Position numbers and translations under genes: made by a program | NCBI GenBank assembly: GCA_022496185.1 | Contig: WTXG01000060.1 | Location: 121,609 to 185,608 of the forward strand | Length of the DNA: 64,000 nucleotides | Direction of reading: 5' to 3' | DNA from: Multifurca ochricompacta | Taxonomy: Eukaryota > Basidiomycota > Agaricomycetes > Russulales > Russulaceae | Notes under the pieces: model-generated | What the model was told of the DNA's origin: nothing | Database searches by the model: none | What the model saw: only the letters and a program-made list of their open reading frames with translations | Shown here: piece after piece, positions 1 to 64,000 of the stretch | Layout of the letters: each line of letters starts with the position of its first letter | How positions within the stretch are numbered: the first letter of the stretch is position 1

Positions 1-72
1 CGCGGAGACGGTCCCAATGGTAGAAAAGTTGGTTTGTATTGAAAGAGACTTCGGTACAAATCGATCTATGAT

Positions 73-114
73 AGCCCTCAGGGTGGGACGACCCCTCAGG
101 CTGTTACAAAATCC
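73..114 (-). promoter_or_regulatory. Predicted -1 ribosomal frameshift signal, GypB gag/pol
   Basis: On the minus strand, heptamer GGATTTT (108-114) is read as xxG GAT TTT in the gag frame. It is followed by a 5-nt spacer GTAAC and a 30-nt hairpin (73-102): helix AGCCT/GGGCT, a GA/GA internal loop, helix GGGGT/ACCCT and loop CGTCCC. The gag stop TGA (96-98) lies inside the hairpin. The pol frame is -1 and is closed by a TGA one codon upstream of the heptamer, so the heptamer lies in the short overlap. GypD has the same layout at 52217-52258 with compensatory changes. Function is inferred. Confidence 0.75.
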
Positions 115-1516
115 GAATCAGCCGCGAGTAAGGTTTGGACCTGCTCTTCCTGTTCTTTTGTTAGTCCTTTAATCATAGCAACGATGGCAGCAACGTCGGG
201 TTGCGTTGGTGTATCCGCGGGTGCCTTCGAAACTCTCGGGGCTGTATTCTGAGTTGTAGGGACAATTACCTGGGAGTCAATTGTTGTTGCAGTTGCGACG
301 CGAGGTTTCTTCTGAGGGCAATCACGAGATAGGTGTCCCTTCCGCATGCAGTAGAAACACAATCCTTCGCGTTTGCAGCGTTCTTTGTCATCGTCGGTAA
401 CTGCACGTCGAATGGTGTTAGCATCCGTAGTGTGGTCTTGTCGTGATTGCTGGTTTTGATTGTTTATAGGTCGGCGCCAGAACGGCTGGTCATTAGTCGA
501 ATGTGCTGTCTTACTGCGGAGACCTTGGACAATGATGAAATTTCTTTGTTGAGTTTGTGCTGCCTTTTGCCATTGCTCCAGCGTCATCGGGGAGTGTTGT
601 TCAACACATTTTTCTGCTAATTGACCCTGTAGCCCCCAAGCGAAGAGACGCATCGTACTAGGGTCGTCGGGGTGGAGGCCAGCTCGTTGAATTAAGATGT
701 TGAAGTTTGCTATGAACTCGTCAATGTGTCCATCCTTCATCCGTAGTTTCTGTACTGATTCATATGCTTGTTCTCTCATTGTGAAGTCAAAGAACGTATC
801 GAGGAACTTTCTTTCGATGATTGCCCAAGCGTCAGTGTTCTGTGGAATGAGGCTGCTGTCAATCTTTGCTCGCTTAAGGAAATCGATCGAATTATTATAG
901 AAGGCCTGGACCTGAGGACCCTCTAGTTGCTGTAGGAAATAGAGGCTCCTTTTCACTTTATCGATGGCAACCTCGGACCGGTCGTTTAACTCGAGGAAAG
1001 AGTCAAAAGCCTTGAGGAAGTCTTTGGTTTTCGTACGATCTCTGTTGAATTAAGCGGGAACGACCCCTCCAGTCGCTCATACTTGGTTGTTGTTGGGGGT
1101 GCGGATTGTGGTACAGTTGGGGCTCTAGATATAGCGCGGGACGGTGATGTAAGAGGTTCTGGAAGTGGGTAGGCGCGGCAGTTACGCCAGTGAAAGCCGC
1201 GCATAAGAGGTGTTGACAGTGAGTCCCTGCGGTGGGTTAGATGGGAGGCCCATTTCTGGGCGGCGACCTTAATTGCCATCCAGGCATTGAAATTTTCAAA
1301 GTAGGCGATCTCGAACCAGAGACCGTAGATCGTTTCTATCGGGATATTAACATTATCCAACTTCCAATAGTAACCACTCCAGGCTACATCTTCTTCATTG
1401 GCGGCGAGCCATCGGGAACCAGGTCGTTCTTCTTCCGGGATATTATCATGTGATCGGGGTCTTAGAGGGAAGGGAAGCTTAACAATTCCGCTACCAGGTC
1501 CAACGGGAGTAGACAT
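96..1516 (-). pseudogene. GypB gag polyprotein (one frameshift)
   Basis: Gag forms the particle of an LTR retrotransposon. The ATG at 1516 starts MSTPVGPG, like the GypD gag (MSTPNVAQ). The N-terminal frame runs to about 1050 and then shifts; the rest is open from about 1050 to the TGA at 96-98. A CX2CX4HX4C zinc knuckle (CFYCMRKGHLSRDC) lies near 310-350. Only one indel separates the two frames, so the copy is not very old. The stop lies in a frameshift signal (see 73-114), and pol follows in the -1 frame. Confidence 0.85.
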
Positions 1517-1542
1517 TATCTATTCGTTCGGGGGGGTTCTAT

Positions 1543-1556
1543 TAGTCTCGATCTAA
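1543..1556 (-). other. Putative self-priming primer-binding site of GypB
   Basis: Directly after the 5' LTR in the element's sense. The 12-nt sense sequence AGATCGAGACTA (1543-1554) is complementary to TAGTCTCGATCT in the LTR sense strand (1704-1715), about 33 nt downstream of a TATA-like TATTTAAA, where transcription should start. This matches the Tf1 self-priming layout. No TGG-type tRNA 3'-end site is seen. Confidence 0.65.
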
Positions 1557-1969
1557 TGTTACGGTTGACCCGCTTAGCGTATAGAGTTCGATGTCAGATG
1601 ATCAGTCTGACGTAGTTCGGGTGGTGAGACGACTGCTAAGCGTGCTAGGCGAAGCAGAGAAAAGATATGATATTCTGGAGGTTACAATTCTAGGGGAAAC
1701 AAGAGATCGAGACTAGGGATATTATAAGAGAAAATGGGGGTTTAAATAGTACGAGAATTGGGCGAGGCTGACATGGGGAGCGAGGCTGACATGAAGAGCG
1801 AGGCTGACATGAAGAGCGACCTATGGAATGTATTATTGGGTCTTAGATATAATGTGTAGGAGCGAGGCGGTTTATTATGATTAGGAACTAAATGGAATTA
1901 AATGAGTGATGGTTTGATAATCTTTGTGGATCGTTTGATCTTAAGTCATGATGTCGTTAAGCCGTAACA
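1557..1969 (-). repeat. GypB 5' LTR (413 bp)
   Basis: Bounded by TGTTACGG and CGTAACA on the plus strand. It contains three tandem 18-bp units (GCGAGGCTGACATGAAGA, the first with GGGGA) at 1762-1815, and the putative transcript 5' end that pairs with the priming site. Its partner LTR lies outside the window. Confidence 0.85.
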
Positions 1970-1981
1970 TGCAATTGTGAA

Positions 1982-2061
1982 TGTTGGAATAGCAGCCAGC
2001 ACGGATAAGATACCGGCCCGGACCAATAACACTTACATGCGTTTAATCATTTATAAGATAG
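1982..2061 (+). repeat. Copia-type solo LTR, left piece
   Basis: Begins TGTTGGAATAGCAGCC, similar to the CopA LTR start (TGTTGGAAGTGCAGCC). It is preceded by GTGAA (1977-1981) and continues at 9803 after GypC. Left and right pieces together give about 263 bp ending TACA, followed by ATGAA (9986-9990), so the TSD is GTGAA/ATGAA with one transition. Confidence 0.75.
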
Positions 2062-2711
2062 TGTAAGGATGGCTCGGGCGTTGGACGCGAAACCTCCGTC
2101 ATCACCACTTCTGGCAGGACCCGTTTGCTCTCATTCTTCCATACTATACTGTCAATAAATTTTCTAACATTTGCCTGACTTTAGTTTCGGACAGACTCTG
2201 ACACCGGTGCAAAGCGTGATTGATCTATGGTACAAGTAATTTTACTTAGCATATTACAGGATTGTGCGTGTTCCGGGCCGCCTGCCTATTCTTTTCCGTA
2301 CACCCGGCTACCCGGTTTCTCCCTTACTCCCTTTTACTTATTCCACTTTCGTTCACCCCACATGGCTTCACCTCTGTTTATTTTCTAAAACATTCCTTCA
2401 GCTAGGTCTCTCCACAAGTATATAAAGGTACATACAATGCTTGTAGTAGACCAGCCAGTGAACAAGCAACCTAGGAATCTCTCTCTCTCTCTCTTTTCTC
2501 TTCTTGTGTGCTAAAGAACCTCAACATTGTCCAGCGCAAGGTCAAACGGAACCAGCAAGCACGTATTTGCAAGTTCAAAAAGTACAACGACATCTCTCCT
2601 TCGACATCAAAGTTATCCTGGGTTTCTTCCTTCCTCCTCTCTCCTCTGTCTCTCTCTCTCCTCTCGGGAAACACGCTTTGCCTCTTACTCACCGCGGACC
2701 ACGTCCGTACA
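2062..2711 (+). repeat. GypC 5' LTR
   Basis: 650 bp, with a TATA box (agTATATAAAGG) near 2418-2428 and CT-rich runs after it. About 99% like the right LTR by eye. Confidence 0.93.
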
Positions 2712-2796
2712 AATTGGCTGCCCCAGTGAGGCAAAGTTCTTAGTTTCCCCTTGACCACCCCTCCTCTTGCTCTTGAGTCACACCTGCGACTTGTCT

Positions 2797-5700
2797 ATGC
2801 ACCAACAAAACATCATACCGCCCAGAATACCATCAACAAGAGTTACTAGAAAAGCTTTGACATCTTCTAGAGCTTCGGCAGTCTCGTCAGAACAATCTAG
2901 ATCCCCATCTCCTGCACAATCGACATCATCTGATAACACAGCTCGCCCCGATCTAGTTTCACCACCCTCCATCCTTCAAGCCACTTCAGAAGCGAGCATA
3001 GCCCCTAGCTATTCTGTTCCTTTCTCCGCCTTAGTCTCCAACGCAATCAATCAGCTTTCTTCGCCGATCTCCTCTAGTCCCACTCCATCTACAGTCCCCA
3101 CCTCCGCAGTCGCTTCTGCACTAGCTTCTAGGATCCCTAGCCCGTCGTTCCAAGAAACGCTTCCAGCCACCTCGACATTCCCCCTCCCATCCGACACTAC
3201 GGCATTCAAGCTAAGGCCAGCCTCCTTCCTCGATTCACCCACTACCCCGTCAGGATTCGAACCATCCTCACCGCCATCACCCTTATTCAAACGACGATCT
3301 TCGCTTCCAGTACAGCCCCCAGTCCCTTTCAATCAGAACACTACAGCACCGCCCCTTGCACAAACCATGTCATCGAAAATTGCTGTCCTCGGTCTTGCAG
3401 GAATGCCACCCCCTCGATCTAACAAGGCACCCTTCTTTGGCGACCAACCGGGTGACCACATCGAGAACTTCCTCAGAGAGTACGAAAACCTGGCTAGCGC
3501 GGCGGGACTCACAAATCAGCAAATGGTAGAACAAGTCCTCAGATATGTCCCACCTGAGCAAGGCGACCTCTGGCAGTTCTTAGACGGCTACAGTGTCAAG
3601 GACTGGGTTATTTTCAGAAAGTCTCTTGAGAAGGTCTACACTGAAGCATCCCTTAAAAATCGGTACTCCAAACAACGTCTTCGGGACTTAGTCAAATTAT
3701 CTTCTAGAAAGCGAATGGCTGATGAAGGCGATGTCAGAACATATTACAAAAGGTTCCTACTGTTTGCTCAACCGCTGATCAGCTCACGCCGCCTCACCGA
3801 TGAAGAACGCGACAATGCCTTCTGGAAGGGATTTCATCCAGACGACCGACGATGTTTGTATCACCGACTCATTAGCGACCACCCCCGACACCCCAAAGGA
3901 GAGCCCTTCAACTATGAAGATGTGCTTGAAGTAGCCTGCGCCGAATTCGCGAGTGGACAATTCAACGCATTCAGCTCTGAAGATGAATGGGACACTACTC
4001 CTCCTGAAGACAACATCAAATCTGATCCAGTTCTCCAGCAGTGGTTCGGCCAAGAAGCACGAGACTTGAGGATGAATGACCGAGACCGCATCCCCTCCAA
4101 TCATAGATCCCGAGACAACAGGCCACGACAGGAAGTCTACCGCGCCGCCGCAGAACGTTCGAATCAGGAGGATCGCCACCAGCCTTCGCGCAACCAGGAG
4201 GACCAGGAGATCGAAGAGCTCTCAAAGAAGATCCATGCCCTATCCCCTAGCGATCCAGCCTACGCCGGGCTGTACTTACGATTCCAGCACCGATACCCTG
4301 CCCTCGTCCAGTCACTCCCTAAGCCCAACTTCGGTCACCAATCCATGTTTTATCAAGCACCTGTGGCAACCCCTTCGTATCATCAAGCACCTGTGGCAAC
4401 TCCCTCATACCATCAAGCACCTGTGACGACTCCTTCATACCATCAGCCACCACCTGTTCAGTCAGCTCCTCCTACCATCCCTCCCAATCTAAGTGCTGCA
4501 AAGGCCATATTCTTCCGTCGCCGTGCTGATCCCACAGAAGGATGCGCATTCTGCGCCAAGACTGGACATCGCATTAGGCAGTGCAAAACCGCTGAAGAAT
4601 ATATCGATTCTGGTCGAGCTTCAATAGTCAACAATCGCATCAGCTTGCCCAACGGACAACCAATCCCGATGAATGGCGCGAATCAAGGACTGCAGGCCAG
4701 CATAGACGAGTGGTTAGCCAACCATAGCAACCCCTCCACCACAGCCTTTTCACGCGACACTCCCCCTCACCAAACACTGGTCATCCAGACCTTCAGAATT
4801 CAACCCACGACAGCAGCTCATATTGAGGAAGTCACAGAACCCGACCATAGCCCTTTGGAGTCAGAAGACGACAGTGACGAAGATGGTATGGATATTTTTC
4901 AAGTATTCACCACTGAAAGGAAGAAGAGACAAGCCAAGGCCTCAAAGATGCAAGAACTAACCCCAGCAGCCACGACAAAGTTAGAAAAACCAATCACACT
5001 AGCCCCACCAAAAATCATGACTCCTGACCAGCCGTTCTCCACTGCTTCCGTGACTCCAGCTAACACAGGTATAAACCCTAGTGCCGCCCCATATGCCGGT
5101 CCTATAGTCCCACGAACCGCCCCTCAATACCGATATCAGTCTTCCCTGGAGGATCAGCAACTAGTAGAAGAACTCTTTGCTTGGCTTATGACAGGGAAGC
5201 TTGCCCTCACAACACCGGCCCACATCCTTGCTGCTAGCGCTGTCATTCGAAAAGAAATGGTTGAGAAGCTTCGTACTCGACGCGTTGAGACTAACTGGAT
5301 AGAAGAAACCCTGGACTCAGCACAGGAAGTATCAGTCCCGATTCCAGAACTCACCACACGCCGCACACCCGAATTCTCACTGCCCCTTAGAGAAGTGGAC
5401 GTCTTAGTCAATGGCACTGCTCCAGAAGCTGGCATATTGGACCAAGGATCACAAATAGTTGTTATACGGAAGGACTTGGCTCAGGAAGCAGGCGTACACA
5501 TCAACACACACAATCGGCTCAATATGGAAGGCGCAAATGGAAGTCTGAGCGAAACCTTAGGCTGTGCTGAAAACTTGGCTATGCGGATCGGTAATGTTTC
5601 CTTCAAAATTCATGCGCACGTAGTGGAACACGCCCCTTTTCGCCTCCTGCTTGGCCGACCCTTCCACCACCTCCTTCTGTGCCGCCTTGAAGATCATCCA

Positions 5701-8700
5701 GACGGACGCGTAGAAATCCGCATTCATGACCCCTACAATCCAAAAAGAGTTGAAACCATCATTTCTCGTGCACGCAAGGCCCAGGATGGCTTCTCCAGGA
5801 CACTCGCTCTGGCTGTTCAGGCTTCCCCTCCCCGCATCGAAGCTCTCCATCTCCATCACATCGCTACTTTCACCCCTGACGATTCCGGCCCCACAGTTTC
5901 AACACTAGCCTACAAGAAAGTTGCGAAGAAGGTCCGACCGGTTCCCACATCCTTGCCTGAAGACTTCCGAACCATTCGCCGTGTTCCTTCCGATCCATTA
6001 CTCTCCCTTCCTTCCCTTCCGATACAACCTCCGAAATTCACCTCCGGCATCCGCCTGACACAAGAACGTCTTGACTCTTTAGAACTCAATCACTACCAGT
6101 TCCTTTGGCCGGAAGAGCTGAAACTATTGCAACACATCCTCAAAATCAATGAACTCGGGCTAGCCTGGACCGAGGACGAAAAAGGGAGATTTCGCGAAGA
6201 CTACTTTACTCCAGTTAAGATCCCTGTTATCGAGCACATTCCTTGGGTGCACCGCAACATCCCTATTCCTTCCGGCATCATCAAAGAAGTCATCCAGATA
6301 TTCAAAGACAAATTCGCAGCTGGAGTTTACGAACATTCCGACGCGTCATACAGATCCAGATGGTTTTGCGTCAAAAAGAAAAGCGGGGCCCTTCGGCTAG
6401 TACATGACCTTCAACCCCTCAACGCAGTCACTATTCGCAACTCGGGAGTTCCACCTCTAGCTGACCAGTTGATAGAAGCTATGGCTGGAAGGTCTTGCTA
6501 TACCATGCTTGATCTCTTTGTTGGCTACGATCACCGAACATTGGACGTCTCTTCGCGCGACCTCACCACCATCCAGTCACCAATCGGCGCCGTCCGTCTT
6601 ACTTGTCTTCCTCAGGGCTGGACCAATGCGATCGCCATATTCCACGAAGATGTCAAATTCCTCCTCGAGCCCGAAATTCCCAACGTTGCCTGGCCCTTCA
6701 TGGATGATTGCAGCATCAAAGGACCGCCCACCCGTTATGAAACCCTCGACAACAACTACGAGACGATGCCCGGAAATGACGGGATACGAAGGTTCATTTG
6801 GGAACACCTCAATGACGTGCACCGCATCCTTCATCGCCTTCGCCGTGCAGGCTCAACTGTTTCGGCTCAAAAGCTTTTTATTGCCGTTCCGGAAGTCGTC
6901 ATCTTAGGTCACAAATGCACTTATGAAGGCCGTGTTCCAGACGACTCCAAAATTGCCAAGATCCGCGATTGGCCACCATGCAAATGCACCACTGATGTTC
7001 GCGCCTTCTTAGGTATCGCCGGTTACATGCGAGTCTGGATCAAGAACTACTCCTCCATCGCAAGACCCCTAGTCGACCTTACGCGCAAAGGACAAGCTTT
7101 CTCATGGGACGAACAACATGCTCAAGCCATGCAAACTCTCAAGGACGCAATCATCCATTCCCCGGCCCTCATCTCTATTGATTACTCTTCTGATCACAAT
7201 GTTTACCTTGCTATTGACTCATCTTGGCGTGGTGTAGGCTGGATTCTCTCTCAGGACTGTACTGACGGCAAGCGTCGCCCTGCTCGGTTTGGCTCTATTT
7301 CGTGGAACGAACGGGAATCTCGGTACTCTCAAGCGAAGCTCGAACTATATGGGCTTTTCCGAACCCTTCGCGCCCTTCGCCTTTATCTCGTCGGCATTCG
7401 AAATCTGGTAGTAGAAATGGATGCTCAATTCATCAAAGGTATGATTGCCAACCCCGACATTCAACCCAACGCTGCCATCAACAGGTGGATCGCCGCCATC
7501 CTCCTCTTCAACTTCAAATTAGTCCATGTCCCGGCTCAGAAACACTGCGGTCCCGATGGCTTATCAAGACGCGAACCGGCAGAAGGAGAAGACGTAGAAG
7601 AAGAAGACCCTGAAGATTGGATCGACAACACACTCTGTCTTGGTATCTGGACGACCACTTGGGCTAATAGACTGCAGACTCGTCTAGGCAATCCCCCAAC
7701 CTTGGTACTCAATGCAAGCGCACGCTCTCCCATTCCATCTCCCGACATTCCTACTTCTGTTCAAACCCTAGATGCCGACGCCGATATGCTTCGGATTCAA
7801 CAATACTTGGCAACCTTCAAGCTACCAGATGGACTCGATAATCGTAATTCCGAGAAGCTTTTGAAGAAGACACGCAAGTTCTTTCTGCTCGACGGACGAC
7901 TCTGGCGACACAATAGTCTTGGACGCCATCAACTCTACATCCCCCCTTCACAATGCCTCTCAATCGTTCGTGCAGCACATGACGACTTAGGACACAAGGG
8001 TATTTATTCAACAAGACGATTCCTCACTGACCGCTTCTGGTGGCCCTCTCTCGATACCGATGTCAAATGGTTCATCAAGACATGTCATGACTGCCAGCTC
8101 CGTCAAGAAACTAAAGTCCGAATCCCTCCCACCGTCGCGCCTCCAGCTCCACTCTTCCGAAAGGCGTACATCGACACCATGCATATGCCTTCCGCCGGCG
8201 GATTCCATTACATCGTTCAGGCTCGTTGCTCACTCACCGCTTGGCCGGAATGGCGCGCTCTCCGGACCGAGACAGGTCGCACCCTTGGCAGTTTCATATT
8301 CGAAGACATCCTGTGCCGATGGGGCGCTGTCGAAGAAATCGTTACCGACAATGGCACACCTTTTGTCGTGGCATTAGACTGGCTGGCTAGCAAGTTTGGT
8401 ATCAAGCACATCAGAATTTCGGCTTACAACTCTCGCGCCAACGGTATCGTCGAACGACAACATCGCACTATCCGGGAGTCAATCGTCAAAACATGCAAAG
8501 GCGACATCTCCAAGTGGCCAATAGTGGCGCCGCACGTTTTCTGGGCAGACAGAGCAACTATCCGCAAATCCACCGGATTCTCCCCATTTTATATGGCTCA
8601 TGGAGTGGAACCCCTTCTCCCTTTCGATATCATCCTCGCAACCTTCCTCGTCCCCGATCTCACTCACCCCATGGCAACTTCCGACCTTATCTCAATCCGC

Positions 8701-8853
8701 GCACGACAGCTCCAGTCCCGAGAAGAAGACCTCGCCAGTATACGAACCAACATCCTTAAAAGTCGTTTTGCGTCCGCTAGAGAGTTCGAGCGCCAGCACG
8801 CTCACACCATCAAGACCGTCTCCTTTAGTCCAGGAGATTTGGTCTTGGTTTGA
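2797..8853 (+). CDS. GypC gag-pol polyprotein (2018 codons, then in-frame TGA)
   Basis: The first ATG is at 2797. Seen in order: Ser/Pro-rich N-terminus; gag core (about 210-400); three 10-residue repeats YHQAPVATPS (4350-4440); zinc knuckle CAFCAKTGHRIRQC near residue 582; aspartic protease with LDQGSQIVVI near 880; reverse transcriptase with FMDD (not YxDD) near 1301; RNase H; integrase zinc finger (HDDLGHKG to CHDCQLRQ, near 1728-1765); and integrase D, D, E (YIDTMHM, VTDNGTPF, IVERQHR). The TGA at 8851-8853 interrupts LVLV-NSAGAND. The same frame then runs open to 9114 and reads as the expected C-terminus (KPRYFGPMVV, LDDLLSPEDLAAFEED). The copy is therefore one codon from a complete 2105-residue frame; the stop probably arose from CGA. 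Confidence 0.93.
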   Translation: MHQQNIIPPRIPSTRVTRKALTSSRASAVSSEQSRSPSPAQSTSSDNTARPDLVSPPSILQATSEASIAPSYSVPFSALVSNAINQLSSPISSSPTPSTVPTSAVASALASRIPSPSFQETLPATSTFPLPSDTTAFKLRPASFLDSPTTPSGFEPSSPPSPLFKRRSSLPVQPPVPFNQNTTAPPLAQTMSSKIAVLGLAGMPPPRSNKAPFFGDQPGDHIENFLREYENLASAAGLTNQQMVEQVLRYVPPEQGDLWQFLDGYSVKDWVIFRKSLEKVYTEASLKNRYSKQRLRDLVKLSSRKRMADEGDVRTYYKRFLLFAQPLISSRRLTDEERDNAFWKGFHPDDRRCLYHRLISDHPRHPKGEPFNYEDVLEVACAEFASGQFNAFSSEDEWDTTPPEDNIKSDPVLQQWFGQEARDLRMNDRDRIPSNHRSRDNRPRQEVYRAAAERSNQEDRHQPSRNQEDQEIEELSKKIHALSPSDPAYAGLYLRFQHRYPALVQSLPKPNFGHQSMFYQAPVATPSYHQAPVATPSYHQAPVTTPSYHQPPPVQSAPPTIPPNLSAAKAIFFRRRADPTEGCAFCAKTGHRIRQCKTAEEYIDSGRASIVNNRISLPNGQPIPMNGANQGLQASIDEWLANHSNPSTTAFSRDTPPHQTLVIQTFRIQPTTAAHIEEVTEPDHSPLESEDDSDEDGMDIFQVFTTERKKRQAKASKMQELTPAATTKLEKPITLAPPKIMTPDQPFSTASVTPANTGINPSAAPYAGPIVPRTAPQYRYQSSLEDQQLVEELFAWLMTGKLALTTPAHILAASAVIRKEMVEKLRTRRVETNWIEETLDSAQEVSVPIPELTTRRTPEFSLPLREVDVLVNGTAPEAGILDQGSQIVVIRKDLAQEAGVHINTHNRLNMEGANGSLSETLGCAENLAMRIGNVSFKIHAHVVEHAPFRLLLGRPFHHLLLCRLEDHPDGRVEIRIHDPYNPKRVETIISRARKAQDGFSRTLALAVQASPPRIEALHLHHIATFTPDDSGPTVSTLAYKKVAKKVRPVPTSLPEDFRTIRRVPSDPLLSLPSLPIQPPKFTSGIRLTQERLDSLELNHYQFLWPEELKLLQHILKINELGLAWTEDEKGRFREDYFTPVKIPVIEHIPWVHRNIPIPSGIIKEVIQIFKDKFAAGVYEHSDASYRSRWFCVKKKSGALRLVHDLQPLNAVTIRNSGVPPLADQLIEAMAGRSCYTMLDLFVGYDHRTLDVSSRDLTTIQSPIGAVRLTCLPQGWTNAIAIFHEDVKFLLEPEIPNVAWPFMDDCSIKGPPTRYETLDNNYETMPGNDGIRRFIWEHLNDVHRILHRLRRAGSTVSAQKLFIAVPEVVILGHKCTYEGRVPDDSKIAKIRDWPPCKCTTDVRAFLGIAGYMRVWIKNYSSIARPLVDLTRKGQAFSWDEQHAQAMQTLKDAIIHSPALISIDYSSDHNVYLAIDSSWRGVGWILSQDCTDGKRRPARFGSISWNERESRYSQAKLELYGLFRTLRALRLYLVGIRNLVVEMDAQFIKGMIANPDIQPNAAINRWIAAILLFNFKLVHVPAQKHCGPDGLSRREPAEGEDVEEEDPEDWIDNTLCLGIWTTTWANRLQTRLGNPPTLVLNASARSPIPSPDIPTSVQTLDADADMLRIQQYLATFKLPDGLDNRNSEKLLKKTRKFFLLDGRLWRHNSLGRHQLYIPPSQCLSIVRAAHDDLGHKGIYSTRRFLTDRFWWPSLDTDVKWFIKTCHDCQLRQETKVRIPPTVAPPAPLFRKAYIDTMHMPSAGGFHYIVQARCSLTAWPEWRALRTETGRTLGSFIFEDILCRWGAVEEIVTDNGTPFVVALDWLASKFGIKHIRISAYNSRANGIVERQHRTIRESIVKTCKGDISKWPIVAPHVFWADRATIRKSTGFSPFYMAHGVEPLLPFDIILATFLVPDLTHPMATSDLISIRARQLQSREEDLASIRTNILKSRFASAREFERQHAHTIKTVSFSPGDLVLV

Positions 8854-9114
8854 AACTCAGCGGGCGCAAACGATTTTTCGCACAAACACAAGCCTCGTTA
8901 CTTTGGGCCGATGGTCGTGGTTCATGGGTCTCGCAACGGAGCCTTTCGTCTAGCAGAACTCGATGGTGCTATTTCAAGACTTCGCTACGCTGCCTTTCGT
9001 CTTGTTCCATATCATTCTCGGTCGCACTCTAACATTCCACTTGATGACCTCCTCAGCCCAGAGGACCTCGCAGCATTCGAAGAAGACTCCACTTTCGATG
9101 ATAAAGAAGCTTGA
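8854..9114 (+). pseudogene. C-terminal tail of GypC pol after the in-frame TGA
   Basis: Continues the 2797 frame without shift for 86 codons to the TGA at 9112-9114. It contains the post-integrase stretch HKPRYFGPMVVVHGSRNGAFRLAELDGA and an acidic end. It would only be translated by readthrough, or in copies without the stop. Confidence 0.8.
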
Positions 9115-9148
9115 CCGGGGACGGTCAAAATTTGAACCCCCCGGGAGA

Positions 9149-9798
9149 TGTAAGGATGGCTCGGGCGTTGGACGCGAAACCTCCGGTCATCACCACTTCT
9201 GGCAGGACCCGTTTGCTCTCATTCTTCCATACTATACTGTCAATAAATTTTCTAACATTTGCCTGACTTTAGTTTCGGACAGACTCTGACACCGGTGCAA
9301 AGCGTGATTGATCTATGGTACAAGTAATTTTACTTAGCATATTACAGGGATTGTGCGTGTTCCGGGCCGCCTGCCTATTCTTTTCCGTACACCCGGCTAC
9401 CCGGTTTCTCCCTTACTCCCTTTTACTTATTCCACTTTCGTTCACCCCACATGGCTTCACCTCTGTTTATTTCTAAAACATTCCTTCAGCTAGGTCTCTC
9501 CACAAGTATATAAAGGTACATACAATGCTTGTAGTAGACCAGCCAGTGAACAAGCAACCTAGGAATCTCTCTCCTCTCTCTTTTCTCTTCTTGTGTGCTA
9601 AAGAACCTCAACATTGTCCAGCGCAAGGTCAAACGGAACCAGCAAGCACGTATTTGCAAGTTCAAAAAGTACAACGACATCTCTCCTTCGACATCAAAGT
9701 TATCCTGGGTTTCTTCCTTCCTCCTCTCTCCTCTGTCTCTCTCTCTCCTCTTGGGAAACACGCTTTGCCTCTTACTCACCGCGGACCACGTCCGTACA
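9149..9798 (+). repeat. GypC 3' LTR
   Basis: Matches 2062-2711 with a few single-base differences (for example an extra G at CCTCCGG and at CAGGGATT, and CTCTTGGG against CTCTCGGG). It is preceded by a short purine-rich run (GGGAGA). Confidence 0.93.
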
Positions 9799-9802
9799 AT
9801 AG

Positions 9803-9985
9803 ACTACTGCGTAGTTTAGATTCTCAAACTTCTACTACAAAGACTGAGGTTAGTACCATTCTCACTCGTAGCTACAGTATTCCTTTACTGACTCTATTAC
9901 TTTAGCTATTTGCTATATAGGTACTAGTGAATCAATATAGTCTTCTACCACAAAGACTGAGCTATTCGCTATATAGTCTCCTACA
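9803..9985 (+). repeat. Copia-type solo LTR, right piece
   Basis: Continues the LTR begun at 1982. It holds the two CAAAGACTGAG blocks also present in the CopA LTR (27350-27515) and ends CTCCTACA. ATGAA follows (TSD). Confidence 0.75.
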
Positions 9986-10004
9986 ATGAATACCCTTGAA
10001 TAAA

Positions 10005-11244
10005 TCATCAATAATAGTTGCCAAAACCTAAGTAGCTTCGAACTTGTTTAACCGTCTTAGGTGTTGGCCAGTCGAGAAGACCGTTTATTTTTGTTGGGTC
10101 CATGGATATGGTACCCCCTTCGAGAACTAGTCCGAGGTAATCAGTCTTAGTTGAGCGGAATGTGCACTTTGGCGGTTTCAGAAAAGGATCGTTTTCGAGG
10201 AGGATTTGGAGTACCCGCGTGACACATTGTCGATGAAACGCGAGGTCACTCGACGTAGCTATAAGGATATCGTCCATATAAATGACGAGCCATCCTTCTT
10301 TGAGTTCCTTTTTTGATTATGGCGCTCATCATTGTTTGGAAAGTTGCTGGTGAATTCGTCAGACCAAAATACATTACTAGCTGTCTGAATAATCCTTTGT
10401 TCATCTTGAAGGTGGCTTTCCATTGATCACCTTCTTTGATGCAGACATTATTGTAACCCCATTGGACATCAAACTTTGTGAAAAGTGTTGCGTTTTGAAC
10501 TTTTGCAATTAGTTCATCTATGAGTGGGAGTGGATAATTATTTCGGATGGTATGTTCTTGTAAGAACTCTTCGAGTGCTATTTGTTCACTTGGGTTCAAA
10601 GGATATATTTTACAGTCTAGAGTAGGTGGGGCATCGGGTTTGAGGTCAATTGCGTGGTCCCATTGATGTGAATTGGGGAAACGTAGAGCGGCTTCTTCGG
10701 AAAAGGCCTTTGTGAAGTGTTGATACGGTTTGCGGACAGTGAGTTCGTCTGTCGGGTTTTGTTGATGGGGTTCTTCAGCGAGTGTTGTAAACAATGATAG
10801 TCGCATGACGAGTTCTTCGTTTTGTAACATTCCTAGGAAAGCAGCAGTAAGATGAGGAGTTTGCCCCCGTGGAAGGATGGAAACATCCTCCTGGATGGTT
10901 GGGGACGGCCAATCAATAGTGGGAGAGGTGCGTGCAAGCCAGGGGTAGCCGAGGACGACGTCCTCGGAACCCAGATCAGCGACAAAGAAGTCAAAGGAGT
11001 GAACAGAGGAGCCAGTGCGAACGGTACAGGGGAGAGAGGACGAGATCCGACCAGCGGCGTCAGCAGATCCGTCGGCGTTGGAGAGTATTTTTGGGGGAGG
11101 TTTGGAGACGATGGCGAGAAATGAAGCGGCGATGGATAAAATTTTCAGTGGCACCGCTGTCAACGAGTGCGAGAACAGTTCCAATAGAGGAGAACGATAG
11201 TTGTATTTTCAAAGCTTTAGGTACAAATCGATCTACAAGGGCCT
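10005..11244 (-). pseudogene. GypA pol fragment (protease and reverse transcriptase)
   Basis: Protease motif ALVDSGATENF near 11140-11175, then FFVADLGSEDVVLGYPWL. The reverse transcriptase follows with a frameshift near 10300 and MDDILIA near 10260. After YLGFGNYY two adjacent TGA codons (10005-10010) stand where GypD has RR in NYYRRFI. Further 3' sequence is broken by inserted elements. Confidence 0.85.
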
Positions 11245-12012
11245 TCAGGCGGTCTGAAAACCCAAGTCTGTATTCAACAGAGACCGAACTTCTTCTTTTT
11301 CTTCGGGAGGGAGATCCTTGAGTAAAGCGGCAATCTTCTCAGCTTTAGATTTCTTTGGTGCGGTCTGAGGGGAGGGAGTTGTTGTTTTTGGGGTTACGGT
11401 AATCGTTGCGGGGACAGAAGGAGCAGGTGAAGGTAGTGTTGTGACCGCGGTAGCAACACGAGGCTTCTTATGAGGGCAATCATGCGACAGACGTCCCTTC
11501 TTCATACAGTAAACACAGAGACCTTCACGTTTGCGCCGTTCTTTATCGTCGTCGGTGACAGCACGTCGGGTGACGTCGACAACCATAGCATTTGGGTCAC
11601 GTTGGGGAGTTGGTCGTGAGTTTGCCTGGGAACGGCGCCAGAATGGCGGGTCGTTACTTGGTCGCGTGACTCTACCCTTAAGTCCTTGGATAAGGATGAA
11701 ATTCTTCTGTTGTGTTTGTGCCGCCTTCTGCCATTCGTCGAGAGTTGTCGGGGAGTGGTATTGAATACATTCTACGGCTAACTGACCCTGAAGTCCTCTG
11801 GCAAAAATCCGGGTGGTACTGGGGTCATCGTTGTTGACGCCAGCACGTTGTATAAGAAGATTAAAGTTGGCGATATAATCGTCAATGCGTCCATTTTTCA
11901 TCCAGAGTTTTTGTACAGCGTCATATGCCTGTTCTTTTGCGGTGAAGTCCACAAGGTATCGGTGAAGCGCTTGGTCGACATCGTTCATTTCTGTGCAGTT
12001 TGTCGGTTGGTT
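11245..12012 (-). pseudogene. GypA gag fragment, N-terminus deleted
   Basis: Retains the gag C-terminal half: FTAKEQAYDAVQKLWMKNGRIDDYIANFN, zinc knuckle CVYCMKKGRLSHDC, and the end LGFQTA with TGA at 11245-11247. The N-terminal part present in GypB and GypD is missing, because the priming site is almost directly followed by mid-gag. Slippery heptamer GGGTTTT (11257-11263) is kept, but the downstream hairpin is lost through an 18-nt deletion. Confidence 0.85.
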
Positions 12013-12021
12013 TCGAGCTAA

Positions 12022-12296
12022 TGTTACGTTTGAGGTCAGTGTCGAGGTTATATCGACGGAGTTCGGGTGTTTAGAGGATAAGACAGAGAGATCGTATTCC
12101 TGAGTCAAGCACTTGTAGATACAAGAGCTCGAAACTAGGGAATACAAGCTTGTATGCAGCGACTTGAATAGAAAAACAGAGACTAAATGACGTATCTACG
12201 AGATGACGTCGTGTGCATTGAAGGCGCTGCTAATATGAGTCGAGACAGGCAGAGACAAGGGCCAGAGAAAAATGACATCATAGAGGAATCGTAACA
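12022..12296 (-). repeat. GypA 5' LTR (275 bp)
   Basis: Begins TGTTACG and ends CGTAACA on the plus strand. Its segment AGCTCGAAAC (12126-12135) equals the reverse complement of the site next to the LTR (GTTTCGAGCT, 12010-12019), the same self-priming layout as in GypB and GypD. Confidence 0.8.
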
Positions 12297-12478
12297 GCTA
12301 GACTAAATCTGGGGTGCTACAAGCAGAGTAAGGGTCGCGCCTATTGGTATCGTACATTCATTCCAACAACCGAGACAGTTGGGTATCCGATGATAAGGGT
12401 CATTTGGCAGCATGTTGGATTTTACATAACAATCAAAATCACGTGACGAGGGTGCCAACATGATGTGAGTGAGTGATC

Positions 12479-12930
12479 TTTTTTTTTTTTGAAATCAAGT
12501 TTATTCGCACTTCAGGGCCGAGGCTACTACAGGGACATAGTAACTACTGTGAGGACGGGTGGGGCGTTGTGGTTAATTACAACAAATAAAACTCCAGCTA
12601 GGGGAAACGCGGTTCGAGTGAGGGTGGAAGGGGAAAAGATTGGCAAAGAAATTTTTACTTAAGACATCCCGATGATGCCTACTCGACCTAGTCCGGCTGG
12701 CGAGGTCGTTCCAAGGAAAGCGGCCTTGTGAAGGCCTGTGTGTCCTGAATGAAGGTGAGCAAGTCCTCGACAAAGGGCTTGCGATTGAAAAGGAGGGGCC
12801 ACTGAGGAGGGTCCAAGGCCCACTCAGGAATGAACCGCAGGGTGGATCGCCTGGTGGCGTAGAGGGGGCAGTCCAGTAGAGCATGTTGGTAAGTGGCAGG
12901 GGTGAGGCCATCAGAAGTACACAGGCGGTC
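12479..12930 (-). mobile_element. 5'-truncated LINE (non-LTR retrotransposon) tail
   Basis: A 12-T run on the plus strand (a poly-A tail on the minus strand) follows the 17-bp target GATGTGAGTGAGTGATC (12462-12478), and the same 17 bp recurs at 12931-12947. The body encodes the degraded C-terminal end of a LINE ORF, related to copies at 26053-26691 and 56040 onward (shared TTTATTYGCRCTTCA and ACATAGTAACTACT blocks). Only the last 450 bp were inserted. Confidence 0.88.
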
Positions 12931-13227
12931 GATGTGAGTGAGTGATCATGAGTTGAGTCGGTGCCGGATCTGAGCACGTTAAATCAATAGCTCACGACCA
13001 AAAAGACACACCACATGTAGGCTTCAGGGTGGACAGGCAGGCAACCTTGGATAGAATGGACTGCATAAACTCGGGTGTCGTGAGATGCATTTATACACAC
13101 GGTATCGGGTCACCAATATTAGATTGATTGGAAAATGCGTAAACGTATCGAGACCAGTAAAGGCAAAAATGATTTGAAACATAAAAAGTCTCACCACTCA
13201 CGTTCCAGCTCGTAAATCGTTTCTCTA

Positions 13228-15308
13228 CTATTCGAGCGCAATTGCGCGGACTATCGCCGTCGCCGCATGCGACCGAGGACGGATATCAGCTTCGAATGCC
13301 TCAGCATGGCTAGCAGTGATATGTCAGTTTCGATGAGTCATGCAATTACAAGACTTGAAAGCACGAACGATACCAAGCCAGACGAATACAATTCCTTGGG
13401 TGGGTTGTCTTCCACAGGCGAGATATCAAAGGTCGCGAGAACGTTCACAATAGTTGCCCAGATAGTGTCGCGTACCATGAATCGACCTTGACAGATGCGT
13501 CTCCCATAACCAAACACAATTTCTGGGGATGGCGGAGGATCTGGAACGAGCCAACGCTCTGGATGGAATCGATCTGGTTCTGGGAAGAGAACACAGTCGT
13601 GGATAATGCCCCTGAGGCAGGCTATAAGAAGGAGTGGTAGAGTGGACTAATAGGGTGACACACCGCACATTCGGTATGATTACCGAACCAGCAGGAATGA
13701 AATGTCCTTCATATACGTCATCCTCCATAACTCGATGAGGGACACCTTCAAAGGCAGTAGAGTCACCATAACTCGGTATCGAACTTTCTGGGAGCGGTAC
13801 GGACCGAGTGGTGTAACGGGATGCCAACGTAGAACTTCCTTGATGACCGCATCCACATAAGGAAAAGAAGCCATATCTGAGAAGTCAGGGAGACGCGAGC
13901 CACCGGTAACCGAGTCAATTTCAGCCTGGGCCTTACGCTGCACCTGAGGGTAGAGCGTCATGGCAAGAAAGAAGGTACGCAGGGCAGATACTGTCTATCA
14001 CGTCAATTTCAGCTAAGGAGCTTCGGCTTGTGGTGCACTAAATTCGGCGTACGGTGTCAGAACCAGCTAAATACGTGAAACCTGGTATCGCCTTTGTAGC
14101 TAATATTTCTTCTTCTGTCGAGTTTTCATGGAGTTGTGATATCATCTTGGCAGTAACGGAGGTAGTGGCCGTTCCAGCTGCCTTAAGTACTAGACCGTGG
14201 GCCCTATTAAAACTCAAATCATGTTCGAAAACTCACTAGTGCTGCTTTAACTTCTGCGTGTGGCGTTTCAATCGTGCTGAGCACGATCGGATGGCTTTTG
14301 CGAGCCTCAAGTAAGAAGCTCCCTCCAGGAAACCAGCTCGGCATATATATCACTGTAAACATTCCTCAGCTATCAACTTGTTTCTTCAGGTTTAATTAGG
14401 GCAGTTACACCAAGGCATCATGTCCAGGAGAAGGAACCACGGGCTTGATGACACATGTGATACAGCCTTGACTACCCTCTCTGCAGCCACTACATATGGA
14501 TCATCTTCAGTTCGTACATCAAGTCCGTATGCAATTGATAGGATTATCTGCCCTGTCATGCTTTCCTTTACGCGTCTAGATAGTTGTCTTCGGCTGACAT
14601 CATGGAGGCACTTACAGTCTGAGGTGCTGAGAAAATTTATCTGGATTTTCAAATAAATTGCGCAACAATCGTTGAACCGCTTTCATCTCGAGTGGTCGAT
14701 ACTCTTTTGATGTCGTAGCATTGAAGTGAGCATGGAATGCACGTCGCAGGCGACGCCAGCGATCTCCGTAAGGAAGAGTGCCATGGCTGAAGTCCAGTCC
14801 CATACTTGGGAATGAGGTGAGAACAGAACGGCACACGACCTAGCTGATAATGTCACATACAGTTGGAAAGTGGAAAATTGTGACCTGATATATGGCTGTC
14901 AAGAGCATCGTAAATCCAAAGCTAGAGGATCATACCTGTCCGAATATATGGCTGAACGCTTTTCGAGTAGCTCGTTTGCGGCTTTCCCTGAATTGAGAAT
15001 AACGATGTGCGATCCCATTACATCGACATGTACGACATCAGAACCTAAGCGGCGAGTAACGAGCCCGTCACAACAACGGTTTTTTTTATTTTTTCATTTC
15101 TGGGTTTACCTGACTGATCCGACCACTTCTTGTAGGTGACCCACCCATCCTTAGAGGGCATGTTGAGGAGATTGCCAATGAGTGGCAAGCGCCTGGGACC
15201 TGGAGGATACTTTTGATGACGGCGGCGCGAGCGGGTTGTGAAGATCGACAAACTAATGAGCAGAATCGCAGACGCAAAGAGGGAGTGCCATAGATTGAGG
15301 TCGACCAT
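13228..15308 (-). CDS. Cytochrome P450 monooxygenase
   Basis: Heme-thiolate monooxygenase, probably ER-anchored: ATG at 15308, hydrophobic N-terminal helix (LFASAILLISLSIF), then the proline hinge YPPGPRRLPLIGN. Later exons, joined by short introns (roughly 30-75 bp), carry GTLPYGDRWRRLRR (C-helix), AGSDT (I-helix, near 14055-14070), VIKEVLRWHP (ExxR, near 13840) and FGYGRRICQGR (heme Cys ligand, near 13490-13520). The last exon reads HAEAFEADIRPRS and ends at TAG (13228-13230). All joins I traced keep the frame, so the gene looks intact. It resembles agaricomycete P450s often auto-named O-methylsterigmatocystin oxidoreductase; the substrate cannot be told. Exact introns are my reading. Confidence 0.9.
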
Positions 15309-16537
15309 TGTGAGAGATGCAATGTAAGAATGAGATGATAGCCCTTATAAGCCAAGCCCACTGCGACCCAGAAATGTGACACGTGCAGAAAACATCTTCT
15401 CTTGTTCGACACTTCCGCAGGACTAGACTCTGGCCATGAGGATGATTGATAAATGGAAGTTGGAAGTTGGAAGTATATTCTATTCTAACATCTTCCACGA
15501 GCATCACGTGATGGAATTGGGACGCGAGTTAGATCACTCAAGTCTACTAAGATCGTCGATCTCTGTTGTTAAACAGCTCAGCCGTCACCATAATTTAGAT
15601 AAGAAGGCACTGATGAAAGGAAATTTAACCTTGAGCACTTGTCGGAAACGTATCAGTGGCCAGCTTGGATCAATCACTAATCGTGCAGTACTGATAGTCA
15701 ACTCGGAGCCTGAGCTGTGTGCTGTGGAGCAGCACTTGGACTCCATTCTACCTTCCTGTGAATATTCAGTTGATTAAAACACAAACCTTAATTGTCTCAG
15801 TTACTATAGCACACTCATTTACAGTACTCAAGTAGGAAACGGGATTTGATGTTCATCTTGGTCAATCACGTGACTTTCCCGGTCAACACTGACTTTTTCT
15901 CAGTGCGACTAGTGAAATAATTAAATATTAATATTTTAGACCATGAAAATCTCAGATAAGAATCGCCTGCTCGGCCGCCTCTATATCCAAAAAATTAAGG
16001 TCGACGGATCCTGTCCAGCTCGCTAATTCTCGCCAAGGATTCTTTCAAGCTGAGTAATGATGCCCGCGTTCGATAACCGTTTTAACCTTAATTTGTTTCC
16101 TATATGCAAAGAAAACAAACGTCTACGGTTTTCGGGTCAGTCGTCCAAGAGCTTATGCCTACTTGGGAGAAAACATAACACACACACACAAACAGATCCG
16201 CTAGATGGTCTGCCTGGATAGAGTGGATGGAGTGTGGGACATGAACAAGTAGTTTTTGTGTCATGACGTAACTACACAAAGGAACCAGAACCGTAAAGAG
16301 GTCGATAAGAGGGCGTTTAAAAAAAGGAAGGGAGTTAAGTGTCCTGTCCTGTCTTTAAAAAAGTAAGTCTGGAGGTGGGACGTGAGGGCGTTGTCGAGTT
16401 AAAAAACGTCAAGGGTATGAAAAGTTTTGAAAAAGAAAAATTAAAAAAAAAGAAAAGATAAAAAAAAAAAACGCAATTAACCAAATGTTCGTTTCGAAGC
16501 CCCGTTGAGAGATGAATGAGAGGGACCCAGACAGTCA
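15309..16537. other. Intergenic: P450 upstream region and chitin deacetylase 3' flank
   Basis: No convincing gene. A 113-codon plus-strand frame at 15436-15777 has no recognisable domain. There are a short CA run near 16178-16190 and A-rich runs near 16440-16470. Confidence 0.5.
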
Positions 16538-18603
16538 TTATGGAGCGAGGCCGGTGGTGAGAAGAAGTAGCGTGGCGGAGAGTAGCGTCCACAGAACGCT
16601 GGTATGTATGGTGAGGGTGGACGCAGACGAGGAGGGCTTGATGCCACCCGAGCTCGAGCCGGAACTTGATGGGCTGGAGTTCGAACCCGTGCCTGAGGAA
16701 GTGCCGGAGCTGTTACCAGAGACGGCGGTTTGACCAGAGACATCTGTTGAGAAAGAAAAAAAGAACACGTGGGGGGGACGTGGAATGAATTAGCCTTCCT
16801 TACTCGCACACATGGGCCACCCCCCCCCCCCCCACAATATCAGTTTTGAAACACGTACATTGCTGGAACGTGGGTAATGAATAGTTTGCCTCTCTGTACG
16901 GCCGTGTTTTGTTGAGGGCGACTCCAACGGGGACGACGTGCTGAACGCGGGGGAGGGGAGAGGAAAGGAATGTGAATTGATGAGCTTTTAGAGTATCATT
17001 GTTGAGTGAACGATGATGATACGACGTACCGAGAAAGCCGATTTCAGTTGCGGGTAGAACTTGGTCGCCTCTTGCATCGTAAAGTTGTTCAACTCGTGGG
17101 TGAGCATGATACCCCCGACAGTGTCAAAGTTGCCCGCAGTCAAATTGCTGATGAAGAGATTGTAGTACGTGTCGACGTCAGTGGCTGTGACGTTGTTCAA
17201 ACCCACACGCCAGTCGTTAGAATCGTATTTCCACAGGATCGTCTGTAACCCGAGTGCATTGGCGATTGCACGGATACGATCCTTGATACCAAAATCGACG
17301 TGTCAGTATCAATTATACTTCTGGAAGGGACTACACCTACGTCAACATCACCGTAGGGAGGGCGCCAGCAGGTTGGGGTAACGCCTGTGACAAGTTTGAT
17401 GGCTTGCATCTACAAGGGAAAATATAGATAGTGTGATCAGCACAAACAACCCGCTTAGCTCCAAATGGGAAAAACTCGAGCGCTTACTGTGTACCATAAC
17501 TCCGCAAACGCGTCTTGACTCTGGAACGCCGTCACTGAGTTACAAAGGCATCAGCAACAGATCCCATCGCTCATGATAGCTGAGCGTGATAAGGAAGCTC
17601 ACTGTAACGATGTGACCATGTGTCTGTCATGGCCACACGATGATCAGCTCCGGCGCTTGAATGGGAAAAAACATGACGAGCCACTCACGGGCACAAATCT
17701 CGTGCCCATCTGCAAGCGCGCGCTGCGCCTCCAGTGGCCAGTCAAGCACATTGCTCCCAATATAGTACATGGTCGCCTTTTGGTTCTGACTCGCGAGATA
17801 GTCGTAGAATGCATTGTGCGTACAGTTCGGCCCATCATCGAATCCGTACCCCATCGTCTTCGGTTCTGGCACGCTCGACACGTCTGGGGAGAGACCCGCT
17901 AGCTTTGGTATTGTGCACTGACGAACCGACCACCCTAGTTCATAGAACAGACGTAATAAGCACTGAGCTCCGACTTCTATTTTTAGAGAAGAGTTAAGGC
18001 GCGCCAAGGGACGTCCATATTTCGGGAGGTCTATGCCAAAGCTTCAAAGCGAGCGAACTAAAGCCGCACGCTTCGAGCTTCGAGCGTGTCCTTGGCAACA
18101 CGAACGGGAATATTGCACCAACATCGCCATGTCTATACGGCTTGATTGAACGCGGAGAAGGAAAGGAAGGCTGCTTACAACAGTCTGGATCGTTCACCGA
18201 GTCATACGTCACATTGATGGTACTTCCATTGAGCTGTCCCTTGGGTTGAATGTTAGCCGGAATGCTGCTGGAGATGTTCGCCCACATCGCCTGGCCAGCT
18301 GTATCATTTGCGAGTAGCGTCGCAGGCTGCCAGATCGGTGGGAAATTGTGAACGAACTGGCCCGACGGCGCGTAATAATACGGGGTGCATTCGAGGGCGG
18401 GATCTGCGGAACCAGATGAGCAAAAAATAAAAATAAAAAGGGAGAGGAACTCGAGGGCGGGGTTGGGGGTGGGGGTGGGGGCGAAGATGATGATAAGACG
18501 CACCAGAGATCTGCGCTTCGGATTGCTCGGAACTGTGGTCTTGGGCGAGGGCCGACGTCGCAAGGAGTGTAGCGAAGAGTTTAAGCGCGCGCAAATTGAA
18601 CAT
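16538..18603 (-). CDS. GPI-anchored chitin deacetylase (CE4 / polysaccharide deacetylase)
   Basis: Removes acetyl groups from chitin to give chitosan at the cell wall. ATG at 18603 starts a signal peptide (LFATLLATSALA). The NodB-type domain follows in several exons: GYGFDDGPNCTH (catalytic and metal Asp, near 17840), HTWSHRYMT rebuilt across two introns near 17580-17640 (HxxxH metal site), WRPPYGDVD near 17350, and GGIMLTHELNN near 17100. The C-terminus is a Ser/Gly-rich linker followed by a hydrophobic tail (LLSATLLLLTTGLAP), typical of a GPI signal, with TAA at 16538-16540. Key residues are present, so it looks functional. Intron borders are approximate. Confidence 0.9.
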
Positions 18604-19458
18604 CGCGAAAAAATAAACACTGGGCGTAATGGAATGACCGGGGTTTCGTTTTCGGAGGGGGAGACTCGAGGGGGGGAATAGGCTGCCGGCGGCGGTGTAG
18701 AGGTTGACTAGGTATAAAATACGCAGCCCTCGGACTCTAAAAGGGTATAGAGGGCGTCCGTAAGGTGGTATAAGAAGGGGGAGGGTAAAGTTGGAGAGGA
18801 AGAAGAGAGAGAGCAACCCGAAGAGGCCGTTTATGGCTCAGTTCAGTTTTAAGCACGAGGCCAATGCACCCTTGTTCGGAGCACCTTGCCCGGCTGTGAA
18901 CCCCGCAAGATGAAGCGCCGTCTTAGCGAGATAAAATTAAAGAAATTAAAAAGGGCGTTTGGGAAAGTTCAACGATATGAATAGAACCACCCGGTTTGCC
19001 ACGCTTGTATATGGCTTACACCTGTCTATGGCACTTGAAAGGGCCTGCGCTTGCAAGGCAGCCTGCTGCACATGACGGCTACAGTGGTTAATCTGATCAT
19101 GATCAGATGAACCAATTTACTATTCCTTCAAGGGGGTTGCGCCCAAAGTCCAAGTCCGAAGTCCGAATCTCGCTGTCAGATTAGGCGAGGATAACTTCGG
19201 CATCCCTTCCAAAAATAACAACGGTTGTAACTAAAAATCAAATTATTATTTAACAAACCCGCTCACAAAGAACATTCATGCATGCACGTTCATAAATACG
19301 AAGGGCGTTGTTTATTTTCTTGAATTAGCGGAGTTGGGCTCGTAACCACATGATTACAAGAAGCACGTGACGAGAGGAGAGGGAGTGGGTGTGAGTATTC
19401 CTTTCCTATTTCCATTGACCAGACCTGGTCTTGTGCAGCTAGCTATCAGCTATTAAAT
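18604..19458. promoter_or_regulatory. Shared upstream region of two divergent genes
   Basis: Lies between the chitin deacetylase start (minus) and the small Cys-rich gene (plus). An AT-rich TATTTTATA on the minus strand about 110 bp before the deacetylase ATG could be its TATA box. No gene is seen. Confidence 0.45.
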
Positions 19459-19774
19459 ATGTCTGAAGACCCCATCGGTGTTTGTTGTTCCATCGCTTTC
19501 CTGGCGTGCCTAGATGTCTGCACGGGCGTATGCGTCGATTTTGCGTCTATCCGTGCGTCCTCCCGTTAAACTCTTTCTCATGAACCCATCCATGGATTCC
19601 ACCCCATACCCAACTTTTCTAGAGCATAGCTTTACAGAGACGATGTGCAAATGTCGATGTTGTGGGCGATCTGAGAAGGAATTGACGTTGGAAAACTCGG
19701 ATGGAGAGCGAGCACCTCTGATACAACAGACCCAGCCGACCCCATCCAATCCTATGGCCTCAGGCAGTCATTAG
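19459..19774 (+). CDS. Small Cys-rich protein, two exons (81 aa)
   Basis: Exon 1 is 19459-19552 (ATG, MSEDPIGVCC, then an aliphatic and Cys stretch ending CVDFASI). The intron is 19553-19622 (GTGCGT to TTTTCTAG, 70 bp). Exon 2 is 19623-19774 (HSFTETMCKCRCC, then a polar tail, TAG). The codon split across the intron gives Gln, and the total of 246 nt is a multiple of three. The pattern (DPIGVCC, hydrophobic stretch, CxCxCC, polar PLIQQ tail) resembles small uncharacterised proteins I associate with mushroom genomes. It may be membrane-associated or palmitoylated; the function is unknown. Confidence 0.6.
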
Positions 19775-20488
19775 GATCTTGTGCTCGGAATCCAGTCCAG
19801 AATAGGGTAAGTTCTCGCCGTCGTCCTATCTGACCCCGATGATGGAGACCCCATTTCTTTTGACACAGATGTATCATATCATAATTCTACGTAAGTATGT
19901 CTAGCGGATTGTATTAACCCGAATGCAAAATTATAGCGGACAGTTCCATGACACCCACTCCGGATCACCACCCAGTTCTGTTGTGGATTGTGTGCCCCCA
20001 GGACGTTTCCCGTTCCGCACAGCACATATCCATCGACCGTATCTCCACCATCACTCTGCTTTTTGAATAAAGACACCGGGGTTCCATTCCAAGGCGCGAG
20101 AAGGGTGTAAGGATGAATTTATACATGGCTGACTGGTGACAATATTCGCACATGCGCGTCGAAATATGTGCTGATGTGGGGCTATTGGACCGGGTACCAG
20201 CAAGGTGGACGCAGTTAGAAGTTAGCTAGCTTCACCTAAGACATAAAGTAGTTGCACCTTTGGCCTACGATGACCCACGTTCTCACAGTGTCGCGGCACG
20301 TGATCACACGCGTCTTAGTGTGTCGCGCTGTGCAGTCAGTCAAAACTCAGACGTGTAAAACCCACCTCCCCTCCAAGAACCCAATTATTCCATCAGATTG
20401 CGCCTGAGTGTCTAGGATAACCTTGTTTAGGCCCAACGGTGAGTGATTCCCATGCCACACCCTCGCCACATTCGCGTCGTCTCACATT
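19775..20488. other. Intergenic, possible minus-strand coding remnant
   Basis: A minus-strand frame near 20120-19879 reads like protein (LLAPWNGTPVSLFKKQSDGGDTVDGYVLCGTGN), but it has a stop just upstream and no start. It could be an exon of an unrecognised gene or a remnant. Confidence 0.3.
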
Positions 20489-22743
20489 ATGCCGAATCCC
20501 AGTACCCCACCTAACTCCAGAGACCCTCATCCTGGGACTACACTATCTCAAACAACCCCGTTGAAGAGAGATTTTCCAGGAAGTGAACACCATAATTCCG
20601 CACCATACCAAAAAGCTTCATCACGCTATAAAAACATGACATTTGACGCTTCTGAGAAGTTCGTCGGACCCATGCCTGTCCACACCTTCTTGGCCGAATT
20701 TCTTCCAAAGGCGCGCGAATCACGACCAACAAACCAAATCTTGTTTACCCACTCAACCGTCTCAAAAAATGAGAACGAATTTGCAAGTGCCTCTACCATC
20801 TGATATATATTTCTATGCTCACTCGTATCGTAGAGTAAAGCAATTGAGACGTCTGGCCTTTGTCCCAAACTGAAATTTGTCAACACCACCTCTTCTCCAG
20901 ATGGAGAATATCGTTTAAAACCTGACATCTCCATTTATTCCAACCTTCCGAATCACTCTTACTGGCACGAACACTCGGCTGGCTCCAAGAAGGCAAAGTT
21001 ATTAAATTGGAGAGCAGTTGACTTGTGGGTCGAGAACAAGGGGAAAGATGAGGACATATTCCTCTCACTTGAAGAGATGAGGAAAGACGAAAACAACTTG
21101 GAGAGCCATATACAATGGACACAAGCTGCATACAAAACCTGTGGCCAGTTAATTGCTTATGCATCGGCACTCCATCGCGCCCAATTTCGCATCTTTTCAT
21201 TTTCTGTCGTTCTTTTTGGTGATACTGGTCGGACCGGAGTGGAGTAATCTACACTGAGTTATTCAAATGGGCCGCCGAACCTGACACACTCTTTGAGTTT
21301 TTCTGGCGATTCAACTTCCTATCCGACGTCGACCGTGGTTTTGATACCACTGTTACTTCCGTACCTGATGACGAGGCGGAGGCAGCAATTTGCAAGTTGA
21401 AGACGTATGAGGGCTTGGAGAAAGTTAGGAAGGCGGATCTTCACAAGCTCTTAGTCCGGGATGATCACGCCATCGACGGGGAGCTCAGGTCATTCATCAC
21501 ACCAGGAGCGGTATGGTATACAGAGTCACTCTTTGGCCGGTCTACATTCGGATACATTGCCTACGAGGTCGCAAGCGCAAACCTTGTGTACGTCAAAGAT
21601 TTCTGGCGCACTAATCTCCCGAGCATTCAAAAGGAAGGTGATATATATCGGGAACTGCACGCCGCGCAAGTGGCTCACATAGCGAAGTTTGGCATGGCTG
21701 GCGACGTCCCATTATCACCTAAAGATTCCAATGTCGCCTTGTTCACCCCACAGAGGACAAGGACACAAGACTACTTGCAAGGTTCAGAAGGTGGACATAA
21801 CTGGTGTCCTGGTCGACCATCTGTGAATCCTTTTGTTCACTACTGACTTGTCTTGGAAACGCTCGGCAGGCCCCTGAATACATTCAGATCGACTCGGCAA
21901 TTGTGTGAGGTGATTCGAGACGCCATCGTGGGTAAAGAATATAATTTTGTTCTCGCACTATACATGATAAAGGATTAGTACAGCCCACTCTGCGGCGTAC
22001 GAGAGGACTGGAATGTTGCATCGAGACGTGAGTGCGGGTAACATCTTGATCGGCGAGGATGGCTGTGGGATATTGATCGACTGGGACTTGTCAAAACGGG
22101 TTACGAAAGGCGTCGAGGAGAAGGCGAGACAACATTCACGCACGGTATGTATCGCGTTAACGGATCCCAGATATTAGAAACTAATGGGGACAACATGTAG
22201 GGGACATGGCAATTTATTTCAACATGGCGTTTACTTGACCCTTCGTTTAGACCACATGAGGTTTCTGACGACCTAGAATCATTCTTCTGGGTGCTTGTAT
22301 ACGAGATTGCAAAGTGCAGGAGTCCTAGGAAGATGGATATGACAGCTGATATGCAATATGTGTTCGACATGCATTCGGATGTGGGTAGCGACGGCCTTGT
22401 CAGGGGTGGTCTTGGAAAATTTTCCTTTCTTCAAGGCGTTCCCATCACTCCTGGAGACATCGACATGTTCGTCGAAACTCCTTGTGCGGACATAATTGAG
22501 GAGTTGCGCACTCTTTTTCAAGACTTCTATCGCCATGTGCAGCCGCGGTACGAAGTATTCAAGGAATCCTTACCACGAATCAAGGCTAAACGAGCGAAAG
22601 ATCAACGAGTCCAGGATGCTCGCAACAAGCTTTGTTCTTCAGAATGGATACTGTCTCTCTTGGACCAGCACCTCGGTAGCACATGGGATGTAGACGACGA
22701 TGGAAGCTTGTGCAGGTATGAGCTTCGTCTGTATTCTAAGTAG
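20489..22743 (+). pseudogene. FunK1-type fungal protein kinase, disrupted
   Basis: Begins at ATG 20489, with FVGPMPVHTFLAEFLP typical of the FunK1 N-terminus. It continues with DIFLSLEEMRKDENN and DRSGVIYTELFKWAAEPDTLFEFFWRF, the catalytic loop GMLHRDVSAGNILI (near 22010-22050), LIDWDLSK in place of DFG, and DDLESFFWVLVY. Two short introns (about 21930-21985 and 22145-22200) join cleanly. Defects: stops near 20801 and 20834, a small deletion with frameshift near 21230, and a TGA at 21844-21846 inside VHY-LVLETLGRP, where related kinases have Arg. A basic C-terminal tail continues in another frame after 22743. Catalytic residues remain, but the reading frame does not. Confidence 0.8.
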
Positions 22744-22744
22744 A

Positions 22745-25641
22745 GATCGCAAGAAGCGCAAGGCGGCGGATGGTGACGAGGAGAAGACATTCAATGAAAG
22801 GCGTAAAGTGCGGTTTCCACCTGGACCTTGGATACAAGGCAACCATCGCCCTTCCGCTAGATCGTCCTTGGCTCTCAGTAGTGGGTATGACGTAGGAGTG
22901 GACGCAGGCTTACGATCGTCGATAAATCTCTTATGCATGCGTGCTTTTCTTTGCTATCCTTATTGCTCCATGCCAGTGAAGCATGTCCTAAGCGTTGTCT
23001 TCGGTCATTCCGGCCCATTCGGCACTCGCATTTCTCTACCTCCACTCTACACCACTCGTTGCCTCGTCCGTCCGTCCGTCTGCTTTGCCTAACTCGTAGG
23101 TCATTGCCATTGCACCAAGAAATCGCTCAGTATTGCCCTCGTTGCTGCTAGGCTGTGCCTCAATCTTTTATCTGTCGCCTTGTCCCTTTCCCTTTCACTC
23201 ACCCCATTGTGCCACCACCTTGGCTAGCTAGCTAGATGAATGTCACCCTGCTGCAATGTTACTTATTTAGTGTGCTTGTTTGAAGGATGGGTTATTGTAG
23301 TGCGTCATAAAAACACTTTTTATTGCTCAAATTCTTTCGACTTTTTTCGTTATTTTTACTACTCACCTTTTTCCATTCCATTTCTTCACTTATCCTTCTT
23401 CTTTATCTATACTTCTCTATCACTTGACGTTGTTTGGATTGTTACACATTACTGCATGTATTTAATGACCTGTGATAAACCTCTGAATATCATCATTTTG
23501 ACCTCCTTTAGTTGCATGTCATACAGTAAGCCTTCAAGCATAGCAAACGGCCTATGAAGCCTGCAAGGCTTCTCAACACACCCTCTCGGTTCTCCTCTCC
23601 TCTCTCTCCTTCTTGAGTGGTGTACAACCATGAGACTGTGTTGTTGGGGACTGGACAGCCAGGCTCCTGGTGGCCTGATGGTGATAAGATAATCCAAAGT
23701 GCATGGGATAACTGAATTAGAGACAATTCTACATTGCACGCACAACATGTTCCTTCATATCTTATCACAAGTAAATAGTTCTATTTTCTCTCTTTATTGT
23801 CACACTCTGTTTGTAGTATAAAAGGACTCAGTTCTAAACACTTTCACTTCTTCTTATCTTTACCATATTTAGCTAATACTATGTATTAGGCAGCTAAAAC
23901 CCTTTTTACAGCTGTGCTCACACATGTGAGTTCAATGCCCACAGAAGAGGGAAGAGAGGGAGGGAGATAGGAATGCCTCAGTGTGATGGACTGGCCGCCC
24001 GGATCTTGTCATATATATCACTCCGGCTCCGGCACTGGCTCCGGCTCCGGCACTCCTTCATCTCCCGCCTCGCATGTACAATCATTCGTTTTACAGGCAC
24101 CACACAATAATCATTCCTTCCAAACCACATTGGCAGTCTCTTATGTAGCACAAAACGAAAAACCCCATATTCTAACTTCAGAGAAGCTCAGCCTTTGGAA
24201 TAACAAGTGGAAGGAGGAATGCACAGAAGGGCACTCCCAGACACTCCACAATACACAGCGTTATTCGAGCCTCGTTGCAGCATCCAATTTTCGATCTTCC
24301 GCCATCTTCCGCCAGCAAGCAACACATTAAGATATAGAAACCTTAGGAAATCGATATTTCAGAGGTAAGTCAACATTGAGGAAAACTGACGCTGACACGA
24401 GAGGAAGTCCGCCACGCTCTGGACCTCACTAATGCCGCCAGGGCACAGAAATGATCACCAGAAAGTTCGGGGTCATTCAAAAACGCGTCATCCAGTTCTG
24501 CCTCTTGGTGTTGGGATATCTGCTGCCTACTCCTCATACGGCTCCTGGTGTAGTCTCACAATTTTGGCAATGTTATGGGCCATGAAGTTAAGACCTCCAG
24601 GGGTATACAAATGACTCAATTGCAAGGATTTTGCCAGTTCTGATGAGCCGACTAGAATACAGAAATTGTGATAAACCATGGTGGGAATTTGAACAGTACC
24701 GGTGACCCAGTGGGCGTTTAGCCGGAGGTGCACGTACCTATTTTTATTATTTTTTTATTTTTAAAAAAAAAAATCCAATTTCTATTCCGCATGCAGCTTC
24801 CTAAAGCAAGAGCGGTCGTATCTACTTTAGGTGCCTCAGTAAATACATTTGGGTGAGCCATAATGATAGTAGAATAAGTTAAACCACTACACATGTAAGA
24901 GGCCGTCAGAGTTAGTAATTAGTGGGGTTTGGTGGGAAAAAACCATTTTAATTCGGAGGTGGGTGGTTAAAGAACCCACCCGTTCGAATCGCACCTCCCT
25001 TACAATTTGATAGGTAAAACAATGTGTAATTGACCCGCCAAACGATTACTACAGGTCAAACTCCTTCGACTTTATAGGGGTCCACCCTCTTCACACGGTT
25101 GTACTTTCCCATTCTTGGTTCACATAGCTTCGACATCTACAGAGAGCTATTCGTGTATGGAGGTGTATGGAGGTGTTAGGCATTGCGCACTTCTGAACAC
25201 GTGAGGCACTGACCTGAACCGGCACGTCGGCCGTCTTAACCGCACTACGCGAAATATATTTCGGCTCACAATTAAAAACAGTGCGCTAGACGGCGATTAA
25301 AAGATATTTCTGTGATCAAATATCATGCTGTCTTTATGGAAAAGAAATGTGAAATTCGCTGTCTCTCAAAAGGTCGGCCTTTGTCACGGAAAGAAACGGA
25401 ATATAAGGCTTGATACCGAAACAAGTCGCCGTCCCTGAGCAAATGTAAGTGACATCGGAATCAATTGCCAGACAGGTGCCGCGAGTGCCCTGCCAGGGCA
25501 GACTTCATCAGTTGGTTCCTGCTCAATCTTGGTCCTCCAGAGAAAAAGACCGGGAATGTCTTGGACAATGGAACAGCTTAAGCTGAGGCCTCCACATATA
25601 AAGTAGGCCTGCTTCCAATCATCATAACCACACCGCCTAGC
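22745..25641. other. Gene-poor stretch with a solo-LTR-like repeat; subtilase upstream region
   Basis: No convincing host gene. It contains the 3' remnant of the kinase (to about 22940), a solo-LTR-like repeat (23639-23910), a GGCTCC-rich simple repeat (24019-24055), an A/T run (24738-24775) and a tRNA-like fold (24944-24990, rejected). A TATA box (CATATAAAG, 25594-25602) precedes the subtilase start. Confidence 0.5.
23639..23910 (+). repeat. Solo-LTR-like repeat
   Basis: Starts TGTTGTTGGGGACTGG, has an internal TATA (GTATAAAAGG) and ends TTTTTACA. About 230 bp align with 26852-27110 (shared GGACTGGACA, CAACATGTTCCTTCA, CACAAGTAAATAGT). The TSD is not clear. Confidence 0.55.
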
Positions 25642-25952
25642 ATGCTCTCCATTTCACTCCTCTCCCTCTCCCTCTCCTTGGCCGCTTCCACATGGGCTAC
25701 TCCACTTTCTACCGGCTATCACTATGATGCACGCAAAGACTGTCCTTTTGGCCTTGCACCCCTTTTCACAGCAGCTCATGAAGCTCCTTACGGACTCGTC
25801 AACAATTCATACATCGTCATGTTCAAGAAGGGTCTGTCGCCTGTCGCTATGGGCAATCACCTCAACTTCCTCCAGTCAGCACACTCCGAGGACCCTCTCT
25901 TAGAATGCGATAATGGCCTCCGTCACGTGTTCGACAGTCATATCAAGGGTTA
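25642..25952 (+). pseudogene. Subtilisin-like serine protease, exon 1 (signal peptide and propeptide)
   Basis: The ATG at 25642 starts a signal peptide (LSLSLSLAASTWA), followed by an I9-type inhibitor propeptide (NNSYIVMFKKGLS, HLNFLQSAH). The frame is cut after HIKG plus two bases by a TA-flanked TIR element, and resumes exactly at 44485. Without the inserts the gene would be 1413 coding nt, 470 aa, one intron. As it stands, the product would be a truncated secreted fragment running into transposon sequence (stop at 26044-26046). Confidence 0.9.
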
Positions 25953-26052
25953 CATCAGGAAAATGACATTTGCTAGAATGACTAGAATGACTAGAATGGC
26001 TGGAATGGCTAGGGCGCCAGATTGTGTTTACTATATGTGGGAATAGCAGTGC

Positions 26053-26691
26053 TTTTTTAAATTTATTTGAATCAATTCTATTATGCGCTTGCGGGACAGT
26101 GCCCAATTGTGCAGCCACATCAGGGTACAATGTAGCTACTAATTACTACGAACAATGAGGGAGTCGACACAAAGTCATGGTGGAAAACCCATAAGGAAAA
26201 ACCGAAGTAGTTTTCTAAAGTAGAGAGGCCACAGGGAAAAACAGAGGCTGTTCACCAAAGCCAGAGAGAAAAAGGAACTTACTGGTCACCAAATTCCCCC
26301 CAAATCAGGCTGGCTTGTGAGGGCAAAGGGAGGTAATGGGCTTGGGGAAGGCCCGCATGTCCTGGAGGAACTCCAGCAGGTTGCCAACATGTCCACGATG
26401 GTTGAAGACTTGAGTAAGGTTGCCCAGGTCCTGAAAGGTAAGCATCCAATACACCCGAGCTTGAATGTACAGGGGGCATTCAAGGAGGACATGCACAAAT
26501 GTCGCCAAGGAAGTGTCATCGCAGGGGCAGGTGTGAGAGGAGACTGGGAGGGAGGGGTGAAAGCACTCCTGGTATTCAGCAAGAAAGGCATGGCCTGTGG
26601 CGAGGCACATGGCAGTGGAGCAGGTGCAACGTGTGAAAGGGACCTCATGCTTCTTAGTAGGTGCCATCCAAAGGGGATGATTAGACCCATC
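26053..26691 (-). mobile_element. 5'-truncated LINE tail, second copy
   Basis: T-run at 26053. TSD TGGGAATAGCAGTGC (26038-26052) and TGGGAATAGCAGCGC (26692-26706), one difference. The minus-strand frame encodes the LINE C-terminus: CTCSTAMCLATGHAFLAEYQECF, then LLECPLYIQARVYW, a zinc-binding-like end. It is inserted near the start of an LTR-like repeat (TGTGGGAATAGCAG). Confidence 0.85.
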
Positions 26692-26706
26692 TGGGAATAG
26701 CAGCGC

Positions 26707-27205
26707 GCATGCAGCATGAATCAATACCAGAGATGCCAGGCCAGACTAACTATCATACTTCCAATACACATATTCTAATAAGACAGACTACTGTGCACAA
26801 CAGTCTGAATGGCCACAAATTTATTGAGACAGGCCAGTAGCTACCGTATTGGTGGGACTGGACAACCGGGCTCAATTAGCAATTAGATCATTCAAAGTGA
26901 GTCAGTGAGTCAGATAACCGATTCAGAGACAATTATTACACACTGCATGCACAACATGTTCCTTCAAATCTTGTCACAAGTAAATAGTATTATTTTTTCT
27001 CTCTTTATTTCACACTCTTTTTTTGGTTTTAAAGGACTATTTTCTGTAAGCATTCACTTCAGTTTTGACAACATTAACATTACTTTATCTTATCTGCTGC
27101 GTAAATAAAAGATAATAATAATAATAATTATTATTATATAGTTCCCCTTATCTGCACTCAACACGCTCTTTGGTTTGGTTTGCCATTGAGTGTGAGTGTG
27201 GGAAC
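26707..27205 (+). repeat. LTR-like remnant flanking CopA
   Basis: CATGAATCAATACCAGAGATGCC resembles the CopA LTR start region, and 26852-27110 resembles the repeat at 23639. An (AAT/ATT) simple repeat forms a palindrome at 27112-27140. The remainder to 27205 is unassigned. Confidence 0.45.
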
Positions 27206-27515
27206 TGTTGGAAGTGCAGCCATAGCACGCAATCAATTGATACCGGAGATGGCAGCCCGAGTCCAATCACTACCGTATCAACGCAACGCAATATTCAGAG
27301 CACGCGGGTCGTGCAATTTTCCTTTATCATAAAGACTCAGTAGTGTAGTTAGAAACCTCAGTCTTTCTATTCCAAAGACTGAGGTCAGTACTCTCTGTGT
27401 TACAGCTACATTATTACTTTACTGATTCATTGTGTAGCTACGCATTTATAGGTATTAACAAATCATATAGTCTTTCTATTCCAAAGACTGAGCTACACAT
27501 TTATAGCTCGCTACA
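27206..27515 (+). repeat. CopA 5' LTR
   Basis: 310 bp, with two copies of TTTCTATTCCAAAGACTGAG. 97% like the right LTR. Confidence 0.93.
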
Positions 27516-27585
27516 GATTATGAGACCTGAGTTGCTCTAAATCAAATCAGAACACACCAGACAGAAAACCACCACACTCTAAGCA

Positions 27586-30500
27586 ATGAGTTCCCCGACC
27601 AGCGCAGCGGCACCCAAAGTAGCAGCAGCAGCATCTGCGGCAAACTCAAAAGGAGCACATCAATATGACATACCTCACTTGGAAGACGATGGTGGAAACT
27701 TCACATTCTGGAAGTACAGAGTTCAGATGGTCCTGAAACTGTGAAGATTGTGGTCTGTGGTTGATGGATCAGAGCCTCAGCCAGATGCCACAGCACCTCC
27801 TGAAGAACAGGAGGAATGGGCACTCAAAGATAGCGAAGCACAAGCACAAATATCGTTGATGCTCAAGGACAAACCCCTGAGTACAGTCCTGTATGTGAAG
27901 ACGGCCAAGGAATGCTGGGAGAAGTTATCAGTCCGTTATGAAGGCAAAGGAGAACAGAAGATCGTTTACCTTATCAACGACGTATTCTGTTCCACCCTCT
28001 TGGACACAGAATCCCTCGAGCCCCAGATAAATGCCATTGTCAGGGCTGCCCATACCATATCCAACATCGGCTTGCCACTGGATGACAAGCTCGTTGCTTT
28101 TGCAATCATCTCCTCACTCCCAACCTCCCTATCCACTCTAAAAACCATCCTTTCTACAGCCAACCCCTCTTCCCTTACCGTTGAGCATGTCAAGTCACAA
28201 ATAATTCTCGATGAACAACGCTGCGTTCAAGAATCGGGCCTTGGAGTGACTGCTTACTTCACGCGCTCGGCAAATACAGCTAAAAAGGGAAAAGAAAAGT
28301 CAGAAGAGGAGAAGACAAAGAAACGCTGCACTCACTGTAAGAAGCGTGGCCATGTGGTGGAAGAGTGTTGGAAACTGGAGAAGGAAAATGAGGCCAAAGC
28401 GAGCAGCACCGGAGATGATACGCAGAAACCCCCAAATGCTACAGCCAAAGTCGCATTTACTGGAGGCCAGGCACCTGCCAGCGACAGTGCACCGCAAGGG
28501 GACGGCCCCATACTCCTGTTCAAAGTGCTACAAGCCCTATCATCACGCATCGATCTCAATCAGTGATGGATCATCGACTCTGGAGCATCACGTACCATGT
28601 GCTCCCATCGGAACTGGTTTTTCAATTTCAAAACACTCACCAATCCAGTAAAAATTGTCTTAGGCAACAACAGCAGTATCCTCGGCACCAGGATCAGTCG
28701 CATCCATGTCTGAATGATGGCAAATGGAAAGTGGAGTGATGCCATTCTCCAAGATGTCCTATATGTCCCAGAACTGCACGGAAACTTGTTATCTGTTGCC
28801 CAACTTGCCAGTCGCGGAGCCGATGTGCGTTTTACCAAGAACTCCTGTCAGATCTACAGTCAGACTGGAGTGCTTACCTGTGAGGGCCACCTCGAAGGCA
28901 ACCTCTACACGATGGATGCCCACACCGTAGCTCCGGAGAGAGTCCAGATCGCTCAGGTCAATGTTTTCCCAGTTGAAGGAGCCAAGGATAATGATGTAGC
29001 TTTGGTCGCAAGACACTCAGTGGCGAAAGCTGACCTACACACCTGGCACTGCCGCCTCAGCCATCTAAATGTCGATGCTGTTCTCCAAATGATGCGAAAG
29101 GGGATGGTTAAGGGGATGGACATTACCTCAAAAACCAGTCCACCTGTCCTCTGCGAACCGTGCCTCAAAGGGAAGCAAACATGTACTGAGATCCAGAGGG
29201 AAACTGGGACCAGATCAACCCAAGTCCTAGGGCGAATCTTCTCGGACGTCTGTGGCAAGATGCCGCAACGATCTCACCAAGGATTTGAATATTTCGTCAC
29301 CTGGGTGGATGATAAGTCCCGAAGAGTTTTTGTCACCAGCCTGCGCGAAAAATCCGAAGTGACTCACCATCTACAACACTTTGTAGCTCATGCAGAAGTC
29401 GAAACAGGTCAGCGAGTAAGAGTGCTGCACACGGATGGAGGGGGCGAATACATCGCCACCGCGGCCCAGAGGTTCCTACAAGACAAAGGCATCAAACACG
29501 AAATGATGACGCCAGACACACCTCAGCATAATGGAGTCGCAGAGCGCATGAACTGGATGCTTCTTGATAAAGTCCGGACGATGCTCATTGATGCGGATTT
29601 GCCTGACACTTACTGGTACGACGCTTTAGAGTATGCAGCTTATCTGCACAATGTCACACCCACCTGCGCCCTGGAGGACTCCACCCCTGATGAAGCTTGG
29701 AGTGGCAATAAACCTGACGTTTCCCGTTTGTGTGTTTTCGGCTGCAGAGTGTTTGTGCACATCCCAGCGAAGTATTGCACCAAGCTCGGTGCGTGGTCCA
29801 TCTTGTGCACATTCTTGGGGTATGCTCAGAGTCGCAAAGCTTATCATCTAGTGCATCGCCCAACGGGCCGTTTCTACAAGTCGCGCGACGTCGTATTCAA
29901 TGAAGGGGGGCCAGCCAGTGAAAGAGTCGTCATTGAATTCAACGATACAGAGCCCAGTGAGGGCGATAAAAACAAAAACATTATAGAGCCGCTACCTAAT
30001 ACACCAGTGCAAAACCCTAGCCAACTTCAGCAAAGTAGCGACAGCGAAGTAGAAAGTGCACTCACAGAGACCCCCGCATCCGCACTGACATCGACACCAA
30101 TGCCTATCACCACCCGACCAAAGTGAACCATGCGCCCCCCTATCCGCGACAATGACCCTCGTTACTCTGTTAGTTCCTACAAAACAAAAGGGAACCCTAC
30201 AGAGCAAGCCAACATCGCACAACCTGAGTTAGCAAGTGACCCACGCACCTTCAAAGAAGCTATGGCGTGACTTGACGCTGGCAAATGGGAAGCTGCTTGC
30301 CAGGAAGAGATGCGATCGTTCGAGGCCATGGGAGTGTACAAAGTTGTCGAACGTCCCACAGGGTGCAAGGTGGTTGGCAGCAAATGGGTGTTCCACACGA
30401 AGCGTGGGCCAACTGGAGAGGTCTTGAGGCACAAGGCTCGTATTGTCGCACAGGGATTCACTCAAGTCGAGGGAGTCGACTATGATGAAACATTCGCCCC

Positions 30501-31303
30501 AGTGGCAAAGTTTGCATCGCTTCGCGCAATCCTTGCACTAGCGACTGAATACAACCTGGAAGTTCACCAAATGGATGTGAAGTCAGCATACCTGAATGGC
30601 GAACTAAAGGAAGAAATTTACATGGAGCCACCTCCCGGTTTTGACATTCCCGAGGGGATGGTACTCCAACTTATCAAGGCAGTCTACGGAACAAAGCAAG
30701 GCGGCCGCGTCTGGTATCAAGACATCAGAGCTAAGCTTGAAAACATAGGATACCAACGCACCGAAGCCGACCATGCAGTTTTTGTCCGCCACAGAAACGC
30801 AAAGTCCTCTATCATTGCTCTCTACGTTGACAACATCACCATGGTGTCGAAGGACCTAAAGGAGATCAATGAAGACAAAGAGGCACTCGGAAATGCCTAT
30901 GAGATGACTGACCTGGGTGAAATCACCTGGATTCTTGGGATGCACATCATGTGCGACTGCGAGGCCGGATGGATGGCGCTCTCCCAAGAAAAATATATCG
31001 AAGAAATCTTGACGTGTTTTGGCAAATCTGATGTGTGACCCATTAGCACCCCCACCCTCGCAAACGAGCATCTAAGGAAACTCGACTCACCAACAGTTGA
31101 CGTCAAAAGGTACCAGCAAGCAATCGGCACCTTGATGTACCCTATGCTCGGCACCCATCCTGACCTAGCATACACTATTGCAGTGCTCGGGAGGCATGCT
31201 GCGAACCCTGGGGAAGAGCATCAGCAAGCTCTAAACCGCGCTTTCCGTTACCTTAGAGCTACGAGTGGCGCAAAGCTTGTCTTCAAACGTGACACACCTA
31301 AGG
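27586..31303 (+). pseudogene. CopA gag-pol, 5' part
   Basis: ATG at 27586. One frame to the CopC insertion, broken only by TGA codons at 27742, 28564, 28711, 30124, 30268 and 31036. Order: gag (UBN2-like); zinc knuckle CTHCKKRGHVVEEC (near 28325); protease IIDSGASRTM (28570); GAG-pre-integrase WHCRLSHLNVDAVL to CLKGKQT; integrase FSDVCGK, HTDGGGEY, NGVAERMN; and reverse transcriptase with LYVDNITMVS (YVDD changed to YVDN). Close relative of CopB, whose frame has Arg at four of these TGA positions. No frameshift before 31303. Confidence 0.9.
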
Positions 31304-31801
31304 TGTTGAACACAGAAGATGTTCGGTGATGCTTCAGGCATCAGGTGATTAGATTAGCTACTTTGTAGATTAGATTAGATACCGGAGTCTCGGACTTTTT
31401 ACACTATAATTATTACTTTCTTTCTCACATTCCGCAGTAGCTGACTGATACACCAGATAACATGTGATTTCTGTAGTAGCCAATAGCTTTACTCCTCATG
31501 TTTATTGTTTGGACTTTGTCCGGCACTTGAGGACTTATTCCCAGTGCACAGACCATCCCTTGGATAGTATATAAGGGTGTCTGTTTCATCTCTTACACTT
31601 CAGAGTTTCTTCTACCTCTGAAGTGTAAGTTGTCCTCTCTACTATCATCACTACCTTAGACTAACTCTGTATATAGAACTTGTCTTTATAGGTGTGTAGT
31701 ATAGTAATATAGAGTTTCTTCTACCTCTGAAGTAACTTGTCTTTATAGCCTTACACACTAACACTTACAGTCAGTATGCTGTGCCACATGCCTGTTTCAC
31801 A
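31304..31801 (+). repeat. CopC 5' LTR
   Basis: 498 bp, TGTTGAACAC to GTTTCACA. A TATA box (AGTATATAAGGG) lies near 31567. Repeated TTTCTTCTACCTCTGAAGT blocks follow. Confidence 0.93.
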
Positions 31802-32682
31802 GGTTATGGGCCCTGGGCTTGCTTTACTGATCTGTTTCTTCTTTTGATCAGTCCAACCTTTCTTCAAGCTCACAGCTTCAAGACTTCGTCTTTCCCAATC
31901 ACAGTCACAGTGAGCTTCGATTTTATTTCTCTTGCCCTTAACTGTCCACAAGGTGGTGTGCTTCATGTGCCCACCTTGATCTGTTGGCTAGTCCCTCAGG
32001 GGATTCTTGCAAAAGGTGATGAGGGACCCTAAGTGGGTGAAACACCTTGAGTTCCTCATGTGCGCTCTAAGTAAATAGTATTCTTAGAAGTAGCTGGGTT
32101 TTCGTCCCATCCATAGTCTTAGTAGGCCGCTTGCCCAAAGGCTTGGGGCTATAGGTTCAGTCAATGCTTGGCTCGATCCGTAAGCCAGGTTTAGCGACCT
32201 GCAGGTAGAGTTTAGGGTCTAGAACAAGGCATGGGTAGTCATTCCCATGATGCTTGGGCTCGATACAAGTAGGCTTGAACTACTATAGTATTTACACAGT
32301 AGCTAGAGGTTTTGTCTCTGGGCAGGAGTACCCACTGCTTTCATTGGGGGTTCGCCCCAACCAGAGGAAACCAATAGTCTACTATAGTCATGGCCCCAAT
32401 CATCTAGGGCTTAATCATGGACTCCACCACCAGCACTAGAGGAAGGGCTCTATACCCTTTGTCTCTAGTGGAACTTGCGGTTGGCTCCTCCATGACATGA
32501 CTCCCCATCTATTTACACAACGTCCCCCTGATGTGGGCTTAGGACTTGTTGTAGATGGCGCTAGATAGTCTACTATACTACTTAGAAGTCGCACATCAGA
32601 GGCAGGACTTTTTTAAGTTCTGAAGCATAGCGCCACAGAATGGACGGGCCCTCTTAAATGAGACCTGGACAACTGGTTCTAA

Positions 32683-33780
32683 TTGCTCCTTGGAACCAGG
32701 ATCAAACCTTTTTTAAATCATCTCAATGTCTTCCATTGTCTTCCCCCCACTTTCAAGTTCGACAAACTTGATGGCTCCAATTGGCAGCAATGGTCTGTGT
32801 CTTTCACAGCCTTGCTGAGGATAAATGGGATGAAGAGGCACATCACACATGATGCCCCTGAATTCCTGAATGCTCCCAAGCCAGAGGATGGAGAAAAGGA
32901 TGACGAGTACGCCAAACGCTTCGCACTCTGGTCGGAGCCCATGTACGTGGAATGGAACAGGGTGGAGGAAGTCCTTATGGGAGTTCTGGTGATGGTCACA
33001 TTGCCAGAAACATACTCCCAGATTGCCTCTGACAGAACTTATCCTTCTGTCAATGCCAAGTATGAGCGTTTGGAATTGCTCTATGGCTCAGTGGGTAGCA
33101 TGGCCACCTACAACTTGTGGTGTTCTGTATCCTCCTTCCGCTTGGAAGAAGGAAAGCAATTCAGACCCCAGTTGCAGTGTGTGTTGGATGTGAGGAGTAC
33201 CTCAAGGAAAATGGGATGGAGATCTCTGATCTCCAGTGAGCTTTATTTTGCTCCAATCCCTACCTCCATCCTACATGCCATTGCTGGCTCTATCCTGGCG
33301 TCAGGTCCTCCTGACCGTCTTTCACCTCAGGACCTTGTTCAAAGGTTCCTTAATGAGGAAAGTCGACTAGCCGGCCCCGCAGGAAGTGGTGTTGGGGCTG
33401 CCCTTAACAAGGCAGCCCATGTCAACAAAAATAAAAATAAAAAACAAGTATCATTCACACCACACCTGCAGGTGCATCATCGTCCAATGATGTCACCTGC
33501 TTCTATTGCCAGAAGCCGGGCCACAAGGCTAATGAATGTCGGCAAAGGAAACAGGACAGAGCCAATGCTGATGCAGGCAAGAAGGGCAACAAGAGGAAGG
33601 GGCAAGGCCCCAGTGTACAAAATAACTCCACACAAGTAGCTACCGTAGTTAATGGTAGTGGAGAATACAGGAGGTGCATGAGACACCTCGCATTTCACTT
33701 TATATGATGACGAGCATACGCAAGAAGTCGATGATGGCAGCAATCCTTGGATGATGGACAGTGGAGCCACCACTCACTTT
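32683..33780 (+). pseudogene. CopC gag and protease start
   Basis: Gag reads FKFDKLDGSNWQQWSVSFTALLRI. The likely start ATG (about 32727) is one base out of frame, across a C-run. A frameshift near 33455 puts the zinc knuckle CFYCQKPGHKANEC (33497-33540) in another frame. Protease motif MMDSGATTHFT is near 33755. Confidence 0.82.
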
Positions 33781-36700
33781 ACACCATATTAGACGATTTT
33801 CTGAGTATTTCCCACACAAGGGCATCAAGTACAATTGGTGATGGTCCATAGTCCAAGTTGAAGGAACAGGCAAAGTCATACTCAAAACTCGAAACAATTA
33901 TGAGTTAGAGTTAATAATGTCTTTTATATGCCTGGCAGTGAAAGAATACTGTCACAAGCTGCATCACCGACAAAGGCGGTTCAGTGGATTTCTCCATCTG
34001 AGGTCAAAATAAAGTACAATAATGCTATTATAGTGGAAGGTGTCAAGGCTATGGGACTCTATTGGGTCTTTGGGAAAACTATGCAGAATCTAATACTGCT
34101 TCCCATAAATCTGCATCAACTAGCCTTGAAACCTGGCATTTGCGAATGGGCATATGTCAAAAGAAGCCCTCAAAAGACATGCTCCTAAGGCTGTAAAAGG
34201 CCTTAGTATTGATAATAGCCAAGTGGAAGACAAGCCGTGTTATGGCTGTGAAATGGGAAAATCACACTGTCTTCCATTCCCTCCCTCTCAAAGAGAGCTT
34301 CAGCCCCTTGGAGGTCATTCATAGTGACTTAGTTGGTCCTTTACAATGTACTTCAATTCAAGGAACCTATACTTCGCCACTTTCATAGATGACTTTAGCA
34401 GGACAGCTTTAGTTGTTGCTATGAAAGCAAAAAGTGATTTTACATCGGTCTTCTGTAAATTAAGGCATTCTGGAAAATAAAACAGACAAGAAAATAAAGA
34501 CCTTACATACAGACCGAGGTGGCGAATTTGTCAATAGGGAGCTGAAGTCTATACTTGAGAGGCTGGCATAGAGCATAAATTGACAATGCCATATTCCCCA
34601 CAACAGAAGAAGGGCTGAAAGGTTCAACAGAACCATCATGGAAAAGGCACCAGTATGCTGCATCATGCTGGTCTTTCCCTTGGTTTCTGGGAATGTGCAG
34701 TGGAACAGCCTGTCACATATACAATAGAACGCCTATCCACTCTAATAAGTGGAGGACACCGCTTGAACTTCTGGATGGGGACATTCCAGATGTTTCATAC
34801 TTTAAAATATTTGGCTGCTTAGCCTATTATACTGTCCCAGAGGACAAAAGACGTAAACTGGATCACAAAGCCAGAGAAACAGTCTTTGTCGGGTATGCAC
34901 CCCACTCTAAAGGATATCTTCTTTGGGACATGCATACTCAATCCTTCGTATTGTCAAGAGATGTGACATTTGATGAAGGGTCCTTCCCATCCAACCTTGC
35001 AAAGGACGGCAAGGGAAAGCAAAAGGAAAAAGTTACGCCTTTTGTCTTAGAAGCAGAGAGGCCTGTCCAGCCTCAACCAGTAATAGCCACAGTTCCTCAG
35101 GCTCCTGAAGATAAGGACGCTGAGGTTGAGGAACAGGAGGTAGTGGAACCTCCTCAAATAAATCCTGAGCCTACCACACCCGAAAATGAGCTTGATACAC
35201 ACGATCAAACTATCTATCAGACGCCCCCATCCCAAATCCTGGAACCATCAGAACTCCCCGAGAGAACCCGTGCCAAAAGACAGTCTAAGAAAAAGACTGC
35301 TGGCAGAATTCCCCAACCAGTATTCACTAGGGAAAGTCCACGTTCTCGACAACGTGACAAGGCTGTGCAGGAAGATCTATTTCTTGATACTGCTCGTCCT
35401 AAACATTCACGTCGCATGAATCCTTGATTTTATAATGAGGATAATGCTGAGTTCATGGAGGGTTCATCCAGACTTGGGCATATGGAATTGCTAAATGCCG
35501 CAGGAGTCTCCTATAGAGATCCCTGACTTTTCAGGAGGCAATGCAGTCTGATAATGCCAATGAATGGCTTGAGGCATGTAAATATGAAATTGATGCCTTA
35601 GATAAACTTAATGTGTGGCGCCTTGAGGATCTTCCTAAAGGAAGAAAGGCAGTGAAATCAAAATGGGTTTTTAAGCTGAAACCAGATGGACGGTTTCGTG
35701 CTAGGCTCGTGGCAAAAGGATTCACTCAAATAGAAGGAGTGGACTTCGACGAAACGTTTTCACCAGTCGCCAGATTTGAGTCACTTAGACTACTACTAGC
35801 GCTAGCTACGCTAGAGGATTGGGAAATCCACCAAATGGATGTCAAATCAGCATTCCTTCATGGTGATCTGGATGAAGAAATTTATATGGAGCAACCAGTT
35901 GGTTTCGTCGTTACTGGTCAAGAGTCCAAAGTTTGTAGGCTACAAAAAGCTCTATATGGCCTCAAACAAGCCTCCCGAGCATGGAATCTACAGTTCCATG
36001 CAGTTCTTAATGAACTGGGCTTTACTTGGATGTACTCTGATGCAGGAGTATATGTGTATCATCAAAAGGAGGAGGATGATTCGCTTTATGTCATTCTCTA
36101 TGTAGATGACATTACTATACTTGGGTCTTCCAATGATAAGATAACGTGGCTGAAGTCAGCTCTATCTAATCGATATGAGATGACTGACTTGGGAGAAATC
36201 CAGTTGTACCTTGGAGTTAATATCACCAGGGATCATCCTAACAAGACACTGGAGATTGACCAGGCAGCCTACGTTTTATCTATTATTGAGAAGTTTGGGA
36301 TGAGGGATTCCAACCAAGTATATACTCCTCTGCCCTCTGGCGCTGATGTACATCTGGTCAGTTTGATGGCCAGGCATCTACTTCTGAAATAAAGAAGTAC
36401 CAACAGCTGATGGGGTCTCTGCTATGGGTGCAGATTGGAAGCAGACCCGATATCAGTTTTGCTGTGGCGCGCCTTAGTCAATACGCTTCCAACCCCTCTC
36501 AAGATCACATGCGACTTGCAAAATATGTCTTAAAGTATCTTAATAGTACAAAAGACTGCAAATTGCGGTATTCTGGAGGGAATGGGGAGAGTGGCCTTCA
36601 TGGCTTTGCAGATTCCTCATGGGGAGATCAAGAGGACTGCCGCTCTACCTCAGGCTACGTGTTTTTCTTGGCAAATGGTGCCATTTCATGGTGTTCCAGG

Positions 36701-37060
36701 AAGCAGAAAACAGTAGCACAGTCCACCACTGAGGCCAAATATATGAGCCTCTCTGAGGCTGCAAATCAGGCAGTGTGGTATAGGACTTTTATGGAGGAAT
36801 TAGGGTACGAGGTGTCCTCCCCTATACTACTCCATTGTGACAATAAGGGTGCCATAGATTTGGCATTAAACCCAGTCACAGGAAGGCGGTCAAAGCATAT
36901 ACCCATCAAGTACCATGCCATTAGGGGATACATTGAATCGCACATAATTGAGTTAGTGCATACCCCCACAGGTGAGATGCTGGCAGATGGCTTCACTAAG
37001 TCTCTACCAAGAGCATCGTTTGAAACCATGGTAAATGGACTTGGACTTATGCTGGAATGA
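33781..37060 (+). pseudogene. CopC pol fragments: integrase, reverse transcriptase, RNase H
   Basis: Decayed integrase at 33900-34690. Then integrase C-terminus (34693-35427: YNRTPIHSNKWRTPLELLDG, FGCLAYYTVPEDKRRKLDHKA). Reverse transcriptase is at 35541-36392 (WVFKLKPDGRFRARLVAKGFTQIEGVDFDETF, LYVDDITILG). RNase H is at 36410-37060 (SWGDQEDCRSTSGYVF, STTEAKYMSLSEA, HCDNKGAI) and ends GLGLMLE. At least three breaks. Confidence 0.88.
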
Positions 37061-37331
37061 GAGAGCTGGAATCTGGAGACTTTGTATACCAGTTTCACTT
37101 TCCCACCATGAGCAAAGTTCTCAACTTCGAGAGTGACGCAAGAGGTGTGTATGGTTTCAGTTTGCATAAGCGAATCACCGTGATATGCCTCTGAACACCA
37201 TGCCTCTCTTGCACTCAGAAGAGTTAGAGAAGTTGGATCTCTGGCTGGCGATATGCTCATTTAATTGTGATGACAGTGTGCTCATCCAACTCATTTCCCA
37301 TCCATGACCAGATGCCTTCAGCATGGAGGGA

Positions 37332-37831
37332 TGTTGAACACAGAAGATGTTCGGTGATGCTTCAGGCATCAGGTGATTAGATTAGCTACTTTGTAGATTA
37401 GATTAGATACCGGAGTCTCGGACTTTTTACACTATAATTATTACTTTCTTTCTCACATTCCGCAGTAGCTGACTGATACACCAGATAACATGTGATTTCT
37501 GTAGTAGCCAATAGCTTTACTCCCTCATGTTTATTGTTTGGACTTTGTCCGGCACTTGAGGACTTATTCCCAGTGCACAGACCATCCCTTGGATAGTATA
37601 TAAGGGTGTCTGTTTCATCTCTTACACTTCAGAGTTTCTTCTACCTCTGAAGTGTAAGTTGTCCTCTCTACTATCATCACTACCTTAGACTAACTCTGTA
37701 TATAGAACTTGTCTTTATAGGTGTGTAGTATAGTAATATAGAGTTTCTTCTACCTCTGAAGTAACTTGTCTTTATAGCCTTACACGCTAACAACTTACAG
37801 TCAGTATGCTGCACCACATGCCTGTTTCACA
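37332..37831 (+). repeat. CopC 3' LTR
   Basis: 500 bp, with a few differences from 31304-31801 (for example CTCCCTC against CTCCTC, and GCTAACAAC against ACTAACAC). Confidence 0.93.
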
Positions 37832-37836
37832 TAAGG

Positions 37837-37949
37837 GAACTGAGCTGTGTCGACACTGACTGGGCCAGTGACGTGAACAATCGGAAGTCCACATTGGGTT
37901 TCGTTTTCCTACTTGCTGGAGGAGCCATTAGCTGGAGCTCTAAGAAGCA
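37837..37949 (+). pseudogene. CopA RNase H segment between CopC and CopB
   Basis: Reads TDWASDVNNRKSTLGFVFLLAGGAISWSSKK (after a frameshift near 37850), the RNase H core of copia elements. It is bounded by the CopC TSD (TAAGG) and the CopB TSD (AAGCA). Confidence 0.85.
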
Positions 37950-38146
37950 TGTGGGAAAATGAAAGGCTTTAGACTGTATTTCCGTATAGGAAAAGAACTA
38001 AGTAATAGAAACTATCCTAGCTAGGTCGTATTTATGTGTGTTCAAACGTCCACATCTACAACACAATCCTTTTGTGTATGCCCTTGCCCCATTGTTCTGG
38101 CTGCCATTGTTGTGCCACTAGTGTGGCTGACTGTCCTCTTTCAACA
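37950..38146 (-). repeat. CopB 3' LTR
   Basis: 197 bp, TGTGGGAAAATG to CTTTCAACA on the plus strand. Identical by eye to the other LTR. Confidence 0.94.
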
Positions 38147-38153
38147 CGCCCCC

Positions 38154-38498
38154 TCAGTCGGCATGCTGTAGGCCCATTGCCCTTGCAAACAACTCATGTT
38201 TCTCCCGGGGCAGTCCTTTTGTCAAGATGTCCGCGACTTGATCATTTGTTGAAATATATTTGAGTTCTATGTCTTGGCTCTCATACTTGTGCCTCAGGAA
38301 GTGGTGTCTAACTTCAATATGCTTGGTTCGATCATGGAACTCAGGGTTTTTGGCGATGGCCATCGCAGACTGGTTGTCAATGAGGAGTGTGGTCGGATTC
38401 TTTTGTGCATAGTTTATCTCGCTCAGCAAGCGTCGGAGCCAGATGGCCTCCTTTGCTCCATGCGCACTTGCAATATACTCAGCTTCTGTACTTGACAA
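38154..38498 (-). pseudogene. CopB RNase H C-terminus, out of frame after deletion
   Basis: Reads STEAEYIASAHGAKEAIWLRRLL, LLIDNQSAMAIAKNPEFHDRTKHIEVRHHFLRH and ADILTKGLPREKHELF, with a stop at 38154. It is in a different frame from the main ORF because of the deletion. Confidence 0.85.
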
Positions 38499-41400
38499 TG
38501 CAACTGAGCTTTGTTTCTTGGAGCTCCAACTGACAGCATGGGATACATTAGGGACCCTATGGCTTGTTGGTAGGCCTTGACGTTGACTTCTGGGGCTTCA
38601 ACCTTTTTGAGGTGTTCATTTGCAAGACATGGGGTGCAGATCGGGCGGATGTTGGTCTTCTCAAAACGTGCCAGTGTTTCTTCAATGTACTTCTCTTGGG
38701 AGATTGATATCCAGCCAGCTTCACGATTGCGTGTGATGTGCATGCCAAGTAGCCAGTTGATTTCCCCAAGGTCGGTAATCTCATACATCCTTTTTAATGC
38801 TTCTTTGTCTTTGATCAAGCTTTCCTTCTTGTTGCTGACCAGGGTGATGTCGTCGACATACAGGATTATGATGGAGAGTGTGTCGCCACCTTTTTGGACA
38901 AATACGGCATGATCGGCTTCAGTGTGTTGATAACCGATCTGCTGGAGGTGAGCCTTTATGTTTTCATAGAATATGCGCCCTCCTTGCTTAGTGCCATAGA
39001 CAGCTTTGACTAGCCGCAGTACCATGCCATCAGGGATGTCAAAACCCGGGGGGGGTTCCATGAAGATCTCCTCTTTGAGTTCGCCATTTAGGTAGGCAGC
39101 TTTCACGTCCATCTGGTGAACTTCAAAGTTGTGTTCAGCAGCAAGTGCAAGGATGGTGCGTAGGGATGTAAATTTTGCAACAGGTGCGAAAGTTTCATCA
39201 TAGTCAATGCCCTCTACTTGGGTGAAGCCCTGGGCCACAACGCGTGCTTTGTACTTGACAACTTCTCCATCTGGGCCTCGCTTGATGCGGAAAACCCACT
39301 TGCTCCCAACGACTTTCCGATTTGCAGGCCTGGGAACAATGTCGTATACTCCCATGTGCTCGAAGGTGCGTTGTTCTTCATTGCATGCAGCTTCCCACTC
39401 AGCAGCATCAGGACGCTTCATAGCTTCTGCGTAGGAGCGCGGGTCATTGTCTACTTGAGCAGTATTGGCATGTGCGGTGTGTTTTCCTTGCCTGTCGTAG
39501 GAGCTTACTGAGAACTTGGGGTCATCATCGCGTACAGGTGCTCGAGTTGTGCGCTTGGAGCGTCGCAACATTGGAGGGGTGTTGGGATCAAGTTCAACGG
39601 TTTTGATGCTCTCAGGGGTAGCCTGGCTTGGGATTTCATGGCTTTCTGGTTGGGCAGGTGCAGTTGTGTCATCATCGTCATGTTCAATTACAGAGCAGTC
39701 ATGCCTATCTGGGCCCCCTTCATCGAATATAACGTCGCGGGATTCCAGAAAGTGCCTGGTGGGACGGTGCACGACTCGGAAAGCACTGCGGTTTGGGGCG
39801 AAGCCAAGGAAGGTGCAGGTGAGTGATTTAGCCCCCAGCTTCGTCCTGAACTTGTCAGGAATGTGAACAAATGCCCGGCAACCAAAGACGCGGGTCCCAG
39901 AGACATCCGGCTTGGATCCTGTCCAGGCCTCTTCAGGAGTGGAGCCATCAAGTGCGCGGGTAGGTGTGATATTGTGCAAATAGGTAGCATACTGCAGTGC
40001 GTCAAACCAGTAGGATTGAGGCAAGTTGGCATCGATGAGCATCGCACGGACTCTGTCCAGGAGCATTTGATTCATCCACTCAGCTACTCCATTGTGCTGG
40101 GGGGTGTCTGCTGTTGTCATCTCATGCTTAATTCCCCGTCCCCTCAAGTAAGTTTGGGTGGTGTCAGCAGTGTACTCGCCCCCTCCATCTGAGCGCAGGA
40201 CTTTGACACGATGTCCAGTTTCGAGTTCAGCCATGGCGATGAAATCCTGTAGGTGTTGATGTACCTCCGACTTTTCACGCAGACCGGCGACAAAAACCCT
40301 GCATGACTTGTCGTCCACCCAGGTGAGGAAATAGAGATAACCTTTGTGAGATCGAGTGGGGAGCTTTCCACACACATCTGAGAAGACGCGGCCGAGTATG
40401 TCATCAGCTCGTGTTTCCGTGGACTTGCTGATTTCAGCACGCGTTTGCTTGCCCTTGAGGCATGGTTCACAGAGTGTTGGTGTAGACACAGTCCTGCCAT
40501 CGATATCAAGTCCTTTCACTAGCCCATCCCGAGCCATCTGGAGGATAGTGTCCGAACTAATGTGCCCAAAACATCGGTGCCAGGTAAGGAGGTCAGCTTT
40601 TGAGGTGCTCTGGGCAAGGAGTGCAATTGGCTTGTCAGCAGGTTCTTTTCTGTCAGGCAGCAAAGGGGTAACAGGCGTGATATGCGCTGATTTATTGGGG
40701 GTGATACGGACATGCAGAATGTACAGTTCGCGGAGTAAGTGTCCCTTGCATATGAGCGTCCCCTTCTGACTGAAAACCTTGCAGCCCTCCTTCTCGAATC
40801 GGACTGATGCCCCATGCTTTGCAAGTTGGCCTACGGACACAAGATTTCCATGGAGATCTGGGACATACAAGACATCTCGCAGTAGGACTGTGTTCCAGGT
40901 ATTGTTCGCTTGCATCTGTACAAGCACATCCCCAACTCCAGTGCCATAGATGGCACTGTTGTCACCCAGCATAATCTTCACATGGGTAGTAAGCGGTAGG
41001 AAACGTTGGAACCATTCTCTGTGGGAACACATGGTGCATGATGCTCCAGAGTCAACAATCCACTGATCATCTAGGGTATTCTTTGACGCTGCTTCTTGGA
41101 GTGACTTGAACAGGTGAATGGTGCCGTCCCCTTCCTCAGTGCCTGCCTCGGTGCTTAGAGCAACCTTTGCTGCCGCCTCAGGTTTGGGAGTCGAGGGGGG
41201 TTTAGATGCTTCCTCCTCCTTCTCCTTCTTCTTTAGCTTCCGGCACTCAGCTACATCATGTCTGTCGATATCACAGTGAGTACAATGTTTCTTTGGTTTG
41301 TGCCCTTGTTGCCTTTTCTTTCCAGATCCTTTGGCTGCTTTTGTGAAATAGGCAGTGGCAGGGTCACCAGAGTCTCTGATGCGCCGCTGTTCGTCGAGGA

Positions 41401-42019
41401 TGATTTGGGATCGGACGTAGTCTATGGTGAAGTTGGATGCTGGTTGTGTGGAGAGGATGGTTTTAAGAGTGGATAGGGATGGAGGGAGTGCAGCAATAAT
41501 GGCGTAAGCAGCCATTTTGTCATCGATTTGGAGTCCCAGGTTACTGATCAGTTTGGCAGCGCGAACGAGGCTGTTTATCTGTGACTCGAGTGGCTCGGCT
41601 TCAGTGAAGGTGACGCGGAAGATGCTGTCCATGAGGTAGACGATCTGCTGCTCTCCCTTGCCTTCGTATCGGTGTCCCAATTTATCCCAGCTCTCCTGGG
41701 CGCTTTGGGCAAACAAGACAGAGTTCAGCGGCTCGTCTTTCAATGTGAGTGCAATCTGTGCTTGTGCTTCCTGGTCCTTTGATAGCCAGTCTTCCAGAGC
41801 CAAGGGATCAGAGCCATTGGGCTTGGGAAGTGAGCCGTCGACAACAGACCAAAGGTGCCTAAGCTTCAAGAGCATGCAGATGCGGAACTTCCAGTAGGTA
41901 AAGTTACTTCCATTGTCTTCTAACAAGGGGATATCATAATGACGTGTGCTTGGCCTTGATGTAGAGGTGGTCATCGTTGTAGACGATGCCCCTGCAGGGG
42001 CGTTTGTGGAGAGAGTCAT
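38423..42019 (-). CDS. CopB gag-pol polyprotein (about 1198 aa, shifted at its end)
   Basis: ATG at 42019. Order: gag UBN2-like (LWSVVDGS, residues 40-240); zinc knuckle CTHCDIDRHDVAEC; protease WIVDSGASCTM; GAG-pre-integrase (WHRCFGHISSDTIL to CEPCLKGKQT); integrase (FSDVCGK, LRSDGGGEY, NGVAEWMNQ with Trp where most have Arg); reverse transcriptase (KWVFRIKRGPDGEVVKYKARVVAQGFTQVEGIDYDETF, YVDDITLVS). After SLMYPML an internal deletion (about 280 nt compared with CopA) removes the start of RNase H and shifts the frame, so the last 40 or so residues are out of frame. Confidence 0.93.
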   Translation of the reverse strand: MTLSTNAPAGASSTTMTTSTSRPSTRHYDIPLLEDNGSNFTYWKFRICMLLKLRHLWSVVDGSLPKPNGSDPLALEDWLSKDQEAQAQIALTLKDEPLNSVLFAQSAQESWDKLGHRYEGKGEQQIVYLMDSIFRVTFTEAEPLESQINSLVRAAKLISNLGLQIDDKMAAYAIIAALPPSLSTLKTILSTQPASNFTIDYVRSQIILDEQRRIRDSGDPATAYFTKAAKGSGKKRQQGHKPKKHCTHCDIDRHDVAECRKLKKKEKEEEASKPPSTPKPEAAAKVALSTEAGTEEGDGTIHLFKSLQEAASKNTLDDQWIVDSGASCTMCSHREWFQRFLPLTTHVKIMLGDNSAIYGTGVGDVLVQMQANNTWNTVLLRDVLYVPDLHGNLVSVGQLAKHGASVRFEKEGCKVFSQKGTLICKGHLLRELYILHVRITPNKSAHITPVTPLLPDRKEPADKPIALLAQSTSKADLLTWHRCFGHISSDTILQMARDGLVKGLDIDGRTVSTPTLCEPCLKGKQTRAEISKSTETRADDILGRVFSDVCGKLPTRSHKGYLYFLTWVDDKSCRVFVAGLREKSEVHQHLQDFIAMAELETGHRVKVLRSDGGGEYTADTTQTYLRGRGIKHEMTTADTPQHNGVAEWMNQMLLDRVRAMLIDANLPQSYWFDALQYATYLHNITPTRALDGSTPEEAWTGSKPDVSGTRVFGCRAFVHIPDKFRTKLGAKSLTCTFLGFAPNRSAFRVVHRPTRHFLESRDVIFDEGGPDRHDCSVIEHDDDDTTAPAQPESHEIPSQATPESIKTVELDPNTPPMLRRSKRTTRAPVRDDDPKFSVSSYDRQGKHTAHANTAQVDNDPRSYAEAMKRPDAAEWEAACNEEQRTFEHMGVYDIVPRPANRKVVGSKWVFRIKRGPDGEVVKYKARVVAQGFTQVEGIDYDETFAPVAKFTSLRTILALAAEHNFEVHQMDVKAAYLNGELKEEIFMEPPPGFDIPDGMVLRLVKAVYGTKQGGRIFYENIKAHLQQIGYQHTEADHAVFVQKGGDTLSIIILYVDDITLVSNKKESLIKDKEALKRMYEITDLGEINWLLGMHITRNREAGWISISQEKYIEETLARFEKTNIRPICTPCLANEHLKKVEAPEVNVKAYQQAIGSLMYPMLSVGAPRNKAQLHCQVQKLSILQVRMEQRRPSGSDAC

Positions 42020-42085
42020 CGATATGTTTGCTACTGGTGGTGTTTTGTGTTTCGTGCTCAGTGAGAGAGATCAGGTCTCATAATC

Positions 42086-42282
42086 TGTGGGAAAATGAAA
42101 GGCTTTAGACTGTATTTCCGTATAGGAAAAGAACTAAGTAATAGAAACTATCCTAGCTAGGTCGTATTTATGTGTGTTCAAACGTCCACATCTACAACAC
42201 AATCCTTTTGTGTATGCCCTTGCCCCATTGTTCTGGCTGCCATTGTTGTGCCACTAGTGTGGCTGACTGTCCTCTTTCAACA
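42086..42282 (-). repeat. CopB 5' LTR
   Basis: 197 bp, identical by eye to 37950-38146. Confidence 0.94.
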
Positions 42283-42287
42283 AAGCA

Positions 42288-42645
42288 ACCATCCATCGCG
42301 CTATCGAGCACTGAAGCCGAGTATATTGCTGGAGCTCATGCTGCAAAAGAAGCTGTCTGGTTACGTTGGTTACTAGCTGAGATCCACCAGAAAAGCGACT
42401 CACCAACAACCCTCTGCATGGACAATCAATCTGCAATATCCGTTGCCTGAAACCCTGAGTTCCATGATCACACCAAACACATCGAGATAAGGCATCACTT
42501 CTTGAGGCACATGTGCGAAAACCAAGTCATCAAATTGAAATATGTGCCAACAGAAGAGCAACTTGCTGACGTGTTGACAAAGGGCCTTGTCTGCAAGAAA
42601 CACGAGAAGTTCGTAGATGTGATGGGAGTTCAGCGTGCAGGCTAA
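42288..42645 (+). pseudogene. CopA RNase H C-terminus
   Basis: Continues from SSKK with QPSIALSSTEAEYIAGAHAAKEAVWLRWLL, CMDNQSAISVA, TGA (42448-42450), then NPEFHDHTKHIEIRHHFL and ADVLTKGL, to TAA 42643-42645. A GGGGGCG purine run and the LTR follow. Confidence 0.88.
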
Positions 42646-42652
42646 GGGGGCG

Positions 42653-42962
42653 TGTTGGAAGTGCAGCCATAGCACGCAATCAATTGATACTGGAGATGGC
42701 GGCCCGAGTCTGATCACTACCATATCAACGCAATGCAATATTCAGAGCACGCGGGTCGTGCAATTTTCCTTTATCATAAAGACTCAGTAGCGTAGTTAGA
42801 AACCTCAGTCTTTCTATTCCAAAGACTGAGGTCAGTACTCTCTGTGTTACAGCTACATTATTACTTTACTGATTCATTGTGTAGCTACGCATTTATAGGT
42901 ATTAACAAATCATATAGTCTTTCTATTCCAAAGACTGAGCTACACATTTATAGCTCACTACA
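42653..42962 (+). repeat. CopA 3' LTR
   Basis: 310 bp, matching 27206-27515 with eight transitions. Confidence 0.93.
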
Positions 42963-42967
42963 GGAAC

Positions 42968-43684
42968 TACATTTTCCACGCTGCACGCACAATTCTCACT
43001 CCACACTCCAATCAAAAAGCTGTCTTCCCCACATCATCTTCACATTTATCTTTCTCCTTTTCCCTCTCACAATCTCCCTCTCCCTCTTCCTCCATCTCTC
43101 TCTTTTGTGGCCAAGTTACTTCCATGACAGGATCTTTTCTCTTTATTGAGGGCTAGATGCAGAAAGGTAAATATAAGCTCTTTTTTCCTTCTATTGCTGA
43201 CAACTTTTTAACTTTGAACTTAGTCAAGTTGACCATGTGGGTGTCATGAAGAGAGGTGAGGCTCTACTATTTCATCTTTCCAGCAACATTGTCATACTTG
43301 TATGCAGTGTGTTTGGTGTTCTCTTACCTGTGAGCAGTTGTTGACTTGTCACACTTGGTACGCCCTTCCTATTTCATTCTTGAGTTGCTCTCTCTTACTC
43401 TCATTACCATTTTCCCAGGAAGATGGTGTTCTTGAGCCCATCCTGATGTTCTCTTTGGGCTATGGTGTGCTGTTCATTCTCTCTGTGTGTGCCCTTTTGT
43501 TGCTAGGCCCTTCTACTTTGGTCACTTATATCAGACCAGGAGCTGTCATCTTTTAAATGCTGTTTGGTGAAACACTTGCGATGGACACAACATTAGTAAG
43601 TCTTCTGTGTTCATCTGATCTGCTGGGAGCTAACATCTTTTTTTTTTCACTTTGGCATTTCCACAACTCTGTGTTTCCACAACT
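42968..43684. other. Unassigned block within the TIR element
   Basis: CT-rich sequence without a recognisable domain. An 84-codon hydrophobic frame (43302-43556) has no support. Confidence 0.4.
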
Positions 43685-43692
43685 CCCAGGAC

Positions 43693-44169
43693 TAGTGATG
43701 TTCCGGCCCGGCTTGGCCCAAAAGCCGCAGCTTTGGCTCGGCCTGAGGCGGCTCCGGCTTTCCAGAAGTCTGGGCCGAGCCAAAGCCGCCACAGATGGCT
43801 TGGCCCTGGCCCGGCTTGGCCCAAGCCGTGGCTTTTGGCAGAGAAAATTTTATGACATATAACCAGTAGTTATAGTTCAGCTAATCCAAATCTGACTTAG
43901 TGTGTTACGTATTGCAAAGCTATATCGAAGAAAAAGTTTGAAATGCTGCAATAAACATGATCACGTGACCCAAATCAACCACTTTGTGATCAGATTTCTA
44001 CTGATTTTGACAATTGCTAATGCACTTGTATGTGCTGTTGAAAGCCGCGGCCTGAGCCAGCAGCTTTGGCTTTTAGTTTCTCTGAGCCGGGCCAAAGCCC
44101 TTGCTGGGCCGTCACAATGGCCTGGCTTGGCCCGGCTTCCGGCTTTGAGCCAGGCCAGGCACATCACTA
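43693..44169 (+). mobile_element. hAT-type MITE, copy 1 (477 bp)
   Basis: Ends TAGTGATGT and ACATCACTA, with 8-bp TSD CCCAGGAC at 43685-43692 and 44170-44177. Both ends are very GC-rich with repeated GGCTTTGGC and GGCCCGGCTTGGCCC words that pair with each other. No coding capacity. It is the reverse complement of copy 2 (51261-51762). Confidence 0.9.
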
Positions 44170-44484
44170 CCCAGGACCCCGGTTGTATATGTCCCCTTTA
44201 GTCTAATTTGTATTAGTATAAATATTATAATAGATTTATATTTTTAATGTGAAAATCAGAGTAAGAAAAAAATAAAAGTGAATCCAGAAAAGGTAAAAGA
44301 AGTAGCTCTAGATTTGAATGAAAGGTAAGAGAAGTAGCTCTACTTCTGAAAAGTAGCTCTAGATTTGAAAAGTGGCTCTAAGCATCCAGACAAGCCCGCT
44401 AGAGCTAACAGAGAATCCAGATTGCTGGATTGGCTGGAATGGCTAGCACTAGCCAATCCAGCAAAATGTCATTTTCCTGATGTA

Positions 44485-44860
44485 TGCTGGAAAGTTCACC
44501 GAGAATGTCATCGAGAGGATTCGTGAGATGCCTGAAGTCAACTATGTTGAGCGCGACCAGATAATCAGGACTCAAAATATCCAGGAACCTGCACCTTGGG
44601 TGAGTCCCATAATCCTCTCACATATTTGGGATTATATATCTGACTCATTGTAATTTCATTATTAGGGTCTTGCACGTATCAGTCACCGTCCAAAGCTTAC
44701 ACATGGTACTTTCACCAAGTACGAGCACCAACCCAGTGGTGGCGAAGGCGTTGATGTTTACGTCATTGATACTGGTATCAACATCCATCACAAGGACTTC
44801 GAGGGGCGTGCGTCGTGGGGCAGGACTATCCCTGTGAATGACGTTGATGAAGATGCCAAT
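44485..44860 (+). pseudogene. Subtilisin-like protease, exons 2 and 3
   Basis: 44485-44599 continues the propeptide (AGKFTENVIERIREMPEVNYVERD). The intron is 44600-44665 (GTGAGT to TTATTAG, phase 0). 44666-44860 starts the mature domain (GLARISHRPKL) with VDVYVIDTGI, catalytic Asp (residue 177 of the joined frame), and ends at DAN, where GypD is inserted. Confidence 0.92.
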
Positions 44861-45171
44861 TGTTACGGTCGGCAGGCCGTATCGTGCGCGAGATCGGAAG
44901 TCGTGATTCGGGGGCTCCAAAGGAGGTGTTCAGTGGTCTAGACGTCTGGGATTGTTCACAGGACAATCCAGAGAAAGGAGGAACAACAAGTCTGATTGTA
45001 ATACCGAAAGATACAAGAGCTCGAGTCTGAGACTCGAGGTGTTTGCTACCTAGCTACTATATAGTAAAGTGATATTGTGATCGACCGATCTGATTAAAAG
45101 TAGCGGGGAAAATAGGAAAGAGTTGATGGGCGCATATTGCGCCTTTGATGGTATAAAATTGAGGTGTAACA
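44861..45171 (-). repeat. GypD 3' LTR
   Basis: 311 bp, TGTTACGGTC to GGTGTAACA on the plus strand. The polypurine tract is adjacent at 45172-45184. Confidence 0.93.
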
Positions 45172-45425
45172 TTACCCCCCGTTTAGACTTGAAGGCGCCG
45201 ACTTCAATCGTGATCTAGACGGACAGGGTCCTCGTGTGTGCCGTGCGTGTGTGAGGAGGCGCGGGAGGTTCGTTCGCGGCGGTGGCGTTGTCGGATTGTG
45301 ATAGGTATTAGTCTGTGTGCAGTAGCCGCTTGGTCGAGGCGACGTCGACACTGTTGGTACTCAGCACGATTACGCGTTAGTTGTCTTTCAATCATTCGTC
45401 GCTGTTGCCTGAGTTCTTCACCTTC

Positions 45426-46503
45426 TCAATGTAAAAAACGGAATCGGTTGACTTCACCCTGCAGGCCAGGGTCGTTAAGTTGGTATAGGGCCTCGTCAAC
45501 ACTGCGTACGAGTGGCCCGGGTTCCAGAGCACGATAGTCGTCCGCGACCATGTGTGGGGGGCGGGGATATTCGACCCATGGGGCCGCTGTAAGGTCCTGT
45601 GTGTACTCGCGTCTACCTCGTCCGCGGGTCCCGTGAATGAGGGGGTGATCCCCAAACGAGTATTTGATGTACGGGGCGGGCTGGAGGCGGTTCTGTCGTG
45701 ATGGGATGCGAATGTCGTAACAGTTCGTGGGTGCGATGTCGCAGGTATAGTAGTCTGTTCCCGGGTGTGGTCCGATCCATAGTTCGTCTGCAGGGGAGCG
45801 AGGAGAGGTAGGGATGAGCGCATCACGATCTTCAGATGATGCTCGTTCGCTGACACTGGGAGACGCGGGTATTTGCTCATAAGTCGGTGGTGGTGAGGGG
45901 TATGTCTCTGGCATTGGCGGTCTTGGTGATTGTGGGGGATTAGGTTCATGGAGTATGGCGAGGCGGATTTGAGCGTCGCCATTAGGGGTGAGAGAGTGCG
46001 AAGGAGAAGACATTTGTTTTTGTGGGGGAATGCGGATAACGAGGCGCGGGTGTGATCTGTCCCCCTTTGTATTCCCAATGTGACCACGCATTGGGAACGA
46101 TGCGCGGGTGGACGGTGGAAGGTTGCGGAAGTAGTGATCGATCGCGTCGTTAGCATGAATGTGCATGTGGTCCACCCACTCATTTTCAGAGGCTGGGTAA
46201 CCTTTCCAGCTGAGTAGGAACTGTAATCGTTGATTACGCCCAAAGCGTCGATGGCCAAGAATCCTGTCGATCTCAGTTTCCTCAGTACCATTGATAAGAA
46301 CGGGTGGTGGCCATAGTGGGGAGGGCCCATGCGTTCGCTCTGTCCATCAGTTTGGGGGTGAAAGGCTGTACTTATATTTTGCTGGATATGTAAGAGGCGG
46401 CAGAGTTCTTTGGTGAAGTGTGAGGTGAACCGAGGGTCTCGATCGGATATAACGTGGCGAGGAGCACCAAACCATGGGAAGACGTGTCGTAGGTACAGTT
46501 TGG
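45426..46503 (-). pseudogene. GypD pol C-terminus: integrase end, chromodomain and long tail
   Basis: 46503-46340 reads LYLRHVFPWFGAPRHVISDRDPRFTS and FHPQTDGQSER (integrase second D and E). A deletion then removes the rest of the integrase and shifts the frame. 46310-46120 reads ILGHRRFGRNQRLQFLLSWKGYPASENEWV, a chromodomain. The frame then runs on for roughly 230 Pro-rich residues to 45426, an unusually long tail after the chromodomain. Confidence 0.82.
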
Positions 46504-46508
46504 CAACA

Positions 46509-47739
46509 TGTTATGACCCTACTCTTTTCCTAACCCTGTACACCATGCCTGATTCCTTGCACTATCCTTGATCTCCTTCTCTGGACCACTCCTTGATGCC
46601 CTTGGCCTGTTGCCTTGGGACCTTCCTTGATGCCTGTGGCCTGTGTGCCCAGGACCTTACCCTGATGCCTATGACCTGTTGCTCATAGGACCTACCTCCC
46701 TTGCCACCATTTACACCTAACCTGCCAGTAGTTCTGCTACTTCACTGTTGGATGTACACCACCCCTCCTTGCTGCTTTGGCCTATGCCTTGGCCAATGCC
46801 TCTGACCCTGTCCCTGTGCTTGACATCCATAGGAACCCCTGATATTGTCCCTGCCAATCTGACCAGACGACTTTGGCTTGTACTTGACCCTCTGCCAGTC
46901 ATGTGACTCCTGGCCATGTGACCCTTGGCCATGTGATCCCTGACCATGTGACTTTGGACCATGTGATCCCTGACCCTGATCACAGCATCTTCATCTGATC
47001 ATTTACCCCTTTCTGATCACATGGCCCATCTGGCTTATCATTCGCTTCTCTGATTCCTGTGGGAGTATTCCCACATCCACCCTGACTCCTGTGGGACCTG
47101 TTATCTCCCCATTTACCCCTGACCCTGGTGGGAATCCTCCCACACTGATATGACTCCTGTGGGGCTGTCCCACATGATTATGCTTCTGATAAGGCTTATC
47201 CTTATCATGGACTATATTTGACATCTTATCTGCTATTGGATGATAAGGACTCTGACCCTGTTCCTGATTAGCTACAAACCAGATCCCCATACAGTATATA
47301 AGACCCTGTAGACAGTTTGTACAACCCTAGATTTGACCTCTTGGGCCTTCAGCCTAGAGATCTTAGACCCCAATACATCAGAAGCCTTTTCCCCCTTTTT
47401 TGCGTCCTTGAGATCCCTGCAGGGACCCCCATTGCCTCTGGCAATGGGTGTGTACCCTTCCTTTTGAACCCCTTTGCCACTCCCTAAGGGCTCCAGTGCA
47501 CTTGGTGTGCTTCCGGCACAGCAGCTGGGCCCTGTCCCCACTTAACAGCCTTAGGGGATTAGCTCCCTTTGGCTGGCTCATCCCGTCTCCCTCTGTGCTT
47601 GATTATAGCACCAAACCTTGACCAATTCCGAAGCTAGACAGTGCCCAGAGTCTAGCCTTATTGTGCTAGGCTCGTGGCTGAGGTAATGGACCCGCGCCGA
47701 CCCGTGCACGCCGCACAGAACGCTCCGCTGAGCGTAACA
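46509..47739 (+). repeat. Solo LTR (1231 bp) in GypD integrase
   Basis: Begins TGTTATGACCC, ends GCGTAACA, TSD CAACA at 46504-46508 and 47740-47744. Removing it restores the integrase frame (TITGADVAKLYL). TATA (AGTATATAAGACC) near 47287 suggests plus-strand sense. It holds imperfect repeats of CCATGTGAYCCYTGRC (46905-46975). No full element of this family is in the window. Confidence 0.88.
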
Positions 47740-47744
47740 CAACA

Positions 47745-49856
47745 TCAGCACCAGTTATCGTTGTTGAACAAGGGATGAATTTTGCTGCCTTTGAGCATCC
47801 CTGATCCACTATGGTTAGTATGGCGTTTGTGCCATTAGACGGCGGGAGATCAGTGATAAGATCCAGTGAAATGTATTGAAAGGGACCCTCCGTGGCTTTG
47901 ACGTCAAACGGGAATCGCGGCACCAGGGTTTTCTTCTGCGGTTTTAGGGATTGACACTCATGGCATCCTTTGACATACTCATAGATGAATTCTCTTAGAC
48001 CTTCGCCCTCGTAGATGTCCCGTACGAGATCCCATGTATTCTTCTGACCTGGATGCCCAGCTAGCGGATGATCGTGAAATTGTTTTGCGATGGCGCGATA
48101 GGTATTCTCATCATTTTGTAATTTAATTGTGGCAACGGTCCATCGGTCATCCGGTAATAGAATTACCTCTTGATTATCTTCTTTCCCGGTATCGTGATTG
48201 GGTCGTCGCGACAGGAGGTCCGCGATAAGATTGCGTTTCCCCGCGATCGGTTTGATGATAAAGTTGTATTCCATCAGATCGAGGTGCCATCGGGCTTGCC
48301 GCCTGTTGAGCTTCTGCGCCTTGCGGAAATATTGGAGATTATGATGATCTGTGAACACAGTGAGCACATGAGGGGAACCAGCCAGGTATTGACACCATTC
48401 AATGAGTGGTAACCAGATGGCGAAGAGTTCGCGGTCATAGATGTCCCAGTTACGTTGTGTTTCGTCGAGTGACTTAGATAGGAATGCCAGTGGGTGGAGT
48501 TGCCCTTTGTCGTCTTGTTGTGCTAATTCAGCGCCGATAGCGAAGCCGGACGCGTCCATCGACAGGTAGAAGGGTCGATCCATTTGAGGCTGATGGAGTA
48601 CGGGTGCCGTAGTGAAAGCCCTCTTCAAGGCATGGAATGCCATGTCTTCCTTTTCTCCCCAATTCCATGGAACGTTTTGCTTGGTGAGATCGATTAGGGG
48701 TCGCACGACGTGAGAGTAATTTTTTATGAACCGGCGATAATAGTTTCCAAACCCGAGATAGCTTCGCACTTGACGGACATTGGCCGGAACTGGCCAATCG
48801 AGGATTCCCTTGACCTTCACAGGGTCCATCATTATGGTACCTCCAGTGAGAACCACGCCTAAGTAGTCGACAGTCATTGCATGAAAGACACATTTTGTTA
48901 GTTTGAGGAATAAATTGTTGTCTTGGAGAATCTGCAGCACCCTTGTTACACACTGTTTGTGGAACACGGCATCGTCTGCGGTTGCGACTAGTATATCATC
49001 CATGTAGATAACCAGCCATCCCTCGTCCAGTTCTTTTCTGAAGAGTGCATTCATCATTGTCTGAAAGGTGGCTGGCGAGTTCGTAAGCCCAAAGTACATT
49101 ACTAAGGGTTCGAAGAGACCCTTGTTTGTTTTGAAGGCCACTTTCCACTGATCGCCCTCTTTGATGCGAATATTGTTGTATCCCCAGCGGACATCAAATT
49201 TTGTGAACAGGGAGGCGTGTCGTACTTTAGTGATCAATTCGTCGATTAACGGTAAGGGGTATGTGTTACGGACGGTCCAGTCATTCAGCTTCCTGTAGTC
49301 TTGCACTGGCCTCAATTTCCCGTCTTTCTTTTTGACGAAGAAGAATGGCGAGGCATAGTGTGATTTAGATTCTCGGATGTATCCCTTCGTCAGATGTTCC
49401 TTGAGGAACTCATCCAAAGCTTCCTGTTCTCTAGGATTTAAGGGGTAGATTTTGCAATCGAGAGAGGAGGGCGCGTCAGGTTTCAAGTCGATGGCGTGGT
49501 CCCAGAGCCACGAGTCCGGAAGTCGGAGTGCTTCCGTCTCAGAGAAGACTTTGGCAAATTGCTGATATTGCGGAGGGATTTCTTCAGTAATCGTGGGTGA
49601 GCCCTGTTCGGCGAGGGCTTGAGCGGGCGACACCCGGCGGAGGCGTACGTATAGTTCCTCCCCAGGGAGTAGTCCAAGGGCTGCAAGTTTCAGTGGTTGC
49701 TGGGGAATGATACTGACCGATCTTTGATTATTCCGTTTGTCCAATCAATAGTAGGGTTGGCATCCGCTAACCAGGGGTATCCCAAAATAATTTGCTCGTC
49801 GCCCAGGTTTGCGACAAAAAATCGCTGTTGACTCGTTTTCCCTCCGGTGGAGATTA
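47745..49856 (-). pseudogene. GypD pol: reverse transcriptase, RNase H, integrase start
   Basis: From 49856 leftward: end of protease (FFVANLGDEQIILGYPWLADANPTIDW), a frameshift near 49735, then one frame with reverse transcriptase (YIRESKSHYASPFFFVKKKDG, IYMDDILVATAD), RNase H (LSMDASGFAIGAEL, FTDHHNLQYF) and integrase zinc finger (HDHPLAGHPG, CHECQSLK) and first Asp (ISLDLITDLPPSNG). Confidence 0.9.
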
Positions 49857-50220
49857 TACAGTGCCTCACAAAACTGAGTCAATGTTTTGCACTTTTGCAC
49901 TGTTTGTTGAATATCACATCAGCCAAAACAAATATAAACAAAGTCTTGGTAGACCGTAAAAGGTACAAGATAAGGGTTATGTAATGCAACAATAATTATG
50001 TAATTCTGATTAAAACTTGTGGAGCTATGCCCATTTCAAATTGGGGACTCATTGACTCAGTTTTGTGAGTGGGTACCAGAAATATCAGAATCTGATGCTC
50101 CACCAAATGTACAGCAACCAATCCTTAATATATGGTTACCATAGTTATCTAAATATTGATGGGACCTGGAATAGAGCTATTTAACCATGGTTTACATTCC
50201 CAGAATATTATAATTTCCCA

Positions 50221-50697
50221 ATGCACCCCACCTCCTCTGCTCAGAAAGAAAACATGCTCTCTCTGGCCTCTGAAGGTCATTCCACTCACACTATTGCCTC
50301 CAGACTCAGCCTCAGCCAGTCCACAGTCTCTAGGACACTCAGAACTCTCCTTACCAACCATCAGTCACCTCATTTTGGTCATCCTTCCAAGCTCTCTGCT
50401 ACCTCTGAACATGCTATCATGATACAAATCACCACAGGAAAGGTTGCCAATGCTGTCCAGGCCACAAAGCACATCAAATCCATCATCCCCAACCATGTCT
50501 CTTCACAAACTGTGCACTGGGTTCTTAAACAACATTCATTCAAGGCTGTAACAAAGAAGAAAAGGCCACTACTCTCTGCAGTACATTGCAAGAAGCACTT
50601 AGCCCTTGCTTTGAAGTACCAAAACTGGACTATGGAGGACTGGAAGAGGGTCATTCAGTCAGATGAGACCAAAATCAACAGGTTTGGGTCAGATGCC
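50221..50697 (+). pseudogene. Tc1-type transposase, N-terminal half (left arm)
   Basis: ATG at 50221. Helix-turn-helix region (SLASEGHSTHTIASRLSLSQSTVSRTLRTLL), then VSSQTVHWVLKQHSF and WKRVIQSDETKINRFGSD, holding the first catalytic Asp. It ends where the inverted arm begins. The second Asp and the last acidic residue are missing. Confidence 0.85.
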
Positions 50698-51118
50698 AGT
50701 CCTCCATAGTCCAGTTTTGGTACTTCAAAGCAAGGGCTAAGTGCTTCTTGCAATGTACTGCAGAGAGTAGTGGCCTTTTCTTCTTTGTTACAGCCTTGAA
50801 TGAATGTTGTTTAAGAACCCAGTGCACAGTTTGTGAAGAGACATGGTTGGGGATGATGGATTTGATGTGCTTTGTGGCCTGGACAGCATTGGCAACCTTT
50901 CCTGTGGTGATTTGTATCATGATAGCATGTTCAGAGGTAGCAGAGAGCTTGGAAGGATGACCAAAATGAGGTGATTGATGGTTGGGAAGGAGGGTTCTGA
51001 GTGTCCTAGAGACTGTGGACTGGCTGAGGCTGAGTCTGGAGGCAATAGTGTGAGTGGAATGACCTTCAGAGGCCAGAGAGAGCATGTTTTCTTTCTGAGC
51101 AGAGGAGGTGGGGTGCAT
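50698..51118 (-). pseudogene. Tc1-type transposase, N-terminal half (inverted right arm)
   Basis: Same protein start as the left arm, with Pro for Thr in RTLLPNHQ. It stops before the first catalytic Asp. Confidence 0.85.
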
Positions 51119-51260
51119 TGGGAAATTATAATATTCTGGGAATGTAAACCATGGTTAAATAGCTCTATTCCAGGTCCCATCAATATTTAGATAACTATGG
51201 TAACCATATATTAAGGATTGGTTGCTGTACATTTGGTGGAGCATCAGATTCTGATATTTC

Positions 51261-51762
51261 TAGTGATGTGCCTGGCCCGGCTCAAAGCCGGAAGCCGGGC
51301 CAAGCCGGGCCTGTTTGGGCCGGGCCAAGCCAGGCCGTTGTGACGGCCCAGCAAGGGCTTTGGCCCGGCTCAGAGAAACTAAAAGCCAAAGCCGCCGGCT
51401 CAGGCCGCGGCTTTCAACAGCACATACAAATGCATTAGCAATCGTCAAAATCAGTAGAAATCTTATCACAAAGTGGTTGATTTGGGTCACGTGATCATGC
51501 TTATCACGGCATTTCAAACTTTTTCTTCGATATAGCTTTGCAATACGTAACACACCAAGTCAGATTTGGATTAGCTGAACTATAACTACCAGTTATATGT
51601 CATAAAATTTTCTCTGCCAAAAGCCGCGGCTTGGGCCAAGCCGGGCCAGGGCCAAGCCGTCTGTGGCGGCTTTGGCTCGGCCCAGACTTCAGGAAAGCCG
51701 GAGCCGCCTCAGGCCGAGCCAAAGCCGCGGCTTTTGGGCCAAGCCGGGCCGGAACATCACTA
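51261..51762 (-). mobile_element. hAT-type MITE, copy 2 (502 bp)
   Basis: Ends TAGTGATGT and ACATCACTA, TSD GATATTTC at 51253-51260 and 51763-51770. The other arm of the fold-back element (about 50070-50110) shows the same site without the MITE and with one GATATTTC copy (inverted), proving the insertion. Opposite orientation to copy 1. Confidence 0.93.
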
Positions 51763-51992
51763 GATATTTCTGATACCCACTCACAAAACTGAGTCAATGA
51801 GTCCCCAATTTGAAATGGGCATAGCTCCACAGGTTTTGATCAGAATTACATAATAATTGTTGCATTACATAACCCTTATCTTGTACCTTTTATGGTCTAC
51901 CAAGACTTTGTTTATACTTGTTTTGGCTGATGCAATATTCAACAAACAGTGCAAAAGTGCAAAACATTGACTCAGTTTTGTGAGGCACTGTA

Positions 51993-52242
51993 CAGTCGAC
52001 GTACTGGGTTATTTGTCCGATTGAGTTACTTGTTCTGTCAGCGTTGCTCAACTTCCGAGGGTTATCTAGAGGTTGGGTTATTAATTGCTTTTCACAGACA
52101 AATCTGGGGTGTAGGAAATTCTCGGTAGCACCGCTATCGACCAGGGCTAACACGGTCCCATTTTGAGAGAATGATGCTTCGATTTTCAATGATCTAGGTA
52201 CATTCTTACTCAATATGGCCTTCAGGACAGGACGGTCCTTCA
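51993..52242 (-). pseudogene. GypD pol start and protease
   Basis: In the -1 frame relative to gag: LKDRPVLKAILSKNVPRSLKIEASFSQNG, then TVLALVDSGATENFLHPRFV, the aspartic protease active site. Continues at 49856 beyond the fold-back element. Confidence 0.88.
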
Positions 52243-52258
52243 GGCCTCGGTAAAACCC
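52217..52258 (-). promoter_or_regulatory. Predicted -1 ribosomal frameshift signal, GypD gag/pol
   Basis: Minus strand: heptamer GGGTTTT (52252-52258) read as xxG GGT TTT, spacer ACCGA (5 nt), hairpin 52217-52246 with helix GGCCT/AGGCC, GA/GA loop, helix AGGAC/GTCCT and loop CGTCCT. The gag TGA is 52240-52242. The -1 frame is closed by a TGA 12 nt before the heptamer and open after it into pol. Layout identical to GypB, with several base-pair swaps. Confidence 0.8.
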
Positions 52259-53664
52259 TCTCGGTCAGGCAATCCCATTAGTCCTCGCAGCTCCTCCTCC
52301 TGTTCTGCGGTTATCTTCTTCAGAACGTCCGCAATCGTGCTCATCGAGGGGGTTGTGGTCTTTTGCGCGGTTTGCACGGCCGTCATCATACCAGTTGGTC
52401 CCAGAGAATTGGTGCTTGTGTTTGTGTCACCGGATACTGCAACTGCGGCGCGTGTCTTCTTGTCTGGACAGTTTCGAGAGATGTGGTTTTGCCTCCCACA
52501 GTTGAAGCATCGCCCCTCGCATCGGTATTTTTCCTTGTCTTCATCGGTAATGGCTCGTCAAATGGCATCTACGTCCATAGCATCAGTAGCGCGTTGTTGT
52601 TGCGGTCGTACTTGGTTACTTGATTGCCCCCGTCGTTGCCAAAAGAATCCAGAGGCTTGTCGACCTTGAGGGTTGTCATTATCGCGAATGGCTTGTATAG
52701 CGAGGAAGTTTCGCTGCTGTGTCTGAGACGCTGAGATCCACTGGTCTAGAGTGGCAGGTGCGTGTAGGGCGATACACGATTCGGCGAGGCGTCCTTGAAG
52801 ACCTCGTGCGAACTGTCATAAGGTGTTCGGTTCGTCTCGGCTCAGTCCCGCGCGATGCACAAGCATGATAAAAGCAGAGATGTACTCGTCAATTCTGCCA
52901 TCTTTCATCTTGAGCTTTCTAATCTCATCCTGGGCTCGCTCGTGCACTGCAAAGTCATAGAAGGCAGTTTTAAATTGTTGCTCAAGTGCTTCCCACGCGT
53001 TCTTTTGCCATGGAAGTCGGGAGGGGTCGTTTTCAACAGTGAGAAGATATTCTGTCATTCGAATTTGGAAACCCTGGACAGTTTCTCCCTCCATCTGTTG
53101 GATAAAGAAATGTGATTTTCGAAGAGGGTCTTTTGCAATGTCAGCATCCCGGTTGATGCTCATAAACTGGTTGAAGAGCATTAGGAAGTACTCGGCCTTC
53201 GATCGGTCTCCATTGTACTTGAAGGGGAGCGACCCTTCGAGGCGATTAGATATCGGCTTACTGGTGGGAGGGGTAGTCGCCCTTGGTGGGACTACAGTAG
53301 TTGCAGGGGGGTTGTTTTGGATGATTGCCCCTCCTTGCTGCAGGGCCTGGAAATCTATGCCGGCGGCGGGGTTCTGTGGTAGGTTGAGCTCAGGTCGAGC
53401 GACTCGGGTTGCTTGGTAGTCTTGCAAGTGTATAAAATAATATATTTCGAACCATATTCCGTGGACTTGTTCGACAGGCATGAGAACATTATTTAATATT
53501 CCAAAATACCCTTGCCAGGGTGCTCCGAGTACTCCGGGTTGTAGCCAGGTTAAGCCCAGTCGTTGATCTTGTGGTACGTCATCGATACCGCGTGGGGAGA
53601 GACTGAATGGTAGTGTAAGCTGCGCTAGCTGCGCCATCGGTTGTGCGACGTTTGGGGTCGACAT
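52240..53664 (-). pseudogene. GypD gag
   Basis: ATG at 53664. Capsid-like region (QFMSINRDADIAKDPLRKSHFFIQQMEGETVQGF, KMKDGRIDEYISAFIMLVHRAGL), zinc knuckle CFNCGRQNHISRNC near 52470-52510, end GLPDREGFTEA and TGA. Two in-frame TGA codons (52816-52818 in NTL-QFARGLQG, and near 52558 in DAI-RAITDEDK) stand where GypA and GypB have Arg. No frameshift seen. Confidence 0.88.
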
Positions 53665-53712
53665 CGGTTTGTTCGTTCGTTCGTTCGGGTTTTACTGATT
53701 CGTGGTTCTGGG

Positions 53713-53726
53713 CAGACTCGAGCTAA
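53713..53726 (-). other. Putative self-priming primer-binding site of GypD
   Basis: AGCTCGAGTCTG in sense (53713-53724), two bases from the 5' LTR, is complementary to CAGACTCGAGCT of the LTR sense strand (53884-53895), which lies about 34 nt after a TATATAG. Confidence 0.65.
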
Positions 53727-54037
53727 TGTTACGGTCGGCAGGCCGTATCGTGCGCGAGATCGGAAGTCGTGATTCAGGGGCTCCGAAGGAGGTGTTCAGT
53801 GGTCTAGACATCTGGGATTGTTCGCAGGACAATCCAGAGAAAGGAGGAACAACAAGTCTGATTGTAATACCGAAAGATACAAGAGCTCGAGTCTGAGACT
53901 CGAGGTGTTTGCTACCTAGCTACTATATAGTAAAGTGATATTGTGATCGACCGATCTGATTAAAAGTAGCAGGGAAAATAGGAAAGAGTTGATGGGCGCA
54001 TATTGCGCCTTTGATGGTATAAAATTGAGGTGTAACA
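53727..54037 (-). repeat. GypD 5' LTR
   Basis: 311 bp, five transitions from 44861-45171. Confidence 0.93.
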
Positions 54038-54042
54038 CCAAT

Positions 54043-54834
54043 GGTCACGGTACTCACTGCGCTGGGACGATTGCGTCACGCAAATACGGCGTGGCGAAGT
54101 CTGCGAATGTTATTGCGGTCAAAGTGCTTGGATCGGACGGGATTGGGAGTAATTCTGACGTGATCTCGGGTGTTATTTTCGCTGCGGAATCTGCGGCACT
54201 GAAGGCGAAGGAGGCGGAGGAAGAGGTCAAGGCGACTGGGACGACGAAACATAAGGGATCTGTGGCGAATATGTCATTGGGTGGTGGACGATCTCGTGCT
54301 CTGGATGATGCGGTCAATGGTGCGGTTGATACTGGCCTCCATTTCGCTGTCGCGGCGGGTAACAACGATCGCGACGCGTGCTCTTACTCTCCCGCTGCCG
54401 CTGTGAAGGCGATCACGGTTGCAGCGTCTACGCTTAGTGACGAGCGTGCTTGGTTCTCTAACTATGGTCCTTGTGTTGATGTGTTTGCCCCCGGTCAGGA
54501 TATCATGTCTACTTGGATTGGATCTGATTCTGCGGAGAATATCATGTACGGGACATCCATGGCATCACCTCATGTTGCTGGTCTTCTGGCATATCACCTT
54601 TCCACCCTTCCGTCCACGAAGTTCAACCCTCTCGCTTCGTCAATCGTTCCCCCCACTGCACAATGGGCGTCGGGCTTCGTTCCTCCCTCGAAGTTGGTCC
54701 ATCCTTTCAACTTGATCGCCCCTGCGGACCTGAAAGCGGAGGTGATTAAGCACTCGAGCCGGGGATTGCTTTCGCGAGTCAGTAGGACTACACCCAACTT
54801 GTTGGTTTTTAATAATTATACTGGCTTCTTCTGA
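54043..54834 (+). pseudogene. Subtilisin-like protease, last exon (His and Ser of the triad)
   Basis: Starts GHGTHCAGTIA with the catalytic His (residue 209 of the joined frame), then VANMSLGGG, FAVAAGNN (oxyanion Asn), and YGTSMASPHVAGLLAY with the catalytic Ser (residue 379). TGA at 54832-54834. S8A, proteinase K-like. On its own it lacks a start, signal and Asp. It shows no damage besides the two insertions. Confidence 0.93.
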
Positions 54835-55605
54835 TGGGTTTGGCTTATACTATGACGGGTTTGTGGGTTTACTAGTATAGTTGTCCTGTGACTACTTTCG
54901 GTCATTTCTTGCATTAAATACCAGCCGTACATGCGGAAAATTGAGCATGATTACTACCTTTCACTCCACTTCCCATGCCACAGCGACTCTGACATGACCC
55001 ATCTCTAAATCTAGCTGTCACAGGTGGTTTAGGCTGGGCTCATGTGAGTTGTTTGTGTGCTTTGTCCTACGGCAAACCTAGGTTTAAGACGGGGATGCGT
55101 GTCTTATGAGAGAGTATATGATGTCTTATAGCTGAGTCAGTTAAGCGAGCTACCTATTTAAAGCGAGTGACTTCAATTGGTGTGGTTATTGATGTGAGAG
55201 TACGTCAAAGGGCCGTGACGACGACCAAGAGCAAAAGTATTATTAAAGCAAAGAATTAAAGAAGTGTTGCGTGCATGTAGTAAGGAGTGTACCGGCTAGG
55301 AGTGTACCGGCTATGCGGGAGCGGGACAATGGATCCGGTTGCTACCGACCCCTAGTCTCTAGGTTGTGACCACCCATGCGCACTTTCAGTTGTCAGGTTA
55401 AAGGCAATCTCGTCGAAGCAGTTCCGCATGCCAACACCACCACCACACCCCTCAGCCTCCTTCATCCGTGTGCCACTGTGAGGTATTAATCACACACGCG
55501 ATCTCAGGGTGTCCGTACCACGATGCAAACGTCGATGGGGTTCACCCCTTATTCTGCGTATTCAAGTACGCATCGCGCTGCGGTAATCATCTTTCAACCT
55601 CGGAT
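54835..55605. other. Intergenic downstream of the protease
   Basis: No gene supported. A duplicated word GGAGTGTACCGGCTA lies near 55283-55312. Confidence 0.4.
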
Positions 55606-55615
55606 TATAGCTCAC

Positions 55616-56805
55616 CCAACTCTCCCCCACCACTGACATCCCTAAAGTGGTAATATTGTCACACAACATCCTTAAAGTGGCAATCTTGTCACACGACCGT
55701 TATTTGTAATATTATTTCTTTTTAAAAAGGAAGTTATCATTAAATATTTATTTTAAAAAGGAAAGTTATCGTTGATCAACAAAAAATCATTACAAATCAG
55801 TCATGTGACATGTACTCAACGTTTTCGAACACCTTCATCTCCAAGTACACAGAGCATTCAGTCCTTCAAGAAATTCTCCAATAATCTTGATATTCTCACT
55901 CATGGCCTCTTCACAAGTCTTGTGCAGTAAGTGTAAAAGTACAAGATTATTACATCATGACTTGGAACATTTTTTTGTAGCAGAAGGAGTGTTATTGTTG
56001 CATAGGAGGGGGAGGACATTAAGCATTTTCGCTATTAGATTTTTTTTTTGAAATTGACTTTATTTGCGCTTCAAGAGCATGCCCAAATCGCGCGGCTACT
56101 ACCAGTACATAGTAACTACTGGGCGAACAATGGAATGGTGGGAGACCACAGTGTTAAACCTCTTGGTAGAGGGAAAGTAGGGGGCAAGGAGAGTGTGGGT
56201 TAAAGGAAGGGTGGTGGGGAAGTGGGAGTGTAGAGAAGAGAAGTCGAGGTGCAGAGGTGCACTTACCAGAGTCACCCAACTTCACCAACTCAGACTTAAT
56301 CTAGCTCACGAGGTCATTCCAAAGAAAAGGGCCCAGTGAAGGCCCAGATGTCCTGGACAAATGTGAGCAAGTCCTTGATGAAAGGCTTGCAAGTGAAATG
56401 GATGTGCCAGGGGGTCCAGGGCGTTGCAGGGGAGGAACTGAAGGTCAGCACAGCACGCGGCGTAGAGAGGGCATTCCAGGAGGATGTGGGGGAAGGTGGT
56501 GAGTGACGCCATCGTAAGTACACTGACAAGCAGAGATTGGTTTGGTGGAGTGAAAATGTTCCATGTGCTTGGAGATGAAGGCGTGGCTAGTACTCGAAGA
56601 CGTCGAGTACATGTCACATGACTGATTTGTAATGATTTTTTGTTGATCAACGATATCTTTCCTTTTTAAAATAAATATTTAATGATAACTTCCTTTTTAA
56701 AAAGAAATAATATTACAAATAACGGTCGTGTGACAAGATTGCCACTTTAGGGATGTTGTGTGACAATATTACCACTTTAGGGATGTCAGTGGTGGGGGAG
56801 AGTAA
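55616..56805. mobile_element. Long-inverted-repeat element
   Basis: About 200-bp arms, 55616-55830 and 56597-56805, are inverted copies starting ACTCTCCCCCACCACTGACATCC and including ATTTCTTTTTAAAAAGGAAGTTATC and GTTGATCAACAAAAAATCATTACAAATCAGTCATGTGACATGTACTC-type blocks. The middle holds unique sequence and a LINE tail. Exact ends and TSD are not resolved. No transposase. Confidence 0.7.
56040..56590 (-). mobile_element. LINE tail, third copy, inside the inverted-repeat element
   Basis: T-run at 56040-56049, then TTTATTTGCGCTTCA and TACATAGTAACTACTG as in the copy at 12479. The minus frame encodes HILLECPLYAACCADLQFLP, the same zinc-like LINE end. No clear TSD found. Confidence 0.72.
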
Positions 56806-57244
56806 GGTGACTTCTCTCGAGGTCTCACCAACCATTGATCTGTCATCTCAGTGTCTTGCAGCAGCTCTTTCTGATGAGCCATCAAGTGACACTTCTGTGG
56901 CTGCTCCTAACCCTCCAGAAGCTCTTGGAGAGTCCTAGACAACAACTTCTCGATGGAATTTAATTGAAAACATCATGTGAAAGTATCGTTTACCAGTAAA
57001 TTACCAGTAAATTATTGGCCTCGAATATTTTCCGCAACCTTAATGCACATCCCTCGTCTACCCTACCACGGAGGTGATGATGACATCTTTTTCATTCAGG
57101 TCATAAAAGCCCAAATATCAATATCTAACTGACTGCCCGGGACCTGGTAGAAGGAAGCGCCATGATTCGAGGCTGAATGTCTTCTCGCCATTGCTAGGCG
57201 CGGGGGGGGGGCAATAATATGATTCCTGTTCCTGCTTGCCGATG
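56806..57244. other. Intergenic, short coding-like remnant
   Basis: The frame 56810-56938 (VSPTIDLSSQCLAAALSDEPSSDTSVAAPNPPEALGES) looks protein-like but has no start of its own and no known domain. A G-run lies near 57201. Confidence 0.35.
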
Positions 57245-57615
57245 TGTTACAACTTACTGAAGCGCATGTTTTACTGTACGATAACCCTTATCATTTTCAT
57301 TTTCCTTTTTTTACTCTTTCGAATACTCTTCCACTTCGCGTCGTCATTGCTGGCAGCATCCTCAACGCTCTTTCTTCTACAAGATTCTGTCGTGTTCTAA
57401 CTAGGTGACGTTGTTCTCTGGGTTTCGTATAAATACGGTAGATATCTGGCTCAAAGACCCTAGTCTTGAGCTCCTTGTATCTACAAGCTTCGTTGACTCA
57501 GGAATTCCACCTCTTCCTTGCTTTTGCCTTGCTTCTTAAGCATTGTCTCACCATCTGAACTGTCAAGCTTATCTTTGACGTCGAATACTATGCAGAATGG
57601 TGAGCCACTGTAACA
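57245..57615 (+). repeat. Gypsy solo LTR (371 bp)
   Basis: TGTTACAACTT to CACTGTAACA, TSD CGATG at 57240-57244 and 57616-57620. TATAAATA near 57431 is followed about 33 nt later by TAGTCTTGAGCTC, the same position as the self-priming segment in GypA, GypB and GypD LTRs. Confidence 0.88.
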
Positions 57616-58306
57616 CGATGACTCCCTGCCGGTTCAAGATTTGACAGTACACAGTCCGGAGAACGAAGCTTGTCGCCATCTTCGGGCCTGGACGTCCTTG
57701 CTCTCTTGATCAGCCTCGTTTTTTTAACATTTGGTTTGAATTTTTATTTGAATCCATCGAGGTCATAGAAGCGAAAATTCGTGCGACATAAACTAAGGTT
57801 CCAAGCTAACGCCATAGGTCTCAATCCATGAGAGTCGTATACTGTATGGGAATACCGCAAGAGCAAATAGAGTGCGTGCGTGAAGGAAATTTCATTTGTT
57901 GGTCGTGCTTTGTGTGAACTCTTTATTTATGAGAACGAGTACATGCACATCTCTCTCTATAGCGTGGTTAGGGTAATTCTTAGATACTTGGCCACAACCT
58001 GATGAAATAATACGGCGCGTCCTCCATCTAATACTACATGTCCAGCTATCAGAGAGGAGGAGAAGCGCTCCGTGGAGATTTCCCCATTGCATAGTGTACT
58101 ACAGCTGAGGTGTGATGCGGTCCCATGGTTGACATTGCGCCTGGGTGATCTCTGGTACTTATCCTGGTCGAGGCGCTCGCTGCCTTCAATTTCACTGTAT
58201 TCGTGCTCTACTCGGCCGCGTCGAGTAAAATTGTTGCATTTCTGATGCCTTCATGATCAAACCGCAGCAGTGCCCCGTAACTGAAATTGTACGACTTAGC
58301 ACCAGG
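57616..58306. other. Intergenic
   Basis: No gene, repeat or RNA recognised. Confidence 0.4.
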
Positions 58307-58646
58307 TGTTGCGGTTGGCTAACCGTCAGCATGGATTCGAAGTCAAGTTATAATGACTAGTTCGGGTGATGAGACAAGTGCTTGACACGCAAGGCAAGCA
58401 AAGAGAGATTCTTTTGAAATTTGTGAGTCAACAAAGCCAATGTAGTTACAAGGGGCTCAAGACTGGGGTCTTGGGGCTAAGTTCATACTGTAAGAGAATA
58501 TAGTAGAATAACATGGAAAAGAGGAGAAGACGTTTGAGGGCGTTGTCTTTGGTAGGAGAGCGTAAGAGTAGAAGGGGGTCGAATGGGTGTGGAGAAGTTA
58601 TCGTACAAAAAAAGAAATGGTTATCAGTGACTAAGCAAATGTAACA
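58307..58646 (-). repeat. Gypsy solo LTR (about 340 bp)
   Basis: TGTTGCGG to ATGTAACA on the plus strand; internal GGGGCTCAAGACTGGGG corresponds to the self-priming segment in the minus sense. Flanks CCAGG and CCATA match at three of five bases only, so the TSD is uncertain. Confidence 0.7.
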
Positions 58647-58733
58647 CCATAGGTCACACCACACTTACCGACTCACGGCCCACCACCGTTCCATCCAACC
58701 CTACGTCCTACTACTACAAACTCAACCTTGAGC

Positions 58734-61700
58734 ATGGATTCTAAGTTGTCTTCGTTTCGGAAAAGGGTTTACGAATTGTTTCCTGCATCATCTAGCGGCC
58801 AGCAACCAGCTTGTAAGTATTACCCTCAAGTCTCATTCTCTCGCTTTGATTTTGATTTTGAAACTGATTCACTTGGCCTAGCTGACACCTTAAATCTGGG
58901 CTCATCGGGTCCCATCGGCGGTTATAGTGCTATTGCGGATAACGCAATTCAATTGTCTCTCGCATCCCTCAAAGAAGGGAGTGCTTTGGCGGGCAAGATC
59001 CCTTACATTGCTCCCATCGCGGGCCTCTTGCTCCAGGCGCTTACGATAAGAGATGTGAGTACCTCACTCCTCCAACCGGCGTTGAGCCGTTCATAACCTC
59101 ACCAATAGGAGGTAAAGCAATACAAGGGAGAGTGTGAGGATGTCATACAGAAGCTCATCAGAGTTGCGGGTCTCGTCATCAATGTTGGTCAGTCATGCCA
59201 AACTCATAATCTGAATGAGGGAGATCTTCCCGCTGGCCTGCGCGCCATTCTCAAGTCTCTTCAAAGGTATGTATCTCGTGATAATTACATACTTATCGTC
59301 CCCTGATTGATGAAAAGTGAGTTGGATGGGATTAAGCACGTCCTCGAAGAATGCTCCAAGGTCAGAGGCGTCAGAAGTCTGCTGTTGCGCAAGGATCTGC
59401 TAGGGAAAATCAAGAAGTATGATGCCAGGTTAGCGAATGCCCTTGAAGTCTTTCAGGTTCGTCCCGGATCTATTTTCCAAATCGTCGATCTATCACGATC
59501 ATCCATTCGTAGGCCGAACTGTTGCTGGATATTCGCTTTACTCAGATTGCCGATAGACGCGATGTATGTTCCATATCCCATGTTCAACTTGGCGGAGTCA
59601 ATTGACTTGCATTGAACAGGGTCCCCGGGCTATCCCAACTGAGATTACGATGTGGGCATTCTCCATCCGTGTTTATCCCGTGAACGTGAACGTATTCCTG
59701 ATGTTGCCCAGGTCTGTCGTGCAACCAGCGATCGCTCCGCCTCTACCACAAATATTTTTCGGACGCGACACTGAACTTGCCCACATCATTCACATCATAT
59801 TCACCAAAATTGCTTCTCGCCCAGCCAGGATTGCTATCTTGGGCCCTGGTGGATATGGAAAAACCACACTTGCCAATGCAGTCCTTGGTCATGACCGCAT
59901 TCAAGAACACTTCCGAGATGCTAGATATTTTATATCTTGTGAATCTGCCAGTTCATCCGATGCCCTCCTAATCCAGCTTGCGAAGACCCTTGGCCTCGTA
60001 ATGGGTTCCCCGGATACCCTTTGGCCTCAAGTCCAAGCCACGTTGAATTCAAAGGAGACCATCCTGTGCTTTGATAACTTTGAATCACCATGGGATCAGT
60101 CGGACGAGACAAAGCGCTCTGTTGAAGTTCTTCTATCCAGGATCACAGCTCTTCGTCGTGTAACCGTTCTTCTTACAATGCGAGGTGCAGAGCGGCCAGG
60201 CCAAACTGAATGGACACGGCCATTCTTGGAGCCTCTGGGAACCATTGATTTGAATGCTGCTAAAGAGATCTGGATTCGTATTTCTGGCCATTATGACAGC
60301 TTCTCAGAGCAACTTATCGTGGCTGTGGACTGTGTTCCTCTTGCAGTTGACCTGCTAGCCCATCTTTCTCAGGTTACCCCGCCTATGTTATTATGGGAGG
60401 AGTGGAATTCGAGACGAACAAAGCTCATCAAGAAGGGTGAAATGAACAGGCTTTCAAATATGGAATACTCAATACAGATCTCCCTAGATAGTCACCGTAT
60501 GGTGGCCAATCCACTTGCAAAGGGTCTTCTTGGGATCCTCAGCACTCTCCCTGATGGGCTTCATATTAAACAACTGAACAAATTCAAAGGGATTCTCACT
60601 GACATGGATATGATGTCATGCCTTCAAGCTCTTCAGCAATGCAGCTTGATAAATCTGATTGGAGATAGATATCAGCCTCATCCAATTATACGTCAATTTT
60701 GTAACAATCGGGGCTTTACTTCATCTACACACAAGACAGCTCTTGAAGAGTTCTACATTTCCTTGGCATCCCTTGATGTGGAGAGAGCAGCTCCGGAGGC
60801 CTATGCAGAGATGGTTCTAGAAGCAAACAATACTAAAGCCATGTTATCAGGGTTACTGAAATCAAACTCTGGCAACCAATCAAGGCTAATTAATGCTATC
60901 ATTTCCTTCACTGAATTCTGCATGAATATTGGAGACTTCTCCAGCACATTATTAGATCACACTGTCCAACTTCCTTTGGAAAACAGTGATGATGCAACAC
61001 ATTTAATTAAATGTCTTAGAGTATGGGGAAGGCTATGTTACAGTGCAGATGACATGGAAACTGCAAAGAAGAAATTTCTAGAAGCAGAAAGACAGTGTCT
61101 ATCAAGTCCAGTGGATGTTGGTGATCTCCATGGTTATATCCTGACTGATCTTGGGCTTGTTTACTTGTCCCAATTTCTATTGAATGAGGCTGAGACCACA
61201 TATAAAAAGGCATTGGAGATTTTTCAGGCCAACCAAAACATTTCTGGGCAAGGGAGTGTTCATTATGGGCTTGGAAAGATATATCTACTGCTAGGCAAGC
61301 TCATTGATGCAGAAGCCTCATACCAAAAAGCATTAGGGTTCCATATAAATGCAGGTGATATTATTGGACAGGGAAATGATCACCAGGGCCTTGGAGATAC
61401 ATACCTAAGGATGGACAAGTTAGCTGAGGCAGAGGTCTCATATAAAAAAGCATTAGAATTTCAAAAAATGGCCAATCATATTATGAATCAAGGAAATGCT
61501 CACCGTGGCCTTGGACACATTTATAGAAGGCTTAACAAGCTTGATGAGGCAGACATCTCATATCACAAGGCATTAGAACTTGACATGGCTTCCAATAACC
61601 TTTTCAATCTAGGAATTGTCCATCAAGGACTTGGAGAAACATATCTACTCATGAACAAACTAAATGGGGCTGAAGCCTCATTTCAGAAGTCATTAGAAGT

Positions 61701-61911
61701 CAAAAAGGCTGCCAATGATGTTCTTGGTCAGGGAATTGCAATGAATGGGCTAGGAAGGGTTTACATGGAGAGATCACAACTTGAGGAAGCCAAAAGCATG
61801 TTTGAGGAGGCATTGAAGCTCCATAAACAAATAAAAGCAACCACTTATGAACAGGATGACCAATTGTGCCTTGATGATGTCCTTGATCAAATGAGGAGTG
61901 CTTTGAAATAA
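58734..61911 (+). CDS. STAND/NLR-like NTPase with TPR repeats
   Basis: ATG at 58734. An N-terminal helical domain spread over several small exons (IQLSLASLKEGSALAGKIPYIAPIAGLLLQAL, EVKQYKGECEDVIQKLIRVAGLVINVG, LPAGLRAILKSLQ, ELDGIKHVLEECSK) is of the kind found before NTPase domains in mushroom NLR-like proteins. Then a large exon: IFFGRDTEL, Walker A ILGPGGYGKTTLA (near 59845), Walker B ILCFDNFESPWD, VTVLLTMRGAERPG, CVPLAVDLLAHL, and YQPHPIIRQFC (MHD-like position). It ends with six back-to-back 40-residue TPR units (61130-61860: GLGxxYLxxxKLxEAExSYxKALE), TAA at 61909-61911. Likely cytosolic; a role in non-self recognition or programmed death is inference. The intron joins near 59500-59720 are uncertain. 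Confidence 0.83.
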
Positions 61912-63232
61912 GAGTGTCTTTCATGTGAACAACACCAACCAGCTGTAAGTAATTCAAGTATATCTTATCTTAGGAGTGTCAACTGACTTGGCTTGACATA
62001 AATATGGATTGCCTTAAAGGCTGAGGTTGGATGACTGGCCATTGTTTTGTTGATATAAAATTGCTGTAGGAGTATTATTTGGTTTTGAAATCTAATTTAG
62101 CCATCACTGTTGAGCCAGTAATGGATCAGAGTTGGCTGGACTGGATCAGAGGTGACCAGTGTTGGCAGTGCAGGATAGGGCATAGCACAAGTCTGGGTAA
62201 CTCATGAGTTTTTTGAGTAGAGCTGTGGGAAAACTTGTGGGTATTGATACTTGTAGACCCAGGTGATCTGTGGGAAAATACTCATGTGGATCTGGGTATT
62301 GATTTTGGCACCCCAGGTGCCTGGGCAGGTACTTGTGGAATACCTGCACAGATATTATTATTTATTAAATTATTTTTGCCACACTTAATCCCAGTTTTAA
62401 TTATCCTCTATTTCTATTATAACCCTCATTTATTTTGTCATAAGTAAATCTTATGGTGCCATTGCTGCATGCACACCTCCCCTGGCCTGCCCACCCAAGC
62501 TGGCACCTGGGTAGACCATGACCTTGACCCCCCTCATCCCTATGGTCCCCTCCCTCTCATGTGACCCATTCACACACCACTCTTCATACTATTCCTTCTT
62601 ACCCCCCATCTAACCTTCCTCCAAGGCCCCACTTCCATCCATGCTACTCTCTGAAAAACTGACAAAGGAAGATAAACTGTGGCTCAACCAATGACCAGAC
62701 AGGCACACCTGTGCCAGCCTTCTTCATGCTCTTCCTTGGTGCCTGTGGTGCTGGCATGCTGTGCTGGACTGGGTATCAAAGCATGTGAGACATGATGATA
62801 GACCTCAGTCAACTGTGCAGTGTTATGGAGGATACCTTTGACAACTTGGATGTTGACAACAGTGGCACCTGGACACAAGACATGGAGATGAGTGGCTTTG
62901 GGTATGTACTCACCTTTCCAAAGGCTTTCAATATCACAGGACTAACATTTTGTCATTCACCTTGCAGGCATGGTGCCCCTTTCACTTGAAAGACTGAACT
63001 GGCTGACCTCCTGCAGCTCCCACATGCCTCCACTGTGCTTATTCACAATGTGGTGGCCCTCTCCAAGGTGGGCCAATGTGATAGCAAGGTGGTTGGTGCA
63101 TCTGCCTCCACCATCATGGACTCCTGGGGGAATAAACAATGGAATGGTGCTGTGGAGTGGGGGTGACATGGGCCAATGTTGAGATGTTTGGGTTGGTGCA
63201 CACCATGCACTGGATTTTGTTGACACAGGACA
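61912..63232. other. Intergenic, repeat-like
   Basis: Tandem-like GTGGGAAAA and CCCAGGTG words lie near 62220-62345. Short frames (62792-62989 and others) lack support. No gene recognised. Confidence 0.4.
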
Positions 63233-63479
63233 TGTCTGGAGATGCTTCAGGCATCTAAGTCTTGCTTAAAGCTGTAGATAGATTAGATTAGGTTCCGGAG
63301 TTTTGGACTTTTTACAATATCTTTATTACATTCTTTCTCACCTTACTCAGCTGATTAGTGATGTACTTAGTAATGTGCAGTAAGCACATGACTTCTCTTT
63401 GGCCAATGGCCTTTATCCCTCTTTGTTTATTGTCTGGCACTTGTGGACTTATTCCCAGTGCGCACAGACCATTTCCCCT
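63233..63479 (+). repeat. Diverged CopC-like LTR fragment
   Basis: TGTCTGGAGATGCTTCAGGCATC through CAGTGCGCACAGACCATTTCCCC parallels the CopC LTR, but with many differences. It is broken at 63479 by a younger CopC-family LTR. Confidence 0.72.
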
Positions 63480-63978
63480 TGTTGAACACAGAAGATGTTC
63501 GGTGATGCTTCAGGCATCAGGTGATTAGATTAGCTACTTTGTAGATTAGATTAGATACCGGAGTCTCGGACTTTTTACACTATAATTATTACTTTCTTTC
63601 TCACATTCCGCAGTAGCTGACTGATACACCAGATAACATGTGATTTCTGTAGTAGCCAATAGCTTTACTCCCTCATGTTTATTGTTGGACTTTGTCCGGC
63701 ACTTGAGGACTTATTCCCAGTGCACAGACCATCCCTTGGATAGTATATAAGGGTGTCTGTTTCGTCTCTTACACTTCAGAGTTTCTTCTACCTCTGAAGT
63801 GTAAGTCGTCCTCTCTACTATCATCACTACCTTAGACTAACTCTGTATATAGAACTTGTCTTTATAGGTGTGTAGTATAGTAATATAGAGTTTCTTCTAC
63901 CTCTGAAGTAACTTGTCTTTATAGCCTTACACGCTAACAACTTACAGTCAGTATGCTGCGCCACATGCCTGTTTCACA
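63480..63978 (+). repeat. CopC-family LTR at the window's right end
   Basis: 499 bp, about 99% like the CopC LTRs. It is followed by GGTTATGG and TGGGTGCTTTACTG, the primer-site region of CopC with a small deletion, so it is the 5' LTR of an element that continues outside. Confidence 0.92.
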
Positions 63979-64000
63979 GGTTATGGTGGGTGCTTTACTG

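Follow-up and report, generated by a model that had tools for sequence, protein, structure and literature searches.

The window, by which we mean the whole stretch of 64,000 nucleotides that was analysed, harbors on its minus strand the element GypD, which is flanked on both sides by LTRs of 311 nt, and at its beginning the gag–pol junction of a second element, GypB (Table 1). The Pfam matches in the window are Retrotrans_gag, RVT_1, RT_RNaseH, and Integrase_H2C2; the protease domain RVP_2 was matched in the GypD relative L002, and the integrase core had no Pfam match in the pieces searched. As GypD has LTRs together with Pfam matches to gag, protease, reverse transcriptase, RNase H, and the integrase zinc-binding domain, we assign it to the Ty3/gypsy-type elements; the LTRs, a gag gene, and the order protease, reverse transcriptase, RNase H, integrase of a Ty3/gypsy LTR retrotransposon are present.

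The copy of GypD in the window is broken. Its gag contains in-frame stops, and its protease frame leaves that of the other GypD copies after ∼90 codons and soon closes. Near position 51990 the protease region is split by an insertion with the terminal sequence ACAGTGCCTCACAAAACTGAGTCAATG...; GypD copy L008 is split at another place by an insertion with this terminal sequence as well, which points to a separate mobile element. Near-identical long repeats (97–99%) are found at 2062–2712 and 9149–9799 as well as at 37332–37831, 31304–31829, and 63480–64000, which suggests that other young LTR elements reside elsewhere in the window. A third gag–pol junction belongs to a G-like element. Its hairpin lacks 18 nt, in frame, in comparison with the relative at G000:C162 (L052), where the hairpin is complete. 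The loss looks like a deletion between two CCTGAAGG repeats of the hairpin arms.

Table 1. Positions of the GypD, GypB, and G-like features within the window.
Feature	Position	Strand	Remark
GypD LTR (3′)	44861..45171	−	
GypD pol: reverse transcriptase, RNase H, integrase zinc-binding domain	47666..49744	−	Pfam
GypD GGGAC, complement of the hairpin loop, 57 nt downstream of it; putative stem 2 of a pseudoknot	52155..52159	−	weak candidate
GypD 30-nt hairpin: 5 bp, GA/GA, 5 bp, loop CGTCCT	52217..52246	−	
GypD gag stop TGA, within the hairpin 5′ arm	52240..52242	−	translation
GypD 5-nt spacer ACCGA	52247..52251	−	
GypD slippery heptamer GGGTTTT, gag frame G_GGT_TTT	52252..52258	−	intact in 8/8 GypD copies
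GypD gag, N-terminal open part, Retrotrans_gag	52816..53664	−	rest of this gag copy with in-frame stops
GypD LTR (5′)	53727..54037	−	98.4% identical to the 3′ LTR
GypB GGGAC, 57 nt downstream of its hairpin; putative stem 2 of a pseudoknot	11..15	−	weak candidate; same copy as L010
GypB 30-nt hairpin	73..102	−	folding, covariation, synonymous null
GypB gag stop TGA, within the hairpin 5′ arm	96..98	−	translation
GypB 5-nt spacer GTAAC	103..107	−	
GypB slippery heptamer GGATTTT, gag frame G_GAT_TTT	108..114	−	intact in 15/16 GypB copies
Third gag–pol junction, G-like: GGGTTTT (11263-11257), CAGAC, shortened hairpin CGCCTGAAGGCC	11240..11263	−	

From plus-strand coordinate 52258 down to 52217 the junction of GypD reads GGGTTTT ACCGA GGCCT GA AGGAC CGTCCT GTCCT GA AGGCC, and from 114 down to 73 that of GypB reads GGATTTT GTAAC AGCCT GA GGGGT CGTCCC ACCCT GA GGGCT. 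A heptamer, a spacer of 5 nt, and a hairpin of 30 nt had been claimed for both elements in a preliminary description of this DNA and were found as described, on the minus strand. Translation also bears out two further claims of that description, namely that the gag TGA sits inside the hairpin in both elements and that pol lies in the −1 frame, as the protease motif DSGAT of GypD is read in the −1 frame relative to gag. Because the window ends before the DSGAT of GypB, this motif was read in locus L010, the same copy, where it is likewise in the −1 frame. Taken alone, both hairpins fold as drawn. The energy is −16.8 kcal/mol for GypD (z −4.9), a value reached by none of 200 shuffles, and −15.9 kcal/mol for GypB (z −1.7), a value reached by 14 of 200.

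Further copies were sought in the same 53.8-Mb genome, from which all of the evidence derives; judging by element type and genome size, the host is probably a basidiomycete fungus. Used as DNA queries, the two junctions yielded 9 and 28 matches; of 27 matches to a sequence pattern, 19 were junctions and 8 unrelated (7 matches with control patterns); and a protease search gave 150 scored matches out of 1646 candidates, of whose ∼100 weaker matches five enter our counts. From the loci L001–L099 we tabulated 46 copies with the whole 42 nt, which fall into ten families: D (GypD), B (GypB), E–J, K, and M. Families K and M comprise five short pieces only, with a protease 41–43% identical to that of family G, and there is no K/M-type junction beyond L095–L099 in the fetched loci or the window; family H is one decayed copy. 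Left out of the table are the 8 unrelated matches, repeat finds, second pieces (L026, L093), C166 (L034, L076), in which the hairpin is kept with another sequence on its 5′ side, and the G-like copy of the window, which is 18 nt short. The counts also exclude the junctions at C45, C27, C239, and C116. Outside this genome, an exact degenerate pattern had 0 matches in viral_contigs and genome_contigs, protein-alignment scans of viral_contigs yielded no confirmed relative, and Rfam had 0 matches in the window at the gathering score. A protein search found 13 related proteases (‘ena’); the 12 that were fetched do not display the junction and so have no bearing on the RNA.

Heptamer (7 nt), spacer (5 nt), and hairpin (30 nt) follow each other without indel in the 46 copies, a uniformity that is partly by construction, because the scripts for picking copies and one of the searches required this spacing. 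The same layout is nevertheless present in the 8 GypD and 16 GypB loci, which were found by DNA similarity, and in the five distant pieces, which were found by protein position alone; the exceptions are C166 (L076) and the G-like copy of the window. The heptamer is intact in 41 copies (GGGTTTT in 21, GGATTTT in 20) and decayed in five; since many copies are decayed, some of the conservation may reflect recent shared ancestry. Thus a heptamer of the type X_XXY_YYZ stands in the zero frame. In 44 of the 46 copies gag terminates at one and the same codon, located in the 5′ arm of the hairpin (TGA 41, TAA 3). Family I has TGG at this codon, and its gag is closed by a TGA of the 3′ arm, six codons further on; GypD copy L004 is also devoid of a gag stop at the usual codon.

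The preliminary description had drawn two 5-bp helices split by GA/GA and closed by the loop CGTCCY. This drawing fits GypD and GypB but, because spacer, internal loop, and terminal loop vary over the ten families, it does not hold for the group as a whole. Neither the spacer sequence nor the terminal loop is conserved across the families, and the internal loop is variously GA/GA, GA/TA, GA/AA, AA/AA, or GG/GA, or is closed by pairing with TC; in the distant families K and M there is no internal loop and the stem is continuous over ∼10 bp. We also considered GA/GA as a conserved tandem mismatch and rejected it, as its 3′ side is GA, TA, AA, or TC and its 5′ side follows the stop codon. Variants of the loop in which CGTCC has become TGTCC or CATCC (L008, L016, L019, L021–L023, L032, L047, L058, L063, L064) resemble the outcome of C-to-T changes at CpG sites of one or the other strand, that is, a methylation- or RIP-like decay. 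As a separate observation, a valine codon 15 nt after the hairpin (pol codon 19 counted from the heptamer) is GTA in 7/7 near representatives and in all 4 distant pieces long enough to include it, synonymous spellings being free (for example, L003, L012, L028, L095).

The shift would have to occur between the last stop of the −1 frame and the gag stop. Among the representatives of the eight near families, this overlap zone spans 22–25 nt in B, E, and H and 52–187 nt in the other five. In seven of these eight representatives (K and M are outside this count) the heptamer is the only in-phase one within the zone; in the eighth, family H, it is decayed. All tabulated copies of B, E, H, K, and M have a stop in the −1 frame 0–2 codons before the heptamer. 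A TGA closing the −1 frame just upstream of the heptamer, as had been stated for both elements, is accordingly the rule in GypB (16/16, one codon upstream), but in GypD the nearest such stop adjoins the heptamer in only 2/8 copies and lies 56 codons upstream in the other 6/8.

The pairing of the hairpin arms is well preserved. Eight core pairs (4 + 4) form in 99% of the cells over 29 distinct sequences. When all ten pairs of the preliminary description are counted 89% of the cells pair, which none of 500 shuffles reached, and sliding the partner by one column reduces this value to 46% or 63%. Between GypD and GypB three pairs are changed on both sides and two further pairs become G-U wobbles. 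The three swapping pairs proposed earlier thus exist; two of them, however, are the outermost and the innermost pair, each of which fails in 15 of the 29 distinct sequences and is formed in only 14. The covariation score is 0.351 vs 0.203 in shuffles and there are 37 doubly changed cells vs 13.7 (0/500 as high in both cases); the number of pairs with a double change (142/500 as high) and the number of pair types (330/500 as high) stay within the shuffles. We also simulated a null on a tree, which was built from 68 nt that include the hairpin. Under this null the 37 doubly changed paired cells compare with a mean of 5.4 (0/500 as high) and the five pairs with a double change with 1.6 (1/500 as high); the percentage paired was reached by 17/500. 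A lack of covariation or of heptamer conservation was thus looked for among many copies of the same genome and not found, and conservation with covariation, as originally claimed, holds for doubly changed cells beyond both the shuffles and the tree null and for the heptamer.

Judged from the sequences, the 42 nt very probably act as a programmed −1 ribosomal frameshift signal that links gag to pol in Ty3/gypsy-type LTR retrotransposons. What computation shows is the frames, the heptamer and its spacing, the position of the stop, the pairing with its covariation, and a stability beyond what coding demands (see below), and the proposal of −1 frameshifting made in the preliminary description is supported by the intact heptamers, the covariation, the hairpin energies, and by the frames, their overlap, and the rarity of an internal start. 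We infer slippage itself and how efficient it is, a pausing of the ribosome, and a requirement for a ratio of Gag to Gag-Pol. We suggest that ribosomes translating gag would arrive at G_GGT_TTT or G_GAT_TTT, where the hairpin, five nucleotides further on, would be located at the mRNA entrance and hinder them. A minority would slip back by one base, with both tRNAs re-pairing in the −1 frame (tandem slippage, as known from retroviruses and other LTR elements), and would continue into protease, reverse transcriptase, and integrase, giving a Gag-Pol fusion. As the gag stop is in the 5′ arm of the stem, ribosomes that do not shift would melt the hairpin and terminate there at TGA or TAA, three codons past the heptamer, releasing Gag.

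The stimulator might be larger than the hairpin. Possibly, though we would sooner doubt it than rely on it, the full stimulator is an H-type pseudoknot in which the loop GTCCY pairs with a GGGAC 57 nt downstream, giving a stem 1 of 8–10 bp, a first loop of 1–2 nt, a stem 2 of 5 bp, and a long third loop. Such a structure would refine the frameshift explanation and not contradict it, and its geometry, with 1–2 nt in the first loop, no gap at the stem junction, and a third loop of some length, would be in keeping with H-type pseudoknots that stimulate frameshifting. GGGAC is found at +57 in 36/40 near-family copies that are long enough and at +56 in one more, having been lost in the three others by indels or insertion. 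The glycine codon in it is GGG in 7/7 representatives (one of them, from family F, a decayed copy, which was also used in the synonymous null), even though GGG makes up just 17/118 glycine codons there, and a single spelling occurs in only 2/21 of the downstream conserved 4- or 6-fold codons. Against this, the pairing between loop and GGGAC is without covariation, and the synonymous null for six representatives gives the complementarity at +57 in 20–24% of the recodings and a complement somewhere downstream in 38–41%. In addition, family G (loop GTCCA) is without the fifth pair and families K and M have another loop (ACGGCC, GCGGCC, ATGGCC), so that in these two the downstream partner would have to differ.

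It is conceivable, and we put it forward more tentatively still, that all ten families inherited one ancestral cassette with a frozen layout of 7 + 5 + 30 nt, the gag stop in the 5′ arm, and a pseudoknot between the loop and a downstream sequence. The cassette would have diverged into two architectures, a stem of 4 + 4 to 5 + 5 bp with an internal loop and a continuous stem of ∼10 bp, and the partner would have changed with the loop. The predicted partners are GTCCY with GGGAC and, in the distant families, CGGCC with a downstream GGCC(G).

The frameshift reading assigns the hairpin a role in the shift itself. Such heptamers can shift somewhat on their own, and one could therefore suppose that the bare heptamer suffices and that the hairpin serves another RNA task, for example, packaging, dimerisation, or stability. 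We consider this very improbable, as the hairpin starts 5 nt past the heptamer in the 46 copies (in part an effect of our filter) and also in the five pieces chosen by protein position, and 5 nt is the distance expected of a frameshift stimulator.

A different objection concerns the coding capacity of the hairpin, which might be a mere side effect of the pol peptide L-K/R-x-R-P-x-L-K/R-A, since the Leu-Lys codons that nearly repeat in it show partial self-complementarity. The peptide is indeed conserved, and the 3′ part of the hairpin codes in pol only. We compared the hairpin with synonymous recodings of pol in which the gag stop was kept. Its energy was below that of the recodings with P ≤ 0.013 in nine of the ten families (D 0.001, B 0.004, E 0.005, F 0.003, G 0.013, H 0.011, J 0.013, K 0 of 1000, M 0.002) and with P = 0.06 in the tenth, family I; when the stop was not kept, P was 0 to 0.03 in the same nine families and 0.055 in the tenth. 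Less discriminating was the plain pair count, which reached P < 0.05 in 4/10 families (B, F, K, M) and stayed within the synonymous null in the other six, as expected from coding alone; the count of Watson-Crick pairs reached this level in 6/10 (D, B, E, F, K, M). Nevertheless, the energies, the doubly changed cells in excess of the tree null, and the fact that K and M, with other residues (L-N-x-x-A-x-I-R-A or, in K, T-A in the middle), still pair in the same register make a purely coding origin of the hairpin scarcely credible. In families D, B, E, and F no other 30-nt window of the 1.6–3.3 kb locus is as stable as the hairpin, which in H, G, I, and J ranks among the lowest 2, 4, 10, and 31 of ∼3000 windows, respectively. 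Folds in a context of 58–79 nt are less distinctive (z −2.5 in D, −1.4 in B, −0.9 in E, −1.3 in J, −0.3 in I, −1.6 in F; −4.1 in K), and in family I the best fold in context differs from the hairpin. Taken together, a structure a few nucleotides downstream of the heptamer, where a stimulator is located, has its pairing kept by selection, some of the measures not being significant.

Finally, pol might be reached by another route, that is by termination and reinitiation, by an internal start, or by splicing across the gag stop. Only a few codons separate the gag stop from the pol frame, and an ATG in the pol frame before DSGAT does occur in family J (3/3) and in GypD copy L007. In contrast, 28 of the 32 copies having DSGAT contain no pol-frame ATG between the heptamer and this protease active site; the downstream frame is the −1 frame and is without a start of its own. 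To these routes we give next to no weight: −1 frameshifting fits the frames, the overlap zone, and the 28/32 copies without an internal start better than the other routes considered. Stop readthrough is ruled out, because pol is in another frame than gag.

The principle of such a signal and both heptamers are already known, and the general picture of LTR element expression remains unchanged by this cassette, which is a conserved example in Ty3/gypsy elements. What the junctions offer is a compact and well-supported frameshift cassette in ten natural variants, which share one layout and differ in their pairs, internal loop, and loop, and which can be compared directly to learn what parts of a stimulator are important. 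For the annotation of such elements they also provide a practical rule on how gag and pol are to be connected. No description of this hairpin cassette was found in the open-licence literature among the matches listed; passages of PMC3411680, PMC3248453, and PMC4600332 contain nothing on it, and section 11 of a review (PMC5009743) does not name a hairpin of 30 nt whose arm holds the gag stop.

In the same review G_GGU_UUU ranks with the heptamers at which mammalian ribosomes shift most readily, and GGATTTT, which departs from the strict X_XXY, is nonetheless a known shift site there (PMC5009743). According to a 2003 survey cited in it, −1 frameshifting between gag and pol is known in LTR retrotransposons including Ty3/gypsy; pol is likewise in the −1 frame of gag with a classical heptamer near the end of gag, and the review adds that fungi show a less skewed proportion of +1 to −1 than animals do (PMC5009743). 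Among the Gypsy elements of fungi, a pol in the −1 frame has been described for VdLTRE2–4 of Verticillium, in a passage that mentions no heptamer or hairpin (PMC3441728). The gag–pol junction of the plant Sireviruses resembles ours in having a short conserved motif (27 nt) with a possible 11-bp stem, covariant nucleotides, and a recoding puzzle at the gag terminator, but it belongs to the Copia superfamily and has pol in the +1 frame (PMC5009743). We considered a junction of the Sirevirus type for the elements of the window and rejected it, as here pol is in the −1 frame and the reverse transcriptase precedes the integrase.

The mammalian gene PEG10 uses the heptamer GGGAAAC with a pseudoknot. 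PEG10 and its sushi-ichi relatives are similar to the elements described here in that a gag–pol derived from a retrotransposon is joined by frameshifting of the retroviral type, PEG10 differing in being a mammalian gene (PMC7212762). A parallel to the GypB heptamer is found in pea enation mosaic virus, whose RNA2 likewise uses G_GAU_UUU with a stop codon close downstream, although for the polymerase of a plant virus and in unrelated genes (PMC5009743).
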